Shown: positions 1 through 64,000 of the stretch, piece after piece
Position numbering within the stretch: position 1 is the first letter of the stretch
Layout of the letters: every line of letters begins with the position of its first letter
Assembly: GCF_003131205.1 (NCBI RefSeq)
Contig: NZ_QFFY01000006.1
Location: forward strand, 62,001-126,000
Direction of reading: 5' to 3'
Length of the DNA: 64,000 nt
From: Occallatibacter savannae
GTDB lineage: Bacteria > Acidobacteriota > Terriglobia > Terriglobales > Acidobacteriaceae
Made by a program: the position numbers and the translations under genes
Notes under the pieces: generated by a model
Seen by the model: the letters and a program-made list of their open reading frames with translations, nothing else
What the model was told of the DNA's origin: nothing
Databases searched by the model: none

Positions 1-262
1 AGGTATCCGTGGGAACGGGCCTGGTGCCGGGAACTGGGGACAAACGAGCCGAGCGAATCTTCATTATTAGATCGGATTTTGCCGGGATCGCTCGCTTGAC
101 CAAATACGACGTCCAACATGGACCAGTGGCCTCAGAAGTCGGGGGATCGAATCTACAGATGTTTCTACTACAAAGGCACTGGGTGGTTCCGATTTCGCGG
201 CTGATTCGCCGCGGAGCAGTTCCACCCAGTGTTGTGTTTCGCCCGGCTTAGACGAGTGCTTT
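1..262. other. Window edge without a convincing gene; possible hairpin
   Basis: An 80-codon open frame exists here but has no recognisable protein features. Complementary arms ACTGGGTGG (178-186) and CCACCCAGT (222-230) enclose a second small stem (CGCGG/CCGCG). This lies about 30 bases beyond the stop codon of the leftward permease gene, so it could end that transcript. There is no T-run after it, so the terminator role is only a guess. Confidence 0.35.
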
Positions 263-2062
263 CTAAGCCAATGTGCTCTTGCTCTCCAGCAGAACAGCCT
301 TTCCTTTAGACTTTGAGCTCTTGAGGAAGTAGACCGCTCCGTAAAGGCCCCAGACTGCTGAGATTCCCAGCGCAGTCAGCGGTTCCATCTTGGTGCCCAG
401 GTTGAAGAAGGGGCCGATCACGTAGAAGGCCATGCAGATCAGGTTTGCGATGAGCCCGAACCCAGGGATCAGCGTGTGGCGCACGAAGCTGTGATCGGGG
501 CGCTTGTGGAACGCGACCATGCAGAGGAAGCAGCTGAGTGCGTAGAGGATGAAGGTGCCGAAGTTGGAGGTAAGCGTGATGGTGAGCAGGGAGTTCGGCA
601 TGGCCGCCAACTTGTCGTGTGTCGTGTAGCCGAAGCTCGAGAAGATGCCATGCGGCAGTGCTGCAATGGTTGCGTCGGTTGGAGCGCTGGCATCTGCGAA
701 TACGAAGGAGACCGCTACGCAGCCGAGCACGGCGGAGATGACCGCGAGGCTCCAGATGGCGCGGCGCGGGGTGAGCGACTCAGCGTGGAGCATGCCGAAG
801 TGCTCAGGTGCTTCGTCGTCCTTGCCCATGGCGTATGTCACGCGGGCGCCGGTATTCATGCAGCTCAGCGTGGTTCCGATGAGCGCGAGGAACACCGTGA
901 AGGCTTCGGCGAGCATGAAGTACTTGCCGTGGCCCTGGCCGAGCAGCGCATCGCCGACGATGATCATCATGTCGCCGACGGGAGCGGCGGAACCGGCGGC
1001 ACTTGCCATGGTGTAACCGGAGTTGAGGAAGTAGTTTGCCGCAAAATACTCGATCAGATAACAGACCAGGCCCTGGATGAGCAGCGAGGCGATTACAGCG
1101 ATAGGGATGTGTTTGGTTGGATTCTTTGCTTCGCCACCCATGGCCGTGACAGATTCGAATCCGACCAAGATCAGAATTGCGACGGTGGCCTGGATGAATA
1201 CCCAGCTGAACTTGTGTACGCCTACGACAGACGCCGCGTTGGGGTGCGTGAGGATGGCGCCGTTGCTGTCAGTGGCGGGGTAGTCGATCGTGAAGGGAAC
1301 TGCTTTGCCCGACTTGTCTACGAGCGGCTGAGGTATGCCGTTCGCGTCGCGAATGATGGAGCCGTCCTTGGGATTGGTCGCGAACTGGTAGGTGTAGGTG
1401 GCGAGGGATTGTCCGTCATAGTTGAAGGCCGGCGAACCTGCGGGGTGGTTGGAGCGGTATCCCAGAGCGAGAACGCTGAAGACCAGCAACGCGGAGATCT
1501 GCACGATGTTGATGGCCAAGTTGACGGCAGTGGAGGCGCCGGCGCCCTTCTGGGCGATCCAGGCGACGAAGAAGGAGAACACAATGGCAACAAGGCCCAT
1601 GAAGACAGGGCCAGGATTGGAACCGCTGATGAAAGTCGGATAGAAGAACCCGACGACATAGCCGACAAAGATGCCGGTGGTTGCGACCATCACCCCCGGG
1701 TAGACCCAGTAGTAGAGGTGCGAGCCCCAGCCGACGATGAACTTCGCGACGCGGGCATACTTGAACGCCTTGTCTTTGGAAAGCAATGCCTGCTCTGCGT
1801 AGTAGTAGCTGGAGCCGGTACCCGGGTAAAGTTTCGAAATTTCAGCGTAGGATACTGCGGTGGCGAGGCAGAGCAGGAGGGCAGCGAAGATGCCCATCCA
1901 CATGGCGGGTGCGGTTGAGGGCTGGCCTGCAACACCGGCCGTTGCCTGGATGAAGAAGGTGAGCCATAGGAAGGCGCCCGGAGCAATCAGCGCCATTGCG
2001 TTGCTGGTCAACCCGGTGAGTCCGAGTGTGGCCTGCATCTGAGGTGCTTTCTGTTCTGCCAT
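263..2062 (-). CDS. APC-superfamily amino acid permease
   Basis: An integral inner-membrane transporter of the amino acid-polyamine-organocation superfamily, predicted to move amino acids or a related cation. The 599-residue product has about twelve hydrophobic segments. The GFES...EAKNPTKHIPIA stretch (residues 301-321) is typical of the sixth helix and following loop in this superfamily. The start at 2062 follows a good CAGGAG site; a longer frame extends to 2113. An unusual polar stretch of about 80 residues (203-285) sits just before that helix, where most APC proteins have a short loop. It is downstream of the porin gene on the same strand, with 287 bases between them. The substrate cannot be read from the sequence. 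Confidence 0.88.
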   Translation of the reverse strand: MAEQKAPQMQATLGLTGLTSNAMALIAPGAFLWLTFFIQATAGVAGQPSTAPAMWMGIFAALLLCLATAVSYAEISKLYPGTGSSYYYAEQALLSKDKAFKYARVAKFIVGWGSHLYYWVYPGVMVATTGIFVGYVVGFFYPTFISGSNPGPVFMGLVAIVFSFFVAWIAQKGAGASTAVNLAINIVQISALLVFSVLALGYRSNHPAGSPAFNYDGQSLATYTYQFATNPKDGSIIRDANGIPQPLVDKSGKAVPFTIDYPATDSNGAILTHPNAASVVGVHKFSWVFIQATVAILILVGFESVTAMGGEAKNPTKHIPIAVIASLLIQGLVCYLIEYFAANYFLNSGYTMASAAGSAAPVGDMMIIVGDALLGQGHGKYFMLAEAFTVFLALIGTTLSCMNTGARVTYAMGKDDEAPEHFGMLHAESLTPRRAIWSLAVISAVLGCVAVSFVFADASAPTDATIAALPHGIFSSFGYTTHDKLAAMPNSLLTITLTSNFGTFILYALSCFLCMVAFHKRPDHSFVRHTLIPGFGLIANLICMAFYVIGPFFNLGTKMEPLTALGISAVWGLYGAVYFLKSSKSKGKAVLLESKSTLA

Positions 2063-2178
2063 TGTGATTCTCCTGGAATTTGAAATGCTTATGTCTGCAC
2101 CCGCGGCTTGCATTGCGGGATATACGCGGCTCGCCCCATTCCTGTCCGGGGGGGTCTGTTCTGGTTTAGAGGAATGCT

Positions 2179-2238
2179 ATGAAGCTGCCTATGAAGATGG
2201 AATGAAGAAACCAGGGAGGCGATGAAGATGGAATGAAG
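2179..2238 (-). promoter_or_regulatory. Array of five CTTCAT boxes upstream of the permease
   Basis: Read on the plus strand, ATGAAG occurs at 2179, 2191, 2202, 2222 and 2233. An 18-base unit (2191-2208) is repeated exactly at 2222-2239, 31 bases on. The 11-12 base spacing within pairs resembles the tandem direct half-sites bound by OmpR-family regulators. The array lies 117-177 bases upstream of the permease start. A KdpE-like OmpR-family regulator is encoded about 3.4 kb away. The repeat is seen directly; the regulator assignment is inference. Confidence 0.4.
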
Positions 2239-2349
2239 ATCGCCTCGTTGATCGTGACCGCTCGAGGCGAACCTCAGCGCATTCCTGCGACAGCTCAACG
2301 GCTGCCGCAGGAAACGCATTGAAGTACCTACCTTGGTAGGGAGGAGGAA

Positions 2350-3558
2350 CTACTTCTCGATGTTGTTGCCGAAGATGAAGCCGATTTCAGCAACGGCGCG
2401 GGCCTGGTTTGCGTTGGTTCCGTTCTTGCCGAAGGCATCCCCTGGGACATAGCTGCCCGTATGGGTCCAAGACAGGTCGCCGCGCACATACATGCCGCCC
2501 TTCTGGAAGGTCGGCGTAAGCGTTACGCTGGTGGCGTTGCTGCCTGGTCCGTAGAGGAGGTTGATGGCGCCCTCATCAGAGGAGCGGCCTGAGCTGGTGA
2601 TGTACTCAACACGACCGGGGAGCGAGAGACCGTGCTTGAAGGCGTGGCTGACGAGCAAAGCTCCGCCATTCGTATTGGCACCCGTAAAGACGCCGACAGA
2701 AGGATTGGTCGGAACGTTGCTGTACTGATAGTAGGGCTGGATGATCCAGGCGCCCTTGCTGTAGGTGTAGATCAGGTTGTAGATCGAGCTGTTGTTCTGT
2801 ACCGGAGTGGCGAAGGTCTGGTACGCCGTCTTGCCAGCATTGCCGCCGGCGACGAAGGCGAGGGTGTGCGGTCCCTTGACGTAGGTCAGCGATCCGCTCA
2901 GCCACGAGTAGCGATTGGAATAGAAGCCGTCGTTCCAGCTGAATGAAGCAGTGAGGTACTTGCCCAAGGTCTGATTGACTTGGATGCCGCGATTGATGGC
3001 GTTCTCCTGGTTCCAAAGCAGTCCGCGCTCAACGTTCATATTTTCGAAGGTGAAGGTGTACTCAGCTCCGATCAGCGTGGGCAGAGAACCGATCAGGAAT
3101 TGCGTGGTCTTTCCAACAGGCAGCTTGAGGAATGCGACCGGAACCGGGCCGTAAGTGGCGCTCACGGTCTTATCGGCGGGGAGGAAGGGCGCGCCTAGAG
3201 AGGGAAGAGTGTAGGCGCCAACTTCGATAAAGTACTGGACCTTGCCGTCGGCCTTTTGGAGGAAAATCTGGCCGTTGCTCAAAGAGGCCTGTCCTGTGTC
3301 ATCCCCGGGGATGTGATTGTCCTGATATCTGCCGACGCCGGTGACAATACCGTTGGCGGAGATCTTGCCGAACGGGCCGGCGTCGAAGTTCGCGGGGGGA
3401 AGCCAGGCGAGAGGGCCGGTGACTGCGGGAGTAGTGAGCGGAGCAGGTGCTGCTGCGGGAGCGGCGGCCTGATCAGCGGGGGCGGTCGTTGCCGGGGCTT
3501 GCGCAATGGCTGCAGTAGCGAGAGATAGAACTGCTGCGGCGAGGAGGGATACTTTCAT
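2350..3558 (-). CDS. OmpL-like outer-membrane beta-barrel porin
   Basis: The 402-residue product has a clear signal peptide (MKVSLLAAAVLSLATAAIAQA), then an Ala/Pro/Thr-rich linker to about residue 50. The rest is made of alternating beta-strand-like segments rich in Gly, Tyr, Phe and Trp. The overall pattern matches the putative beta-barrel porin-2 (OmpL-like) family, which forms outer-membrane diffusion channels. The start at 3558 puts the signal peptide first and is preceded by an AAGAGG-type site; an open frame continues upstream to 3732 without sense. It precedes the permease gene on the same strand, so the two could form a route across both membranes. Substrate unknown. Confidence 0.8.
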   Translation of the reverse strand: MKVSLLAAAVLSLATAAIAQAPATTAPADQAAAPAAAPAPLTTPAVTGPLAWLPPANFDAGPFGKISANGIVTGVGRYQDNHIPGDDTGQASLSNGQIFLQKADGKVQYFIEVGAYTLPSLGAPFLPADKTVSATYGPVPVAFLKLPVGKTTQFLIGSLPTLIGAEYTFTFENMNVERGLLWNQENAINRGIQVNQTLGKYLTASFSWNDGFYSNRYSWLSGSLTYVKGPHTLAFVAGGNAGKTAYQTFATPVQNNSSIYNLIYTYSKGAWIIQPYYQYSNVPTNPSVGVFTGANTNGGALLVSHAFKHGLSLPGRVEYITSSGRSSDEGAINLLYGPGSNATSVTLTPTFQKGGMYVRGDLSWTHTGSYVPGDAFGKNGTNANQARAVAEIGFIFGNNIEK

Positions 3559-4146
3559 AAGACTCGACCTCTTAGTTATCGACACGTTGCCTCCTGAAGG
3601 TGAGTTGCAGTGGTGACATAGATGAAGTGATCGGCAAGAAGTAGCGCCCGTGGTTAAGTCCTCGATGGTTGTCGATTTCCTGCGGCGGAATTGGCACAAA
3701 TGCAAAAAGGCAATTCCCAGCCCTGAAGTCATGCGCCTCAGCGCTGCTTCTTTGTGATTGGCTCTTTCGCGGCTGCGGCTGACGTAAGTAACGCAAACGA
3801 TGCATAAAGACCAGATGAGGATTGGAAAAAGATTTCCTAATGCTCGCGGAGCCCTGTGTTTTCAGGCTCTTTGCTGTGTCGGAGCCTTGCGCATGCGCGG
3901 GCGGTTTATAAGGACAAAATAAGGAACTGTTAAAATCTAGGTGTCTCCCGCGCACGAAACTCAACAGCAACTGCACGCGGGGTCTTTTCCAGGCTCCGCC
4001 GGGGTGCCGATAGCCGGGGAAAGAAGACACTCAGAGCAATCCGCTCAGCTCCACTTCAACTTTTTTGAGATGCTGCAACTCTGGACGTGTATCGGAAAGC
4101 CAGGATGAGCCAACGCATCGCAAGCGCCGGAAAGGAAACGAGAGAA
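3559..4146. other. Divergent intergenic region between porin and sensor kinase
   Basis: About 590 bases separate the leftward porin from the rightward kinase, so both promoters should lie here. A single ATGAAG (3622) is present near the porin start. A perfect 10-base palindrome GCGCATGCGC is at 3889-3898, followed by an AT-rich patch. No small gene is convincing. Confidence 0.4.
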
Positions 4147-5649
4147 ATGTCGGGGAACGTCCTCCCACTCGGAACTGCCTTTGCTGAAAGGCGTCTGCGC
4201 GCCTCGGCGAGGCAGGCACTTCTGTTTGCGACAGAGTGTGCTCTGGGCGTTGTCTCGGTGGTGCTGGTCGGATTTCTGGCGCACTGGCTGCAGTGGCTCT
4301 TGCCTGTTGTTGTTCTTCTCTACTTGCTGATCGTCGTGCCCGTCGCGCTGTGGTGCGGGTTCTGGCAGGCTGCGGTTGTATCGCTATCGGCTGTCGCAGT
4401 GCAGAGCTACTTCACTGCGCGCATGGCGAGGACGAATCCGGCGGTAGACCCGGCTAATCCCATCGAACTGTTTGTGTTCATCTTGACCGCACTGGTGATC
4501 AGCAGGTTGTCGGCGCGGGTGACGGAACACGCGCGCTCGTCGGACTCATGGGGCGGGCAGATGCAGGATCTCTACGAGTTCACGCGGCGCACTCTCCAGA
4601 TGAATCTTCACGTCGAGCCGGGGTTGCAACTCGCAGAACTGGTGCATGAAATTTTCGCTCTCGAGGCTGTCGTTATCTTCGATGCCGATCTGCACGAGAC
4701 CTATCAAGCAGGCTACTGGAACGTCGATCCGCAGGAGCTTGCGCAGAGCGTCTATTACTTCGAAAGCTCCGATGATGATGCGGAGACGGGAATTGCCCGG
4801 CGCGTGCTGCGCCTTGGGAATGTTCCCATTGGATCGATTGTCTTGCGCGGAGAAACGAGCCCGCTGACAAACAACGCGATCGCATCACTGATCGCGGTGA
4901 CGTTCGATCGCTATAGGGCCTTCGCGAACGAAAGCCGCATCGAGACGGAGCGGCAAACCGAGCAACTCCGATCTACGGTACTGGACGCGTTGGCACACGA
5001 GTACAAGACGCCGTTGACGGCGATACGGGCGGCATCTACGGGGCTTTCGGAGATGGGCAAGCTCTCGGCGGGGCAAGCGGATCTCGTTTCACTGATCAGC
5101 GAGCAGACCGACCTGCTGAGCGATCTCACAACGAAACTGCTGACGACTGCGCGGCTCGATGCCGATGAGGTGACGGTACATGCCGTGCCGATCGGAGTGG
5201 CTTCGCTGATCGATGAAGTCGTAGCCGGTATGAGCGAGCGCCTGGCGACGATGAAATTGACCATCGATGTGCCCGATGAAGGGCTAGTTCTGTGCTGCGA
5301 TCGCCGACTGATGACGATGCTGCTGACGCAGTACATCGATAATGCGTGCAAGTACGCGATCTTCGGCACAACGATCACGATTCGCGCGGTGCAATCGAAG
5401 AACGAAGTGATCTTCTCGGTCCACAGCTTTGGGCCGGAGATCCCAATGGCCGATCGCGAGCGGATCTTCGACCGCTACTATCGATCAGCGAACACGTCAA
5501 ATCGTGCTGCGGGCACGGGGATCGGACTTTCTGTTGCCAAGCGCGCGGCCACGATTCACAACGGATACGTCTGGGTGACAAGCGACCAGGACGAAGGAAA
5601 CACATTTTTTGCGGCCATCCCGGCCCAGACACGAAAGAGGGAGTCGTAA
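4147..5649 (+). CDS. KdpD-like membrane sensor histidine kinase lacking the N-terminal KdpD domain
   Basis: Predicted inner-membrane sensor kinase. Hydrophobic segments at about residues 25-120 match the DUF4118 four-helix region of KdpD. A GAF-like region follows (about 145-260), then a HisKA domain with the phospho-acceptor in ALAHEYKTP (His284 with this start) and a HATPase domain with N-box QYIDNACKYA and G-boxes near GTGIGLSV. Classical KdpD is about 900 residues and begins with a cytoplasmic KdpD/USP module; that module is absent here. The start at 4147 has AAGGAAACGAGAG upstream; ATGs at 4087 and 4105 are alternatives. Its stop directly abuts the regulator start (TAAATG). No kdpFABC genes are in the window. 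Confidence 0.85.
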   Translation: MSGNVLPLGTAFAERRLRASARQALLFATECALGVVSVVLVGFLAHWLQWLLPVVVLLYLLIVVPVALWCGFWQAAVVSLSAVAVQSYFTARMARTNPAVDPANPIELFVFILTALVISRLSARVTEHARSSDSWGGQMQDLYEFTRRTLQMNLHVEPGLQLAELVHEIFALEAVVIFDADLHETYQAGYWNVDPQELAQSVYYFESSDDDAETGIARRVLRLGNVPIGSIVLRGETSPLTNNAIASLIAVTFDRYRAFANESRIETERQTEQLRSTVLDALAHEYKTPLTAIRAASTGLSEMGKLSAGQADLVSLISEQTDLLSDLTTKLLTTARLDADEVTVHAVPIGVASLIDEVVAGMSERLATMKLTIDVPDEGLVLCCDRRLMTMLLTQYIDNACKYAIFGTTITIRAVQSKNEVIFSVHSFGPEIPMADRERIFDRYYRSANTSNRAAGTGIGLSVAKRAATIHNGYVWVTSDQDEGNTFFAAIPAQTRKRES

Positions 5650-6420
5650 ATGAGTCAGTCCGCCATTCGCATTCTTGCAGTTGACGATGAGCCAGCGATC
5701 CGCCGCGCTCTGCGTGCCCCGCTTTTGGAATTGGGTTTTCAGTTCACGGAGGCTTCGCGCGGAGAAGAGGCGCTGCAGCTCCTGCACTCAGGGGCGTATG
5801 ACGTGGTTCTGCTCGACATCAATATGCCCGGTATCGGCGGCATCGAGACGCTGCGGCGTATCCGCGCGTTTGCTCCGCGTCTTCCGGTGCTGATGCTCAC
5901 CGTGCGCGACGGGGAGGAGGAGAAGGTCGAGGCTCTCGAGCTTGGTGCAGATGATTATGTGACCAAGCCTTTCAGCACGCGCGAGCTGATTGCTCGCATT
6001 CGGACGGCAGTGCGGCGTGTGCATGCGCCGGCGCGGGCCGAGGATGCTCCGATTGAGATTGGCGAGATCAAGCTGATTCCTTCGAAGCGAAGCGTGACCA
6101 AGCGTGGCCAGGCAGTTCATCTGACGCGGAAGGAATTCGACATCCTCTACTGCCTGATGAGCCGAGCGGGCAGGGTGATCTCGTATGCCAAGCTGCTGAC
6201 GGCGGTGTGGGGAGCGGACTGCCGCGAAGAGGTCGAATATCTTCGGACGTTCGTCCGTCAGCTGCGGAAGAAAATCGAAGACGATCCCTCGAAGCCTGTG
6301 TACCTGTTGACGGATGTCTATGTGGGGTACCGCTTTGCCGACGCGCAGATGCTGCAGGAAAGCGGAGAAGCGGCTGCTGAGGTAAGTGAGGGCAGCGAAA
6401 CGGCCGAAAACGTGGGGTAG
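5650..6420 (+). CDS. KdpE-like OmpR-family response regulator
   Basis: A 256-residue DNA-binding regulator and the evident partner of the preceding kinase. The receiver domain (about 6-122) keeps the acidic pair Asp12/Asp13, the phosphorylation site Asp56 in VVLLDINMPG, Thr84 and Lys106. The C-terminal winged helix (about 135-235) has the LTRKEFDILYCLM and RQLRKKIEDDP motifs of the OmpR/KdpE class. The start codon immediately follows the kinase stop, so the two are translated from one message. A tail of about 20 Glu/Ala/Ser-rich residues follows the DNA-binding domain. Likely targets are neighbouring transport genes, but this is inferred from position. Confidence 0.9.
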   Translation: MSQSAIRILAVDDEPAIRRALRAPLLELGFQFTEASRGEEALQLLHSGAYDVVLLDINMPGIGGIETLRRIRAFAPRLPVLMLTVRDGEEEKVEALELGADDYVTKPFSTRELIARIRTAVRRVHAPARAEDAPIEIGEIKLIPSKRSVTKRGQAVHLTRKEFDILYCLMSRAGRVISYAKLLTAVWGADCREEVEYLRTFVRQLRKKIEDDPSKPVYLLTDVYVGYRFADAQMLQESGEAAAEVSEGSETAENVG

Positions 6421-6653
6421 GCTGGGCCTCTGTTTACGGCGACAGGCTGCGGGCGAGGCCGTATGATCCCTCGCCCCGGTTCGTCTCGCCGCAGCTCTTT
6501 TGGTATGTCATCTCCGCGGGTTTCGGTATTCGGGAAGTTCGCCTTTCGCCGGGCCAGCCGGGGGCTACTTGGGTGATTCCAGTCACTTTGCATGTTGTGC
6601 GGAGCCAATAGGATTGGCTTAGGCGCATTTGTGCGTGTGCGGGAGGAATTGGA

Positions 6654-8048
6654 ATGAATCTGGGGTTCATCGAGAGCAAGACGTTCGAAGAGATCGCGAT
6701 TGGCGATGCGGCGTCGACTGAGCATGTGTTGACGACTGATGATGCGATGGCTTTTGCTTCCATCTCCGGGTTCCATGCAGTGCTTAATTCAGACGAACAG
6801 ACCCAGCGCGGGGGCGGGTTGCCTCCAACGGGTCCGAATATGTGGTGCGCGTCGCTGATCTCAGGCTTGTTCAGCATGAATACGCCGGGACCGGGCTGCA
6901 CGCTGACCAATGTGTCGCTGTCGTTCAAGAACCGGATTCGCGTGGGCGATCGCATTCTGGTGAATGTGAAGGTGGTGGCGAAGGACGAGGCGACCAAAAA
7001 GATCATCTTCGATTGCGACGCGAAGAACGGCGCAGGAACGCCGATCTTTACCGGGACTGCCGATCTGCTGGCTCCTACCGAGAAGACGCGTTGGACAACG
7101 TTGCCTGTCCCCGAACTCATTGTGAACAACCAATACCGGCACTATCTCGGGTTGATCGAGCGGGCGAATCAGAAGCCGCCGGTAAGAACGGCGATTGTGT
7201 GGCCGTGCGATGAGGTTTCGCTGGGCGGCGCCTACCAGGCGTTCAAAGACAACCTCATTGCGCCGGTGCTTGTGGGACCCGAAAAGACGATTCGGCCCCT
7301 TGCGCAAAAGATGGAAATAGATCTGGGCAGCATCTGCGTTGAGAACATTGAGTCGAGCCGTATGGCTGCCTTACGTGGAGTGGAGCTTGCACGCAAGAAC
7401 GAAGTGCAGATGCTGATGAAAGGCTCGCTGCACACCGACGAACTGATGGGCGCTGTGGTTTCACGCGATGGCGGAATGCGTATTGGCCGGCGCATCAGCC
7501 ACGTGTTCGCGCTCGACGTGCCGTCGTATCACAAGACGCTGTTTGTCACGGACGCGGCCGTGAACATCCAACCGGACTTCGAGACGAAGATCGACATTCT
7601 GCAGAATGCGATCGATATGCTGCACGTCATCGACATTCCCGATCCGAAGGTTGCAATCCTTTCGGCCGTGGAGTCGGTGAACCCGGCGATTCCCTCAACG
7701 CTAGACGCCGCGGCGCTGTGCAAAATGGTGGACCGCGGGCAGATTACAGGAGCAACGGTGGATGGCCCGCTGGCGTTCGATAATGCGATTTCGAGCGATG
7801 CGGCTCGCATCAAGAAGATCAAGTCGGAAGTGGCTGGTGACGCGGATCTGCTCATGGTTCCGAATCTGGAGGCGGGGAACATCCTCTTCAAGGAACTGCA
7901 GTACCTGGCAGGCGCACTGGCAGCGGGCGTCGTCGTGGGCGCGAAGGTGCCTGTGGTGCTGACCAGCCGGGCAGATGGAGAACTCGCACGCATGGCGAGC
8001 TGCGCGCTGGGCGTGTTGTTGGCCAAGGCCGCGCCCGATCGAGCCTGA
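6654..8048 (+). CDS. Bifunctional MaoC-like enoyl-CoA hydratase / phosphate acetyltransferase
   Basis: A fusion of two enzyme domains. Residues about 10-140 form a MaoC/hot-dog hydratase-like domain. Residues about 155-455 form a phosphate acetyl/butyryltransferase domain, recognised by segments such as KGSLHTDELMGAV and DLLMVPNLEAGNILFKEL. The family is annotated as bifunctional enoyl-CoA hydratase/phosphate acetyltransferase and is thought to convert acyl-CoA to acyl-phosphate. A strong GGGAGG site precedes the start. It is cytoplasmic, with no signal peptide. No acetate or butyrate kinase is adjacent, so its pathway partner must lie elsewhere. Confidence 0.9.
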   Translation: MNLGFIESKTFEEIAIGDAASTEHVLTTDDAMAFASISGFHAVLNSDEQTQRGGGLPPTGPNMWCASLISGLFSMNTPGPGCTLTNVSLSFKNRIRVGDRILVNVKVVAKDEATKKIIFDCDAKNGAGTPIFTGTADLLAPTEKTRWTTLPVPELIVNNQYRHYLGLIERANQKPPVRTAIVWPCDEVSLGGAYQAFKDNLIAPVLVGPEKTIRPLAQKMEIDLGSICVENIESSRMAALRGVELARKNEVQMLMKGSLHTDELMGAVVSRDGGMRIGRRISHVFALDVPSYHKTLFVTDAAVNIQPDFETKIDILQNAIDMLHVIDIPDPKVAILSAVESVNPAIPSTLDAAALCKMVDRGQITGATVDGPLAFDNAISSDAARIKKIKSEVAGDADLLMVPNLEAGNILFKELQYLAGALAAGVVVGAKVPVVLTSRADGELARMASCALGVLLAKAAPDRA

Positions 8049-8098
8049 TTCGAGCACGGGCATAACATTCGTCGCCAGCGGCGTGTTAGAACGGATTG

Positions 8099-9805
8099 GT
8101 GCCGAACCAATCGGATTTCACCCGCCGCTCTTTTTTAGGTAAAGCCGTTGCCGCAGGTGCTGCGAGCGCTGCCGGCGCGCTCCATGCTCAGCCGGCAAAC
8201 TCTGCTGTCGGCGCTGCACGCGCGAGCGCTCTGATCGATATCCTTCGCATTCCTGATTACGCAACCGCGTATGACGGACCGACCGCGCCCATCAAGCTCT
8301 CGAAAGCTTTGGGCCATGGATGGCAAGCAGCAGGCATCGAAGTCGGCCTTGAGATCACGCGCGGGCAGATGGCGGTACTTGTCTCCAGTCCTGGCCATCA
8401 GCTGACCCACGTCCACCTTCGCTGGAAAGCAGATGTCCCTCAAGGAATCCGCTGTCTCGGAGACGCCTGGGAGCGGAGCTACGGAGATCTGGAATGGCGT
8501 GGCATTGTGCCGGAGCGCGTGATGCCCTGGTACTTCCTGACGTGGGATGGCTTGGCGTGCCATGGATACGGCCTAAGGACGGGAGCTGCGGCGCTTTGCT
8601 TCTGGCAGGTGGATGGGGAAGGCGTTTCGCTGTGGCTAAATGTGGCGAACGGCGGCGAGGGAGTGCAGTTGGGCAATCGGTTGTTACACGCAGCCGATAT
8701 CGTGACGCGCGCCGGGCTGAGCGGTGAGAGTTCGCTCGATTCGGCCCGTGCTTTCTGCCGAATGATGTGCGACAAGCCGCGACTACCCTCGACGCCCATC
8801 TTCGGATCGAATGACTGGTACTACGCCTACGGAAAGAACTCCGCGACGGAGTCTTTGCGCGATGCGGAGCTGATGGCGGAGCTTTCGTCGGGACTGAGCG
8901 TACGCCCCTTCACAGTTATCGACGACGGCTGGCGAAATGCGTCGCGTTTCCCGGATATGCGAGCAGTGGCGGCCGGCATTCGGGAGCGAAAGGTTCGGCC
9001 GGGCATCTGGATTCGGCCGCTGATCGCGCCTGCGGAAACGCGGGCTGATCTGCTGTTGCCCGATCTGCGGTTTGAGTCGCGTAAGGAACGAGCTTCGGAA
9101 CTGGCCTACGATCCCACGGTGCCGGAGGCGTTAGATCTGATTACGGCGAAGGCGAAGGAAGTTGTCGGTTTCGGCTTTGAACTGGTTAAGCATGACTACT
9201 CGACCTACGACCTGCTGGGAAGGTGGGGATCGGAGATGGGGGCGAGCCCGACGACTCCGGGGTGGCATCTGCACGATCGGACCCGAACGAATGCTGAGGT
9301 GATTCGCGATCTGTACCTGGCGCTGCGGAATGCGGTCGGCGAAAAGGTGCTGCTGCTGGGGTGCAACACCGTGGGACACCTGGGGGCCGGGATCTTCGAG
9401 TCGCAGCGCACGGGGGACGACACGAGCGGGCAGCACTGGGAGCGAACGCGGAAGATGGGAGTGAATACGCTTGCGCTCCGACTGCCGCAAGACCGCACGT
9501 TCTTTGCTCTCGATCCGGATTGCGTTGGGATTACGCCTGCGATCCCGTGGGAGCAGAACCGCCAATGGCTTGATGTGATTGAGCGCAGCGGTGCGGCGCT
9601 GTTCGTTTCGCCCGATCCGGCGGCGACGGGTCCTGAGCAGAAGAAGGCGATCGCAGAGGCTTTCCGAATCGCGGCTGGAGGGGCAGCCGGGCTGCATCCT
9701 GCTGACTGGTTTGACAGTGCCTGTCCCGAGCACTGGGCGAGTTCTGAGGGCGAGGTGCACTACCGGTGGAGCGGGGATCAAGGTGCGGATCCGTTTAGCA
9801 GCTAG
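8099..9805 (+). CDS. Tat-exported alpha-galactosidase-like glycoside hydrolase (GH27/GH36 clan)
   Basis: The N-terminus has a twin-arginine signal (TRRSFLGKAVAAGAASAAGA), so export as a folded protein is likely. The central TIM-barrel carries FTVIDDGW, typical of the melibiase clan. KHDYSTYD contains the probable nucleophile Asp366, and RTGDDTS contains the probable acid/base Asp (about residues 440-441). The GTG at 8099 and a TTG at 8096 are the only sensible starts, since an in-frame stop lies at 8087-8089. No clear ribosome site is visible. Substrate is uncertain: the clan acts on alpha-galactosides and relatives. Only 50 bases separate it from the preceding gene. Confidence 0.78.
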   Translation: MPNQSDFTRRSFLGKAVAAGAASAAGALHAQPANSAVGAARASALIDILRIPDYATAYDGPTAPIKLSKALGHGWQAAGIEVGLEITRGQMAVLVSSPGHQLTHVHLRWKADVPQGIRCLGDAWERSYGDLEWRGIVPERVMPWYFLTWDGLACHGYGLRTGAAALCFWQVDGEGVSLWLNVANGGEGVQLGNRLLHAADIVTRAGLSGESSLDSARAFCRMMCDKPRLPSTPIFGSNDWYYAYGKNSATESLRDAELMAELSSGLSVRPFTVIDDGWRNASRFPDMRAVAAGIRERKVRPGIWIRPLIAPAETRADLLLPDLRFESRKERASELAYDPTVPEALDLITAKAKEVVGFGFELVKHDYSTYDLLGRWGSEMGASPTTPGWHLHDRTRTNAEVIRDLYLALRNAVGEKVLLLGCNTVGHLGAGIFESQRTGDDTSGQHWERTRKMGVNTLALRLPQDRTFFALDPDCVGITPAIPWEQNRQWLDVIERSGAALFVSPDPAATGPEQKKAIAEAFRIAAGGAAGLHPADWFDSACPEHWASSEGEVHYRWSGDQGADPFSS

Positions 9806-9874
9806 TTTTATGCAGCCAACCAAACAGTGTGTACTACTACTGTTCTAATACAATGTAAGGCCAAGGAGGCAGCG

Positions 9875-10156
9875 ATGAAGATCCTTCGTTCGGTCAGCCG
9901 CAGGGGATTCAGCGTAGGAACTGCAGGATGGTTCACGGTACTGCGGCCCAACACCTGGTTCCCTGCATCGCGGCTTCCGAAGAACTTTGCTGGTTCGGGA
10001 ATGCGTCCGGAGCAGACGAAGTCCGGTGGTCGGCCGGCACCGTGGATGCCGACGAAGCAGCGTCCCGAGAGCCGCAACGGGATGCGGACGGTGTCGGCTG
10101 TATTCGGTGCAGTGGCGATCACATCGGTGATGCTGTGGTGGATCATGCATCCGTGA
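9875..10156 (+). CDS. Small hypothetical membrane-anchored protein
   Basis: A 93-residue frame with a strong AAGGAGG site at ideal spacing, the main reason to call it a gene. The product is basic and Pro/Arg-rich, with one hydrophobic C-terminal segment (TVSAVFGAVAITSVMLWWIM) that could anchor it in the membrane. I recognise no family. An alternative is that the frame is accidental; neighbouring frames on both strands are also open for about 300 bases. Confidence 0.42.
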   Translation: MKILRSVSRRGFSVGTAGWFTVLRPNTWFPASRLPKNFAGSGMRPEQTKSGGRPAPWMPTKQRPESRNGMRTVSAVFGAVAITSVMLWWIMHP

Positions 10157-10315
10157 ATTCGCTCGTCTTGAACTTATTCGAACTGCCGGCGATGGAGGCG
10201 AGACCCGCTCACCAATCCACTTAAGTAAGAGGTATGCAGGTTACCGAATGGCGATTGTCTGATTGTTGAGGCCCAGCTATAAGTCAGATAGCGATTTGTA
10301 CTGCTGACAACCTCC

Positions 10316-10510
10316 ATGACGAATCCCCCGAAGTTCTCTCATCGCCTCAATTCTGACGGTACGGTCGATTCCATCTGCCACCAGTGTTTCGCCACGGTTG
10401 CGAAAGAAATGCGCGAATCGGATCTCTGCAGCAAAGAGCGCCTTCACGCCTGCAATCCGGCAACGGTGGAGTGGTACCGCGGCATGGCCCAGAAACTCAG
10501 ATTCGTTTAG
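10316..10510 (+). CDS. Small Cys/His-containing hypothetical protein
   Basis: A 64-residue protein with the layout F-H-x-L-N-x-D-G-T-V-x-S-I-C-x-x-C-F-A-T-V, later Cys and His-Ala-Cys residues. The CxxC plus a later CxxxxxHxC could bind a metal. I recall similar short proteins with an SICxxCFxTVA core in many acidobacterial genomes, but no function is known to me. The ribosome site is weak. It stands alone, about 160 bases after the previous frame. Confidence 0.6.
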   Translation: MTNPPKFSHRLNSDGTVDSICHQCFATVAKEMRESDLCSKERLHACNPATVEWYRGMAQKLRFV

Positions 10511-10953
10511 ACAGCTACATACTCTTCCGCCTGCCGGTACTTTGCCGAAAGTGAGCAGACGTGAACCCCTTCTGCAGGTTCTGAAGCATGGGGTTTCCGG
10601 CCCATTTTTGATGCCGAACTGCCGCCATAGAAACTTCAGGGGCAGTGAGGCAGTACCGCATGCGACTAATTTCGAAGCAGCCGGCTTCAGACGAAGCGCT
10701 CACCTCGGCTCTCTCAGTTGAGAAGGCTCGCAGCGCAAAATCTGTACTTGAATCAACCTGCGTTGCGGGTGTATACGGGTACTCCTAAATCAACTCTCGC
10801 AGTCTATTGCTCGATCGCCTACGGGTAACTTTCCGATTTGAGAGTTTCGCCGTTGTTGGTCCTGTGCTCTCATCTGGGGGCTACTTGGACTGCCCTGGTT
10901 CAGTCGATCACATCTCGGAATTATGAATACGAATGCTGGCAAGGAGGCAGGAG
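10511..10953. other. Intergenic region, no gene seen
   Basis: Short overlapping frames occur on both strands but none has a ribosome site or recognisable product. Complementary words AACTCTC (near 10791) and GAGAGTT (near 10839) are too far apart and short to call a feature. The promoter of the following gene should be here but no confident boxes were found. Confidence 0.4.
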
Positions 10954-12169
10954 ATGTCAACGCGACAAGTTTTTGACAAATGTGTACTTAGCAGGTTGAT
11001 CGCACACAGCGCGGTGGAACTCATTGCGCTGCTTCTAGTTCTGATCGGAACAATCTCAAGGAGCGATGCGCAGGAGCTTACGCCGGAGCAACGGCGCGCT
11101 ATGGCACACAAGATCGTTGCGGAATCCGCAGTGGTCAAACCGCATGAGCTGGTCGTGATCCAGGGTAACTCCGTCTTCGCGCCTCTCATGGAAGACATTG
11201 CGGTAGAAGCATCGAAAGCAGGCGGCTTTGCGGTGCTGATGCCAAACAGCGACTCACTTATCCGGTCGGTCCTGACGGAGGTTCCGGATGAGTATCTGGG
11301 CCAGCCGGACCCGACCATCAGCTGGATCAAGAATGTAGACGTGTATATCAATTTGCCTGGCATCTACGATGAGCCGAAGGTGATGGCCGACGTTCCGACC
11401 GCGAAGCAAGCAAAGCTCGCGTCAGCGAATCAGAACGAATACATGTCGGCTTTTCACAGTTCGAAGGCACGGTCGTTGTATATTGATGCGCCGGTTCCCA
11501 GCGCCGCTAGTTTGTACGGTTTCGATGTGCCGGCGTTCAGCGCGATGCAATGGCAGGCGATCAGCACCGGGGAATCCAACATTCAGCAGTCGGCCAAGAA
11601 CATCGCAGATGCGCTAAGGTCAGCCAAATCCGTGCACGTGACGACCGCCGATGGAACCGACTTTATTCAAGCCGGGATCCACAAAGCCCTTTGTGACCGG
11701 AGGAGTTACTCATGGAGAGGCGGCGAAGTGGGAAGATCGCAGTGCAACGCTCCCGGCCGGCAATTTTGCAAGTGGTGTTGCACCCGGTACTTTTCAAGGT
11801 ACGATCAACACACCTGAGGACTATTGTCCCGGACTCGTGAGGTTGAAGGCGGTGACCTATCAGTTCACAGCAGGGAAGATGACAGGCTTCAAGGCACGGG
11901 AGAACGAGAAATGCCTGCAGGACTTCTTTGCTGCATATTCGGGATCAAAAGACGTGGTGGCGTCCGTCCAGATCGGATTGAATCCTGCGCTGAAGACTCA
12001 GAGCAAGATTGCGCCGCCGAACACCGCGGGAATGTTCTGGGTTTCGTTGGGGCGGGACGACAGGTTTGGTGTAACCGGCACCACGATGAACTGGTCGATC
12101 CCTGTTTCAAATGCCACCGTCACTGTCGACGGGAAGAACATCGTAGAGAATGGCCGCTTGGTGCAATAG
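10954..12169 (+). pseudogene. Exported M29-like aminopeptidase homologue broken by a frameshift
   Basis: The first frame starts at 10954 after AAGGAGG and has an N-terminal hydrophobic signal ending near SDAQ. It continues with a region resembling the N-terminal domain of M29 aminopeptidases (LTPEQRRAMAHKIV, VVKPHELVVIQG). Around 11680-11700 the homology moves by one base: the first frame runs on without sense to 11817, and the second frame carries the C-terminal half (FVTGGVTHGEAAKWEDR to VENGRLVQ) to 12169. The part normally carrying metal-binding His residues reads GTTMNWSIPVSNATVTVDG, without His, so the protein may not be a peptidase even if intact. Decay and a sequencing error are both possible. 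Confidence 0.7.
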
Positions 12170-12353
12170 CTGACGTAGGAGCGGGGCCGGGAAGGCAAAC
12201 AGCCGTGGTCGGTTTGCTTTCCCCCGGCCTAACAGTGATGTAAGTGATCGCGGGATACTACTTCTTCCCTCAATTAGAAGCCGAATGCTTTGCCGCTTCG
12301 AGAAATTAGACTGGTTCTACTGCTGATCGAAACCCTTCTCAGAGGTAGCCGCA

Positions 12354-13220
12354 ATGCGTGCGGGAATAATCACTGTTGTTTTGGCACTAGCCATCTCCTC
12401 GTCACTGCGGTCTCAGTCTGTGCCTGCTGCGATCTACACAGACCCACCTGCGGATGCGGCGCATCCGGCGCGGATGGAGGTGCTGCACATACCGAGTCAT
12501 GGCGTGCGTATCAATGGTGTACTGTACGCGCCTTCCGGTGCGCGACCTCATCCGACCATCGTGATTTGCCATGGGCTCCCGGGGAACGAAAAGAATCTCG
12601 ACCTGGCGCAGGCTGTGCGGCGCGCTGGGTGGAATGCGGTGACATTCAACTATCGCGGATCGTGGGGAAGCCCCGGAGCCTTCCGGTTTGCGCAGAATCT
12701 GGAGGATGCTGATTCGGTTCTAGCCTTTTTGCGTGATCCGGCGAATGCGGCAAAGCTGGGCATCGATACGAAGAAGATCGTGCTCGCGGGCCACAGCATG
12801 GGCGGATGGGTTACGGTGCTGACCGCGGCACACGACCACGCTCTCTCTGGAGCGATTCTGATCAGCGCGGCGGATATGGGCGGGGCCGGTGAGATGCCGC
12901 ATGACAAGCTGGTTGCGGAAATGGCCAGCGATATGGAGTCGCTTGCCGGCGTGACGGCCACGTCCATGACCGATGAACTCGTGCGTAATGGGAAGAAGTG
13001 GGAGTTCACGAATGCAGTGGATGGGCTGAAGAAACTGCCGCTGCTCGTGCTCTCGGCAAACGATGGTCTTGCGCCGCAGACGGATGCACTGGTTGCTGCG
13101 ATTCGGGCTGCGGGCGGGCACAATGTCGAAGCTGTGCATCAGGCGACGGATCATTCGTGGTCTGACCACCGCATCTATTTGGAGGCTGCGGTAATCGATT
13201 GGCTGGGAAAGCTGAAGTAG
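12354..13220 (+). CDS. Exported alpha/beta-hydrolase
   Basis: A 288-residue enzyme with an N-terminal signal sequence (to about Ser20-Gln21). The alpha/beta-hydrolase fold shows oxyanion motif HGLPGN (73-78), nucleophile elbow GHSMGG with Ser148, an Asp at 237 in LSANDGLAP and a catalytic His267 in ATDHSWSD. It resembles dienelactone-hydrolase/peptidase-like esterases. The physiological ester or peptide is unknown. It sits alone between the frameshifted aminopeptidase and a convergent operon. Confidence 0.82.
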   Translation: MRAGIITVVLALAISSSLRSQSVPAAIYTDPPADAAHPARMEVLHIPSHGVRINGVLYAPSGARPHPTIVICHGLPGNEKNLDLAQAVRRAGWNAVTFNYRGSWGSPGAFRFAQNLEDADSVLAFLRDPANAAKLGIDTKKIVLAGHSMGGWVTVLTAAHDHALSGAILISAADMGGAGEMPHDKLVAEMASDMESLAGVTATSMTDELVRNGKKWEFTNAVDGLKKLPLLVLSANDGLAPQTDALVAAIRAAGGHNVEAVHQATDHSWSDHRIYLEAAVIDWLGKLK

Positions 13221-13253
13221 TACGGATGGACGACAAGAACCTCGGTCCTGCTT

Positions 13254-14207
13254 CTAGGCTGTTCCAGGCGGAAGCACCCAGTACGGATCGCCAGCGGAGA
13301 TGAACTCAATGGGAACCTCAGGAACGAGCGTTCTCAACCAGGCGGGCGCGTCCTGCTCGCCCCACTCCTCAAATCGTTCGTGGCTTATTGCGATGAGCCC
13401 TTTCGGGTGTGGCAGACCCAGACTGATACCGTCGCGGAGGTAAGGGAAGGCATCGCAATCCTGAGGTTCACTCATAAGGACGACGTCGCAAGTTTGCAGC
13501 GGCTTGAGGATTTCAACCAGCTTGTGCGCTCCCAGACCAACTCGCTTTACCGGCAGTTTAGGGTCTCCAATTACTCGCACTGCAGGTGAGCGAAGCGACT
13601 GCGCGATGTGACGCGCTACATCTTTGAGTGGAGTTTCCGGAATTGCATAAGCGATGGGGATCATCTGCCCCTGCACTGGAACGGTGTAGTTCTGCCACCC
13701 GAGCCGCGCGGTCAGGCCTGTCATGATCGGTTCAGGCCGAAGCATGTGCTGGTGATCGTGGAATCGCCAGACGACCAGCCGGTTCTGCTCGCAGAACCGG
13801 CGCTTGGCTACGAAAATTGGATCAGTTTCGAGCGAACCGGCAACCTCGAACGGCTTGTCATGCTTCATCGTTCCAACGTCGTCGAGGTGATCCCAGAACA
13901 TCCGCTCGTGCGAGATGATGAGGTTCCGCTTTGCCGCGGCAGCTTTCTTCAGGACGTCGAATGTGGCCTGAAAGGTGAACACGATACCGCTGACCGGCGT
14001 GGCTGGATCTCCATACTTGAAACCGTCTGTCGGCTTCCAGGGGAAGTTCACGATCAGGTTATCCGCAGTCATCTTGTTCAGGATGCGTCGCACGACTTCT
14101 TCTGCGGTGACTTGGGCCGATGCCGATGCGAATACGCGAGGAAGCGCTCCGCTCAGGAATGTAGAGGCGCCGAGCCCCTTGCCAAACGTCCGGCGGGAGA
14201 TCGTCAT
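13254..14207 (-). CDS. Tat-signal Nif3-like protein
   Basis: The product (317 residues) opens with a twin-arginine-type leader (SRRTFGKGLGASTFLSGALP) and then shows a Nif3/NGG1p-interacting-factor-3-like pattern: VSGIVFTFQATFDVLKKAAA followed by LIISHE, and a C-terminal repeat with CDVVLMSEPQDCD. Nif3 proteins are usually cytoplasmic with a dinuclear metal site, so an exported version is unusual. The start at 14207 overlaps the stop of the upstream gene by four bases (ATGA), implying translational coupling. The second of two adjacent paralogues; function unknown. Confidence 0.7.
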   Translation of the reverse strand: MTISRRTFGKGLGASTFLSGALPRVFASASAQVTAEEVVRRILNKMTADNLIVNFPWKPTDGFKYGDPATPVSGIVFTFQATFDVLKKAAAAKRNLIISHERMFWDHLDDVGTMKHDKPFEVAGSLETDPIFVAKRRFCEQNRLVVWRFHDHQHMLRPEPIMTGLTARLGWQNYTVPVQGQMIPIAYAIPETPLKDVARHIAQSLRSPAVRVIGDPKLPVKRVGLGAHKLVEILKPLQTCDVVLMSEPQDCDAFPYLRDGISLGLPHPKGLIAISHERFEEWGEQDAPAWLRTLVPEVPIEFISAGDPYWVLPPGTA

Positions 14208-15055
14208 TTCGAACCCTCCGTTGAGGGAATCCAGCACAGTTCCGCGGGACGTGGCTGCACATCGATTGGCATGCCGGGCAACACGCCCCGGAGCCATTCC
14301 GCGACTTCTTCAACGCCGGGATAATCCGATACCTCATAGCCGATCTGCACGAGACTGATGCGGCGACCGGCGGTGATCGCATCGCGGATGTAGGTAGTGC
14401 AATGGTCGACCTCCGGTGTTCCTCCGGTAATGATGCAATCGACCGCAGGATCCTGGAGCGCGCGGCTCAAGACGAGCGTGGGATACGCGAAGCCATGAAT
14501 CACCGCAACGCGAGACACAGGCTGGTTCGGATCACCGACAATTCGCAGGGCCTTTGCCTGCAGTCGCGCGGAAACCGACCGTGCGAGCTCGGAGAGAGTC
14601 GTGGCGGCAACGTTGCAATATGCCGAGGTCCACTGATCGCCGGCCTGCTGTGGTTCCGGCTGCCAACCGAGTTGTCGCGCCAGCGCGCTCGAAAACCACT
14701 TCGGTCTGGCGGTGTCCCAAAGGGATGCGAGGCGGATGATGAGCAGGTGATGATCTTCTATAAGCTGACGCTTGGCTTTCACTACAGGATCATCCGCCAG
14801 TGCATCCGCTAAGCCCACAGCCAAATATTCGCCGAAGAGGTAGAAGGGGTGATCGTTGCAGAGGATGCAGTTCTTTCCGGTGGCGATGGCATGGTGAATG
14901 GCGTATACCGAAGGCTCGCCGGTGACAAGAATGCCTGAGACGGTGTCGTCATCTCTGCCAGTGATGATGCCTTCGTACATGGCATCTCGATGCCGCTCGC
15001 CAAGGACAGCGTGGATCCTGTTCATCAGTTCCCAGCAGGTCATCGCGGGCAGCAT
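14204..15055 (-). CDS. Nif3-like protein, cytoplasmic paralogue
   Basis: A 283-residue protein related to its downstream neighbour. It has VSGILVTGEPSVYAIHHAIA followed by an LCNDHPFY segment in place of the neighbour's LIISHE, and a C-terminal segment VDCIITGGTPEVDH. It has no signal peptide. Metal ligands are partly conserved (Asp-His at the first site, Glu-x-x-His near the end). The ATG at 15055 follows GTGGAGATC; an ATG at 15043 is an alternative. It begins 31 bases after apt and overlaps the next gene by four bases, so the three form a likely operon. The biochemical role is not known. Confidence 0.7.
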   Translation of the reverse strand: MLPAMTCWELMNRIHAVLGERHRDAMYEGIITGRDDDTVSGILVTGEPSVYAIHHAIATGKNCILCNDHPFYLFGEYLAVGLADALADDPVVKAKRQLIEDHHLLIIRLASLWDTARPKWFSSALARQLGWQPEPQQAGDQWTSAYCNVAATTLSELARSVSARLQAKALRIVGDPNQPVSRVAVIHGFAYPTLVLSRALQDPAVDCIITGGTPEVDHCTTYIRDAITAGRRISLVQIGYEVSDYPGVEEVAEWLRGVLPGMPIDVQPRPAELCWIPSTEGSK

Positions 15056-15086
15056 CAGCTGATCTCCACTTGGTCTTAATTCGCCT

Positions 15087-15632
15087 CTACTCGTCGTAGT
15101 GCAGAAGGCTGAAGACGTCGTACTCATTGAAGCGTTCGCGGCCTTTGAGGAAGTCGAGCTCCACGGCGAAGGCGAGACCGGCGATCTCACCGCCGAGCTG
15201 CTTGACGAGCTTTACGGTCGCTTCCATGGTGCCGCCGGTGGCGAGCAGGTCATCGACGAGTACGACGCGCTGGCCAGGCTCGATCGCGTCCATGTGGATT
15301 TCGAGCGTGTCGGAGCCGTATTCGAGGTCGTAGGTCACGCGCGCAACCGGCGCGGGCAGCTTGCGAGGCTTGCGGACGGGTACGAATCCGGCGTTGAGGC
15401 GGTAGGCGAGCGCCGGGCCGAAGATGAATCCGCGGGCCTCGATGCCAAGTACGAGATCGATCTTCTTCTCGATGTAGTACGCGGCCAGTGCGTCGATCAT
15501 TTTGGCAAAGCCGGTCTTGTCCTTGAGCAGAGTGGTGATGTCGTAGAAAAGGATACCGGGCTTAGGGAAATCGGGTACGGTGCGGACGAGGGCCTTCAAC
15601 TCTTCGACATTGATCTGCTTTGCTTTAGGCAT
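15087..15632 (-). CDS. apt: Adenine phosphoribosyltransferase
   Basis: Cytoplasmic purine-salvage enzyme converting adenine and PRPP to AMP and pyrophosphate. The 181-residue length is normal. Diagnostic features are the N-terminal [25 protein letters not shown], and the PRPP-binding motif [13 protein letters not shown]. It is the first gene of a leftward group with two Nif3-like genes. Confidence 0.97.
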
Positions 15633-15645
15633 GAGTTGATTATAG

Positions 15646-15674
15646 TTGTCAGTGACCAGTGGTCAGTGATCAGA
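15646..15674. repeat. TCAGTGACCAGTGG-type short-word repeat
   Basis: Just upstream of apt, the words GTCAGTGACCAGTGG and TCAGTGATCAG follow one another. It resembles the word arrays at 32303-32336, 36249-36348 and 54444-54470, which are also built from runs of CAGT or CAGC words. Function unknown. Confidence 0.4.
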
Positions 15675-15675
15675 A

Positions 15676-15957
15676 CTACCAGGCGCCTTCGATCTGGAAT
15701 GAGCCTAGGTTCTTGCCTTCTTTTTCGTCGAGGTGGTGCTCGATGAGGCGGTCGACCCGGCTGCCGCGGGGGCCGCGACGAAGGCTCTGGCGAAGCTCGT
15801 CGAGATCATCCGCACTGCCGGCGGCGACTACTTCAACATCACCATCTTCGGTGTTGCGAACCCAGCCGCGCAGTTCTAGCTCGCTGGCTTCACGATGAAC
15901 AAACCAGCGGAAGCCGACACCCTGTACGCGTCCTTGAACGAGGAAATGGAGCACCAT
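15676..15957 (-). CDS. Acylphosphatase
   Basis: A small enzyme (93 residues) that hydrolyses acyl-phosphates. The signature VQGRVQGVGFRWFVHR with the phosphate-binding Arg17, and GWVRNTEDGDVEV with the catalytic Asn35, are both intact. It is transcribed leftward toward apt, with only the short repeat between. Confidence 0.94.
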   Translation of the reverse strand: MVLHFLVQGRVQGVGFRWFVHREASELELRGWVRNTEDGDVEVVAAGSADDLDELRQSLRRGPRGSRVDRLIEHHLDEKEGKNLGSFQIEGAW

Positions 15958-16027
15958 AGAGACGACCTCAGTCTCTCAAGGGGCGGGTTGGGCATGCAAC
16001 TGCCCCCGCGCTACACTGTAGCTACCA

Positions 16028-16618
16028 ATGGTCTTTGTTCTCGATAACTACGACTCTTTCACGTACAACCTTGTTCAATACATCGGGGAATTGGGCGCGG
16101 AGGTCGAGGTGCGCCGCAATGACGAGGTGACCGTGGACGAGGTGGAAGCGATGAAGCCGGAGCGCATTCTGCTGTCACCAGGGCCGTGCACGCCGGGCGA
16201 GGCGGGCATCCTTGTGCCGCTGATTAAGAGAATGGCGGGGAAGGCTCCGATCCTCGGGGTCTGCCTTGGTCACCAAGCCATTGGGGAGGCGTTTGGGGGC
16301 GATGTGGTGCGCGCCCACAGCCTGATGCACGGCAAGACAAGTAAAGTGGACCACGATGGCAAGGGCGTGTTCGCTGGACTCCCCACGCCTCTGACCTGCA
16401 CGCGCTATCATTCGCTGATTGTGGCGGAAGATTCGCTGCCGAAGGATCTGGAGATTACGGCGCGAACTCCGGAGGCGAACGGGGCGGGGAAGAAGGGCGC
16501 GACCGTGATCATGGGTGTACGGCATCGCAAGTTGCCGGTTGAAGGCGTGCAGTTCCATCCCGAGTCGGTGCTGACCGAAGGCGGGCACCAAATGATTCGC
16601 AACTTCCTGGAAATGTAG
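16028..16618 (+). CDS. trpG: Anthranilate/aminodeoxychorismate synthase glutamine amidotransferase subunit
   Basis: A class I glutamine amidotransferase that supplies ammonia to the chorismate-using subunit for tryptophan (and possibly folate) synthesis. The triad is visible: Cys79 in [10 protein letters not shown], His177 and Glu179 in VQFHPES. The N-terminal [13 protein letters not shown] and [12 protein letters not shown] motifs are typical of TrpG/PabA. The likely partner trpE lies about 3.4 kb away on the opposite strand. The four-base gap to the next gene suggests co-transcription with it. Confidence 0.93.
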
Positions 16619-16622
16619 GCTC

Positions 16623-17684
16623 ATGCAAGGTTCTCGGACGATGCTGAAATTCGGGTTTGGTCCGATCCTGGCCTGGACCGCTTTGTGTTTCCTCCTGGAG
16701 TGTTCAGCACAGGAACCGGCGCCGCAGGTTCAGCCGGCGCTTCAATCATCCGCTCCGGCCAATGCACCTAGCCCGGCGTCATCGCAGCAGGTTCCTGCGA
16801 TTCCTCAGCAGAGCCAGGCGGGTCCGACACAGTCCGGTCCGATTGCGATTGTTCCACTCGACAGCAAAGATCCAGGCAGCGCCGCGATTGTCACCGGTGC
16901 GCTCCAGGTGGCGAACGGTCGCGCCATGATCGCCACGAACGGGGCCATCACGGCTGGCGCGAGCACAACGGAGGTGACGCTGCCGCATCGCGGAGTGCTG
17001 CGTGTTTGTTCGTCAACCACCGTGAAGCTGGCGTCCGATGCGAGCGTGCCGAAGGGCGAAGTGCCCGGGCTGATGATGGTGATGGATCACGGCGCGATGG
17101 AGGCAAGCTTCGCAACCGGGCGCAATTCCGATGTGCTGATGACGCCCGATTTTCGCATCCTGATCGGCGGGCCGGGCGCTGCGGACGTGAAAGTGCGGCT
17201 CGGGCAGCATGGCGATACATGCGTCGATAACGCGGGCGCGAATGCGCCCTACGTGCTGGTGACGAGCGTCTTTGATGGCGGTATCTATCGCGTGCAGGCT
17301 GGACAACGCGTCATGTTCCAGCACGGCAGCGTGTATTCGGTGGTGGATCAGGAGAAGGAATCCTGCGGATGCCCGACGGCTGCGAGGCCGAACAGCAACG
17401 ATTTTCCTGAGACGCAGAGCGCGGGATTCACGCCACTGGCGCCGGTGGCTCCGGTTGGCGCGATTCCGCAGAATGCACCGACCGAAGCGACCGATACGTT
17501 CGTCCATAAGAGCGGCGAGCCGGCGCAGGAAACGGCAACAGTGGTGGCCAAGCACAATGAGCCTCTTCCCCCGAACACTCCCGTCGTGAAGCCACCGAAG
17601 CCGCACAAGGTGAAGGTCGACAAGGGGCCAGGCTTTATGAAGCGGATGGGGCACTTCTTCCGAAGGCTTTTTGGGGCCGAGTAG
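16623..17684 (+). CDS. Exported hypothetical protein with Pro-rich linkers
   Basis: A 353-residue protein, with an N-terminal hydrophobic leader ending near CSAQ and a long Gln/Pro/Ala/Ser-rich linker (about 28-75). A compact middle domain (about 85-245) contains HRGVLRVCSSTTVKLASD, somewhat like FecR/decoration domains that surround a polymer. A Pro/Lys-rich tail ends in a basic amphipathic segment (MKRMGHFFRRLFG). A second possible start is at 16641. I do not recognise a named family. It follows trpG by four bases, but nothing in it suggests a tryptophan role. Confidence 0.72.
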   Translation: MQGSRTMLKFGFGPILAWTALCFLLECSAQEPAPQVQPALQSSAPANAPSPASSQQVPAIPQQSQAGPTQSGPIAIVPLDSKDPGSAAIVTGALQVANGRAMIATNGAITAGASTTEVTLPHRGVLRVCSSTTVKLASDASVPKGEVPGLMMVMDHGAMEASFATGRNSDVLMTPDFRILIGGPGAADVKVRLGQHGDTCVDNAGANAPYVLVTSVFDGGIYRVQAGQRVMFQHGSVYSVVDQEKESCGCPTAARPNSNDFPETQSAGFTPLAPVAPVGAIPQNAPTEATDTFVHKSGEPAQETATVVAKHNEPLPPNTPVVKPPKPHKVKVDKGPGFMKRMGHFFRRLFGAE

Positions 17685-17690
17685 CCTCTT

Positions 17691-18536
17691 CTACTGATTT
17701 TTCTCCGCTGAATCGCTTCCGTAGATGACCTGTCCGTACTCGAGGATTGTGACGAGACAGACACCGCCGAAGATATTGCCGAGAACCGCCGGGCCGAACC
17801 AGTGGAAGTAGGCGACCCACGGGGCGTGATGAGTGAGAACGGTGGTAATGATCTCGCAGGAACTGGCGATGCAGTGGGCAAAGTCGCCGAGCCCGACGAC
17901 GTAGGTCAGCATCCAGATCACCATGACAGATCCAGTGATGGAGTGTGAGGCGGAGACGAGCCAGGCAGCCAGCGCGATCATCCATCCAGCGATCACTCCC
18001 GACCAGAAGACGGTGGAAGCTGGGTGGGCGATCGCTTTGCCTCCGAGTTCAGACATGGTGCTTACGAACGTCGGCTCGATGGCCGATGTGTGCGTAGCCA
18101 ACATGGCGAACGCAAACGCGCCGAGGACATTGGCGGGGAGAACGACAGCCCAGAGCCGCAACGTGTTCAGCAGTTGGCGTTTTTCCTTGAGGACCAATGC
18201 GACGGGATACAGAGTGTTCTCAGTAAACAACTGGGAGCGACCGATGATAACGGCGATAAAGCCGAGAGGATAGAACATGCGCGACAGAATTCGAGCATGT
18301 GGGGAGTCGTTGACGAGAGCAAAGCCAATCGCAGTGCCAAGGGCTGAAAGGCCCATGAACGCACCGGCTCCGAAGCCGGAAAGAGCGAGGGCGATACTGG
18401 GCCTTTGCAACTCCAGGCGGGCGTTCTCGGCAACCTGCTCGTAGATGTCTTCGGCGGAAGGGCGCTGAAGATCTTTCTGTTTCCCTTCACTGGAGGATTT
18501 AGGTTCTTCGATTTTGTTTGTATTGGTCTTTGGCAT
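17691..18536 (-). CDS. Formate/nitrite transporter family channel
   Basis: An inner-membrane channel of the FNT family (281 residues), closest in appearance to the YfdC-like branch. Six hydrophobic segments follow a polar N-terminal tail of about 45 residues (Lys/Ser/Glu-rich). FNT-like pieces are GAFMGLSALG, GRSQLFTENTLYPV and PANVLGAFAFA. These proteins transport small anions such as formate or nitrite; the substrate is not evident. It converges on the preceding gene with only a few bases between them. Confidence 0.88.
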   Translation of the reverse strand: MPKTNTNKIEEPKSSSEGKQKDLQRPSAEDIYEQVAENARLELQRPSIALALSGFGAGAFMGLSALGTAIGFALVNDSPHARILSRMFYPLGFIAVIIGRSQLFTENTLYPVALVLKEKRQLLNTLRLWAVVLPANVLGAFAFAMLATHTSAIEPTFVSTMSELGGKAIAHPASTVFWSGVIAGWMIALAAWLVSASHSITGSVMVIWMLTYVVGLGDFAHCIASSCEIITTVLTHHAPWVAYFHWFGPAVLGNIFGGVCLVTILEYGQVIYGSDSAEKNQ

Positions 18537-18644
18537 CCAGGATCTCAGGCGCGTACTAGCCGGAGTGCCCGGCAGCAGTTGCGCGTCCCTGGATAGATGC
18601 TGTTTCTCGTTCAGATGTGGCGAAGTTTAGGAGGTCTCAGGCAA

Positions 18645-19811
18645 TCACTCGGAGGAACTGCCGGCTGCCTCGGGGACCCAGAGCGCGTGCTGGGAAGTTG
18701 CTTTTTCTGTCTTGAAAGCCGGGGTAAGAAGGTAGTGGAAGAACGAAGAGATTGCTACTGTGACTGCGGCGCTCGCAACTGCCAATGTCAACTGCAGGTC
18801 CGCGGTATGAGCGAAGTAGATGAAGGGAACCCGCACGATTCCGTTCACAAGGAAAATTCCAAGCGAGTAGGTCCCGATCTTTTCGAGCGTGTGAGATTGC
18901 CGGAGTAGCGGGCGGAACTTACTGTAGAGCCATAAGCTTGCGATAACTGCCGCCAGAGAACTGAAGTGCGCAAAGGCGAAATACTTGCCTCCAAGAATCA
19001 GGACTGCAAATGCAGGTAAGGCCATGTAGTACCGGATCCGGAAAGGGTAGCGGGCCGCGATGATTCCGAGACACAGCATGCGCATGCGGCCAATCGGAGT
19101 CATGGAAAGATTGATGGTCCAGTGGGCGAGGATCGGATTTGCCAGGTGAGTAACGTAGTAGCACGCGAATGACAAGACTACGAGTGAGGGCCAACCGAAA
19201 CGTTGCGTCAACCTGCGCAAGGCCGGAAACAAGGCATAGGCCTGCATGATGAACGGGATAAACCACCAAGGGCCCACTGGCGGCAGACCAATACGCGGAG
19301 CTATAGTCGATACTCCCGCCAGCATGAGAATCAGGTGCGGCGCCGCATCCCTGATCACCCAAAGTGCTCCAACGTGTATTGCGGCTAGCGCGGCCCAAAA
19401 GGCAATCACCAGAAGGAACATCGGGTAGAGTTTCTTGACGCGGGACCACATGAAAGAGTGCCAGGATGAGGGGTCATCCCAGTGAGTTTTCGCTAGTCCG
19501 TACGCAGACAGGAAGATGAAGATCTGGACCCCGTAGTGTCCGTAAAAGGCAAACAGGGACTGGATTGTGAGGGAGGGGTGTACGACAGTCCGTAGAAATA
19601 CCCCAAACCGTTCCGGCTTGAAATCAAACTCGTTTTCGCGCACGTTGACGGCAATGTGAAAGAAGTTATGGAAGACAATCGCAACGATGGCGAGGGCCTT
19701 CAGGATGGTTGTGTCTTTCTTGTCCAGAGTATCGAGGCGAAGCTGTGACGAAAACACGCCCCGTGCGTAGGACTGAATGCGAAGAAAGATCGACCTCGGA
19801 TTCTCTTGCAC
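18645..19811 (-). CDS. Membrane acyltransferase (OafA/acyltransferase-3 family)
   Basis: A polytopic membrane protein (388 residues) of the acyltransferase-3 family, which O-acylates cell-surface sugars. The first helix has ALAIVAIVFHNFFH, including the conserved His. A segment QIFIFLSAYGLAKTHW follows, then MWSRVKKLYPMFL, typical positions for the family. About ten hydrophobic segments are visible. The start is GTG at 19811. It stands between the FNT gene and trpE without an operon partner. Confidence 0.84.
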   Translation of the reverse strand: MQENPRSIFLRIQSYARGVFSSQLRLDTLDKKDTTILKALAIVAIVFHNFFHIAVNVRENEFDFKPERFGVFLRTVVHPSLTIQSLFAFYGHYGVQIFIFLSAYGLAKTHWDDPSSWHSFMWSRVKKLYPMFLLVIAFWAALAAIHVGALWVIRDAAPHLILMLAGVSTIAPRIGLPPVGPWWFIPFIMQAYALFPALRRLTQRFGWPSLVVLSFACYYVTHLANPILAHWTINLSMTPIGRMRMLCLGIIAARYPFRIRYYMALPAFAVLILGGKYFAFAHFSSLAAVIASLWLYSKFRPLLRQSHTLEKIGTYSLGIFLVNGIVRVPFIYFAHTADLQLTLAVASAAVTVAISSFFHYLLTPAFKTEKATSQHALWVPEAAGSSSE

Positions 19812-20057
19812 TCACGACCGTCCTAGTTACTGTCTGTTGCACGACCGCGTATGGGGCTGCCGAGGCTCGACTAAGCACTTCGGATCTCGGTGGGGGCCCG
19901 CTTACGCGCATACTTGCTCTTCGGCCAAAAGGAGGATTTCGGCAGAAGCAAGTTGGGGTGCAATTTGTTGAAGAGTAGCAGCGATATTACCTAGGGGCAA
20001 GTCGCCGAGGTAATCAAGGTAATGTGTCCGGAACACCGCATGTAAAGAAAAGTGCGA

Positions 20058-21590
20058 TCAGAGTTCACGGGCTCGTTCGATCGCTCGGATGACGGCTTGA
20101 GCCTTGTTAAGTGATTCCTGATGTTCGAGTTCCGGAACGGAGTCGGCCACAATGCCGGCGCCAGCCTGGACATAGCCCTTTCCGCCTGTCGTCAGTAGGG
20201 AGCGGATGGCTATGCAGGAATCGAGATTGCCGGAAAAATCAGCGTAGAGGACAGCACCTCCGTATGTTCCGCGGCGGGAGGGCTCCAGTTCTTCGATAAT
20301 CTCCATGGCGCGGACCTTGGGCGCGCCGGAGAGCGTTCCGGCAGGGAAACAGGCCCGGAGGGCGTCGACGGCTGTCAGGTCAGGTCGCAGTTTGCCCTCG
20401 ATGGTGCTGACAATATGCATCACGTGACTGTAGCGCTCGACAAACATGAGGCGGTCGACCTTGACCGAGCCAAACTCGCTTACGCGTCCTACGTCGTTGC
20501 GGCCGAGATCAACCAGCATTACGTGCTCGGCGCGCTCCTTCTCGTCATGCATCATCTCGTCTTCTAGGCGCTGGTCTTCCTCTTCGGTGTCTCCCCGCGG
20601 GCGGGTGCCGGCAATGGGACGGTACTCCACCTTGCGATCGTGGACGCGGACGAGCAGTTCAGGAGATGATCCCGCAAGTTCAATCGTCTGCGGCTCCTTC
20701 GCAGGTTTTCTGGCTGAACCAAGCGGCCCGTCAGGCGTGAACCGGAGGAAGTACATGTATGGGCTCGGATTTACCGTGCGCAGAGACCGGTAGATCTGGA
20801 ACGGGTCCATGCCGGTGGAGAGATCGAGACGCTGAGACAAGACGGCCTGAAAGATGTCGCCCGCCGCAATGTACTGCTTCGCGCGCTCCACGGCTTTGCA
20901 GTAGTCCTTTTTGCTCGTACGGCGCTTCACCTCGACGGGCTTGCTGGGCCCGGCCAGAGGTATCTTTGGAAGCGGTCGGCTGAGGCGCTTCTCGAGAGCA
21001 GCCAGACGCTTCACTGCCTTGTTGTAAGCGGCATCGGCGGAGGACAGGGTGACATCGGCGGTTGCGACCATCCATATCTGCTTCCGCACATGGTCGAAGG
21101 CAAGAACCTCGTCGAAGAAGAGCAGGCAAGCATCGGGAACGCCGAGTTCATCTTTGGCGTGATAGGGAAGGTGCTCGATCTGGCGAACTGCGTCATAGGC
21201 GAAGAAGCCTACAGCGCCGGCCGTGAACGGGGGAAGACCCGCGATACGCGCCGGCTTGTGCCCGCTGAGCGCGTCCCGGAGAATGTGGAAGATGTCGCCG
21301 TCGATCAGAGTTGTGCCGCCAGCTTCAGTGATTTGGATCTGGCGACCACGAGCTACGATGCGCTTATATGGATTGAGTCCGATGAAGGTGTAGCGGCCCA
21401 CCTGTTCGCCATTCTCCACGGATTCCAGCAGGAAGCATTCGCGCTCTTGCCAGGCCGCACGAAGGAAGGCCGATACGGGGGTTTCTAGATCGGCGGTAAC
21501 GGTGTGGCAGACGGGAACCAGGGTGTGCTTCTTCGCGAGCGCGATGAAGTCCTTACGGCTGGGCTGAATTGCACTGGATGAGGGCTTCAC
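20058..21590 (-). CDS. trpE: Anthranilate synthase component I
   Basis: The 510-residue chorismate-binding subunit that makes anthranilate, the first step of tryptophan synthesis. Recognisable motifs are an N-terminal allosteric region with LLESVENGEQVGRYTFIG, then GSSPELLVRV, RPIAGTRPRG, LVDLGRNDVGRV, ACFPAGTLSGAPKVRAMEII and GGAVLYADFSGNLDSCIAIR. The LLESVE element is the tryptophan feedback region. The start is GTG. The amidotransferase subunit is on the opposite strand at 16.0 kb, so trpE and trpG are not in one operon here. Confidence 0.96.
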   Translation of the reverse strand: MKPSSSAIQPSRKDFIALAKKHTLVPVCHTVTADLETPVSAFLRAAWQERECFLLESVENGEQVGRYTFIGLNPYKRIVARGRQIQITEAGGTTLIDGDIFHILRDALSGHKPARIAGLPPFTAGAVGFFAYDAVRQIEHLPYHAKDELGVPDACLLFFDEVLAFDHVRKQIWMVATADVTLSSADAAYNKAVKRLAALEKRLSRPLPKIPLAGPSKPVEVKRRTSKKDYCKAVERAKQYIAAGDIFQAVLSQRLDLSTGMDPFQIYRSLRTVNPSPYMYFLRFTPDGPLGSARKPAKEPQTIELAGSSPELLVRVHDRKVEYRPIAGTRPRGDTEEEDQRLEDEMMHDEKERAEHVMLVDLGRNDVGRVSEFGSVKVDRLMFVERYSHVMHIVSTIEGKLRPDLTAVDALRACFPAGTLSGAPKVRAMEIIEELEPSRRGTYGGAVLYADFSGNLDSCIAIRSLLTTGGKGYVQAGAGIVADSVPELEHQESLNKAQAVIRAIERAREL

Positions 21591-21659
21591 AAATCCAGTT
21601 TAGCTGGTGTCTGGCGGCAGCTTAACTGACGGGAAGAGGTGGGAGCAGCTAGGAACGCA

Positions 21660-21686
21660 GGAGGACCGCTTTGAGAACGGTCCTCC
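21660..21686 (-). terminator. Hairpin after the beta-barrel gene
   Basis: A perfect 9-base stem GGAGGACCG / CGGTCCTCC (21660-21668 with 21678-21686) lies about 20 bases past the leftward stop at 21705. There is no strong T-run after it on the minus strand, so termination may be partial. Confidence 0.55.
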
Positions 21687-21704
21687 GCGGTCCATCGGTG
21701 TGGT

Positions 21705-22592
21705 TTAGAAGTTTTTTCCGATAATGAGGTGAAGTACAGGTGCAGGTTGCGAGTAGAGGCTTGTCTTGACTTCGAAGAACGTGCCGCGGCGGTTTTCGAA
21801 TCCCATCAGAATGTTGAAGCCCGTTTGGTAGTCGAAGTTGCCGAACGAGATGTTGCGCTCGCGGCTGCCTGAGGTGCTGAAGCCCTGGTGGATGAAGTTC
21901 AGTGCCGGACCAGCGCCTATGTAGGGGGACCATGCTCCTCTACGCGCATGCTGGAACCGGTACACGCCTTCCAGGTTCAACGCGACCATGTCGGTGATCT
22001 CGCCCCATTCGAAGTCCGCATTTGGACGGAAGTAGAAGTTCCGCGACATTACGGGGCCGATCTGCGAGTGCACACCGAACATGACGAGTTCGGGGTTCAG
22101 GCCCACTCCGGCGCGCGCACCCAGTCGCCACCGACGAGCTTCGCGGCGGATATCGTTCTCGACGTTCCGGACCTGCGGCGGCACTGGAGCGGCATTTCGA
22201 TTGGGAGACGTGGATGTCGCGCTGCCGCTCGTTGAGCTCGAGGATCCGGAATTCTGCGCCTGATCGGTAACAGTGACGTTCGTTGCATGACGGGAGCCGG
22301 TATCGTCGCCCTGATCGGAGTCGACCCGCACCTGCGACCCGACCGTGAGAGCCCGCGGTTTGTTGGTGTCGCGGTCAAACGTGAATACATGAAATTGATT
22401 GTGGTCAGAGCGGACGACGAAACTGGTGCGGCTCGATGCAACGACCGTGCCCTCGACAGTTCCATTGTCCTGGGATTGTGAAGAAGCATTGGATTGCGAT
22501 GACGAATTATCTTGCTGGGCTATGGCTGGCGTTGACAGCAGTGTTCCGATGAGGAGCGATGAGGAAAGTAGAAGAAGACTGCGCAGGGACAT
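21705..22592 (-). CDS. Exported protein with N-terminal OB-like domain and C-terminal beta-barrel
   Basis: The product (295 residues) has a signal peptide (to about AIAQ), a Ser/Gln/Asn-rich stretch, then a compact domain (about 45-115; GTVEGTVVASSRTSFVVRSD) like small OB-fold/DUF5666-type modules. Another Ser/Thr linker follows. The C-terminal half (about 150-295) alternates short strands and ends in Phe (LIIGKNF), as outer-membrane barrels do. I infer an outer-membrane localisation. No named function. The hairpin at 21660-21686 follows it. Confidence 0.72.
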   Translation of the reverse strand: MSLRSLLLLSSSLLIGTLLSTPAIAQQDNSSSQSNASSQSQDNGTVEGTVVASSRTSFVVRSDHNQFHVFTFDRDTNKPRALTVGSQVRVDSDQGDDTGSRHATNVTVTDQAQNSGSSSSTSGSATSTSPNRNAAPVPPQVRNVENDIRREARRWRLGARAGVGLNPELVMFGVHSQIGPVMSRNFYFRPNADFEWGEITDMVALNLEGVYRFQHARRGAWSPYIGAGPALNFIHQGFSTSGSRERNISFGNFDYQTGFNILMGFENRRGTFFEVKTSLYSQPAPVLHLIIGKNF

Positions 22593-23032
22593 TCAGGGGA
22601 GTCCTTCGTGTGAGTAGTGTGCGGTGAAACCGTGGCTTCGATCCGTGTCAGATATGAAACCGATTGCGATCAGAAGATTGTCTTCGGCCCCAAGCAAGAC
22701 GATGGCTCTGATGGACCTTGTTGCGGAGGGGTTGGATGAGGTGGAGTAATCGACGATCTACCTCTGAAACGCGTCACGCAGGCAGATTTCAGAAGAGTGA
22801 GAGCAGCAGAGTAGCTTTATGCTCCTCAGGTCAGCACCGGCGTTGAGTGCGCATAATCGAGAGTTGCTTGCGTGCTGCTTGTGAGCGACGCGCAGTTCAA
22901 ACCGGCTTTATGTTGAGCACCTCAAAAATAAGTCGCATCCGAAGACAATCCGTTCGCAGGTCGAATTCGTACCTCCGATGAGCAAACAGCACGTTCCCCA
23001 CTGTGCGCGCTCGAAAAAAGGAGGCCTTACAC
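22593..23032. other. Divergent intergenic region before the ferritin-like operon
   Basis: About 440 bases between the leftward barrel gene and the rightward ferritin-like genes. Promoters for both should be here. I saw no confident -35/-10 pair, repeat or small gene. Confidence 0.4.
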
Positions 23033-23923
23033 GTGAAAAAGCTCCCTAGGCTCTTCACGGAAAATCTCTCGCGGCGCGGGTTCCTCGCGGGAGCAGGTAT
23101 GACGGCTGCTGCGGCAGCAGCCGTCGGTTGCGGCGGCAGCGCCGACTCGTCCACCGTTACCTCAATTCCAACACCCTCTATTACCGACGCGGACATACTG
23201 AATTTCGCGCTAAATCTCGAGTACCTCGAAGCGGAATTCTATTTGCGGGCAGTTACAGGCTCCGGCCTTTCAACTACGGATACCGGGTCCGGCGCAGGCG
23301 ATGTGACCGGAGGAGCGGCCGTCTCCTTCAAAACACCAGCGATCCAGCAGTACGCACAGGAGATCGCCAATCATGAACAGGAGCACGTTCGTTTCTTGCG
23401 CAAGGCGCTTGGATCTGCTGCAGTCAGCCGTCCGTCGATTGACTTGACCAACAGCTTCAACGCAGCTGCGATGGCGGCCGGCATAGGATCGGCATTCAAC
23501 CCCTTCGCGGACGAGAACAGTTTTCTTGTAGGCGCGTTCGTGTTTGAAGACGTCGGAGTCACTGCATACCACGGCGCGGCGGGGTTGCTGTCAGACAAGA
23601 ACAATCTTGCAGCCGCAGCCGGCATCCTAGCGACCGAGGCGTACCACGCGGGAACCATTCGCACTCTGATCACTGAACTGGGTGATCCATACCTCACCTT
23701 CGCCAACAAGATTTCGGCACTGCGTGCCTCGGCTGGTGGCGGCGCGGAGACGACGCTGGACGGCTCACACATCGTTGCCGCCGATTCAAACTCTATTTCC
23801 TACGACCGAACGGCGGACCAGGTTCTCCACATTGTGTATCTGAACCCCGCATCCGGTTTCGTCAGCAAGGGCGGATTCTTCCCCAACGGCCTCAACGGCA
23901 CCATCAAAGCTTCGGCTTCCTAA
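23033..23923 (+). CDS. Tat-exported ferritin-like domain protein, possible lipoprotein
   Basis: A ferritin-like (PF13668-type, desiccation-associated) protein of 296 residues. The GTG at 23033 follows AAAAGGAGG at ideal spacing; a longer frame begins at 23003. The N-terminus has LSRRGFLAGAGM, a twin-arginine motif, and ends in AVGCGGS, which could be a lipobox. The helical part contains the Glu/His motifs NFALNLEYLEAEFY, IANHEQEHVRFL and DVGVTAYHGAA expected for a di-iron or related bundle. It forms a pair with the next gene (15-base gap). The family is linked to stress or desiccation, but the exact function is unknown. Confidence 0.85.
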   Translation: MKKLPRLFTENLSRRGFLAGAGMTAAAAAAVGCGGSADSSTVTSIPTPSITDADILNFALNLEYLEAEFYLRAVTGSGLSTTDTGSGAGDVTGGAAVSFKTPAIQQYAQEIANHEQEHVRFLRKALGSAAVSRPSIDLTNSFNAAAMAAGIGSAFNPFADENSFLVGAFVFEDVGVTAYHGAAGLLSDKNNLAAAAGILATEAYHAGTIRTLITELGDPYLTFANKISALRASAGGGAETTLDGSHIVAADSNSISYDRTADQVLHIVYLNPASGFVSKGGFFPNGLNGTIKASAS

Positions 23924-23938
23924 AAAGGAGGAAGGTTC

Positions 23939-24844
23939 ATGGAACACTTCGACGAGAAAAAAACTGGAATCGAGGAGTCCGGGGTGAGCCGATCGCGCCG
24001 TTCCGCGTTCCTCTTTGGAAGCGCGGCTCTGGCTGGATTTGCTCTGGGGTCTCGGGCTTTGGCGCAATCAGCAGCTCCGACAGATACCGACATTCTCAAC
24101 TTTGCATTGAACCTGGAGTTCCTTGAAGCCCAGTTCTACACGCTGGCGACCACGGGAATGACCTTGGATCAGGCGGGGATCTCGACCAAGGGTGGCGGGG
24201 GTTCGGCGGGCGGGACCGTAACTGCGAAGTCTGGCGCTAAGGTGCCCTTCACGACGCCTTCGCTGCAGCAGTTTGCAGCGGAGATTGCGATGGACGAGCA
24301 GAATCACGTGAAGTTTCTGCAGTCGGCGCTCGGCGCAAACGCGATCGCAATGCCGAACATCGATCTGATGAACAGCTTCAACGCGCTCGCAACGGCGGCG
24401 GGGTTAGGATCTACGTTTGATCCCTTCGCAAGCGAGACAAACTTCCTGCTGGGCGCTTTCATCTTCGAAGATGTGGGCGTGACAGCGTACCAGGGAGCAG
24501 CAGGACTCCTCAGCAGCAAGACGGTGCTCGATAAGGCTGTCGGCATCCATAACGTTGAGGCCTATCACGCCGCGGGCATCCGCACGCGCATCTTCCAGGC
24601 AGGTGCGGCGGCACAATCTGCTTCGCAGGCCATCGCGGCGACGCGCGCCAAGCTCGATGGCACGGGAAGTGACGATGTGGGGGTGAGCGTGAGCGGAGGT
24701 GCCTCCACTATTGTCGATTGCGACAGCAATGGAATGACCTACGCACGTAATGCGACGCAGGTGCTGAGTATTGTGTACGGTGGGGGATCCGCAGGAAAGG
24801 GTGGGGCCTTCTTCCCTTCGGCGTTGAACGGAACGATTAAGTAA
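23939..24844 (+). CDS. Second exported ferritin-like domain protein
   Basis: A paralogue of the preceding gene (301 residues), starting after a strong AAAAAGGAGGAAGG site. A Tat-like leader SRSRRSAFLFGSAALAGFAL is followed by the same helical signatures: NFALNLEFLEAQFY, IAMDEQNHVKFL and DVGVTAYQGAAGLL. The second ligand motif has Asp-Glu-Gln-Asn-His in place of His-Glu-Gln-Glu-His of the partner, so the metal sites may differ. Co-transcribed with its partner and followed by a strong terminator, which defines a two-gene operon. Confidence 0.85.
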   Translation: MEHFDEKKTGIEESGVSRSRRSAFLFGSAALAGFALGSRALAQSAAPTDTDILNFALNLEFLEAQFYTLATTGMTLDQAGISTKGGGGSAGGTVTAKSGAKVPFTTPSLQQFAAEIAMDEQNHVKFLQSALGANAIAMPNIDLMNSFNALATAAGLGSTFDPFASETNFLLGAFIFEDVGVTAYQGAAGLLSSKTVLDKAVGIHNVEAYHAAGIRTRIFQAGAAAQSASQAIAATRAKLDGTGSDDVGVSVSGGASTIVDCDSNGMTYARNATQVLSIVYGGGSAGKGGAFFPSALNGTIK

Positions 24845-24854
24845 CAACACTGCG

Positions 24855-24897
24855 CCCGCTCGAGAAGTTGTGAAGTCTCGAGCGGGTGCTTCTTTTT
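24855..24897 (+). terminator. Rho-independent terminator of the ferritin-like operon
   Basis: An 11-base perfect stem CCCGCTCGAGA / TCTCGAGCGGG (24855-24865, 24876-24886) is followed by TGCTTCTTTTT. It lies 11 bases after the second ferritin-like stop codon. Confidence 0.92.
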
Positions 24898-24908
24898 ACT
24901 GGTGGCAC

Positions 24909-25595
24909 TCAGCGCAGCAAAAATGATAACGATGCGCCCAGGATCGATGTAAACACCCCTGCGGCAGCCATCGCCCACGAAGAGACGGCTGCTCGAAGCT
25001 CTGATTGGCGGATGAGGCTGGCGGTTCCGATGCCGTGCGAAGATGTCCCGATTGCCGCTCCTATCGCGCGATCGTTGCGAATTCGGGCGAGCTTCAAGAA
25101 ATACGTCCCACAGGTTGCGCCGAGAACCCCGGTAAGGATGACCATGGCGATGGTGATCTGCGGAATGCCTCGCAGCTGGCGTGAAACCTCGATGGCGATC
25201 GGCGTAGTGACGGATTTGGGCACCGTCGACATGATGACGGGTAAGGGTGCGTGGAGCAGCCACGCTGTTACTCCAGCGGAGACCATTCCAGTGATAGAGC
25301 CCGCAAGCACAACAAGAGAAAGCCGGGGAAGCATTCCGCGAAGCGCCAATCCATTGCGATACATCGGCACTGCAAGAGCAACCGTCGCTGGCCCCAGCCA
25401 CCACGTGAGAAGAGTTCCGCCACGGTTGTACTCGGCGTAAGGCACGCGCAAAAGCCAGAGCGCTGCCATGATCGGGATACACGCTCCGACAATCGGAGGA
25501 AAGGCGCGCCACTTGCGGTGTAGTTGCAGGGCGAGCGCGTAACAGGAAGTCGTCGCCATTACGCTCAGCAACGCAGGAATGAAAGAACGATTCAC
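24909..25595 (-). CDS. lrgB: LrgB/CidB-family membrane protein
   Basis: A polytopic membrane protein (228 residues) of the LrgB family. Motifs include PKSVTTPIAIEVSRQLRG and a GASSHGIGTA-like run (IGTSSHGIGTASLI), both diagnostic. LrgA/LrgB systems affect murein hydrolase activity or transport small organic acids in other bacteria and plastids; which applies here is unknown. It starts at a GTG overlapping the lrgA stop by four bases, so the two are coupled. Confidence 0.92.
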   Translation of the reverse strand: MNRSFIPALLSVMATTSCYALALQLHRKWRAFPPIVGACIPIMAALWLLRVPYAEYNRGGTLLTWWLGPATVALAVPMYRNGLALRGMLPRLSLVVLAGSITGMVSAGVTAWLLHAPLPVIMSTVPKSVTTPIAIEVSRQLRGIPQITIAMVILTGVLGATCGTYFLKLARIRNDRAIGAAIGTSSHGIGTASLIRQSELRAAVSSWAMAAAGVFTSILGASLSFLLR

Positions 25596-25975
25596 AATTG
25601 CCCTTCTGCGCCGGGCGCATCTTCAGGCGGACCCAGCAAACGCTGTCCGAGCAGTCCAGTTACAAGCAGGACCGCGACGAAGCTGACGACGAGGCTCAGG
25701 CAGATGGCGCCAAACTGACGCGAGAGCACTCCGCCCATATCCATCAATCCAACCGTGAGGGGAATGAAGAGCAAGACCATATGGCGCAGGAGAAATCCAG
25801 CGGCGCGATCCACCCATTCCAGCCTGATGATTCGGAGTTGCAAAGCTGCATAGAAGAGCAGCAGCCCCAAAACGCCGCCCGGTACCGGCACTCCGATCCG
25901 GTGAAGAAAATCGCCGAGCAGAAAGATGACGACGATGATGCCGACGCCGAGAGCGAAATCAAGCGAGGTCTTCAA
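25592..25975 (-). CDS. lrgA: CidA/LrgA-family holin-like membrane protein
   Basis: A small membrane protein (127 residues) with four hydrophobic segments. The segments FLHRIGVPVPGGVLGLLLFY and LLFIPLTVGLMDMG are typical of CidA/LrgA. It is the upstream gene of the lrgAB pair and probably works with LrgB in the cytoplasmic membrane. No LytR-type regulator lies next to it. Confidence 0.9.
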   Translation of the reverse strand: MKTSLDFALGVGIIVVIFLLGDFLHRIGVPVPGGVLGLLLFYAALQLRIIRLEWVDRAAGFLLRHMVLLFIPLTVGLMDMGGVLSRQFGAICLSLVVSFVAVLLVTGLLGQRLLGPPEDAPGAEGQL

Positions 25976-26133
25976 AACGCATAATCATACTACTTGGATG
26001 ATCGCGGTTTGAGGGGAACACTTGATGTGTCAGAGAATCATCGGCTGCAATCGCGAAACACACCTCTGGAGCTGAAAGGCGTGCGGGACCAAGAAGGTCT
26101 GAGACCTCTGGGCTGAGGGGTTTCCGGGAGGGT

Positions 26134-27324
26134 CTAGTGCAGCTTCTGCGCGCGGTAGTTCTGCAGCCACTCGACAAGTTCATCAGGGGGCAGCGCTCGG
26201 CTGAATAAATACCCCTGTACGCCATCGCATCCGCGCTCGCGGAGCATCCTGAGCTGCTCGTCGGTTTCGACACCTTCCGCGATGACTTCCATCTCGAGCT
26301 CGTGGCCCATCTCGATGATCTTTTCCACCATAACGAGATCGGCATGATTCGAATGCATGTGCATCACGAACGTTTTGTCGATTTTGAGCTCGATCGCTGG
26401 CACGTTCTGCAGCTGCTTCATCATGGAATAGCCAGTTCCGAAATCATCGATCGAAAGCTGGAAGTTGCGCATGCGCAGACGGGTCAGAACGTCGAGAGCG
26501 AGCGAGAACTCCATGAGGCCGGATTCGGTGATCTCCAGCACGATTCGCTCTGCAGGGAAGTCGTACTTGCGCGCTAGGTTCATGAAGATGTCGGGGAACT
26601 TGAGATCCCGCAGAGAGCTGACAGAGACGTTGATGGCAAGCCGCGGCAGGTGGCCGTTGATCCGGGAGAATTGCCGCACTTCATCAAGCGCGCGCTCGGC
26701 CGTGGCCCAGCAGAAGTTGTCCATGAGGCCGAGATTTTCGATGCGGGAGATGAAATTATCAGGGAAAACGAGGCCCAGCTGTGGATGGTTCCAGCGGGAG
26801 AGCGCTTCGACTCCAGTTACAACGCCTGTAGCGATATTGATCTGAGGCTGGTAGTAGAGAACGAACTCTTTGCGTTCGATCGCGCGGTAGAGATCCTCGT
26901 CGGGGATCTCGAGTTGCTCTTCTTTTTGGGGGCTGTCAGGTTTCTCGCCGGAAAAGTTCGCCGTGAGCATCTGCTGAAGCTGGGGAATGGGGAACGGCTT
27001 TTGGAGGTGACCAACCACCGTTAGCCCGAGAGATTGAGCCAGCTTTTTCGCGGTTTCGATGACCCGGATGTTGATGCCGCTCATCAGGATGATGCGAGCC
27101 TTGCACTGGCGCTCGCCCAGCAGGCGAAGGATCTCGATGCCGTCCATCTCCGGCATGACCAAGTCCAGAATGATGACCCCAGTTTCCGGACCGATGTGTC
27201 GGAAGAATTCGTCGGGTGTCCGGGTTACGGCGCACTGCAGCCCCATGGAGCCGGCCAGCCCGGAGACGATTTCGCCAACGACGCGGTCGTCGTCGATCAG
27301 CACGATCTTGTCAGTCGAGGACAT
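26134..27324 (-). CDS. REC-EAL response regulator, predicted c-di-GMP phosphodiesterase
   Basis: A receiver domain (about 5-125; VLIDDDRVVGEI, phosphorylation site in VIILDLVMPEMDG) followed by an EAL domain (about 145-390). EAL motifs include VTGVEALSRWNHP in place of the signature Glu-Ala-Leu region, IDDFGTGYS, LKIDKTF and AEGVET. These residues suggest a working c-di-GMP phosphodiesterase. The start at 27324 follows TGGAGA; an open frame extends to 27399. The kinase partner is not adjacent. It is divergent from glutamate dehydrogenase. Confidence 0.9.
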   Translation of the reverse strand: MSSTDKIVLIDDDRVVGEIVSGLAGSMGLQCAVTRTPDEFFRHIGPETGVIILDLVMPEMDGIEILRLLGERQCKARIILMSGINIRVIETAKKLAQSLGLTVVGHLQKPFPIPQLQQMLTANFSGEKPDSPQKEEQLEIPDEDLYRAIERKEFVLYYQPQINIATGVVTGVEALSRWNHPQLGLVFPDNFISRIENLGLMDNFCWATAERALDEVRQFSRINGHLPRLAINVSVSSLRDLKFPDIFMNLARKYDFPAERIVLEITESGLMEFSLALDVLTRLRMRNFQLSIDDFGTGYSMMKQLQNVPAIELKIDKTFVMHMHSNHADLVMVEKIIEMGHELEMEVIAEGVETDEQLRMLRERGCDGVQGYLFSRALPPDELVEWLQNYRAQKLH

Positions 27325-27692
27325 CCGGTCTCCAGGAGAGTCGGGAAGGGCATCTTCCGCAGCGGTGGCGACGGAGCAAACTGGTCTGGAGACGTGCATG
27401 GGACTCAGGTTGAGTGTAGCCCAGCCTTTGTGTGAGCACGGTACCTTCCTCCAGCTGCTCGGTTACCAACGTTGTAGGGCAATAACCATCTTACCGTCAG
27501 CGGATTACATCGAAATATCTGTATGCGAGACAGATGTTCCGCTCGTACCCAGAGAATCACCCGGACCGGAATGGATGGAGATCTGGTCTGGGTCCTCGTC
27601 CCTTCGCAACCCACCTGACAGCCAGAACGGCACCATCGGGGGTTGAGCATTCCGGGCGAGTACCCGGGGTTCCCATCGTGGTTCGCTGCGGC

Positions 27693-27725
27693 TTGACGAC
27701 CCTATGCTGTGAGCCTAGACTCACA
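27693..27725 (+). promoter_or_regulatory. Predicted promoter and overlapping palindrome upstream of glutamate dehydrogenase
   Basis: TTGACG (27693-27698) and TAGACT (27716-27721) are separated by 17 bases, a good sigma-70 pattern. A dyad TGTGAG-6-CTCACA (27708-27725) covers the -10 element, as an operator would. The start codon is about 145 bases downstream. This is a sequence match only. Confidence 0.45.
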
Positions 27726-27870
27726 AAGGTTTGGGCAGAGATCGGCAATTTCCTGCGCCCAGAGATCGCTGACTGAGGCGCCGAAGCCGCCCAAGAAGGT
27801 TGCGGTTTGCGTAACCGGGAATGGCCCGATGCGTCTATGAGATTGCAACGGGGAAAGAATTGGAGAGAGT

Positions 27871-29148
<1,278 letters not shown>

Positions 29149-29165
29149 TGAATTGGCAGCGAAAG

Positions 29166-29191
29166 ACGGGTCGCTTCGGCGGCCCGTTTTT
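29166..29191 (+). terminator. Rho-independent terminator of glutamate dehydrogenase
   Basis: A 9-base stem (ACGGGTCGC / GCGGCCCGT, one G-T pair) with a TTCG tetraloop is followed by TTTTT. It begins 18 bases after the stop codon. Confidence 0.9.
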
Positions 29192-29255
29192 ATCTTTGCG
29201 AGTCCAGTCCACCCCACGAGAAGTGCGCGATGAATGAGGCATAGAATTGACGTCG

Positions 29256-29564
29256 ATGGGCGAAGCGGACTTCGTAGCGTATGTCGGCATTCCTGACATC
29301 CACGATGGCACGATATTACGAGTCTCGATCAAGGGCAGTACGGCTGAAGTCGTGATTGAAGGCTACAGCGGGTGTGAGCATTCGATCGTGTTCCAAGGTA
29401 TACGTAAAGTCGAAATGAAAGAGCCGGAAGGGATGCTGCTCTATTCGCTTTCTGAGATGCAAGCGGAGGCGCCCTTCAGGGAATTCGTCTTCACGAGCAA
29501 TAACGAGGACGATGATAAGTACCTTAGCGTGACAGCGGTGGACTTTCGCATCCGCTCAAGTTAA
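29256..29564 (+). CDS. Small acidic hypothetical protein
   Basis: A 102-residue cytoplasmic-looking protein with alternating hydrophobic strands (ILRVSIKGSTAEVVIEGYSG) and an acidic C-terminal half. ATG at 29256 is preferred; a TTG at 29247 is also in frame. I do not recognise the family. It could be a small beta-rich domain protein of the kind found next to toxins as immunity proteins, but no toxin is nearby. Confidence 0.6.
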   Translation: MGEADFVAYVGIPDIHDGTILRVSIKGSTAEVVIEGYSGCEHSIVFQGIRKVEMKEPEGMLLYSLSEMQAEAPFREFVFTSNNEDDDKYLSVTAVDFRIRSS

Positions 29565-29577
29565 TTCAAGGTTTGGT

Positions 29578-30963
29578 CTACGAAACAGCGGCCCCGACGT
29601 AGTCGCAAATCAGCACCGTCAGGTCGTCGTCCTGGGATTTGGCCCAGCGCTGCACTGCGCTCAGAAGATGGTCAACGGCTCCGGAGGGCGTGAGATGCCG
29701 TGTATCTTTCAGCGCCGTTGAGAGCGATGCATCTCCGAACAACTGGCCTGCGTCGTTGCGTGCTTCCACGATGCCGTCGGTGTAGAGCAGGAGACGATCG
29801 CCTGGTTGAAGCGGTAAAGATTTGCTTTCGTAGGTTGCGTTCTCGATCGCAGCCAGCAGCAAACCGTTCTCCGCGACCTCTGTTACGTTTCCGTCGCGCA
29901 GCAGAAGCATGGCCGGATGCCCGGCGGCGGAGTAGTGCAGCGCTTTTGATTGCGCATCGAGGTACACGTATGCAGCCGTAACGTACTGGCCTTGCGTATT
30001 TCCGCACAGGGAGGAATTCATCCCGCGCAGCAGCGCAGCCGGATCAGAAGCGTGATCGCGCTGTGATGTGGCGGCCATTTTGACCATGGAGGCTATGAGC
30101 GCAGCCGGAACGCCGTGACCCGAGACGTCGGCAATCAGAAGCCCGGCCTGCTGATCGTCGGCAATGAGGAAGTCGTAGAGGTCTCCGGCGACTGAGGTCA
30201 TGGGCACATACTTTGCGGCCACTCGGAATGATTGTGACGGCGGAAACGACGAAGGCAGAATCGAGAGCTGGATGCGGCGTGCCAGGTCGAGTTCCTGTTG
30301 GAGTTCGCTGTATTCGCGATCCCGTTGCAGCGTGCGACGAGCGGCGACATAGCCGAGGCAAGCGAGCAGCACGGCAAAACCGTACGGCTCCACCCGTGCG
30401 TAGTGGCTGAGGTTATCGATCAGCGCGAGAAGGATGAAGGTGAGAAGGCCGATACCGATAACCCTGGATTCGCGGTCGTGGATCATGCGGTGCGACCATC
30501 GGACGGCCATGACCGCAAGCGAAAAGATCACCACCGCGTTATTGATGTGGTGGAAGATGGGTCGCGGACCAACTACGAGGGCTGCGACGGCCAGTGCAAT
30601 AAAGATGGAGAGGAAGACGAGAAGATTCTTGCTCAGCCGGCCCAGAAACCCGGCGTACTTGAAAAAGATCCATGCCGGCACAGGCACCAGGTAGTCCACC
30701 GCAGCCCGAATCCGGTGCACCGCCTCGCTGGGCGCTTCGGAGATGCCCAGCAACTCGGAATTCATCCAGAGTCGAATGCCATAGAGGTGCGCAAACCAGG
30801 CGAGCGAAAGAAGCAGCCCATCCGGCTTGCGGCGGATCACACACAGCCCGATGAGGATGATGGTGACCGTATTGAATGCCGCGCCAAGGAACAGAAAAGG
30901 TTCGTCGTGGTGAAACGCGCGGAGGACCGCTCCAGCCGTCAATTGTGTTTCGAGCACGAGCAC
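29578..30963 (-). CDS. Membrane-anchored SpoIIE-type serine phosphatase
   Basis: The N-terminal third has about six hydrophobic segments. A coiled region follows (LQRDREYSELQQELDLARRI) leading into the PP2C-like SpoIIE domain (YVPMTSVAGDLYDF, LLIADVSGHGVPAALIASM, LLLYTDGIVEARN, DDDLTVLIC). Such proteins dephosphorylate anti-sigma-antagonist proteins; a STAS antagonist gene lies at 44.8 kb, but pairing is unproved. The open frame reaches 31461, but that part overlaps the NUDIX gene on the other strand. I chose the GTG at 30963 (another at 30957), so the start is uncertain. Confidence 0.82.
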   Translation of the reverse strand: MLVLETQLTAGAVLRAFHHDEPFLFLGAAFNTVTIILIGLCVIRRKPDGLLLSLAWFAHLYGIRLWMNSELLGISEAPSEAVHRIRAAVDYLVPVPAWIFFKYAGFLGRLSKNLLVFLSIFIALAVAALVVGPRPIFHHINNAVVIFSLAVMAVRWSHRMIHDRESRVIGIGLLTFILLALIDNLSHYARVEPYGFAVLLACLGYVAARRTLQRDREYSELQQELDLARRIQLSILPSSFPPSQSFRVAAKYVPMTSVAGDLYDFLIADDQQAGLLIADVSGHGVPAALIASMVKMAATSQRDHASDPAALLRGMNSSLCGNTQGQYVTAAYVYLDAQSKALHYSAAGHPAMLLLRDGNVTEVAENGLLLAAIENATYESKSLPLQPGDRLLLYTDGIVEARNDAGQLFGDASLSTALKDTRHLTPSGAVDHLLSAVQRWAKSQDDDLTVLICDYVGAAVS

Positions 30964-31005
30964 TGCACAGATGGTAAACGACTGCCTGAACCTATACTGG
31001 CTGCC

Positions 31006-31482
31006 ATGGCGAAGCGAAGCGCGGGTTTGCTGATGTTCAGGAAGAAGGGTGCAGAACTTGAGGTGTTTCTGGTGCATCCGGGAGGGCCGTTCTGGGCGGC
31101 GAAGGATGCGGGGGCGTGGACGGTGCCCAAGGGTGAGTATATAGAGGGAGAAAAACCGCTTGAGGCTGCGAAGCGGGAGTTCACGGAGGAGACCGGGTTT
31201 GCCGCGGAAGGTGAGTTCATCGACTTGGGCACCGTTCGGCAGACCAGCGGCAAGCTTGTGAATGCATGGGCGTTTGAGGGCGATTGCGATCCGGAGATGC
31301 TGGTGAGCAACTTGTGCGAGATTGAGTGGCCGCCGCGCTCGGGCAAGAAGAAGGAGATTCCAGAGGTGGACCGGGGGGCCTGGTTCACCCTGGGCCAGGC
31401 CCGGCAGAAGATTCTGAGCAGCCAAGTTGGATTTTTGGACGTGCTGGAGAAAAAGGTTCATTCCGGAGCAATCCGGGAATAG
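31006..31482 (+). CDS. NUDIX hydrolase
   Basis: A 158-residue NUDIX-fold protein. The NUDIX box G-x5-E-x7-REFTEETGF is complete at about residues 45-67. The N-terminal SAGLLMFRKKGAELEVFLVHPGG is typical of the family that hydrolyses nucleoside-diphosphate derivatives such as dinucleoside polyphosphates or oxidised nucleotides. The exact substrate is unknown. It is divergent from the phosphatase, with the start codons about 40 bases apart, so the promoters must overlap. Confidence 0.92.
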   Translation: MAKRSAGLLMFRKKGAELEVFLVHPGGPFWAAKDAGAWTVPKGEYIEGEKPLEAAKREFTEETGFAAEGEFIDLGTVRQTSGKLVNAWAFEGDCDPEMLVSNLCEIEWPPRSGKKKEIPEVDRGAWFTLGQARQKILSSQVGFLDVLEKKVHSGAIRE

Positions 31483-31647
31483 GGCGGGGATTCATGGATT
31501 GTTGGTTTGAGAGGCTATAGCAATGAGGGCTATAGTTGTAGTGATGCTGGTTCCCAGGCATCCCTGTGCGCGGTGGCGGTTACACTCGTGTCTGAGGCTG
31601 ACCGAAGGAGCGCACGCCGAAGCATCCGAAAGACTTAGAGCAGAGAC

Positions 31648-32292
31648 TTGAATCTCCCGAATTCCATTACGTTGAGTAGGATTGCGATGATCCCGCTCTT
31701 CCTGTGGATACTGTCGCCGCACTTTCCGTGGCGTCAGCCTTACGGCGAGGCTGAGGTCATGGCGGCCATTCTGTTCGTTCTGGCATCAATCACCGACGGG
31801 TTGGACGGTTACCTGGCGCGCAAACGGGCTCAGATCACGACCATGGGAATGCTGCTCGATCCCATCGCGGACAAGATCATGGTGACGGCTGCGCTGATCC
31901 AACTGGTGGCTTATGTGCCTCAGGTGGTCAAGGTCTGGATCGTGGTGGTGATCATCGCGCGGGAGTTCCTGATTTCGGGGTTGCGGTCGATTGCCTCCGC
32001 CGAAGGGTTCACCATTCAGGCCAGCGATCTGGGCAAGCTCAAGACCGTGGTCCAGATTGTCTCGGTAGTTTCGGCGATTCTGGCGCATCGGTGGTACCAG
32101 TGGCAGTTTGGCGTGGTGGTGATCCCGGTGGAGTGGATTGCCATCGCGGCGATCTACTTTACGGTGCTGGTGTCGACCATTTCGGCGGTCGACTACTTCA
32201 TCGGGTTCTGGAAACAGATTGACGGCGCGTCCAAGAACCGCCGGCAAGGATATATCTTGTCGCGGCAGAAGGGCGTGAGCACAACGCGCTAG
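31648..32292 (+). CDS. pgsA: CDP-diacylglycerol-glycerol-3-phosphate 3-phosphatidyltransferase
   Basis: Inner-membrane enzyme making phosphatidylglycerophosphate, the precursor of phosphatidylglycerol. The CDP-alcohol phosphatidyltransferase motif D-G-x2-A-R-x8-G-x3-D-x3-D is intact within ITDGLDGYLARKRAQ and MLLDPIADK. Several hydrophobic helices are visible across its 214 residues. The start appears to be TTG at 31648 because the protein begins at the conserved MNLPNSITLSRI segment. Confidence 0.95.
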   Translation: MNLPNSITLSRIAMIPLFLWILSPHFPWRQPYGEAEVMAAILFVLASITDGLDGYLARKRAQITTMGMLLDPIADKIMVTAALIQLVAYVPQVVKVWIVVVIIAREFLISGLRSIASAEGFTIQASDLGKLKTVVQIVSVVSAILAHRWYQWQFGVVVIPVEWIAIAAIYFTVLVSTISAVDYFIGFWKQIDGASKNRRQGYILSRQKGVSTTR

Positions 32293-32302
32293 AGCACGTT
32301 GT

Positions 32303-32336
32303 GCAGTTTTCAGTTGTCAGTCTTCAGTTCTCAATT
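32303..32336. repeat. TTCAGT-word repeat
   Basis: The words CAGTTTTCAGTTGTCAG and TCTTCAGTTCTCA follow one another just downstream of pgsA. Same style as the arrays near 15.6, 36.3 and 54.4 kb. Function unknown. Confidence 0.4.
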
Positions 32337-32414
32337 TCAAAACCGTGCAGCATCCTGGCTTTCGCCTTAGCCGGTTTTACCGCTGCGGTACCGATCAATT
32401 TCGAAGAGCTTCCT

Positions 32415-33509
32415 CTAGGGGCGACTCTTGAGGGCGGCGGGATCTAGCCGGCCGATGCGGCCTTTGGGGCCGACCACGTAGGGCAGCGAGAGGGCATTCC
32501 AGTTGCGGTCGGCGTCTGCGGGTTCGTGGAGCGCGGGATCGGGATGTACGGGATGCCAGTTGCGGCCGTCGTCAGTGGAGCTGTCGGTGCCGTTTGGACC
32601 AACAGTGATCCAGATCTTGGTGGCCGGATCGAAGGCTACGGAGGAGCGGTAACCGTGAGGTGGGGTGCTGGCGAGGCTCCAATGATCACCGTCTGTCGTG
32701 TAGACCGCGCTTTTTCCGATCCGATCTGGCTCCTTGTAGTTCCCACCAACTGCAATTCCAACAGAACCATCTCTGAACTTTATAGAGAAGATGCCCGCTG
32801 AGTTGATCTTCTCAAATCCGGCAATATCCGACACAGTAAGGCTCTGTCTCTCAGGTTCTCCGCCATTGAAGTGCTTGTAGTGGAAGATCCGCGGACCGGA
32901 TGAGCCTCCGGTGGCGAACCAGACTTCTCGCGGTTCACCGTCTTTCTGACGGAAGGGACCGAGCGCAAGTGAGGAATTGCTTGCTGCAAACGCTCCTTCG
33001 CCCGGCTTGGCTTTCCAATCTGCGTCTTCGCCTTGTTCCAGGAAATTGTTCCAGTAGCTGGTCGACTCCGCAAAGTACAGAAATCCATCGACTGGGTCAC
33101 CCGCAAGAAATCCATCAGCCGGTGTCCACATTTGGATCGCGTCCCAGAAGCCGTCCTTATCAGGGTTCTTGAAGAGCAGCTTCCAGGTATGACAGCCGTC
33201 GGTGGTTTTGTAGAGGCGAGACTGGTCGCCGGGGCCGGAGGACATGACGATGGCGGTGTTGGCGTCGAAGGCCTGGATGCCGCGGAAGTCGAGCTTCTCT
33301 GCGCCGGGCGGAATGGAGCATGTTTGCCAGACGTATCCGCCGTCTTCGGTGCGGAGGACGGTGCCGTTGGTTCCGCTTGCCCAGGCGACTCCGTTGCCGA
33401 CGTTGTGGATTCCGCGCAGGTCGGCGTTGGTGTTGGACGTCTGCAATGTAAATTGCGCCGAGGCTGCGGAGGTGATGCTGAGGAGAGCGGCGAGGAGCGC
33501 GAGGCGCAT
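32415..33509 (-). CDS. Exported YCF48-like beta-propeller protein
   Basis: A signal peptide (MRLALLAALLSITSAASAQ) is followed by repeated beta-propeller blades with the Y/W-K-T-T/E-D-G-x-x-W pattern: LRTEDGGYVWQTC, YKTTDGCHTWKLL, VYTTDGDHWSLAS, SSTDDGRNWHPVH. This is the layout of YCF48/sialidase-like propellers (364 residues). Plant and cyanobacterial YCF48 helps assemble photosystem II, which does not apply here; in heterotrophs the role is unknown. It is followed on the same strand by another exported protein. Confidence 0.82.
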   Translation of the reverse strand: MRLALLAALLSITSAASAQFTLQTSNTNADLRGIHNVGNGVAWASGTNGTVLRTEDGGYVWQTCSIPPGAEKLDFRGIQAFDANTAIVMSSGPGDQSRLYKTTDGCHTWKLLFKNPDKDGFWDAIQMWTPADGFLAGDPVDGFLYFAESTSYWNNFLEQGEDADWKAKPGEGAFAASNSSLALGPFRQKDGEPREVWFATGGSSGPRIFHYKHFNGGEPERQSLTVSDIAGFEKINSAGIFSIKFRDGSVGIAVGGNYKEPDRIGKSAVYTTDGDHWSLASTPPHGYRSSVAFDPATKIWITVGPNGTDSSTDDGRNWHPVHPDPALHEPADADRNWNALSLPYVVGPKGRIGRLDPAALKSRP

Positions 33510-33552
33510 GAGAGCTAGTTTAGCGGTTCAGAGAACAGAGAACAGCGCTCTG

Positions 33553-34218
33553 CTATTGAGGCTCGGGCTTGTGGCGCAGCTTACGGACAGCCTGCGGGAA
33601 GAACTCGCGAAATGTGTTCGACAGAGCACGGACTCCAAAGCCCTCGGCGGTGCGGAGGACGGCATGCTGCCAATCGGCTTCGCTTGGCGCTCGCCACGTG
33701 TTCGAAAGCGCATTGTTGCCAAAGGTGGCTGCGTAGCGCGCGTAGGCGAGGTGCCGCTCGCCGTCGGCTCCGTAGGCGCGGAACGTCAGGTCGACAACGT
33801 TCCTGACGCGCGAGCCAAACGGGGCGCGGTTGACGGAGAAGTAGCGAGGATCTTCTTTCCATGCGGCTCCAAGCGCGGCTTCCATGGCGTTGCCGGTGGA
33901 GATGCCGGTGAGGCGCATGCCATATCGCTTGCCGAAGCCTTCCCAGTGCGGTCCGTATTCAGACGGCGTGTCAACCGCGGTTCCAAGCGCGGACGAGAAG
34001 ATGCCTCCGACGAGGCTGGTGCCGCCGATGGTCGACCGCACGAACCACTCGAGTCTCTCCTCCGACGTGATGGGATGGTAGTCGATCGGATAGCGGCTGG
34101 CGCGGTGCGTGCTGTCTTCTGTTAGAGACGGCTGAGCGGCAGCAAGGCACGCCAGCGACAAGAAGAGTGCCAGCGTGAGGATGAGTCGGCGCAATGAGCG
34201 ATCGGTTGATAGTTGCAA
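33553..34218 (-). CDS. Exported hypothetical protein
   Basis: The product (221 residues) has an N-terminal hydrophobic leader ending near CLAAAQ. The mature part contains WFVRSTIGGTSLVGGIFSSA, FGKRYGMRLTGISTGNAMEA and WKEDPRYF, a pattern I associate with acidobacterial exported proteins of unknown function. No catalytic motif is seen. It lies between the lysine-rich protein and the propeller protein on the same strand. Confidence 0.72.
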   Translation of the reverse strand: MQLSTDRSLRRLILTLALFLSLACLAAAQPSLTEDSTHRASRYPIDYHPITSEERLEWFVRSTIGGTSLVGGIFSSALGTAVDTPSEYGPHWEGFGKRYGMRLTGISTGNAMEAALGAAWKEDPRYFSVNRAPFGSRVRNVVDLTFRAYGADGERHLAYARYAATFGNNALSNTWRAPSEADWQHAVLRTAEGFGVRALSNTFREFFPQAVRKLRHKPEPQ

Positions 34219-34244
34219 TGCTTTGGCGGTCTGCAGCGAAGGTC

Positions 34245-34724
34245 TTAGTCCTTACGCTTCGATGCGCGTTTTCGCGCTTTGGCCGCGGCGGGCGTGTTTT
34301 TGACGAACTGTTTCCCTCGGCGGGAACCTGCAGTCTTCTTGCGGTCGGTGGATTTGCGCTCGCTTGGTGAGAGTTCCTTCCATGCCTTATCGGGCAGATA
34401 GCGATGAGTGGTTTTGCCGCGTGTCGCTTTCTTGCCATCGGAGGTATGCCACCTTTCATCGCCCCAGGATTTCAGCGATCTCTGCGCTTTGCTGCGGCCA
34501 TTCTTAAAACCGCCGCCTTCAGCTTTGTACTCATTGGTGACGAGCTGGGCTTTGCGGGCGCTCCATTGTCCGGGGCGACCACCTTTGCTGCCGGCGACTA
34601 CCTTCTTCTTGATCCGTTCGCGCAGCTCGGGTTTCGTGTAGTTCGCGGAGCTGGAGCTTTTCTTCGCAGACTTCTTCGAGCTCTTCTTTGCCGGCTTCTT
34701 CGCGGCGGACTTCTTTGTGGCCAA
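34245..34724 (-). CDS. Lys-rich DUF5872-like, histone H1-like basic protein
   Basis: A 159-residue, very basic protein. The N-terminal tail (1-28) is almost entirely Lys, Ala and Ser (KKSAAKKPAKKSSKKSAKK), like bacterial histone-H1-like tails. The central part (about 80-145) resembles the DUF5872 module: KSWGDERWHTSDG, THRYLPDKAWKELSPSER and AGSRRGKQFVKNTP. I infer nucleic-acid binding from charge, not from a known activity. It stands at the head of a leftward group of three genes. Confidence 0.78.
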   Translation of the reverse strand: MATKKSAAKKPAKKSSKKSAKKSSSSANYTKPELRERIKKKVVAGSKGGRPGQWSARKAQLVTNEYKAEGGGFKNGRSKAQRSLKSWGDERWHTSDGKKATRGKTTHRYLPDKAWKELSPSERKSTDRKKTAGSRRGKQFVKNTPAAAKARKRASKRKD

Positions 34725-34990
34725 GGTCGCTTCTCCTGTAGAGAAGAGAGATGCGTGGTACGGCTGTGGGGCAGGCTTCAGGATTCACTGGATCGAACCG
34801 GATCGCTCACTTTGTTGCGCAGGGTGAATTCAGACTCTTGGGGCTAGCGACGGCCGACTTTTTGCGGGATCGGCACCGCCGACGCTCAGCAGGAAAACAA
34901 GGAACTTAGCGCGGCCGGTCCGCGTAGTAGATGTCAAGGCTCAGTTCGGGATTCGAAGACGGCTTTCTCGAGCATGAGGGTTGGACGACG

Positions 34991-36244
34991 ATGCAGAATT
35001 TCGGCGACACACTCCACGAGGTGTTTCGTGCCATCGCGGCGAACAAACTGCGGAGCTTCCTGACGATGTTCGGCATTGCCTGGGGCGTTGGATCGCTGCT
35101 GGTGCTCGTCGGCCTCGGCGAGGGATTTCGTTCAGGACAGCATCGCAATCTGGCACGGCTTGGCAATGATGTCGTGATGATGTTCAACGGGACGATTCCC
35201 GCGATCGCAAACCAGCACACGGGAATGCGTCCTTACCAGCTGACGGTTGGCGACCTGGAGGAGTTGAAGAAACTACCCGAGCTGCGCGGCATTACGGCTG
35301 AACTTACCCGGAACGATCTTTACGAGGTGAGTCCGTACAGCAATACTTCGAGCCATGTTGTGGGCGTGTATCCGAACTATCCGATTGTGCGCTTCATTCC
35401 GATGGCGCAGGGACGATTCATCGATGAAGCGGACGTGACGGAACGCAGGCACGTGGCAGTGCTGGGCTCGAAGGCAGCGACGCTGCTTTTCAATGGCCGG
35501 ATGATGCTGGGCGAAACGATCACGATTAACGGCACGGCGTTCAAGATCGTCGGCGCGGTGGAGAAGATCGCCGTCGGCAATATGGACTACGACGATCAGA
35601 AGGTCTATCTGCCGATCTCGACGATGATGGAGTTGTTCCCGCTGAAGGGTGAAAACATCGCACAAGATGCGCTGGGCTCAATCCAATATCAACCCGTGAA
35701 GAAGGGCGATGCGACCGAGGCTGTGGCGGCAGTGCATCGGGTGATTGCGAAGCGGCATGGCTTCGACGTTGCGATGAAGGACGCATTCAACGAGTTCGAC
35801 ACCGTGAAGGAGATGAAGATGATCGGCGCCATCTTCACGGCGATGGACGTGTTTCTGGGCGGTGTGGGCGTTGTTACGCTCGGGCTTGGCGCGGTGGGCA
35901 TCATCAACATCATGCTGGTGTCCGTGACGGAGCGGACCAGCGAGATCGGCCTGCGGAAAGCGCTCGGCGCGACCAAGAAGAGCATCCTGGGGCAGTTCTT
36001 CTGGGAGGGCTTGTTGCTTACGGGTGTGAGCGGCGGTCTGGGCATTGTGGGCTCCGCGGGGTTGATGAAGCTGCTTAATTTCATGCTGACCGGAAAGATG
36101 CCGGGTTGGGATCCGCCGCGGCTCGTGCCGTGGTCAGCGGCGCTTGCGATGATTTGCCTCATGCTCAGCGGGATCGCGGCCGGGCTTTATCCAGCGAGCA
36201 AGGCGGCGGCGCTGGATCCGGTGGAGGCGCTGAGAAGGGAATGA
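34991..36244 (+). CDS. ABC transporter permease, MacB/FtsX type
   Basis: An inner-membrane permease with one helix near the N-terminus (LRSFLTMFGIAWGVGSLLVL), a periplasmic MacB-like domain (about 50-275) and three C-terminal FtsX helices, including ERTSEIGLRKALGATKKSIL. The 417-residue start at 34991 is preferred; the frame is open back to 34931. A second permease of the same type follows. No ATP-binding subunit lies in the window, so the ATPase must be encoded elsewhere. Confidence 0.87.
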   Translation: MQNFGDTLHEVFRAIAANKLRSFLTMFGIAWGVGSLLVLVGLGEGFRSGQHRNLARLGNDVVMMFNGTIPAIANQHTGMRPYQLTVGDLEELKKLPELRGITAELTRNDLYEVSPYSNTSSHVVGVYPNYPIVRFIPMAQGRFIDEADVTERRHVAVLGSKAATLLFNGRMMLGETITINGTAFKIVGAVEKIAVGNMDYDDQKVYLPISTMMELFPLKGENIAQDALGSIQYQPVKKGDATEAVAAVHRVIAKRHGFDVAMKDAFNEFDTVKEMKMIGAIFTAMDVFLGGVGVVTLGLGAVGIINIMLVSVTERTSEIGLRKALGATKKSILGQFFWEGLLLTGVSGGLGIVGSAGLMKLLNFMLTGKMPGWDPPRLVPWSAALAMICLMLSGIAAGLYPASKAAALDPVEALRRE

Positions 36245-36248
36245 AAAG

Positions 36249-36348
36249 CAGCTTTCAGCCATCAGCTTTCAGCTCTCAGCGTTGGGTGTGCAATTGAGGG
36301 CCGGCGTGAAAAGGCGGCTGAAGGCTGATAGCTGACGGCTGAAAGCTG
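36249..36348. repeat. Long inverted repeat of CAGCTTTCAGC words between permease genes
   Basis: The left arm (36249-36280) is made of CAGCTTTCAGC, TCAGCTTTCAGC and TCTCAGC. The right arm (36317-36348) is its imperfect reverse complement (GCTGAAGGCTGATAGCTG, CGGCTGAAAGCTG). An RNA from the region could fold into a stem of about 32 pairs with a loop of 36 bases. It fills almost the whole gap between the two permease genes and could limit read-through or affect message stability. Confidence 0.7.
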
Positions 36349-36357
36349 GGGTGACAC

Positions 36358-37602
36358 ATGCTGAGAGACATTTTCGGTCAGGCTTGGGAAGCGATGCTGT
36401 ACAACCGGCGTCGCACGGCGATCACGATGATCGGGATGGCGTGGGGTATCGCCACGGTGGTGCTGCTGCTGGCGTATGGCGCGGGGTTCACGCGGGCGAT
36501 TGAGGCGATCTTCGCGCAGTGGGGAACTAACATCATCGGCACATTTCCCGGGCGCACCAGCGAGCAGGCGGGCGGCGAGAAGTCGGGAGCGAAGGTGCGC
36601 TTCACCATTGACGACGTTGACCGGATCAGCGCGGCGGTTCCGGGCATCAACCATATTTCTCCCATCGCATTCAAAGACGTTGTGGTGCAGAACGATCTGC
36701 ACTCGTACACGTGGACCATCAATGGCGTGCGGTCGGTTTTCCAGGACATCTGGAATTTGGATACGGACGCGGGCCGCTTCTTTAACGGGCAGGAAGAACA
36801 GCAGCGCGCGCACGTGTGCGTTATCGGCTCGGAGGCGAAGACGAAGCTCTTCTCCGGCGGATGGGCTATCGGCGAAACCATCCGGCTCAACGGAGTGCTC
36901 TTCACCATTGTGGGGGTGCTGAGCCCGAAGATGCAGGAGGGCGGCGACGGCAACGACCGCAACCGGCAGATTTACATTCCGTTCAGCACGATGAGCGACC
37001 TGACGGATACAAAATACCTGGGCGGAATCTGGTTCAACTACACGGGCAACTATCAGCTTGCCGAGCAGAATTTGCGAGCGACACTTGGTGCCGCACACAA
37101 GTTCAGGCCGACGGATCACAACGCAATCTACGTTGCCAATTTGATGACGCAACTGCACCAGTTCAGCATTCTGTCGCTGGCGCTGCAGGTGCTGCTGTCG
37201 CTGGTGGGCGCGCTGACGCTGGGCATCGCAGGCATCGGGCTGATGAACATCATGCTGGTAGCGGTGCAGCAGCGGACGCGCGAGATCGGCGTGGAGAAGG
37301 CGCTGGGCGCGCAGCGGCTTCACATTCTGACGCAGTTCCTTTCTGAGGCGATGGTGATCACGGGTGTTGGCGGATTGAGCGGTATCGGACTGGCGTACCT
37401 GATCTCTGTGCTGGTCGGGCGCATTCCGTTCTACAGCGAGATTGCGACCCATGCAGAGGACGCTGATATTCGACTGCTGATTTCACCGACGTCGGTGGTT
37501 GTGGCTACGGGAATTCTGATCGTGACGGGCCTGGTGAGCGGGATGATCCCGGCGATACGGGCAGCGAATCTCGATCCGATCGAGGCTTTGCGGTACGAGT
37601 AG
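36358..37602 (+). CDS. Second ABC transporter permease, MacB/FtsX type
   Basis: A 414-residue permease with the same layout as its neighbour: N-terminal RRRTAITMIGMAWGIATVVL, a long periplasmic domain and C-terminal FtsX helices with QQRTREIGVEKALGAQRLHIL. The two could form a heterodimer driven by an unlinked ATPase. MacB-type systems export peptides, lipoproteins or toxic compounds; nothing here identifies the cargo. Confidence 0.87.
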   Translation: MLRDIFGQAWEAMLYNRRRTAITMIGMAWGIATVVLLLAYGAGFTRAIEAIFAQWGTNIIGTFPGRTSEQAGGEKSGAKVRFTIDDVDRISAAVPGINHISPIAFKDVVVQNDLHSYTWTINGVRSVFQDIWNLDTDAGRFFNGQEEQQRAHVCVIGSEAKTKLFSGGWAIGETIRLNGVLFTIVGVLSPKMQEGGDGNDRNRQIYIPFSTMSDLTDTKYLGGIWFNYTGNYQLAEQNLRATLGAAHKFRPTDHNAIYVANLMTQLHQFSILSLALQVLLSLVGALTLGIAGIGLMNIMLVAVQQRTREIGVEKALGAQRLHILTQFLSEAMVITGVGGLSGIGLAYLISVLVGRIPFYSEIATHAEDADIRLLISPTSVVVATGILIVTGLVSGMIPAIRAANLDPIEALRYE

Positions 37603-38075
37603 GTTGGTTCGGTTCTTCGATTCATGTCGACGATCCCGCTCATCGCAACTGCGCGATGAACGGGGGACAGAACCGGTGGGTGTCCGATTTCGCACGGTGT
37701 GTACCCCCGCCCCCCTCCCTATATAGCTTGTAAACAAGTGCTTTGTTTTGTTCGGTCTGCAGCTCAGGGTTCGCTGCAAGTGTATCTCCGGATTGAAGTT
37801 AGCCGTAAGTGTATCTCTCCAAAGGTGTTGCAGAACCTGTCGTGTGCCGCCACGTCTCATCCAGCACTGACCAGCACCCTGGGCTGTGGATAGGTCTGAA
37901 GGAGGACATTGGCTGGCTGGCACCTTGATCTGATTATGCGCTTCGGACACATAATTCACTGCAAAATGCCAGCATGGCGTTTCTTGCGTGGAATGAATGG
38001 TATACGGATAAGCGCTTCTTCTCGCAGCTTGACCTCGCGAGATTTCATGCGAGTTCGGGAGTAAGCCGGTTCGTC
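37603..38075. other. Intergenic region with C-rich tract and AT-rich degenerate element
   Basis: About 470 bases between a permease gene and the convergent winged-helix/TPR gene. A C-rich run at 37711-37730 (GTACCCCCGCCCCCCTCCC) is followed by an AT-rich stretch, with AAGTGTATCTC occurring twice (near 37778 and 37807). The arrangement, C-tract then AT-rich patch, recurs at 55160-55290. No gene is convincing. Confidence 0.4.
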
Positions 38076-39965
38076 TCAGGGCCCGACTTTGCGCAGCAGG
38101 GTTTGGAATCGCTCGTCGCCACGCACGAGTTGCCATCGTGGATCGACGGCGGCCCAGACCATCCAGTTGGTTCTCTCTTCCAAGCCGCGATCGAGGAGCT
38201 GCAGGGTTTGTTCCTTCTCGCCGAGGCCGCTGTGAACGAGGGCGATGGCATAAGAACTCACATATCGATGCGCGGATGTCGCGTTCAGGTCTGCGAGCGC
38301 CTGGCGAGCCTCGACCGACTTTCCCCAGCGGCCATACACCCATCCGGCTGCAGCAATTGCGACCGGCCATCCGGGCAGCGCCTTTTGCACCTGTTGAAAC
38401 TCGCCGATTGCCTCCGGATACATGCCCTTCTCTTCGTAGGCCCGTCCGAGCCATAGATGGGCCAGGGGGAAACCGGGGTCCCTGGCGAGGGTTTCGCGCA
38501 GGCTTCTGATTGCGCCGTCGTAGTTGCCGGCATAGTAAAGCGAGAACCCTTCGTCAGTACTGATCGGCAGCGAAAGCGGATCCAACTCGCGCGCTTTTCT
38601 GATTTCGACGAGTGCATCGTTCCAGCGCTGCCGCGCGGTGAGGTAGACACCGTACCAGTCGTGGGCAAGGGCATAGTTCGGATTCAGCTCGATTGCTTTG
38701 CGGAACTCTGTTTCGGCAGCCTGCCAGTCGCGGGCGTAGTAGAGGTCGTAGTACGCAAGCGAGGCATGCGGTTCGGCGAGCGAGCTATCAAGCTCCAAGG
38801 CTTTCTGAGCCGCGAGGCGGGCGTTGGGGAATGTTTCTTCCGGCGAACGCGCATTGAGGTATCCGAGTGTCGTATGGCAATCGGCGAGAGCTGAATAGGC
38901 CTGGGCGAAGTTCGGGTCGATGCGGATAGCCGACTCAAAGTGCTGGATCGCCTCGAGGATAGCCGGCTCTCGTCTGAGATTCCATGCGTAGCGTCCGCGC
39001 AGATACTCTGCGTAGGCTTCCTGATTAAGAGGCCGGGGCTGCGCTGCCGCAGGGGTTTGCAGGGCGAGTTGAATGCGCAACTCACGTGCCACCGCGGCTG
39101 CAATGTCGGTTTGGACCGCGAGGATGTCGGAGACGTCGCGCTCGTACGAGTCGGCCCAGAGATGCTGATCAGTGGACGCGCGGATGAGTTGCGCTGTGAT
39201 GCGGACCCGGTTGCCTGAGCGCGCTACGGCACCCTCTACGATGGCGTCGACGCCGAGTTCGCCGGCGATGTTCTTGAGGTTTCCCTTCGCATGCTTGTAC
39301 TGCATGCTCGAGGTGCGGGAGATGACGCGGACTCCGCCCATCCTGGCCAGTTCGGTGACCAGTTCATCGGTGACTCCGTCGACGAAGTAATCCTGAGCCG
39401 GATCGGCCGAAAGGTTGTCGAATGGAAGCACCGCAATTGCCTTGATCGCAGGTGGGTGCAAGTCGCGCCGTGCATACCAGAGTGCGCCGAGAGCCGCTGC
39501 GACCGCAACCATAACCAGAGCTGCGGCGGCGACCCACTTTCGGATTCTGGGCGGAGTGGCAGGAAGAGTGGAGTCTGGCCGGGGATCAGGACTTGAGTTT
39601 GGGTGCGGAACTTCCTCTGGGGTCGCCACGGCGCCCGGTCGCGTGACCTCAACGGTGGGGATGAAGCGGTATCCTTTGCCGACGACGGTTTGGATGTACG
39701 CAGGATTTTCCGGTGTGTCGCGAAGGCACATCCGGATCTTGCGGATGGCGGTGTTGATGCCCTGGTCGGCATCGAGGTGGACGCCTTCTCCCCAGAGACG
39801 GCTCACCACCTCCTCCCTCGTCACGAGCTCGCCCTGTCGTGAGACGAGCAGGATGAGCAGCTCCATGGGCAGGCGTTCCAACCTGAGGGAGCGGCCGTTG
39901 CGACGAATCTCAAAGCGTCCGACGTCGAGTTCGATGTCGTTGAAGCGAAGAGTCGGACCGGGCAT
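38076..39965 (-). CDS. Winged-helix, membrane-anchored TPR regulator (CadC-like)
   Basis: The 629-residue protein begins with an OmpR-type winged helix (about 5-105; LERLPMELLILLVSRQGELV, VVGKGYRFIP). A Pro-rich linker and one membrane helix (about 145-167, KWVAAAALVMVAVAAALGAL) follow. The next domain (about 175-290; IAVLPFDNLSADPAQDYFVD) resembles the TolB-N/FlgO-like module often found in these proteins. At least six TPR-like repeats fill the C-terminal half. By analogy with CadC it may sense a periplasmic signal and bind DNA directly. Targets are unknown. Confidence 0.88.
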   Translation of the reverse strand: MPGPTLRFNDIELDVGRFEIRRNGRSLRLERLPMELLILLVSRQGELVTREEVVSRLWGEGVHLDADQGINTAIRKIRMCLRDTPENPAYIQTVVGKGYRFIPTVEVTRPGAVATPEEVPHPNSSPDPRPDSTLPATPPRIRKWVAAAALVMVAVAAALGALWYARRDLHPPAIKAIAVLPFDNLSADPAQDYFVDGVTDELVTELARMGGVRVISRTSSMQYKHAKGNLKNIAGELGVDAIVEGAVARSGNRVRITAQLIRASTDQHLWADSYERDVSDILAVQTDIAAAVARELRIQLALQTPAAAQPRPLNQEAYAEYLRGRYAWNLRREPAILEAIQHFESAIRIDPNFAQAYSALADCHTTLGYLNARSPEETFPNARLAAQKALELDSSLAEPHASLAYYDLYYARDWQAAETEFRKAIELNPNYALAHDWYGVYLTARQRWNDALVEIRKARELDPLSLPISTDEGFSLYYAGNYDGAIRSLRETLARDPGFPLAHLWLGRAYEEKGMYPEAIGEFQQVQKALPGWPVAIAAAGWVYGRWGKSVEARQALADLNATSAHRYVSSYAIALVHSGLGEKEQTLQLLDRGLEERTNWMVWAAVDPRWQLVRGDERFQTLLRKVGP

Positions 39966-40148
39966 TGAGCTTTCTCCGCCGGGGGGTGACGGATATTAGA
40001 GCACGCTGAAGCTACTCATACAAATGAATTTGCCGGTACATCCAATGTTGATCCGGAATACAGGTCGGATCCATTGACCCGCGACGGGGCCTGCCTCAGC
40101 AATGGAGCCTGCGGTGAGAGGTGCACGACGCCGCAAGGAGGAACAACA

Positions 40149-40772
40149 ATGATCTTGCGTACACTGTCTCCGCTTGCGCTCGCGGCGATGCTCACCTTGC
40201 CATCCGGTTTGGCAGCGGCTCAACAAGGCGACAGCCTTCAACACGTCACGTTCGATGAAGATGTGGTCTCGCTGGAATTCATCGGCAACGTGAACAACAG
40301 CGGCCCGAACTCGAGCCAGTTCGGCTACTTCAGCTTCGTTTCGCAACTGCCCGCGTTCAACGGAACTCCGGAGACTGCGGCGACGGCCAACTTCACTTTC
40401 TACACCGAAGCTGTTAACCAGCGGGTCACGAACAACGGAACTCTGCGCGTCGTGGATCGGGTTGGAACGACAACGGTGTACCTGACCACGGCTCCTGCCA
40501 GCTTCGCCGATCCGGAATCGTTCCGGTCGGGCACGCCGATACAGACGTCGACCCTGCGGCAGCAAGTGATTCTGGATACGACGACTGGGGAGTTCAGCGT
40601 GGTGAACATCAACACCGTCACGGATGTCGCTCCGTTTTACCTCGGAGGGCAACAATATCAACTTGGAAAGGCAGGGAATCGCTTTCGCACGCTTCTTCGC
40701 GGGAAGTCGAACGCTGCCGCGCCGCCGGGATTCTTTATGGCTGGATATGCAGTGGGGGTAGGCAAGAACTGA
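40149..40772 (+). CDS. Exported hypothetical protein
   Basis: A strong AAGGAGG site precedes the ATG at 40149; an open frame upstream to 40074 is not needed. The 207-residue product has a signal peptide (MILRTLSPLALAAMLTLPSG, cleavage near AAAQQ). The mature part is rich in Asn, Thr and Phe and probably all-beta (FTFYTEAVNQRVTNNGTLRV). No family recognised. It is divergent from the large TPR regulator, with about 180 bases between starts, so regulation by that protein is possible but untested. Confidence 0.72.
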   Translation: MILRTLSPLALAAMLTLPSGLAAAQQGDSLQHVTFDEDVVSLEFIGNVNNSGPNSSQFGYFSFVSQLPAFNGTPETAATANFTFYTEAVNQRVTNNGTLRVVDRVGTTTVYLTTAPASFADPESFRSGTPIQTSTLRQQVILDTTTGEFSVVNINTVTDVAPFYLGGQQYQLGKAGNRFRTLLRGKSNAAAPPGFFMAGYAVGVGKN

Positions 40773-40871
40773 GCGGGTGAGTCAACTCATCGGCGATACG
40801 GGATCAGGTTTGGAGGCGATCTTCTTTCCTGGATCTGTATTGCCGATGGTTGAGCGAATTGCCTTACCGCG

Positions 40872-42107
40872 TTAGTGAATCGTCTTGGACTTGTGGTTCA
40901 TGTAGTCCATGAGCAGGTACTCGCCGAGGGTGTCGGGAGTGGTGAAGTAGGCTTTGCCGCGGCACATCTCGGAGACCTTGTGGACGAACTGCACGAGGCC
41001 GTAGTCGGAGGCGAGCATGAAGGTGTTGATCATGATGTTGGAGCGCTTACAGCGCGCGACTTCTTCGAGGGTTTCGCTGACGACGAGGGGATCGAGGCCA
41101 TAAGCATTTTTGTAGATGCGGCCGTCGGGGAGCGTGAGGGCCGACGGCTTGCCGTCGGTGATCATGACGATCTGCTTCATGTCTTTGCGTTGGCGTGCGA
41201 GGATGCGCTGCGCCATGCGGAGGCCTTCGCAGGTGTTGGTGTAATAGGGGCCGACCTTGACGCGAGCGAGCTGCGAGACGGGGAGCTCTTCGGCGGAGTC
41301 GTGGAAGAGGACCAGCGAGAGAGAGTCTCCCGGGTATTGGGTGCGGATCAGGTGGGAGAGCGCCATCGCGACTTTCTTTGCGGGCGTGAAGCGGTCTTCG
41401 CCGTAGAGGATCATGGAGTGCGAGCAGTCGAGCATGACGACGGTTGCGCAGGAGCTCTGGTACTCGCATTGGTGGACATGGAGGTCGTCGTACTCGAGGT
41501 TGAGCGGGAGACCGATGCCTTCGCGAGCGATGGCTGACTTCAGCGTGGTGACGGTGTCGAGGTTGAGGGTGTCACCGAATTCGTATTTCTGAGACGCGCC
41601 GTGCGCTTCGACTCCGGTGGCCCAGTGGCGGGTTTCGTGGCGTCCGAAGTTTGATTTTCCGAGAGAGCCGAGCAGGTCGCGGAGTGTTTTGTAGCCGAGG
41701 AAGTCGAGGCTCTTGTCGGTGACCTCGAAGCGGACCTCGCCCTGGACGTCGCCAGCCTGACCCATTGCGTCGGTGATCTGGCCCTTGGTTGGATCTTGCA
41801 TGAAGGAGATGTAGTTCTCCTGCTGCATGCGCTGGATGAGCTTGTCGATCAGCTCGTCCATCTTGCCCTGCTGCATTGCCTGCTCGATTTGTTCGCGGAT
41901 GGAGTCGTCGAACATGTCGCCGGATTCGAGGAGCTGACGGAGAGCTTCGCGAAGATTGTCTAGCGTGTGATCGAGGTCCTGGAAGCGGAGATAGGGGTCG
42001 CGAAAACCGGAGTCGAGGAGGTAGTCGGAGAGGGCCTTTAGGAGGTCTTCGATGTCCATCTCGGAGGCGAGATCGCCGTTGAATTTGGTGTAACGGACGC
42101 GCTTCAT
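40872..42107 (-). CDS. VWA-domain protein (chelatase D-like)
   Basis: A 411-residue protein whose C-terminal half is a von Willebrand factor A domain. The MIDAS motif is DCSHSM (about residue 230), with ITDGKPSAL as the later metal-loop. The N-terminal half is helical and acidic ([20 protein letters not shown]). VWA proteins of this kind pair with a MoxR/ChlI-type AAA+ ATPase to remodel or insert metals into target proteins; that ATPase is the next gene upstream on the same strand, about 200 bases away. The target is unknown. Confidence 0.87.
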
Positions 42108-42123
42108 GGCACTACTCCTTCTT

Positions 42124-42168
42124 GTTCCTACCCTAACCGCGAAAAGCCGCGGTTAGAACGGGGTACCC
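42124..42168. repeat. Palindromic element, TAACCGCG type
   Basis: A perfect 9-base stem CTAACCGCG/CGCGGTTAG (42133-42141, 42148-42156) flanked by CCTACC on the left and GGGGTACCC on the right. Nearly the same as the element at 42243-42286. Confidence 0.75.
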
Positions 42169-42194
42169 AGGCTTGAATCGGACTACGTGCTTGA

Positions 42195-42231
42195 TTCCCT
42201 GGTCCCCAAGAGCGAGGGACCGGGGGCACCC
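42195..42231. repeat. Palindromic element, GGTCCCC type
   Basis: Stem GGTCCC/GGGACC (42201-42206, 42216-42221) with the tail GGGGGCACCC. Lies between two TAACCGC-type elements. Matches the copy at 59839-59875. Confidence 0.75.
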
Positions 42232-42242
42232 GCCACATTCTT

Positions 42243-42286
42243 GTTCCCACCCTAACCGCAAAAAGCGCGGTTAGGACGGGGCACCC
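42243..42286. repeat. Palindromic element, TAACCGC type
   Basis: Stem CCTAACCGC/GCGGTTAGG (42251-42259, 42267-42275), preceded by TTCCCAC and ending GGGGCACCC. Closely follows two related elements between the VWA and AAA+ genes. Confidence 0.75.
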
Positions 42287-42304
42287 GGACATTGTGGTCG
42301 ATGA

Positions 42305-43825
42305 CTAGTTGAGACCGCCGCCGCGGCCGGAGCGGCGGGAGCGCTGCCAGTCGTCGAACTCGACTTCGAGGTCGCGTTCCTTCTTGCGCGAGCCTTTCTC
42401 TGCTGCTGTAAAGCCGCGTTCTTCGCTGCGGCTCAGTTTGCGATGGGCGACGAGGCCTTCGAGGAGGAACTCGGCTGCGGCAACGGCGCGAGGCGCTTCG
42501 TCGGACACCTTCGTTTCGAGGGGAGAGAGTTTCTCGAAGAGACCTTGTATTTTCCGGAGATCTGCGAGAGCGGCTGAGCTCGGCTGGTTGTCATCGAGCT
42601 TGACTGTGCCCCCGAGGTTGAACCACTGCTCGATCTGCTGCGTGTTGGTCTCGCTGAAGTAGCGGTCGTAGATCTTGCCGACGGCGGTGGTGATGAGTTC
42701 GCGGACCACGGTGTCGGCGCCGCGCATCTCGCCTTCGTATTCGAGCTCGAGCTTGCCGGTAATGCCGGGGAGGGCCGCGTAGATGTCGCTGATGCGCGGG
42801 ACTGCGGGCGATTCGTTGTTGACCAGGGCGCGGCGCTCGGCGTTGGAGATGACGAGCTCCATGGTGGAGATGGGGAGACGCTGGCTGACGCCGCTGCGCT
42901 TGTCGACACGCTTGTCTTCGCGTGCCGTAAAGGCGACTTGTTCGACGACGGCACGAACGTAGGGCGGAATTTCGATGGGAGCGGAGCCGCGCTCGGACCA
43001 TGCTTCCTGCGCGGTGATGGTGATGCCTTCTTCGAGGCTTTCGGGATAATGGGTGCGGATTTCGGAGCCGATGCGGTCTTTGAGCGGAGTGACGATTTTG
43101 CCGCGGGCGGTATAGTCCTCGGGGTTGGCACTGAAGACGAGCGCGACATCGAGGGCGAGACGAACAGGGTAGCCCTTAATCTGCACGTCGCCTTCCTGCA
43201 TGATGTTGAAGAGGGCGACCTGGATTTTGCCTGCGAGATCGGGGAGCTCGTTAATGGCGAAGATGCCGCGATTTGCGCGCGGGAGCAGGCCGTAGTGCAT
43301 GGTGAGTTCGCTGGAGAGATCCTGACCTCCGCGGGCTGCTTTGATTGGATCGAGATCGCCGACGAGGTCGGCAACGGTGACGTCGGGCGTGGCGAGTTTT
43401 TCAACGTAGCGCGATTCGCGATCGAGCCATGCGATGGGCGTTTCGTCCTGACGTTCGGCGATGAGGTCGCGGCAGCGCTTGCAGAGCGGCTTGTAGGGGT
43501 TGTCGCGAATTTCGCAGCCGGCTACGTAGGGGAGGTGTTCGTCGAGCAGCGAAGTGAGCGCGCGCAGGATGCGGCTCTTGGCCTGTCCGCGGAGGCCGAG
43601 GAGGATGAAGTTCTGACGGGAGAGAATGGCGTTTACGATCTGCGGAACGACGGTATCTTCGAAGCCGACGATGCCGGGAAAGAGGGTTTCGTGGGAGCGG
43701 AGGCGGCGAATGAGGTTGGAGCGCAGTTCATCCTTGACGCTGCGCGTATTGAGGCATGCTTCTGCAAACTGTGTGCTTCTGCGCAGTTCCCCCAGCGTCT
43801 GGGGAAGAGGGTGAGCTGCTGACAT
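42305..43825 (-). CDS. MoxR/ChlI-like AAA+ ATPase with Cys cluster
   Basis: A 506-residue AAA+ protein of the magnesium-chelatase I/MoxR group. The Walker A is GLRGQAKSR and a Walker B-like [11 protein letters not shown] is visible. A short Cys cluster ([18 protein letters not shown]) sits about 90-125 and could bind zinc, which is unusual for the group. The C-terminal tail is charged (EEVEFDDW-like) and ends in Arg/Gly-rich residues. It precedes the VWA gene on the same strand, the standard pairing. The substrate is unknown; no tetrapyrrole or metal-insertion gene is nearby. Confidence 0.85.
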
Positions 43826-44016
43826 GAGATTGGCTCCTGTTCCGGCCGACCAAACCGGTCTGTGTATAGTAGACGCGCACGGAGACGTTTCCGGCGCAGC
43901 GAAGATTACGCCGTTTTCACCATCTGAAGCAATTCATTGTGACGGATCACAGTCTGAAATACCAGTCGGGGAAAGTACTGGCGCGATCGGTCTCGGGTTG
44001 CGAGAAAAGCGCGAAA

Positions 44017-44691
44017 TCAGTAGCCGTTTGCGACGAGCCAGTCTTCGGTGATCTCGAACTCGGGCTTTTTTGCTGACTGCATCTGCTGCCATGCGAGTTT
44101 GACGAGCACGTCGGCTTCGAGATTGACCGGAGTGCCGAGGGCGAGCGCGTGGAGGTTGGTGCGCCAGTAGGTGAGGGGAAGGATGGCGATGGAGATGGTG
44201 TCGGTGTCGACGGACGCGATGGTGAGGCTGATGCCTTCGATGGCGACGGAACCTTTGGGGACCATCCACTGACGGATGTTTTCGGGGACGCTGACTTTGA
44301 GTGTCCAGTCGGTCGTCTCGCGGTTGAAGTCGGGACTGGACGCGGGGATGACGGGATCGAGAGCAGTGAGAGTGCCGGTGCCGTCGACGTGCCCCTGGAC
44401 GATGTGTCCGCCGAGGGGACTGCCGGCGGCTGTGGGGAGTTCGAGGTTGACCTTGGAGCCGGGTTTGAGGGAGCCGAGAGAGGTACGATCGAGCGTCTCC
44501 TGGGCGAGGTCGGCGTGGAAGAAGACGGGATCGATGTCGAGGGCAGTGAGACAGACGCCGGAGACTCCGAGGGAGTCGCCTTCGCGCAGGCGGCTCGCGA
44601 TGCCGGGCGCTTCAACGGTGATGCGGCGAACGCCTCCGCGGTCGGCGAGAGAGACGAGCGTGCCGGTCTGCTCGATGATGCCGGTGAACAT
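44017..44691 (-). CDS. ribE: Riboflavin synthase, alpha subunit
   Basis: Catalyses dismutation of 6,7-dimethyl-8-ribityllumazine to riboflavin. The 224-residue protein has two lumazine-binding halves; MFTGIIEQTGTL starts the first, and SPLGGHIVQGHVDGTG starts the second. The conserved N-terminal MFTGI is present. ribD is about 1.2 kb away on the same strand but other genes lie between, so they are not a tight operon. No FMN riboswitch was seen upstream. Confidence 0.95.
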   Translation of the reverse strand: MFTGIIEQTGTLVSLADRGGVRRITVEAPGIASRLREGDSLGVSGVCLTALDIDPVFFHADLAQETLDRTSLGSLKPGSKVNLELPTAAGSPLGGHIVQGHVDGTGTLTALDPVIPASSPDFNRETTDWTLKVSVPENIRQWMVPKGSVAIEGISLTIASVDTDTISIAILPLTYWRTNLHALALGTPVNLEADVLVKLAWQQMQSAKKPEFEITEDWLVANGY

Positions 44692-44803
44692 GGATAAATT
44701 GTAAGGGACTAGGGACTAGAGGACGAGGGGACGAGACTACACCTCTGAGGCTGCGGAGCCTGGAGGTGGGGCCCAGGCTCCGGGATGTGGCGTGAGTGAT
44801 GGG

Positions 44804-45148
44804 TCAGGCAAAGGAGGCGAGCGCCTTCTTCTCGTCGTCGTAGACGTCGAAGACGGTGTAAAGCTTGGTGATCTGCATGAGGTCGTGGACGCGCTTGGTG
44901 AGGTTGAGGAGTTTCAACTCGCCGCCGCGGTTGCGAACGGAGGTGAAGGACCCGGTGAGTTCACCGAGACCGGCGCTGTCGATGTAGGTGACTTCAGCGA
45001 GGTTCAGGAGGATCTTCTTGAATCCGTTGTTGACTTGGTCGAGGACTTCCGTGCGGAGGGCGGCGCTGGCGTCGCCTAATGTGATTTGCCCGCTCAGATC
45101 TATGACGACGACTCCGCTGACCTGACGCGTACCCATTTTCAAGCTCAT
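44804..45148 (-). CDS. STAS-domain anti-sigma factor antagonist
   Basis: A 114-residue protein made of one STAS domain. The regulatory Ser58 is in YIDSAGLGEL, with the usual preceding VSGVVVIDLSGQITLG strand. When dephosphorylated, such proteins bind an anti-sigma kinase and free a sigma factor. No kinase or sigma factor of that class is adjacent. A SpoIIE-type phosphatase at 29.6 kb is a possible partner, inferred from family knowledge only. Confidence 0.92.
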   Translation of the reverse strand: MSLKMGTRQVSGVVVIDLSGQITLGDASAALRTEVLDQVNNGFKKILLNLAEVTYIDSAGLGELTGSFTSVRNRGGELKLLNLTKRVHDLMQITKLYTVFDVYDDEKKALASFA

Positions 45149-45355
45149 ATTTGTTCTCCTTCTGGGGACGGAGACATATTACAGGGGAAGCAGGAGACCA
45201 GGTGACAAGGGGACGAGGGATTGAGGACAGAAGAGCTGGGATTGAGTTGTCGAGATGTTCAGAGGCAACTACGGGTTTCTCTGATCGCCCTCGCTTTGCG
45301 AGGGCTTCGGTCGAAGTGAAACAGCTCTGGTGGTGTGAGCCCGGGGCGAGCGGGT

Positions 45356-45754
45356 TCAGCGGTGAGCGGTGCTGTCGGTGATGGTGGATTTCGGGGTGGA
45401 GGTCTGGTTGAGTTCCAGGGCGGTGATGGCGGGGTCGAAGCCGGTCGGCTCCTGGTCAAGGCGAGCGCGGGTTTCAGGCGTGCCGGCGAAGAACGCTGCG
45501 AGGACGAAGCCGATGAGGGCTGCGCCGGCGGCGATACCGCGGAGGGCCCACTGGATCCAGGAGTCCTCGATCATGAAGCTCCAGGCGAGGAATGTGAAGG
45601 AGAACCAGAGGCCGAAGAATTCGGCGATGAGGGCGCGCGGTCCGTCGATGGCCGGATCCTTGTCGAGGCGCATCGCTGTTCCGATGATTGTTGCTACCGC
45701 GAACAACCCGGTGAGTAGCCCGATGCCAAAGAAGCTGAATACCTGCTGATACAT
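45356..45754 (-). CDS. Small hypothetical membrane protein
   Basis: A 132-residue protein with three hydrophobic segments (QQVFSFFGIGLLTGLFAVAT; LWFSFTFLAWSFMI; GIAAGAALIGFVLAAFFAG) and a polar Thr/Ser-rich tail. No family recognised. The start ATG at 45754 begins just before the first helix. It lies between the STAS gene and ribD without tight spacing to either. Confidence 0.7.
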   Translation of the reverse strand: MYQQVFSFFGIGLLTGLFAVATIIGTAMRLDKDPAIDGPRALIAEFFGLWFSFTFLAWSFMIEDSWIQWALRGIAAGAALIGFVLAAFFAGTPETRARLDQEPTGFDPAITALELNQTSTPKSTITDSTAHR

Positions 45755-45905
45755 GGCCCCTCGAAAACCCCCAACAGCCTACCGACAAGTTCGAGCTAGT
45801 TCACGGTATTTTAATGTTCGCAACGTTACTTGGACGACGTGAATAGGCCGGAAGGTTGCAGGAAAAGTTGTATGTGTGACGGACGGAATCCAGCAACATT
45901 CCAAT

Positions 45906-47102
45906 TTATTTAGATGCAGAAATTTGCCAGGGATCGAGAAGGAGTGAGGTGAGTACAAGGTCTGTTTGGTGGGAAAGCAGTTCGAAATCTGGGACGAATA
46001 TGGGTTCTGCGAGAGCCTGAAAGGCCGGAATAGAGCTGGAACCGAGGACCTGAGGGGAGATGAAAACCTGGAGGCGGTCGACGAGATTCTCGCTCAGTAA
46101 GGCGGCGTTTAGGTGGGAGCCGGTTTCGGTGAGGACGGTGAGGATGTTTTCGGAACCGAGGTGGTCAAGGACGGCGGTAAGGGAAACTCGGCCGGTGGAG
46201 GACGGAACGGGTTGGACGCGGACGCCTCGGCGGCGGAGTTCAGCAGCGCGCGTGACGTCGGGGCTGGCGGTGAAGATGAGGAGGTCGTCGTTGGCGCTGC
46301 GGACGATTTTCGAGTCGAGTGGAGTGCGGAGCGCCGAATCGAGGATGACGCGGAGAAGCGGGTGGCGACGGGGAAGCCCGCTGCGGTCGGTGAGGAGAGG
46401 GTCGTCGGCCAGGATGGTGCCGACTCCGGTGAGGACGGCGTCGGCTTGATGGCGTAGCTGCTGGACGGCGGCGCGGGATTCTTCGCTTGTGATCCAGAAG
46501 GGTTCGCCGGGAGTGCGGGCCTCGGGCGGCGGGGCGATGCGGCCGTCGAGGGACATGGCGATCTTCATCAGGACGAAGGGGCGCTTGTGCTGGATCCAGC
46601 GGGCGAAAGCTTCGTTGAGGCGGCGGGCTTCGGCTTGGCAGAGGCCGAGGGTGGTCTGAATGCCGGCGGCGGCGAGGGTTTGCATTCCGCGGCCTGCAAC
46701 GGTGGGGTTGGGGTCGGATGTCGCGGCGACGACGCGGGAGATGCCGGCGGCAATGAGGGCCTGGGTGCAGGGGCCGGTGCGGCCGGTGTGATTGCAAGGC
46801 TCGAGGGTAACGTAGGCGGTGGATCCGCGGAGACGTGGCGCATTGTTTCCCACCCATTCGGCAAAACCAGCTGAATGGATGGGGCACCCGGCTGAGTCGG
46901 TGATTCCGGCGGCGTTTCTGATTGCGGCGATTTCGGCGTGGTCGAGGCGGTTGTATTCGTGCCAGCCTTCGCCGATGAGGTTGCCGTTGCTGTCGACGAT
47001 GACGCAGCCGACGGCGGGGTTGGGGGATGCGAGGCCGATGCCGCGACGGGCGAGCGAAAGGGCGTGATGCATCCAGTGGAGGTCTTGCGTACTCGGGATC
47101 AT
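45906..47102 (-). CDS. ribD: Bifunctional RibD with an in-frame inserted repeat
   Basis: Deaminase-reductase that carries out the second and third steps of riboflavin synthesis. The deaminase domain shows GIGLASPNPAVGCVIVD, HAE (His55, zinc ligand), and TLEPCNHTGRTGPC (further ligands). The reductase domain begins near RPFVLMKIAMSLDGRIA. Between HAE and the TLEPC motif are about 15 extra residues (72-87, GCPIHSAGFAEWVGNN) encoded by a palindromic repeat at 46845-46889. Whether the enzyme still works is unknown. The ATG at 47102 follows AGGGAA; the frame extends to 47171. Confidence 0.93.
   Translation of the reverse strand: MIPSTQDLHWMHHALSLARRGIGLASPNPAVGCVIVDSNGNLIGEGWHEYNRLDHAEIAAIRNAAGITDSAGCPIHSAGFAEWVGNNAPRLRGSTAYVTLEPCNHTGRTGPCTQALIAAGISRVVAATSDPNPTVAGRGMQTLAAAGIQTTLGLCQAEARRLNEAFARWIQHKRPFVLMKIAMSLDGRIAPPPEARTPGEPFWITSEESRAAVQQLRHQADAVLTGVGTILADDPLLTDRSGLPRRHPLLRVILDSALRTPLDSKIVRSANDDLLIFTASPDVTRAAELRRRGVRVQPVPSSTGRVSLTAVLDHLGSENILTVLTETGSHLNAALLSENLVDRLQVFISPQVLGSSSIPAFQALAEPIFVPDFELLSHQTDLVLTSLLLDPWQISASK
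46845..46889. repeat. Palindromic element inside ribD
   Basis: CCATTC (46854-46859) pairs with GAATGG (46873-46878); the left flank is TTTCCCACC and the right flank GGGGCACCC. The same flanks bracket other family members between genes. Here the element is read through in frame on the minus strand, giving the extra residues in RibD. Confidence 0.8.
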
Positions 47103-47154
47103 GGGCTTGTTCCCTGGGTTATGTCGATTGGTGAGTCCAGAATTGAAAAAAGCA

Positions 47155-47219
47155 GATCCTTCGCTTACCACCCCTGGACTGAAGAAGACGTCCGGGGGCC
47201 CGTGCGCTCAGGATGACAG
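47155..47219. repeat. Split GATCCTTCG...GCTCAGGATGACA element upstream of ribD
   Basis: A left half AGATCCTTCGCT and right half GCGCTCAGGATGACA match the two ends of the GATCCTTCG/CGCTCAGGA palindrome seen at 62455-62507 and 63186-63238. Between them is a 40-base insert with its own stem (GGACTG...). It lies between ftsY and ribD. Confidence 0.6.
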
Positions 47220-47245
47220 CTTTGTACTTCTCAACGGATTCACTA

Positions 47246-48286
47246 CTAACCTAACAGCGCGTCGACGAAGGCTTCGGGGGAGAACTCGAGGAGGTCGCTC
47301 ATTTTTTCGCCGACGCCTACGAAGCGGACGGGGAGGTTGAGTTCGCGGGCGATGGCGACGGCGATGCCGCCTTTGGCGGTGCCGTCGAGTTTGGTGAGGA
47401 CGATGCCGGTGGCGCCAGCGGATTGGGTGAACTGGCGGGCTTGCTGGAGGCCGTTCTGGCCGGTGGTGGCGTCCATGACGAGGAGGACCTCGTGAGGGGC
47501 TCCGGGGACGAGCTTGGTGGCGGTGCGGCGCATCTTGTCGAGCTCGTCCATCAGGCCGGATTTGGTGTGGAGGCGACCGGCGGTGTCGACGATGAGCTCG
47601 TCGATGTTGCGGGCCTTCGCGGCAGAGGCTGCGTCGTAGAGTACGGCGGCGGGATCTCCGCCCTGACGAGTCTTGATCATTTCGACGCCGCTGCGGCCGG
47701 CCCAGACTTCGAGCTGTTCGATGGCGGCGGCGCGGAAGGTGTCGGCAGCGCAGAGGAGGACCGACTTGCCCTGGCCGCGGTACCAGGAGGCGAGCTTGCC
47801 GCTGGTGGTGGTTTTGCCGGTGCCGTTGACGCCGACCAGGAAGGTGACTTTAGGCGGCGTGGATGGAGTGACGACAGGGCGGATGGGACCGCGAAGAACA
47901 TCGACCAACTGAAGCTTGAGGAGATCGCCGAGTTCCTCGCCGCCGGAGATGGCCTGCTTGCGGGCGCGATCGCGGAGAGCGTCGATGATTTCGGTGGTGG
48001 TCTGAACACCGATGTCGCTCATGATGAGCGCGGTTTCAAGATCTTCAAGGGAGGATTCGTCGACTTCGCGGGTGAGGGCGACGATGTCGTTGATGCGTGA
48101 GGAGAAATTATCGCGCGTACGCGTGACGGCTTCGCGCATGCGGGAGAAGAAGCCCTGGCCTGAGGGCGTGGAGCTGTCGTCGGAGAGGCCAGACTCTTTG
48201 GCGCGTTCGGCGGCTTCGTCTGCGGCGCGGGATTCCTGGGCTTTCTTTTTGTCTTCTTCGTCGTAGCCGGTAAATAACGTGATCAT
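47246..48286 (-). CDS. ftsY: Signal recognition particle receptor FtsY
   Basis: The SRP receptor GTPase that delivers ribosomes to the membrane translocon. It has an acidic N-terminal region (1-50), a helical N domain and the GTPase domain with G1 GVNGTGKTTTSGKLA, the insertion region DTFRAAAIEQL, G3 DTAGRLHT and G4 TKLDGTAKGG. The 346-residue length is typical for a short-tailed FtsY. The start ATG at 48286 leaves a charged leader that may bind lipid. Confidence 0.95.
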   Translation of the reverse strand: MITLFTGYDEEDKKKAQESRAADEAAERAKESGLSDDSSTPSGQGFFSRMREAVTRTRDNFSSRINDIVALTREVDESSLEDLETALIMSDIGVQTTTEIIDALRDRARKQAISGGEELGDLLKLQLVDVLRGPIRPVVTPSTPPKVTFLVGVNGTGKTTTSGKLASWYRGQGKSVLLCAADTFRAAAIEQLEVWAGRSGVEMIKTRQGGDPAAVLYDAASAAKARNIDELIVDTAGRLHTKSGLMDELDKMRRTATKLVPGAPHEVLLVMDATTGQNGLQQARQFTQSAGATGIVLTKLDGTAKGGIAVAIARELNLPVRFVGVGEKMSDLLEFSPEAFVDALLG

Positions 48287-48326
48287 CGCGGTATGGGTCC
48301 TGTATTAGTATTTCAGTAAGTTTTGG

Positions 48327-49685
48327 CTATCGCTGACCGCGTTTGCGAAGGCGGGCGTTTCGGATCTCTTCCATGCGCTGGGCCAACTGCTTCTCGCGGC
48401 CTTCCTGCGTGGGGTGGTAGTAGCTTCGTCCCCGCAATGAATCCGGCAGGCATTCCATATCGGCTACCCGGTCGTCTTCGTCGTGCGCATAACGATAGCC
48501 TTTGGAGTACCCCAGCTCTTTCATCAGTTTCGTGGGTGCGTTGCGCAGGTGCAGCGGTACGGGCTCCTGTCGAGTCTGCTCGACTTCCTGCTGGACCGCG
48601 CCGTAGGCGGTGTAGACGGCGTTCGATTTGGGCGCGAGGCAGAGGTAGACGACAGCTTCAGCCAGAGCGAGATCTCCTTCCGGCGATCCGAGGAAGTCGA
48701 TGGCTTCTTTCGCCGAAAGGCAGAGGTTCAATGCTTCGGGCGCGGCGAGGCCGATGTCTTCTACGGCCATGCGCACGACGCGTCGAGCGAGGTAGAGAGG
48801 ATCTTCGCCGGCGGCAAACATCCGGGCGAGCCAGTAGAGAGCGGCGTCGGGGTCTGAATTGCGTACGCTCTTGTGCAGAGCGGAGATGAGGTTGTAGTGC
48901 TCCTCGCCTGACTTGTCGTACATGAGTACGCGCTGCTGAACGGCTTCCTTGGCCACTTCCTTGTCGATGTGCTTCGAGCCTTCAGAGGCGAGTTGAGCGG
49001 CGACTTCAAGGGTGTTGTAAGCGCTGCGGCAGTCCCCGCTCGAGTAGGAGGCCATCAGTTCGAGGGCGTCGGTGTCGGCTGTGAGCTGCATCGGGCCTAA
49101 TCCGCGTTCGTTATCCTCAAGGGCTCTGCGCAGAAGGCCGGCGATGCGCTCTTCGCTCAGTGGCTGCAGGACGTAGACGCGGCAGCGCGAGAGCAGCGCG
49201 GAGATGATTTCGAAGGAGGGGTTTTCGGTTGTGGCGCCGATGAGGCGGATGGTGCCGCGCTCGACGTAAGGCAGGAACGCGTCCTGCTGCGCCTTGTTGA
49301 AGCGATGGATCTCGTCGACGAAGAGGATGGTGCGCGAGTGCATCTCCGCGGCCTGTGCGGCGGCGGCCATCACCTGTTTGATTTCCTTGATTCCGCTGAG
49401 CACGGCCGAGAACTCGACGAAGCTGGCCTTGGTGGTCTCCGCGATGATTTTGGCGAGGGTGGTTTTGCCGACGCCGGGCGGTCCCCAGAAGATCATGGAG
49501 CCAGGGTCATCGCGGTCGATCTGGACGCGGAGGGGTTTGCCGGGGCCGAGCAGGTGCTCCTGACCGACGTAGTCTTCGAGCGTGCGCGGGCGCATGCGCT
49601 CGGCAAGAGGGGCGCCGGAGGCTGCGTGCAGGGGGCTTGGGGACAGGCCGGCCGGAGACTCAGGTACGCCGTCGAAGAGGCTCAT
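48327..49685 (-). CDS. rarA: Replication-associated recombination ATPase RarA
   Basis: A 452-residue AAA+ protein related to clamp loaders and WRNIP1/MgsA. Walker A GPPGVGKTTLAKIIA and Walker B FVDEIHRFNK, the DAFLPYVERG sensor region, and C-terminal AEAVVYLCLAPKSN and HPTQEGREKQLAQR tail are visible. It acts at stalled replication forks. Its start overlaps the stop of the RNA methyltransferase gene by four bases, so the two are translationally coupled. Confidence 0.94.
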   Translation of the reverse strand: MSLFDGVPESPAGLSPSPLHAASGAPLAERMRPRTLEDYVGQEHLLGPGKPLRVQIDRDDPGSMIFWGPPGVGKTTLAKIIAETTKASFVEFSAVLSGIKEIKQVMAAAAQAAEMHSRTILFVDEIHRFNKAQQDAFLPYVERGTIRLIGATTENPSFEIISALLSRCRVYVLQPLSEERIAGLLRRALEDNERGLGPMQLTADTDALELMASYSSGDCRSAYNTLEVAAQLASEGSKHIDKEVAKEAVQQRVLMYDKSGEEHYNLISALHKSVRNSDPDAALYWLARMFAAGEDPLYLARRVVRMAVEDIGLAAPEALNLCLSAKEAIDFLGSPEGDLALAEAVVYLCLAPKSNAVYTAYGAVQQEVEQTRQEPVPLHLRNAPTKLMKELGYSKGYRYAHDEDDRVADMECLPDSLRGRSYYHPTQEGREKQLAQRMEEIRNARLRKRGQR

Positions 49686-50533
49686 CGGGAATCTCCGGCA
49701 CCGGATCTTCGAGGGCGAGCCGGTTCGCTCTGCTTGGATGATCCCCGCTGGCGTGAGGCTTCGTAGAGGAGCACGCTGGCAGCCACCGCCGCATTGAGGC
49801 TTTCGACCGGACCGGGACAGGGAATCGTAAGAGCGCCGTCGGTGTGCGCCGCGAGTTCATCGGGGACTCCGTTGCCTTCGTTGCCGATGACGAGCGCGAC
49901 AGGACCAGTGAGGCTGGCCAGAGTCGCTGGCTGAGCTCCCTCGACTGCGGTCGTGAATATAGGGATCGCTGCCTGGTGCAGCTGATCGAGTGCTTCTGTC
50001 TCGGATGACTGCAGGAGCGGCACGCGGAAGATGCTTCCGGCCGACGCCCGCACGGCTTTGGAGTTCCAGGGGTTCACAGTGCCTGGGAGGCAGATCACTC
50101 CAGTGGCCTGGAAGGCTTCGGCCGATCGCACGATCGTGCCGAGGTTGCCGGGATCCTGGATGCCGGCGAGAAGGATGATGAGCGCTTCGGATCCGGGGCG
50201 ATGGAGCAGGTCATTCCATTTCCATTCAGGGGGCTCGACCAATGCGGCCAACGACTGCGGCGACTCTGTGATCAGGGCGGATCGCAGAGAGTCACCGAGC
50301 GCGAGGAAGACGTCGACGTGGGCCATATTCTGCTGGGATGCGATGTCGTCGGCGATTCTCTGGCTGGCGGCAAAGACAGCATCCACTCGCAGGCCCGAAC
50401 TGATCGCCTCGAAGACGAGGTTGGGCCCCTCGATTCCCACCAGGCCGCGCTCGTTCCTGCCGGGATGCGTTAACGCTTTCCGCAATTCCTTCAACCGCGC
50501 GTTCTGCTTACTCTGTACAATGCGTATAGGCAT
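49682..50533 (-). CDS. TrmH/SpoU-family RNA 2'-O-methyltransferase
   Basis: Transfers a methyl group from S-adenosylmethionine to a ribose in rRNA or tRNA. The three SPOUT motifs are NLGTIVRSAEAFQATGVICL, PVALVIGNEGNGVPDE and IPCPGPVESLNAAVAASVLL. An N-terminal substrate-binding domain (about 1-105) precedes them. The start ATG at 50533 is preferred; the frame extends to a TTG at 50545. The RNA target is not clear, but 23S rRNA is common for this architecture. Confidence 0.92.
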   Translation of the reverse strand: MPIRIVQSKQNARLKELRKALTHPGRNERGLVGIEGPNLVFEAISSGLRVDAVFAASQRIADDIASQQNMAHVDVFLALGDSLRSALITESPQSLAALVEPPEWKWNDLLHRPGSEALIILLAGIQDPGNLGTIVRSAEAFQATGVICLPGTVNPWNSKAVRASAGSIFRVPLLQSSETEALDQLHQAAIPIFTTAVEGAQPATLASLTGPVALVIGNEGNGVPDELAAHTDGALTIPCPGPVESLNAAVAASVLLYEASRQRGSSKQSEPARPRRSGAGDSR

Positions 50534-50758
50534 CTGTAGCGACAAGACTTCTGCTATCTGCCGATTCTATGCTGTTCCACCCGGATCGAGCCGAATCGAC
50601 AACTGCAGGCGGTTGCGCCGCGGCTGGTGCTATGGTAGCTTCCGTCATTGTGACTGCATCGTTCTCCGAATGCTGGAGGGCGGGCAGGCAGGGCGAACAG
50701 TCGATGAACTGGAACGCGGTTCACGGCTACGAGGCTGACGTAACCGAGGTAGACCTTC

Positions 50759-51403
50759 TTGTCCGCGGAAATCTTGCGCGTCCATCCCGACGAGCCCCAA
50801 ACAGATCGAATCGACTACATTGTCTCGTGCCTGCGGCAGGGCGATGTTGTAGCGCTGCCCACCGACACTTTCTATGGGCTTGCCGTCGACCCAGTGAATC
50901 TGCACGCGGTCGAGAACATTTACCGGATCAAGAGCCGGCAAAAACAGAAGCCGCTGTCGCTGCTTATCGCGTCTCTGGCGCAAGCGTATGAACTGGCGCG
51001 CGACAGCGATCCGATGCTGGACAAGCTGGCGGACAGGTTCTGGCCGGGGCCGCTGACCATTATTGTTCGCGCGGGCACGAAGCTTCCGCTGCGCTCAACG
51101 GCGAATACGGGGAACGTTGCGCTCCGAATTCCGGATGCCGCGATTCCTCGCGCTGTGGTGGAGCGGTTTGGCCTGCCGATTACGGCGACGGCTGCGAACC
51201 TGCAGGGCGCGTCGGAGTGCACGCACGCAGCGTGTGTTCGCGACCAGATCGGCGATCGCATTCCGCTGATCGTGGATGGCGGTCCGACGGGGCGCTCGCT
51301 GCCGACGACGATTGTCGATCTCTCGCTGGGCGGCGGCCGCTGGGAGATCCTGCGTGAAGGCGCTATCCCGACACACGAAATTGTCATGGTGCTGCAGCGG
51401 TAG
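50759..51403 (+). CDS. L-threonylcarbamoyladenylate synthase (YrdC/Sua5)
   Basis: A 214-residue YrdC-domain enzyme that makes threonylcarbamoyl-AMP for the tRNA t6A modification. Typical sequence includes GDVVALPTDTFYGLAVDP, RIKSRQKQKPLSLLI, WPGPLTIIV and ITATAANLQGASECT. It lacks the extra C-terminal Sua5 domain, so it is the short TsaC-like form. The start appears to be TTG at 50759 after GAGGTAGACC. Confidence 0.93.
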   Translation: MSAEILRVHPDEPQTDRIDYIVSCLRQGDVVALPTDTFYGLAVDPVNLHAVENIYRIKSRQKQKPLSLLIASLAQAYELARDSDPMLDKLADRFWPGPLTIIVRAGTKLPLRSTANTGNVALRIPDAAIPRAVVERFGLPITATAANLQGASECTHAACVRDQIGDRIPLIVDGGPTGRSLPTTIVDLSLGGGRWEILREGAIPTHEIVMVLQR

Positions 51404-51409
51404 GGTCTG

Positions 51410-52045
51410 ATGAGCCTGCAGGGAGCGCCCGCAGCAGTGGAGACTCGAACAAGCAGGCCATTCCTTCGCTGGACTCTCATCGCGCTGGCGATCGTCGCGC
51501 TGGCCGTTCTGATCTGGATCCGCTGGGTGTACGGGCAGATCGAGTGGTACGCGAGTCGCGATATGGCAGTGCCGTCGGACGCTATCGCGGTGTTCGGCGC
51601 GGCTGAATACGATGGGCGGCCTTCGCCGGTGTTCCGTGCGCGGCTGGATCATGCGGAGTCGCTGTATAACCGCGGCATCGCGCCGCTAATTGTGACCCTG
51701 GGCGGTGACGGAGGCGATCACTTCTCCGAAGGGCGGGTGGGAGAGGAGTACCTCGTTGGCGCGGGGGTTCCGGATTCCGACATTATTGCGGAGACGGAGA
51801 GCACGAGCACCGACGAATCTGTGCGCCGGCTCGAGGTGATTGCTCGCACCAATGACCTGCAGCGCATCGTGGTGGTCAGCGACGCGACGCATCTGTTTCG
51901 TATCCACCAGATCTGCGCGGCGCATGGGCTCAACGTGCTGACGTCGCCGAGACCGCGCGTGCCGATTGAAGGGCCTTCAGGAGAGCGCGAGCGGATTCAG
52001 CACGAGATTCTGAGCTATACGTTGTGGCGGCTGCACCTGGACTAA
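51410..52045 (+). CDS. YdcF/DUF218-family membrane protein
   Basis: A single N-terminal membrane helix (about 20-40, RWTLIALAIVALAVLIWIRW) is followed by a DUF218 (YdcF/SanA-like) domain with AIAVFGAAEYDGRPSPVFRA, IVTLGGDGGDHFSEG, ESTSTDESVRR and VVSDATHLFR. The family is implicated in envelope functions but the reaction is unknown. It starts six bases after the YrdC gene and is probably co-transcribed. Confidence 0.86.
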   Translation: MSLQGAPAAVETRTSRPFLRWTLIALAIVALAVLIWIRWVYGQIEWYASRDMAVPSDAIAVFGAAEYDGRPSPVFRARLDHAESLYNRGIAPLIVTLGGDGGDHFSEGRVGEEYLVGAGVPDSDIIAETESTSTDESVRRLEVIARTNDLQRIVVVSDATHLFRIHQICAAHGLNVLTSPRPRVPIEGPSGERERIQHEILSYTLWRLHLD

Positions 52046-52092
52046 GACGGTCGTGCGAGCGGAAGCTCTAATCATCAGAGAAGTGCTTGTGC

Positions 52093-52851
52093 CTAGAAGG
52101 TGATTTCCTTGATGAGGGTTTGGGAGCGCGCGCGAGCAGGGAACTCCTTCTCGAGGAATTCATCGCTCCAGTAGCCCGACATTCCCCCGTTCCCGATGCT
52201 AAGCGTAACGGTGGCCCGAACCTGATAGGGATGATTGAGCTGTAACTCGGGGAATCGCGCCCGGATTTCCGACTGGCGCACGAATATGCGAAGGATGGGG
52301 TTCTGGTCCAGGTAGTATCCGTCCGAGTGCAGCAGGATCGGGTCCTTGCGGGCGCCGATGATTTCGAAGCTCAGCGTGTATCCGTGCGAGTAACCGGGTG
52401 CGAACTCGGGAAGAATATCGAAGTCGCGACCGTTTCCGTTGCGCTCGATGCGGAAACTGAGGAGCCGCGGTGGACCGGGGAGGTAGGAGCGCCTTTCGGC
52501 CTCGATTTCTGCGCGGTCGGTTGCGATGCCCTGGGCAACCAGCTTGCGACATTGTGCGGTGGAGACTCCCCAACTGGAAGAGAGCAGCGAGAAGCGGCGC
52601 CGGACGCGGTCGCACATGGAGGCGTCGCGGAACTGTATCGCAGCGTTCTGAAAGCATTCCGACTGTACGTAGAAGGATCTGTACCCGTCCGGGTTAAATG
52701 CGAGGCCGGTTTCATACTCGCTGGGGTTGATCGACTCGCAATGCAGAGATGCGGCAGCCTTTCGCTGCGCATAGTCGCTGGCAGCACAATGCGGCAGCGC
52801 CCCGAGCAGGGCTGCAAGGCAGACGAAAGATTGGAGCAGTCGGGTCTTCAT
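52093..52851 (-). CDS. Exported hypothetical protein with paired cysteines
   Basis: A 252-residue protein with a signal peptide (MKTRLLQSFVCLAALLGALP). The mature part contains several Cys residues (HCES, ECFQNA, MCDRVRRR, AQCRKL) and a C-terminal beta-rich domain beginning near LPGPPRLLSFRIERNGNGRD. The Cys spacing suggests disulfides outside the cytoplasm. The start is uncertain: the ATG at 52851 puts the leader first, a GTG at 52881 is also in frame. No family recognised. Confidence 0.7.
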   Translation of the reverse strand: MKTRLLQSFVCLAALLGALPHCAASDYAQRKAAASLHCESINPSEYETGLAFNPDGYRSFYVQSECFQNAAIQFRDASMCDRVRRRFSLLSSSWGVSTAQCRKLVAQGIATDRAEIEAERRSYLPGPPRLLSFRIERNGNGRDFDILPEFAPGYSHGYTLSFEIIGARKDPILLHSDGYYLDQNPILRIFVRQSEIRARFPELQLNHPYQVRATVTLSIGNGGMSGYWSDEFLEKEFPARARSQTLIKEITF

Positions 52852-52971
52852 ACGCTTGAGCTTTGATTGATTGTGTACCACAGCGACGATCGCTGGGATC
52901 GGGTTTGTGAGAGGTGTTCGCGGGTTGAGCGGTCAGTGGGGGGCAGGGGCGTTTGCTATTCTCACACCGGG

Positions 52972-54429
52972 ATGCACGGTCTGCCCCTTCTCCAGGTTGT
53001 CGCGGTCGGGATGCTGATTCTGGCGAACGCCTTTTTTGTGGCTGCGGAGTTCGCGATGGTGAGCACGCGCGACACGCGGATCGAACAGCTGCTTGCGAAC
53101 AAGGTTCCGGGCGCGCGGGCGGTGCGGCGGCTTCAGCTTGACATCGAATACTTTCTGCCCGCTGTCCAGCTTGGCGTGACGCTTTGTTCGCTGGCGATCG
53201 GCTGGATTGGCGAACCGATGGCGGCGGGTGTGGTGCTGGGCTGGATCAACATGCTGCCGCATCCTGTTGCGTACGCGCAGGTGTACGCGCACGCGGCATC
53301 GCTGACCGCGGTGGCCCTGGGGTTCTGCGTCATTACGTACTTTCACGTAACGATCGGCGAGCTGGTGCCGAAGTCGCTGGCTCTGCGGCGTGCGGAGGCG
53401 CTCGCGGTGGCGGTGGCTCCGCCGATGCTGATGTTCATGAAGATGGCGCGGCCGGCGGTGCGCATGCTGAAAGCTTCGGCTGCGGTGCTGCTGCGCGGGT
53501 TCGACATTCCGATGACGGAGCGCGCTGCTGTGCACTCGCCGGAGGAGTTGAAGCTGATTACGACTGCGGCGCGACGGCTGGGGCTGTTTCCCAAGTTCCA
53601 GGAGATGCTGATCCATCGCGCGATTGAGCTGGACGATGTGCCGGTGCGGGAGATCATGACGCCGCGGCAGCGCATCTTTTCGCTTCCTTCGAACATGCCT
53701 CTGGAAGAGGCCAGCGCGCAGGTGATCGAACATATGAACTCGCGCGTGCCGGTGTACGACGAGACGCGCGGGCCGGAACACATCATTGGCGTGATTTACT
53801 CGAAAGATCTTTCGCGGCTGATGTTCTTCCGGCGAAGAGGACAACAGCGCGCTGTTGCGACCGCGCCGACTCAGACTGCGCCGGCGGAAGGAGCGGCTGA
53901 ATCTACGGCTGGTGCTCAGCGCGCTGGGAATCAACAGCTCGGGCTGCCTTTCATGGAGCTGAGGCTGCGGCAGGTGATGCGCGACGTGCTGGTGGTGCCG
54001 GAGACGAAGTCGGCGCTGGCGCTGCTGCGGGAGTTTCAGCAGCGAAGACGGCAGATGGCGATTGTGGTCGACGAGTATGGATCGATTGTCGGGCTGGTGA
54101 CGGCTGAGGACGCGATCGAGCAGCTTACGGGAGAGCTGGAGGACGAGTTCGACGATCCGGCGCGGCCCGTGCTGGCCAATGCGCAGGGCACGCTGGTGCT
54201 GGAAGGCAGCGCGAACCTGCGCGACCTGGAGACGCAGATGCAGTGGAGCCTGCCGCGCGATGGCGGCGTGGAGACGCTGGCGGGATTCATGCTGACGCGG
54301 CTGGGGCATATTCCGCGATCGGGCGAGTCGATTGAGTTCGACAATCGCCGGTTAACGGTGCTGGAGATGGAAGGGCGGCGGATCGCGAAGATCCAGGTGG
54401 AACCAATCAACCCGGAACCAGCGGGTTGA
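52972..54429 (+). CDS. CNNM/CorC-type membrane protein with CBS domains
   Basis: A 485-residue hemolysin-C/CNNM family protein. The N-terminal DUF21 domain (about 5-190, four hydrophobic segments) includes ILANAFFVAAEFAMVSTRDTR. Two CBS domains follow (VREIMTPRQRIFSLPSNMP; LVVPETKSALALLREFQQRR), then a C-terminal transporter-associated domain with VETLAGFMLTRLGHIPRSGE. The family functions in divalent cation (magnesium/cobalt) handling. An Ala-rich insert lies between the CBS domains. The start is not certain because the open frame extends to 52867. Confidence 0.92.
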   Translation: MHGLPLLQVVAVGMLILANAFFVAAEFAMVSTRDTRIEQLLANKVPGARAVRRLQLDIEYFLPAVQLGVTLCSLAIGWIGEPMAAGVVLGWINMLPHPVAYAQVYAHAASLTAVALGFCVITYFHVTIGELVPKSLALRRAEALAVAVAPPMLMFMKMARPAVRMLKASAAVLLRGFDIPMTERAAVHSPEELKLITTAARRLGLFPKFQEMLIHRAIELDDVPVREIMTPRQRIFSLPSNMPLEEASAQVIEHMNSRVPVYDETRGPEHIIGVIYSKDLSRLMFFRRRGQQRAVATAPTQTAPAEGAAESTAGAQRAGNQQLGLPFMELRLRQVMRDVLVVPETKSALALLREFQQRRRQMAIVVDEYGSIVGLVTAEDAIEQLTGELEDEFDDPARPVLANAQGTLVLEGSANLRDLETQMQWSLPRDGGVETLAGFMLTRLGHIPRSGESIEFDNRRLTVLEMEGRRIAKIQVEPINPEPAG

Positions 54430-54443
54430 GGTTCTTTCGCTTC

Positions 54444-54470
54444 TTAGCTCCCAGCTTCTAGCTTCTAGCG
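54444..54470. repeat. TAGCTTC-word repeat
   Basis: TAGCTCCCAGC, TTCTAGC and TTCTAGCGG follow the stop of the membrane protein gene. Same style as the repeats near 15.6, 32.3 and 36.3 kb. Function unknown. Confidence 0.4.
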
Positions 54471-54604
54471 GTTTCATGCGCCATGCGATGGGTACTCCCT
54501 TATCCCTGCCTGCGATTTTTATCCGTATGTGTTTTTGTCATGTTCCTCTGCAGGAGCGGCTTGGATATGGATTGATGCTGTTTCCTGCTTGAAGTTCGAT
54601 CAGT

Positions 54605-55126
54605 TCATTGCTTCCTCGTCGGGGTGGATGCAGGCGATGATGCCGCGAAGATCCTGCGGTCCATGATGAATTGTGCCGCGTCGGGACGGGTGCAGGTTTC
54701 TTGCTGCCGGCACTCGGCGCAGTCGTGCGGGGGTTCGCAGACGGTGTTTTCGGGAGCGAGCATGGTTGCGGCTGAGACGTATGCTTCGTGGAAGTCGAGC
54801 GGTTCGCCGTCAACGTTGTGTACGGAGCGAACGGGTACGGCGGGTTTAGCGTGTTCGCGCTGTTTGACCACGGATGCGGCGATCTGAAGGGCGTAGAGCA
54901 TGCGGCCGGCGTTCCTGGAGCTGATGGTTTCGTCGCGAAGGGCGCGGATGACCTGGCCGAGGGCGAGGAGGATGGAGGTGGAGTCCTCGATGGGCAGGAT
55001 CTGCGGCGATGGAACCCGGTTAACGCCTTCGAACTTCATATGGAAGTAGCAGTATGGTTTGCCCTTGAGGGCCGGGGAGCCGCAGCGGGCTCCATCGTTC
55101 TTGATGTGACGGCATTCGTTGAACAT
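54605..55126 (-). CDS. Hypothetical protein with two Cys/His clusters
   Basis: A 173-residue protein. The first cluster, near the N-terminus, reads ECRHIKNDGARCGSP then YCYFHMK, a pattern of two Cys, Cys and His that could bind zinc. The second (about 132-152) reads CEPPHDCAECRQQETC. The middle (ILLALGQVIRALRDETISSR) is helical. I associate similar short proteins with acidobacteria, often in repeat-rich regions, but know no function. An AGGAGAA site precedes the start. Confidence 0.72.
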   Translation of the reverse strand: MFNECRHIKNDGARCGSPALKGKPYCYFHMKFEGVNRVPSPQILPIEDSTSILLALGQVIRALRDETISSRNAGRMLYALQIAASVVKQREHAKPAVPVRSVHNVDGEPLDFHEAYVSAATMLAPENTVCEPPHDCAECRQQETCTRPDAAQFIMDRRIFAASSPASTPTRKQ

Positions 55127-55579
55127 GATTCTCCTATTGCCGCAACTGCCCGCGAGAGGGCTACCCCCCTCCCGGGGTGGATAGTGTTTTCAATGGCTTA
55201 CGCGAGCAAGCGGCTGTAAATACGTAAATCTGGGAAACTTAGGTACTAAAATCCTTCAAATGAGGGGTTTAGGGTGACTTGGCCGCGCGTGTCCTGACAT
55301 GCGCAGGGCCGCGTGGCTTGGGCTGTTTTGGATGTGGTGTCGATCTACGTACCTAGTATGCGCCGGGAGAGGTTTATTGACTGCAAAGCCGGGCGGGGAG
55401 ATTGGCGAGTGGAATCAGGGCTTTAGGGGAGCGGGACGATGAAGGGGGTTGACGGAGGAAGAACATCGTTCAGGGGAGATGCATGGAAGGAGGGTGCAAG
55501 AATGTGCTCTCAAGTGTCGCATGGCCGGTAATCCGCCCAGAGTGCTGCATCCAAAGGCCCGTGGACGGTTTTTGGGTGG
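55127..55579. other. Intergenic region with C-rich tract and AT-rich degenerate element
   Basis: About 450 bases. A C-rich run at 55163-55178 is followed by an AT-rich patch with TACGTAAATCTGG, TTAGGTACTAAAATCC and TTCAAATGAGG. The layout resembles the element at 37711-37830. No protein-coding frame is convincing; a weak GC-rich stem occurs around 55283-55305. Confidence 0.4.
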
Positions 55580-56098
55580 CTAATGCTGCGACTGACTCTC
55601 GCTAGGGAAGGTCGTTGAGGGGTCAAGTTCGACGCGGACAAAAGGGTCGACGCGCTTGATTTCGATGGGCTTCATGTGGGCGGCTTCGCGCTGCGCTTGT
55701 TGACAAGGAACTTCTTCCATTTGGCTGTTGAGCCGTTCAAACGGAATCAATTCGAAGTTTGTCATGATTGCGTATAACCGAACGCAGTACTGACCGCCGC
55801 CTTCAACGTTGATCAAGAGCTGGTCCTTACCGGGCTTGGTCGAGTGCCACGGGACGGTGAAGGTGTGTGCTCCCGGATCGAGATGAAAGGTCATAAATCG
55901 TCCGGGGCTGACGTGGGCTAGGCGCTGTGTGCCGTCAAAGAGCCAACCAGTGAAAGGCTGCTGGCTTCTTGGAAGAAGACCTGCCGACACGCTCTTTACT
56001 GAATTGCCCGGAGTGTAGAAAATCACTGTGCCTGTCTGGGCAACACAGGATGCGATAGAGAGCATTGCGACCATAGCAACGCCGAGAAGTGTCTTCAT
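55580..56098 (-). CDS. Exported DUF2846-like hypothetical protein
   Basis: A 172-residue protein with an N-terminal leader (MKTLLGVAMVAMLSIASCVA). The mature domain contains GTVIFYTPGNSVKSVSAG, GTQRLAHVSPGRFMTFHLDP and GAHTFTVPWHSTKPG, a beta-rich pattern like the DUF2846 family. The longer open frame to 56221 only reads backwards into a repeat, so it is rejected. No partner gene is known. Confidence 0.72.
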   Translation of the reverse strand: MKTLLGVAMVAMLSIASCVAQTGTVIFYTPGNSVKSVSAGLLPRSQQPFTGWLFDGTQRLAHVSPGRFMTFHLDPGAHTFTVPWHSTKPGKDQLLINVEGGGQYCVRLYAIMTNFELIPFERLNSQMEEVPCQQAQREAAHMKPIEIKRVDPFVRVELDPSTTFPSESQSQH

Positions 56099-56136
56099 GG
56101 CTGAATGATCCCAATATACAAGCTGCTCTAGCCGTA

Positions 56137-56275
56137 TCGTCGGCAATACGGAAACTAGGTTTTGCGACGGAAAAAACAACTGCAGGTTCTCCACTCCGCT
56201 ACGCTCCGGTCGGAATGACACTCTGTATTGGAGAAGCGAGCTGTTGAGCGCAACTGTCCTATCGTCGGCGATGCT
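56137..56275. repeat. Dispersed repeat, copy 1
   Basis: Contains ACAACTGCAGGTTCTCCACT, CTCCGGTCGGAATGACACTC and GAAGCGAGCTGTTGAGCGC in the same order as two further copies at 57551-57824. It covers the promoter side of the leftward DUF2846-like gene and the region before the rightward gene at 56354. Confidence 0.82.
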
Positions 56276-56353
56276 GACATTGGCAACTTCTTGCTCTTAA
56301 CGCGATGTTTGCCGGTCATCGGCCAGGAATGTACGTCCTGCTATTATCGGCGC

Positions 56354-57163
56354 GTGGAAGAGCAAGCGCTCAAGTGGTGGCACGTGCGGTGGGGGTTGGC
56401 TTGTCGCACGATCGCCAGGTCTGCAATTGTTACTGGAAAGATCATCGGACTGCTGTGTGTGATCGCAGCCGTTGGATGTGGCGTTCTTTACCTGCTTCAG
56501 CCTTGGCTGTCCTCGAATCATCTCGGCAAATTTGATCCCCAACTGAGCATTATTCCCGTAAGCCTCTCCAACAAGACTGAAGGTCCTTTGTCCAACTCGA
56601 GCGTTGAGCAATTTGGCTTCGAGTTCCGGCTGCCGAATACGGGGATCGCGAGAAGATTCGATAAAACAGGGCTCGTGGTATTCCCCAATGGCTGGCTGGA
56701 ATTTCCTCGCACATTGAACGACGGGGATTCAGTCATATTCGGACCAGTTCACAGCGACAAAGATGCGAAGAAATTGCTTGACCCGGAGTTGCTCCAGACA
56801 AAGTTCAAACTGATACAGGCGGCGATGTCTGTTAAGCCGGAACAGGTGAAATGGTGGAGGTTGCGCTCCTCACAAAACAGGAGAGCAGCACTCTTGCTCT
56901 TTTTGAAATTCGTTGCCCTCACGGAATCGGACTCGATGCACTCCTTAACGGTTCGTCCCATCTATATGATTTCCTCCGGTGAGTTTCGCGGGTTTCAACT
57001 CGGAAACCCGGACGCTCCGCCCTACAACACGCATATCGATCTGTTCGATGGATCTGATCACCATCTTGCATTTGATATAGGGGGGAGCGAAGGGCATGGA
57101 CAAGTGCTCACTCAGGAACAACTCAATGCGATGGTGGGATCGATCCGGCCGATCTCGAAGTAA
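56354..57163 (+). CDS. Hypothetical membrane protein
   Basis: A GTG at 56354 begins a 269-residue product once the repeat-derived upstream part (to 56228) is removed. An N-terminal hydrophobic helix (IIGLLCVIAAVGCGVLYLLQ) is followed by a soluble domain with FGFEFRLPNTGIARRFDKTG and RPIYMISSGEFRGFQLGNPD. I recognise no family; the layout suggests a periplasmic domain anchored by one helix. It is divergent from the DUF2846-like gene. Confidence 0.62.
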   Translation: MEEQALKWWHVRWGLACRTIARSAIVTGKIIGLLCVIAAVGCGVLYLLQPWLSSNHLGKFDPQLSIIPVSLSNKTEGPLSNSSVEQFGFEFRLPNTGIARRFDKTGLVVFPNGWLEFPRTLNDGDSVIFGPVHSDKDAKKLLDPELLQTKFKLIQAAMSVKPEQVKWWRLRSSQNRRAALLLFLKFVALTESDSMHSLTVRPIYMISSGEFRGFQLGNPDAPPYNTHIDLFDGSDHHLAFDIGGSEGHGQVLTQEQLNAMVGSIRPISK

Positions 57164-57257
57164 TGATCCACTGGCAAATCGACATTCACTGGCAAAGTGC
57201 AGGTTGTTGCTTTGAGGCAAAGATCCGGCAAAGTTCCGGGTTGCCGGTTATTCGATC

Positions 57258-57506
57258 CTAGTGACGGAAGATGTTTCTCGCAAAACGAATGCTGAATACA
57301 GCACCAACAGCGCCCATGAAGACCGCAAACGCTCGTATGATCCAATAGTCATTCTTGATCCACACCACTATGGACAAGAACACTACGAACAAGAACATGA
57401 GGCTATAGAGAACGAGCGCGGCTCTCTGTATCGGGGTCGCTCTCCGATCTCCGTTCCAGAGGAGCTCGTCAACTGAACGGCTTTTGGGAAGCAGATCGGG
57501 TCGCAT
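57258..57506 (-). CDS. Small two-helix membrane protein
   Basis: An 82-residue protein. The N-terminus reads RSVDELLWNGDRRATPIQRA, followed by two membrane helices and a basic end (SIRFARNIFRH). I associate this pattern with short acidobacterial membrane proteins of unknown function. It ends convergently with the preceding gene. Confidence 0.65.
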   Translation of the reverse strand: MRPDLLPKSRSVDELLWNGDRRATPIQRAALVLYSLMFLFVVFLSIVVWIKNDYWIIRAFAVFMGAVGAVFSIRFARNIFRH

Positions 57507-57550
57507 TGCGTCTCGTTCTTGAGCCTAGCATCTGTCCTTAAGGTCGAGCG

Positions 57551-57824
57551 GTCGGCCACTCGGAAGTTGAGGAATTTGGTTTGCGACGGAAAAACAACTG
57601 CAGGTTCCTCCACTCCGCTACGCTCCGGTCGGAATGACACTCTGTGTCGCAGAAGCGAGCTGTTGAGCGCAACTGTCCTATGGTCGGCCACTCGGAAGTT
57701 GAGGAATGTGGTTTTGCTACTGAAAAAAACAACTGCAGGTTCCTCCACTCCGCTGCGCTCCGGTCGGAATGACACTTTGTAATGGAGAAGCGAGCTGTTG
57801 AGCGCAACTGTCCTATCGTCGGCA
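57551..57824. repeat. Two tandem copies of the 132-base repeat
   Basis: Copy 2 (57551-57682) and copy 3 (57683-57824) both begin GTCGGCCACTCGGAAGTTGA and continue through ACAACTGCAGGTTCCTCCAC, CTCCGGTCGGAATGACAC and AGCGAGCTGTTGAGCGCAAC. They differ at scattered bases, so the duplication is not brand new. The family also occurs at 56137-56275. Confidence 0.88.
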
Positions 57825-57977
57825 ATGTGGACACTGAGGCCAACAACTTGGCCTTAGAGCGACAATCGCTGGTGCTCTCCCGATACGCAAAGAACGCATT
57901 CACTCGAGTCGCTTTAATTCGCAGGTGCGGATTTAACCTGTCGCACCAGTCTTGATAACGCCGTCAGCTCACGCACA

Positions 57978-58007
57978 AGAGGGACCATTCGCAAGGATGG
58001 TCCCTCT
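57978..58007 (-). terminator. Hairpin downstream of the VCBS pseudogene
   Basis: An 11-base perfect stem AGAGGGACCAT / ATGGTCCCTCT (57978-57988, 57997-58007) lies about 20 bases after the leftward stop at 58026. There is only a weak T-rich tail, so it may act as a partial terminator. Confidence 0.6.
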
Positions 58008-58025
58008 TTCAGGTAAGAGCGATCG

Positions 58026-59598
58026 CTACTGCACTGTGACGGTGAAGGATGTGTGCAGCTTCATGGACTCATCCATCGCGACCGCATAGACGGCCACCGT
58101 GTGTTTGCCCGCCGACAGGCTCAATGTTGCGTGATCATAACCCTGAGTACCGAAGACGTGATAAGTCTCTCTCTTCTTTACGCCGTCTACCCAGATCTCC
58201 AACTTGCGCAACCTGTAAAAGGACGTCGCACTGACAGTGAACGCCACGCTTGTTGTTGCGGCGCTTGTACCGGGCGAACAAACATGAATGCCGAGAGATG
58301 GCGGAGAACAGGTTCCAAATGCCTTGGTCCCGGTGTTGAGCACCATAGCAAGACTTTCGGGGTGCTTGACCGCGTTGTCCGTCAACAAGAACCCGGCATC
58401 CGGCTTCATATCGCGATTGTAGTCACCGATCATGTCTGCAGTGAAAGGATTCTCTCCAATACTGTCGATGGTGAAATCGTCCAGCTTGTTGTAACCGCCG
58501 AGCGTAAACGTGCCCGACGAACTCCGATAGAGCACCCGGACGCCGGTCGAGCCGGTATTGCTCGCTGGATCGAAGGCTGCAAACAGGATGTCCTTTGTGC
58601 CGTTTCCATCGAAGTCAGCAACGCGTGGAGGAACGGTCTCGAGCGCGGTCCCGGCGGTAGCGCTGGATGAGATCGTTTGCTCGGACATCACACGATTCGC
58701 ATGTCCGCTAGAAGATGTGGATCGAATGGTCCAGATCGACGCCCACCAGGTCAGTGCGCCCGTCGTCGTTCAAGTCGGCGGAGTCGAACTGAAGAAAGCT
58801 CTCGCGATTTGCAAATACCGTTGTGGGAGTGAACTTGCCGGCGCCGTTTCCATAGAGGATAACGAGGTTCGCATCAGCGGTAGTCGGGTCATTCGCAATG
58901 AGGTATCGCAACGCCAGGTCAGCGTGTCCATCCGCGTCGTAGTCTCCGACAAGCAGATCAAATTCCGGCGTCGAATGATAGTTGACACCGCCCTGGGAGC
59001 CAGCCAGCATCGCGAACTTCCACACCGTTCCGGCATTCGTGAAACCATTGCCATTATTCAGGTAGAGCACCACGTTGATGCTCACCGGTTGGAAATTCAG
59101 GTTTTGCTGATAGGCCATTGCGAGATCCGGCCTGCCATCGCCGTTGAAGTCTCCGGTTTCGGCAACAATCGTCGCGGTCTCTCCGGTCACTATTCCGGGT
59201 AGATTCGGCGCCTGCTGAAGGGAACTGAAGCCGCCTTTCCCGTTTCCGTACCAACCACAAATAGCTTGCTTCCACCGGTAGCATCGTAGAAGAACACATC
59301 GTTCTTGCCGTCTCCGTTGAAGTCTCCTGACGCCAGAGGCGTGTAGGCGGATTCAGGGGCCGATGGAGTGACTGCGGTGTACGAGGCATTCCCATTCGAC
59401 AGCAATTCTTTGAGCTGACCGTTGTTTTCAGAAATAAGCACGTCTGGAATTCCGTCGCCGTTGAGATCGGCCTGGAGCCGATGCTGGGGATATTGATTGA
59501 TAGCGACATACTTTGGGGAGAAGGTGGTTTGTGCTGCAGCCGCGCAGCAAATGGCGCCTAGCCGCAAGCGCGGTGAGTGCTTTCAGGGATCGATACAT
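58026..59598 (-). pseudogene. Frame-broken VCBS/FG-GAP repeat exported protein
   Basis: A protein with repeated calcium-binding-like segments (ADLNGDGIPDVLISEN, GDFNGDGKNDVFFYD, GDFNGDGRPDLAMAY, GDYDADGHADLALRY, ADLNDDGRTDLVGVD, ADFDGNGTKDILFAA). The reading frame changes three times: near 59566 inside the signal peptide, near 59246 and near 58720. Each change is one base. The start would be the ATG at 59598 (MYRSLKALTA). The C-terminal part (58026-58691) is a long beta-rich Ig-like domain ending in SFTVTVQ. Integrin-like VCBS propellers are usually secreted. Three breaks suggest decay or sequence errors. Confidence 0.75.
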
Positions 59599-59714
59599 GG
59601 CTGGACCTCGAGCCGATTGGAAGACAGATGGCCGCTAAGGGTTGCATTCTGCTCTCGACGGACGAGCGAGAACACGACTTGTGAACGAAAGCGGCGAATT
59701 TAACGTGGTTTGTT

Positions 59715-59749
59715 GACTCCCCAAGTCTCCAAAGACGGGAGACACATGG
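59715..59749. repeat. Palindromic element, GTCTCC type
   Basis: Stem GTCTCC/GGAGAC (59725-59730, 59738-59743) flanked by GACTCCCCAA on the left and ACACATGG on the right. The tail lacks the complete GGGGCACCC. Confidence 0.6.
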
Positions 59750-59771
59750 ACAAGCTCACGGCGGCCTCGGG

Positions 59772-59807
59772 ATCTCCCAGGTCTCAAAATCGAGACCTGG
59801 GGCACCC
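59772..59807. repeat. Palindromic element, CAGGTCTC type
   Basis: Stem CAGGTCTC/GAGACCTG (59778-59785, 59792-59799) with the tail GGGGCACCC (59799-59807). Second of three in a row. Confidence 0.78.
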
Positions 59808-59838
59808 GGCACCCGGATTTGATTCAGGGATCAGAGCT

Positions 59839-59875
59839 TTCCCCGGTCCCCAAGTGCGAGGGACCGGGGGCACCC
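59839..59875. repeat. Palindromic element, CCCCGGTCCC type
   Basis: Stem CCCCGGTCCC/GGGACCGGGG (59841-59850, 59860-59869), tail GGGGGCACCC. Nearly the same core as the copy at 42195-42231. Third in a row. Confidence 0.78.
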
Positions 59876-59955
59876 GGCTCGGGGCACACCGGCTCTTCTG
59901 GCCCGGTGGCTGCAACCGGATCGGGAGTCGCCCTGTCCTAAGGCTGAGGTGGAAG

Positions 59956-60333
59956 ATGAGTGTGACGACGATTGGGGATGGACTGGTTGCGCTGGCGCTG
60001 TCGGGCGGCATTGTGAGTTATCTGTTCATCAAGCACGCAACCCGGAAGCAGAGGATGGAGATTATCCATCAGGAACGAATGGCAGCGCTGGAGAAGGGAA
60101 TACCGCTTCCCGAGTTTCCGCTGGATCTGATGGAGGAGAAGCCGCATGCTCCGGATGTGCCGGTGCTGCCCGTGCTCGGCATCATCCTATCTACGTTGTC
60201 GATTGGAACGATGGTCGTGCTTTACTTGACCATGCCTCCGACTTCGCATGCGTGGTGGATTTCGCCGCTGCCGTTTGTGTTCATGGGGGCCGGCCTCATC
60301 CTCTTTCATGTTCTGGGAATGGTCAGGCGCTAG
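59956..60333 (+). CDS. Small membrane protein upstream of the sigma factor
   Basis: A 126-residue protein with an N-terminal helix (GLVALALSGGIVSYLFIKHA), a charged middle (RKQRMEIIHQERMAALEKG) and two C-terminal helices (VLGIILSTLSIGTMVVLYLT, FVFMGAGLILFHVLGMV). The QERMAALEKG stretch is typical of the DUF6249-like proteins often found before ECF sigma genes. It starts 16 bases after a GAGGTGGAAG site and ends six bases before the sigma gene. Confidence 0.78.
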   Translation: MSVTTIGDGLVALALSGGIVSYLFIKHATRKQRMEIIHQERMAALEKGIPLPEFPLDLMEEKPHAPDVPVLPVLGIILSTLSIGTMVVLYLTMPPTSHAWWISPLPFVFMGAGLILFHVLGMVRR

Positions 60334-60339
60334 CTCCCC

Positions 60340-60900
60340 GTGCACGACGACGCTCAACTCGTTGCCAGCGCGCAGGACGGAGACCAGAAAGCGTTCGCCG
60401 AACTGGTTCGGCGGTACAGGGACCGGGTCTTTCGGCTGGCTGTTTCAATTCTCGGCAGGGAGTTCATTCCTGAAGCCGAGGATGTTGCGCAAGAGGTGTT
60501 TCTGAAGATTCACCACTCGCTCAAAACGTTTCGCGGTGAAGCGCAGTTCGGCTCCTGGATCTATCGCGTGACGTTCAACCACGCCGTGAATGTGAAGGAG
60601 CGCGCACGCTTTCGGCGTCCACACGAGGACGACACTGCGCTTCACCGGCTTGCGGGCTCGGGGCCTGGGTTGGAGAAGCAGATGGAGTCAGCTCAGCGGG
60701 ACAAGGCGCTTGAAGAGTGCATTGAGACGCTGCCGGAGTTGTATCAGTCGGCTCTGCGTCAGTACTACTGGTTCGGATCGGCGGTGGGCGAGATTGCAGA
60801 GTCGCTGGGCGTACCCGAAAACACGGTCAAGTCGTATCTGCATCGCGCCCGGAAAATGCTTCACGGAATGCTGAAAGAGAGGGGACTCTCCTGTGACTGA
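60340..60900 (+). CDS. ECF-type RNA polymerase sigma factor
   Basis: A 186-residue group-4 (ECF) sigma factor. The sigma-2 region (about 15-85) has LVRRYRDRVFRLAVSILG and EAEDVAQEVFLKI; the sigma-4 region (about 130-180) ends in SLGVPENTVKSYLHRARK. The start is GTG at 60340. It recruits core polymerase to a set of promoters that cannot be read here. Its last eight bases overlap the next gene, which probably encodes its membrane partner. Together with the preceding gene it forms a three-gene operon. Confidence 0.92.
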   Translation: MHDDAQLVASAQDGDQKAFAELVRRYRDRVFRLAVSILGREFIPEAEDVAQEVFLKIHHSLKTFRGEAQFGSWIYRVTFNHAVNVKERARFRRPHEDDTALHRLAGSGPGLEKQMESAQRDKALEECIETLPELYQSALRQYYWFGSAVGEIAESLGVPENTVKSYLHRARKMLHGMLKERGLSCD

Positions 60901-61225
60901 AACGGAACATCACGACGCAGAAGATCTGGAGATGGATCGCTTGCTGATGGATCGGATGAGGGCTCCGGTTCCCGCGCTTTCATCAAATTTTGAGCGGAAG
61001 ATTGTGCGAGCTGCGAAGCGCGACTCCGACCTGCTGGGGCGATACCGCTGGATTGTGTTCGCCGCTTACGTTGTGGCGTCGGCGCTGACATCGCTGGCGA
61101 TCATGCATAACGCGGGCCTGGGGTGGCTGCCGATTGTGGGCATTCTGGCAGCCGCTACTGTGGGTTCAGCGGCGTTTGTGGCGTGGAAGACGGGACGAGC
61201 AGCGGTCGCGCGTTCCGAGGCGTGA
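60893..61225 (+). CDS. Likely membrane anti-sigma partner of the ECF sigma factor
   Basis: A 110-residue protein starting at GTG 60893, inside the end of the sigma gene (overlap GTGACTGA). A charged N-terminal part (DLEMDRLLMDRMRAPVPALS) is followed by two hydrophobic helices (IVFAAYVVASALTSLAIMH, WLPIVGILAAATVGSAAFVA). Short membrane proteins in this position often hold the sigma factor inactive; the anti-sigma role here is inferred from position only, with no zinc-binding motif seen. Confidence 0.7.
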   Translation: MTETEHHDAEDLEMDRLLMDRMRAPVPALSSNFERKIVRAAKRDSDLLGRYRWIVFAAYVVASALTSLAIMHNAGLGWLPIVGILAAATVGSAAFVAWKTGRAAVARSEA

Positions 61226-61338
61226 TCGCATTTCTGAGTTGTTTGGGATGTGGGCTGAGGCCGGCTTGCTTCTCGCGAAATAAAGCAGAGCCGGGCGTAT
61301 GCTTGATCCGTCAAACGATGCAGGACGGAGGCACCCGG

Positions 61339-61944
61339 ATGAAGCTGGTAACGCCCGTAGTTCTCGCCCTCGCGCTAGCCGCGCCGCTGGCGCTGGCTAA
61401 AGATAAGAAGAAGACTGTGCCGGAGATTCTGAATACCGCGCGGTTCGTTTATGTTGCGGCGGAGGATGGGGACATCATGAATCCGCGGCTGTTTCCCGAG
61501 GATCGCGAGGCGATCGCGGACGTGCAGGATGAGGTGAAGGACTGGAACAAGTATGCGGTGACGCTGAATCAGCATGAGGCGGAGCTGATGATGGTGGTGC
61601 GCAAGGGCCGGCTGGTGGGAGCGCAGGCGCACGGGGGAGTAGGGATCGGGACGGGGCCGGAGCTTGGAGCGGGGTATCCGGGGAGCCGGAGTCCGGCGGA
61701 CCCGAACAGCCGGTCCGGCGGTGTATCGACGGAGATTGGCGGGCGTGCGGAGGCGGGGCCGGTAGAGGACCTGCTGCGCGTGTATGCCGTGAATCCGGAT
61801 GGCTCGCGGGGCGGGCTGCTGTGGACGGGCGCGATGCAGGACGGGTTGAGCGCACCGCAGGTTCTGCTGGTGAAGCAGTTGAAGCAGCAGGTGGAGAAGG
61901 CGTATCCGCCACAGACGGCGAGCCAGCCGGCAAAGAAGCCGTAG
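61339..61944 (+). CDS. Exported hypothetical protein
   Basis: A 201-residue protein with a signal peptide (MKLVTPVVLALALAAPLALA). The mature domain (ILNTARFVYVAAEDGDIMNP, VTLNQHEAELMMVVRKGRLV) is soluble and is followed by a Gly/Ser/Pro-rich region and a helical end (LLVKQLKQQVEKAYPP). A GGAGG site at ideal spacing supports the ATG at 61339; 61318 is another in-frame ATG. No family recognised. It lies downstream of the sigma factor operon, but after a 110-base gap. Confidence 0.75.
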   Translation: MKLVTPVVLALALAAPLALAKDKKKTVPEILNTARFVYVAAEDGDIMNPRLFPEDREAIADVQDEVKDWNKYAVTLNQHEAELMMVVRKGRLVGAQAHGGVGIGTGPELGAGYPGSRSPADPNSRSGGVSTEIGGRAEAGPVEDLLRVYAVNPDGSRGGLLWTGAMQDGLSAPQVLLVKQLKQQVEKAYPPQTASQPAKKP

Positions 61945-61956
61945 CGATCAGGTTTT

Positions 61957-62328
61957 TCAGGGCAGGTCTGGAGCTGCGGGCCGGCGGTCTGGACGGACGA
62001 TCTGGCGGATGCGGTCGATGAAGGCCGGGTCGGTGGCGATGAAGTGCAGGCGGAGCCCGGAGGAGGGCAGGGTTTCGATGACGCGGGCTACGGCATTGTA
62101 TTCTGCGCGGCCGAGACGGAAGCGGAGTTGAACGCAGGCGCCTGGGGGCAGCCGCAGTGATGCTCTGACGGAAATGAAGCAGCCGGTTTCGCTGATGTTG
62201 CGAAGTTCGCCGCGAAAGAGATGGCCGGGCTGATCGGAGACGCCCTCGGCCGCGCCCGAACAGCAGATGCGGATGCTGCGGCGACGGTCGGGGCGGGAGT
62301 TGGTGTTGGGTGGCGGCGGGTCGGGCAT
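61957..62328 (-). CDS. PilZ-domain protein
   Basis: A 123-residue PilZ domain. The c-di-GMP-binding pair of motifs is present: RRRSIRI in the N-terminal loop and NISETGC (N-x-S-x-x-G) further on. An RLGRAEYNAVARVIE strand follows. The N-terminal Pro-rich stretch depends on the start; the open frame goes back to 62403. It may respond to c-di-GMP; a REC-EAL phosphodiesterase gene is at 26 kb. Confidence 0.82.
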   Translation of the reverse strand: MPDPPPPNTNSRPDRRRSIRICCSGAAEGVSDQPGHLFRGELRNISETGCFISVRASLRLPPGACVQLRFRLGRAEYNAVARVIETLPSSGLRLHFIATDPAFIDRIRQIVRPDRRPAAPDLP

Positions 62329-62387
62329 GGGTGTGCAGGTCTGAAGAACACATCGGCGGAGAGGCTGAGGGGCTTGAGGGTCAGTTG

Positions 62388-62431
62388 GTCCCCGGTCTCC
62401 CAAAAGGCGAGATCTTTCGGCTCGGCTCAGG
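62388..62431. repeat. Palindromic element, CCCGGTCTCC type
   Basis: Begins GTCCCCGGTCTCCC and continues into a GATCTTTCGGCTCGGCTCAGG end. A hybrid of the GGTCTC core with the CTTCG/CTCAGG end of the neighbouring element. Confidence 0.65.
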
Positions 62432-62454
62432 TATGCTCGTTACTCACTTTTCTC

Positions 62455-62507
62455 TCCCCGGTCCCCAAATGCGAGGGATCCTTCGGCTCCGCTCAGGAAG
62501 GGCACCC
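62455..62507. repeat. Composite palindromic element with GATCCTTCG core
   Basis: Starts CCCCGGTCCCCAAATGCGAG, contains GGATCCTTCGGCTCCGCTCA and ends AGGGCACCC. Same parts as 63186-63238. Confidence 0.75.
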
Positions 62508-62531
62508 GCAGTCGTCAGGTGAGCTTTCTTC

Positions 62532-62569
62532 TTTCCCATGTCTCTAAAGACGGGAGACATGGGGCACCC
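62532..62569. repeat. Palindromic element, CATGTCTC type
   Basis: Stem CATGTCTC/GAGACATG (62537-62544, 62554-62561) with tail GGGGCACCC (62561-62569). It lies six bases after the stop of the thioredoxin gene. Confidence 0.78.
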
Positions 62570-62575
62570 GGAGTT

Positions 62576-63010
62576 TCAGAGGCTGAGTTTGGCGATCCAG
62601 CTTTTCATTACGTCGGCGGTGACGAGGCCGGCTTGCTGGAACTGGAGATTTCCTTTGGAGAAGACTGCGAAGTTGGGGATGCTCTGGACGCGAAAGCGCG
62701 CGGCGAGGTCGGGGTGAGCCTCGGTGTCGACTTTGAGGACGACGGCGCGTCCGGCGAGATCGCGGGCGGTTTGCGCGACGTGGGGAGCGGCCATGCGGCA
62801 GGGGCCGCACCATGAGGCCCAGAAGTCGACGAGCACGGGGACCTTGCTGTCGCGGACGATTTCGTCGAACTCGGCGGTGGTGACTTCGACGGGCTCGGCC
62901 ATGGCGGTGAGAGGAGCTTTGCATGCGCCGCATCGGCCGACATCGGAGAGGTGTTTTGCGGGGATGCGATTGGGTTTGCCGCAGGCGGGACAGGGTCGGA
63001 CGATGGGCAT
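62576..63010 (-). CDS. trxC: Thioredoxin 2 (zinc-ribbon type)
   Basis: A 144-residue cytoplasmic thiol-disulfide oxidoreductase. The N-terminal zinc ribbon has CPAC (7-10) and CGAC (27-30). The thioredoxin domain carries the active site WCGPC (67-71), FWASWCGPCRM, and the conserved cis-Pro region QSIPNF. The ribbon plus thioredoxin fold identify the TrxC class. It ends convergently near a palindromic repeat. Confidence 0.95.
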   Translation of the reverse strand: MPIVRPCPACGKPNRIPAKHLSDVGRCGACKAPLTAMAEPVEVTTAEFDEIVRDSKVPVLVDFWASWCGPCRMAAPHVAQTARDLAGRAVVLKVDTEAHPDLAARFRVQSIPNFAVFSKGNLQFQQAGLVTADVMKSWIAKLSL

Positions 63011-63113
63011 GATGGGCTCCTGAAGAGGTGATATCAGAAGTGATTCATTCTGAGCGAGTGCGATGCGAGGTCGGAGGGAAAAGTGGGTCGACCCCGGGAG
63101 TGGAGTTTGTCGC

Positions 63114-63159
63114 TTCCCACCCTAAATCGGCCTGAAGGCCAATTTAGGATGGGGCACCC
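63114..63159. repeat. Palindromic element, CCTAAAT type
   Basis: Stem CCTAAATCGGCC/GGCCAATTTAGG (63121-63132, 63137-63148, one mismatch), left flank TTCCCAC, right end GGGGCACCC. The longest stem of the family in this window. Confidence 0.82.
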
Positions 63160-63185
63160 GCCTTCTAAACATGTCGAGCTTTCTC

Positions 63186-63238
63186 TACCCGGTCCCCGAA
63201 AGCGAGGGATCCTTCGACTTCGCTCAGGACGGGCACCC
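63186..63238. repeat. Composite palindromic element with GATCCTTCG core
   Basis: Starts ACCCGGTCCCCGAAAGCGAG, contains GGATCCTTCGACTTCGCTCA and ends GGGCACCC. Twin of 62455-62507, in the region before the Pro/Glu-rich gene. Confidence 0.78.
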
Positions 63239-63379
63239 CGCGAGGCGGTTCCGGAAGGGGAGGGGGACCCGAAAGGGAAATGGCGCATGTTACTTGCGTT
63301 ACAGGAGTAATTCGACCTTGAGTTACTTAGCTCTTGTTTCGTAACACCTACGTGGGACAGAATCACCCAAGGGTTGACT

Positions 63380-63859
63380 ATGAGACAAGAAACTTACCGA
63401 TTCGCACTGGATGAAGCCACCAAGGAACTTCACGACATTGTTGCGCAGTTCGACGCTCTCCGCTCGCGCAAGGAGCAGATTGAGGCTGTTGTCGAGGCGC
63501 TAAGGCCGTTTATTGGTCTCCACGCGGAGACCGCAACCCCAACCATCGAGGCGAGCGCCCCCATCGCCGAGTTTGTTGCGCCCGCGATCGAGCAACCCGC
63601 ACCTGAACCCGAACCGCAATTCACTTTCATGCAGGTCTCCGGACCGGGCATGGAGGTTGTCGCAACCGAGCCGGTGCCGGTGGCAGTGGAGCCTGAGCCG
63701 GAGCCGGTTCTTGAAACCGTTGCGGTGCACGCGGACGACGCGACTGCGGAACAGATTGCGTATTTCCGGCAGCCGTCGGCGGATCCGTTCCAGCGCCGCA
63801 TCGACGATGCACTGTGGGGCTGGCAGCAGAGGCCCGAGGGGCTTCTGTCGCCCATCTAG
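63380..63859 (+). CDS. Pro/Glu-rich hypothetical protein
   Basis: The 159-residue product begins with a helical, possibly coiled-coil segment (ELHDIVAQFDALRSRKEQIE). A long linker of Pro, Glu, Ala and Val follows (about 55-130), then a short C-terminal segment DPFQRRIDDALWGWQQRPE. No family recognised. The ATG at 63380 follows AAGGG. The low-complexity centre makes distant homology hard to judge. Confidence 0.68.
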   Translation: MRQETYRFALDEATKELHDIVAQFDALRSRKEQIEAVVEALRPFIGLHAETATPTIEASAPIAEFVAPAIEQPAPEPEPQFTFMQVSGPGMEVVATEPVPVAVEPEPEPVLETVAVHADDATAEQIAYFRQPSADPFQRRIDDALWGWQQRPEGLLSPI

Positions 63860-63904
63860 TCTGAGGCGCTGGATTGATTCCGGCGCAGACGAAAACCGAG
63901 TCCT

Positions 63905-63926
63905 TCCCGCTCAAAACGGAGCGGGA
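63905..63926 (+). terminator. Hairpin after the Pro/Glu-rich gene
   Basis: Perfect 8-base stem TCCCGCTC / GAGCGGGA (63905-63912, 63919-63926) with a 6-base loop, 45 bases after the stop codon. No T-run follows. Confidence 0.55.
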
Positions 63927-63940
63927 TAGGTCAACCCAAA

Positions 63941-63976
63941 TCAGGCGCTCCCGGTACGTTTGACGGGAGCGCCTGA
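63941..63976 (+). terminator. Strong 13-base hairpin near the window end
   Basis: Perfect 13-base stem TCAGGCGCTCCCG / CGGGAGCGCCTGA (63941-63953, 63964-63976) with a 10-base loop. Follows the previous hairpin by 14 bases. No T-run on either strand, so its role as a terminator is uncertain. Confidence 0.6.
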
Positions 63977-64000
63977 GTGCGTCTAAGTAGCAATATAATG

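Follow-up and report, generated by a model that had tools for sequence, protein, structure and literature searches.

A dispersed palindromic repeat lies in frame within the ribD gene of Occallatibacter savannae

The single-copy ribD gene of Occallatibacter savannae carries, in frame and within an intact open reading frame, a member of a dispersed family of short palindromes. The gene was found in the window, the 64,000-nucleotide stretch of DNA analyzed here (G000:C6:62001-126000, where G000 denotes the species' own genome of 6.28 Mb). Our overall reading, which we consider very probable, is that a repeat from a family found mainly in this genus was inserted into a loop of RibD, having probably been spread by a RAYT transposase, that it was kept through the tolerance of that loop for length change, and that such insertions recurred.

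The ribD copy and its repeat family

The features of the window that enter the argument, all on the minus strand, are as follows.

45906..47102, minus strand: ribD, a complete open reading frame of 398 aa from ATG, identified by ORF, structure alignment and profile matches
46932..46940, minus strand: HAE motif (residues 55-57), which borders the loop on its upstream side
46836..46910, minus strand: extended loop, residues 65-89, not in solved RibD chains
46847..46889, minus strand: REP-like palindrome (GGGTGCCCC-stem-loop-stem-GGGAA) that keeps the ribD reading frame, identified by pattern, fold and score
46794..46805, minus strand: LEPC motif (residues 100-103), which borders the loop on its downstream side
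42195..42231, minus strand: family REP, a pattern match not flagged as in frame by codon score
42244..42286, minus strand: family REP with a different stem, a pattern match not flagged as in frame by codon score
59839..59875, minus strand: family REP, a pattern match not flagged as in frame by codon score
62533..62569, minus strand: family REP, a pattern match not flagged as in frame by codon score
63114..63159, minus strand: family REP, a pattern match not flagged as in frame by codon score

The RibD reading frame was open throughout, exceeded the cut-offs of both Pfam RibD_C and NCBIfam eubact_ribD, and was the sole match in the genome at E <= 1e-15. Within it, the 43-bp palindrome and the next two bases (46845-46846) encode residues 72-86, GCPIHSAGFAEWVGN, counted from the start at 47102. 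The initial annotation had given the added residues as about 72-87, which is essentially right, and had spoken of a protein-altering repeat, a term that is true in the literal sense that some 15 amino acids are added to the RibD loop. As RNA, the segment was predicted to fold into an 11-plus-2-bp hairpin of -21.9 kcal/mol (z -2.89), with two of 200 shuffled sequences as stable. In an alignment with the solved RibD chains 2o7p and 2g6v, which we take to be those of E. coli, residues 65-89 stood opposite only two chain residues. The loop begins beyond the HAE motif, presumably a zinc ligand, and an AF2 model built from four sequences, which was poor overall (mean pLDDT 50.4), placed it between a helix at residues 56-64 and a strand at residues 95-98.

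The repeat family to which this segment belongs has the architecture GGGTGCCCC-stem-loop-stem-GGGAA, in which the arms are variable yet complementary. GGGGCACCC occurred seven times in the window, against 0.44 occurrences expected from shuffles. Across the genome, the family pattern TTCCC-N14-40-GGGGCACCC had 94 matches and the same pattern reversed, used as a control, had none. A strict hairpin test was passed by 81 of the 94 matches, with lengths of 31-47 bp; among the 13 that failed, several were hairpins with a one-base offset, and chance matches (e.g., L036 and L235) accounted for some. One set of ends was combined with several stem types, and the two arms of the same copy paired at 6.85 of 10 positions on average, versus 3.42 of 10 when arms were swapped between copies (n = 94). 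In the ribD copy, as in 31 aligned copies, the stem was preceded by GGGTG, bases that the collection pattern itself fixes, and the copies found by peptide likewise had GTG, not GTAG, at the place of the tag. The family answers to the definition of REPs as short dispersed palindromes of about 20-40 bp that are present in many copies and are mostly intergenic; it carries GGGTG in place of the unpaired GTAG at one end that characterizes the GTAG super-family.

One copy in the same genome, L155, was identical to the ribD copy at 38 of 40 aligned bases; it started 53 nt past the stop of an ORF whose codon usage is coding-like. Copies in related genomes matched the ribD copy at 40 of 45 nt and, when read in the ribD frame, would encode an almost identical peptide, GCPIHSAxFAEWVGN, in many cases with stop codons nearby. 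The proposal in the initial annotation that a palindromic repeat lies in frame within ribD is hence borne out by the pattern matches (94 versus 0), the 38/40-nt copy and the intact reading frame.

Family matches were present in 78 of the 80 genomes of the genus, reaching a maximum of 150 (G119), and several genomes of the genus had only 0-2 (e.g., G017, G024, G029, G067, G070 and G116). In the 59 genomes from outside the genus among the 139 surveyed, there were at most eight matches each (most in G037), the reversed control giving up to five, and single palindromic copies were found in three other genera of the same bacterial family. The repeat family is found mainly in one genus. Three named relatives located via RibD are Acidobacteriaceae/Acidobacteria MAGs.

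The 81 hairpin elements were also examined for open frames. In the three sense frames, 66, 60 and 71 elements were open, compared with 56.7, 56.0 and 57.7 for mononucleotide shuffles, and in the antisense frames 59, 71 and 77 were open, compared with 58.4, 59.7 and 60.5. Because the antisense frames are open just as much as the sense frames, the family shows no sign of having been shaped for coding.

RibD loops of relatives and repeats in other proteins

RibD was matched at E <= 1e-15 in 75 of the 80 genomes of the genus, and 70 of these sequences were read (those of G067, G101, G105, G075 and G070 being left out). The spacing between HAE and LEPC, which is 45 in O. savannae, was 22-31 in 65 of the 70 and 39-47 in the remaining five. 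Outside the genus, where loci from 20 of 24 genomes were sampled, it was 22-26 in the 18 that were readable, with two unread. These ranges agree with the earlier statement that a typical RibD needs fewer residues at this place, and the alignment of homologues that had been suggested as a check found most RibDs of the genus, the readable distant RibDs and the solved chains to be without the segment. The ribD copy accordingly has the marks of a protein-coding palindromic insertion, lying in frame in a conserved gene, being absent from most homologues, and having dispersed copies elsewhere.

A position-and-pairing score for REPs was run over the RibD loci from 350 nt upstream to 850 nt downstream. 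Loop scores were 24.5 in O. savannae, 23.0 in G073, 20.0 in G026, 18.0 in G060 and 12.5 in G031, and the highest score outside the loops in the scanned stretches of all 70 loci was 18.5. A supported REP was thus present in the loops of four of the 70 RibDs (G000, G073, G026 and G060). Since the score of the G060 copy is just under the best found elsewhere, that copy owes its support to the exactness of both its ends and not to score alone. For G026, the hairpin was only as stable as shuffles, though the sequence score was 20.0. The fifth long loop, that of G031 (L018, spacing 40), is left unclassified, its score being at background level. Its hairpin was no more stable than shuffles, and this loop keeps a PIP-like start.

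The three further RibD REPs occupy the same loop, in the same orientation and frame, as that of O. savannae. The insert begins at a common codon after HAE in three of the bearers and seven residues further on in O. savannae, and flanking codons and stems differ among the REP-bearing genes, whose proteins are 62-78% identical. In each case, the nearest RibD is without a REP; for O. savannae, that nearest sequence among the 69 compared is from G001, which is 69% identical and has no insert. In the ribD gene of G060 (L157), a piece of another dispersed repeat, of the CCTGAGCGAAGTCGAAGGA type, lies inside the REP, in a nested or chimeric arrangement that is still in frame.

That the insert is tolerated in this loop is what we infer from the 22-31 spacing range together with the low-confidence AF2 model; because the length of the loop varies, the site points to tolerance more than to function.

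The initial annotation had described the family as otherwise lying between genes. This stands for most of the family, in that a codon-score scan left 85 of the 94 matches in O. savannae unflagged for a coding frame, and does not stand for nine that were flagged as in frame: ribD, L036, L043, L044, L060, L202, L203, L208 and L212. Several of these were set aside as insertions, namely L036, a chance, non-palindromic match; L202 and L212, whose ORFs are shorter than 100 aa; and L043, close to the start of an ORF resembling NuoJ. In the last case (G000:C1:384982), the REP lies just before a plausible start, and apparent REP-coded sequence (LGAPGPG...FVSETWE) is seen at the C-terminus of the same ORF. 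A search for the same element in other open frames, likewise suggested earlier, was productive: the in-frame hosts in O. savannae are UvrC (L060), RsmI (L208) and a protein containing both CCG and 4Fe-4S domains (L044), to which a protein that matches GDE_C weakly (L203) can probably be added, the hairpin there failing the strict test.

UvrC was compared in the best 30 of the 80 genomes of the genus (L236-L265). REP scores of at least 19 occurred in linker 1 of eight and in linker 2 of four, and in the rest of the gene in none of the 30. Many members of the genus have differing REP-coded peptides in these linkers, three of them in tandem in G032, and 15 of the 16 UvrC copies scoring 17 or more are read in one frame. 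For RsmI, the best 30 of 73 loci were sampled and 29 linkers read. Four scored 21.5 or more (L266 of G000, L267 of G001, L269 of G080 and L280 of G027) and a fifth, weaker case scored 18.5 (L268 of G002), with a best score of 16.5 in the preceding parts of the gene. At the same place in RsmI, the REPs of O. savannae and G001 differ by two matched changes per arm (ACATCTC/GAGATGT versus AGGTCTC/GAGACCT). Because both arms have changed in register, the comparison of these sequences suggests stem replacement within coding DNA.

Reading frames differ among hosts: the RibD element is read as GCP, the UvrC and RsmI elements mostly as GAP, and the L044 element as VPQ, so that coding REPs outside ribD use frames other than that of ribD. 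A search of 99 genomes with the ribD-frame peptide turned up long open frames but, among the 33 of the listed matches inspected by eye (36 regions), no clear insertion in a conserved gene; by appearance, without a family search, these matches were upstream of starts, antisense or intergenic.

Separately, a GHDFSRAENA-like peptide recurs in unrelated proteins, namely in L044 and in UvrC linker 2 of G030, G004, G069 (the clearest), G024 and G019. Its source is GGGCACGACTTCAG-type sequence, which is also seen beside REPs elsewhere and is probably a second coding repeat.

Number of insertions and alternative explanations

A RibD tree, from which the loop had been omitted, was built by a quick search; it had many weak forks, and the groups evaluated on it were named after the inserts had been seen. 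It required five changes for the five long-looped sequences and four for the four supported REP bearers. A single clade was rejected both for the four bearers (p = 0.0075) and for the five long-looped sequences with G031 included (p = 0.0276). Holding G073 and G026 together gave a better likelihood and was not rejected (p = 0.68), and the inserts of these two may share one event. Because one clade is rejected, yet the G073 and G026 pair is not, the REPs in RibD loops would likely have had at least two origins, and possibly up to four, as judged from the sequences compared.

Among other explanations, we regard as unlikely a single old insertion in the ancestor of the genus, with stems altered later by recombination with other REPs and with precise loss elsewhere. 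It would account for the loop, orientation and frame that the inserts have in common and for the codon after HAE at which three of them start, and the RsmI insert of O. savannae and G001, with its matched changes in both arms, fits the replacement of stems at a fixed site. However, many precise losses would be required, given that only four of 70 RibDs have a supported REP and that the nearest RibD of each has none, and the rejection of one clade for the four bearers speaks against it as well.

Retention of the insert for a function, either as an RNA hairpin that slows translation or stabilizes the mRNA, or because the added loop or linker is itself useful, seems quite unlikely. Most relatives have a ribD that manages without the insert, 22 of the 30 UvrC linkers 1 hold no copy scoring 19 or more, and the hairpins in the long RibD loops of G026 and G031 do not exceed shuffles in stability, all of which weighs more with us than the stability of the O. 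savannae mRNA hairpin and the recurrence of REP peptides, nearly all in one frame, in the same UvrC linkers of many species.

We give little credence to homologous recombination between species having moved segments of ribD together with the insert. Such transfer is compatible with a tree made from a single gene, but the differing flanking codons and stems of the bearers, and their protein identity of only 62-78%, count against it. That the segment is a native loop resembling the repeat by chance is exceedingly improbable in view of its exact ends, its hairpin, the near-identical copies elsewhere and the lack of the segment in most relatives.

The reading we prefer, then, is that of repeated insertion. 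The REP would have entered the loop that joins the HAE helix to the LEPC strand in RibD, and the simplest timing is after the split from G001, the nearest relative read. With the GGGTG strand as the coding strand and a net length that leaves the frame unchanged, the hairpin would be free of stops and translated as a short loop, and it would persist, presumably as a neutral addition, because the loop tolerates length change. RibD loops of other lineages would have received REPs as well, and the same process would have supplied the linker peptides of UvrC and RsmI.

Proposed spread and relation to known systems

The O. savannae genome encodes three Y1 transposase domains and has four matches to the model of REP-associated transposases. 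One of them, at L103 (1312-1866), passes NCBIfam REP_Tyr_transpos with 110.2 bits against a cut-off of 80, and its HUH motif has four family REPs, two per side, no more than about 550 bp away, the arrangement of a RAYT gene flanked by family REPs that defines a REPtron. RAYT matches above the cut-off were found in 69 of the 80 genomes of the genus. Among the 20 best-scoring other RAYT loci of the genus, in three of which the position of the gene was assumed, a family REP lay within 900 bp in five, the rough background for this comparison being two copies in 58 kb. As just five of the 20 have a family REP at this distance, not all RAYTs of the genus serve the GGGTG family.

In the sections consulted of work on other TnpA-REP proteins (PMC8266576), a conserved tetranucleotide stands 5′ of the hairpin, the gene of the HUH tyrosine transposase has REPs of its own, and the tag beside the hairpin helps to choose the cut. 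Our case resembles this, as far as sequence alone can tell, in having a hairpin with a 5′ tag and an HUH transposase gene among REPs; it differs in that the tag is not GTAG and in that stems vary widely within one genome. From the neighborhood of L103 and this work, we infer that RAYT (TnpA-REP, HUH tyrosine) transposases probably spread the family, as single-stranded DNA. A further proposal, which we put forward tentatively and on balance doubt, is that RAYT and REP have preferred intragenic landing places (the RibD loop, two UvrC linkers and one RsmI linker) at which palindromes keep being replaced or re-inserted, the mobile hairpin supplying protein linkers again and again across the genus.

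REPs within genes have been described by Di Nocera et al. (2013; PMC3733652), who report, in the sections drawn on here, short palindromes that are mostly intergenic with some inside genes, many hosts among DNA repair genes, UvrABCD and recBCD included, and REPs whose sites in recB nearly coincide between two Xanthomonas species, and who propose loops and linkers as REP-tolerant places. The tags of the families described there are GTAG or CGTC, in contrast to GGGTG here. In that paper, Acidobacteria are mentioned once, as hosts of TIR-associated transposases, and "UvrABCD" is named but uvrC by itself is not. The Rickettsia RPEs (Ogata et al., via PMC2229807 and PMC3733652) are, according to the passages used, palindromic repeats in frame in conserved protein genes, as is the ribD REP; a guanylate kinase bearing an RPE was tested and was active with a changed affinity for its substrate. 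RPEs measure 105-146 bp by the account in PMC2229807, compared with about 31-47 bp for the copies here, and RPE-4 and RPE-6, which are shorter, CGTC-tagged REPs with no transposase of their own, differ from a family that is GGGTG-tagged and found beside a RAYT. With its 43 bp, its GGGTG tag and its relatives among the Acidobacteria, the ribD REP falls outside the Rickettsia RPEs.

A literature search covering titles and the starts of abstracts, with subscription papers mostly outside its scope, found no coding REPs in Acidobacteria, which is not proof of absence. Judged against the portions of the literature covered, in-frame coding REPs are already known, and what looks like a new variant is the GGGTG tag together with the way the same loops are used repeatedly. 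The ribD insert is a clear-cut example of non-autonomous mobile DNA made part of an enzyme presumed to be essential, in a loop that was probably hit more than once within a large genus. It permits comparative tests of the coding tolerance of mobile palindromes, of RAYT target preference and of whether useful linkers arise from insertions, and it warns annotators that repeats labeled as extragenic can be translated.

Two observations concern the orientation of the family as a whole. In the sequence adjoining the 81 hairpin copies of O. savannae, the coding strand is mostly the one that carries GGGTG (75 confident flanks versus 13). On contig C1, the orientation of elements tracks the sign of the local GC skew in 26 of 27 loci, the one exception being the chance match L036.
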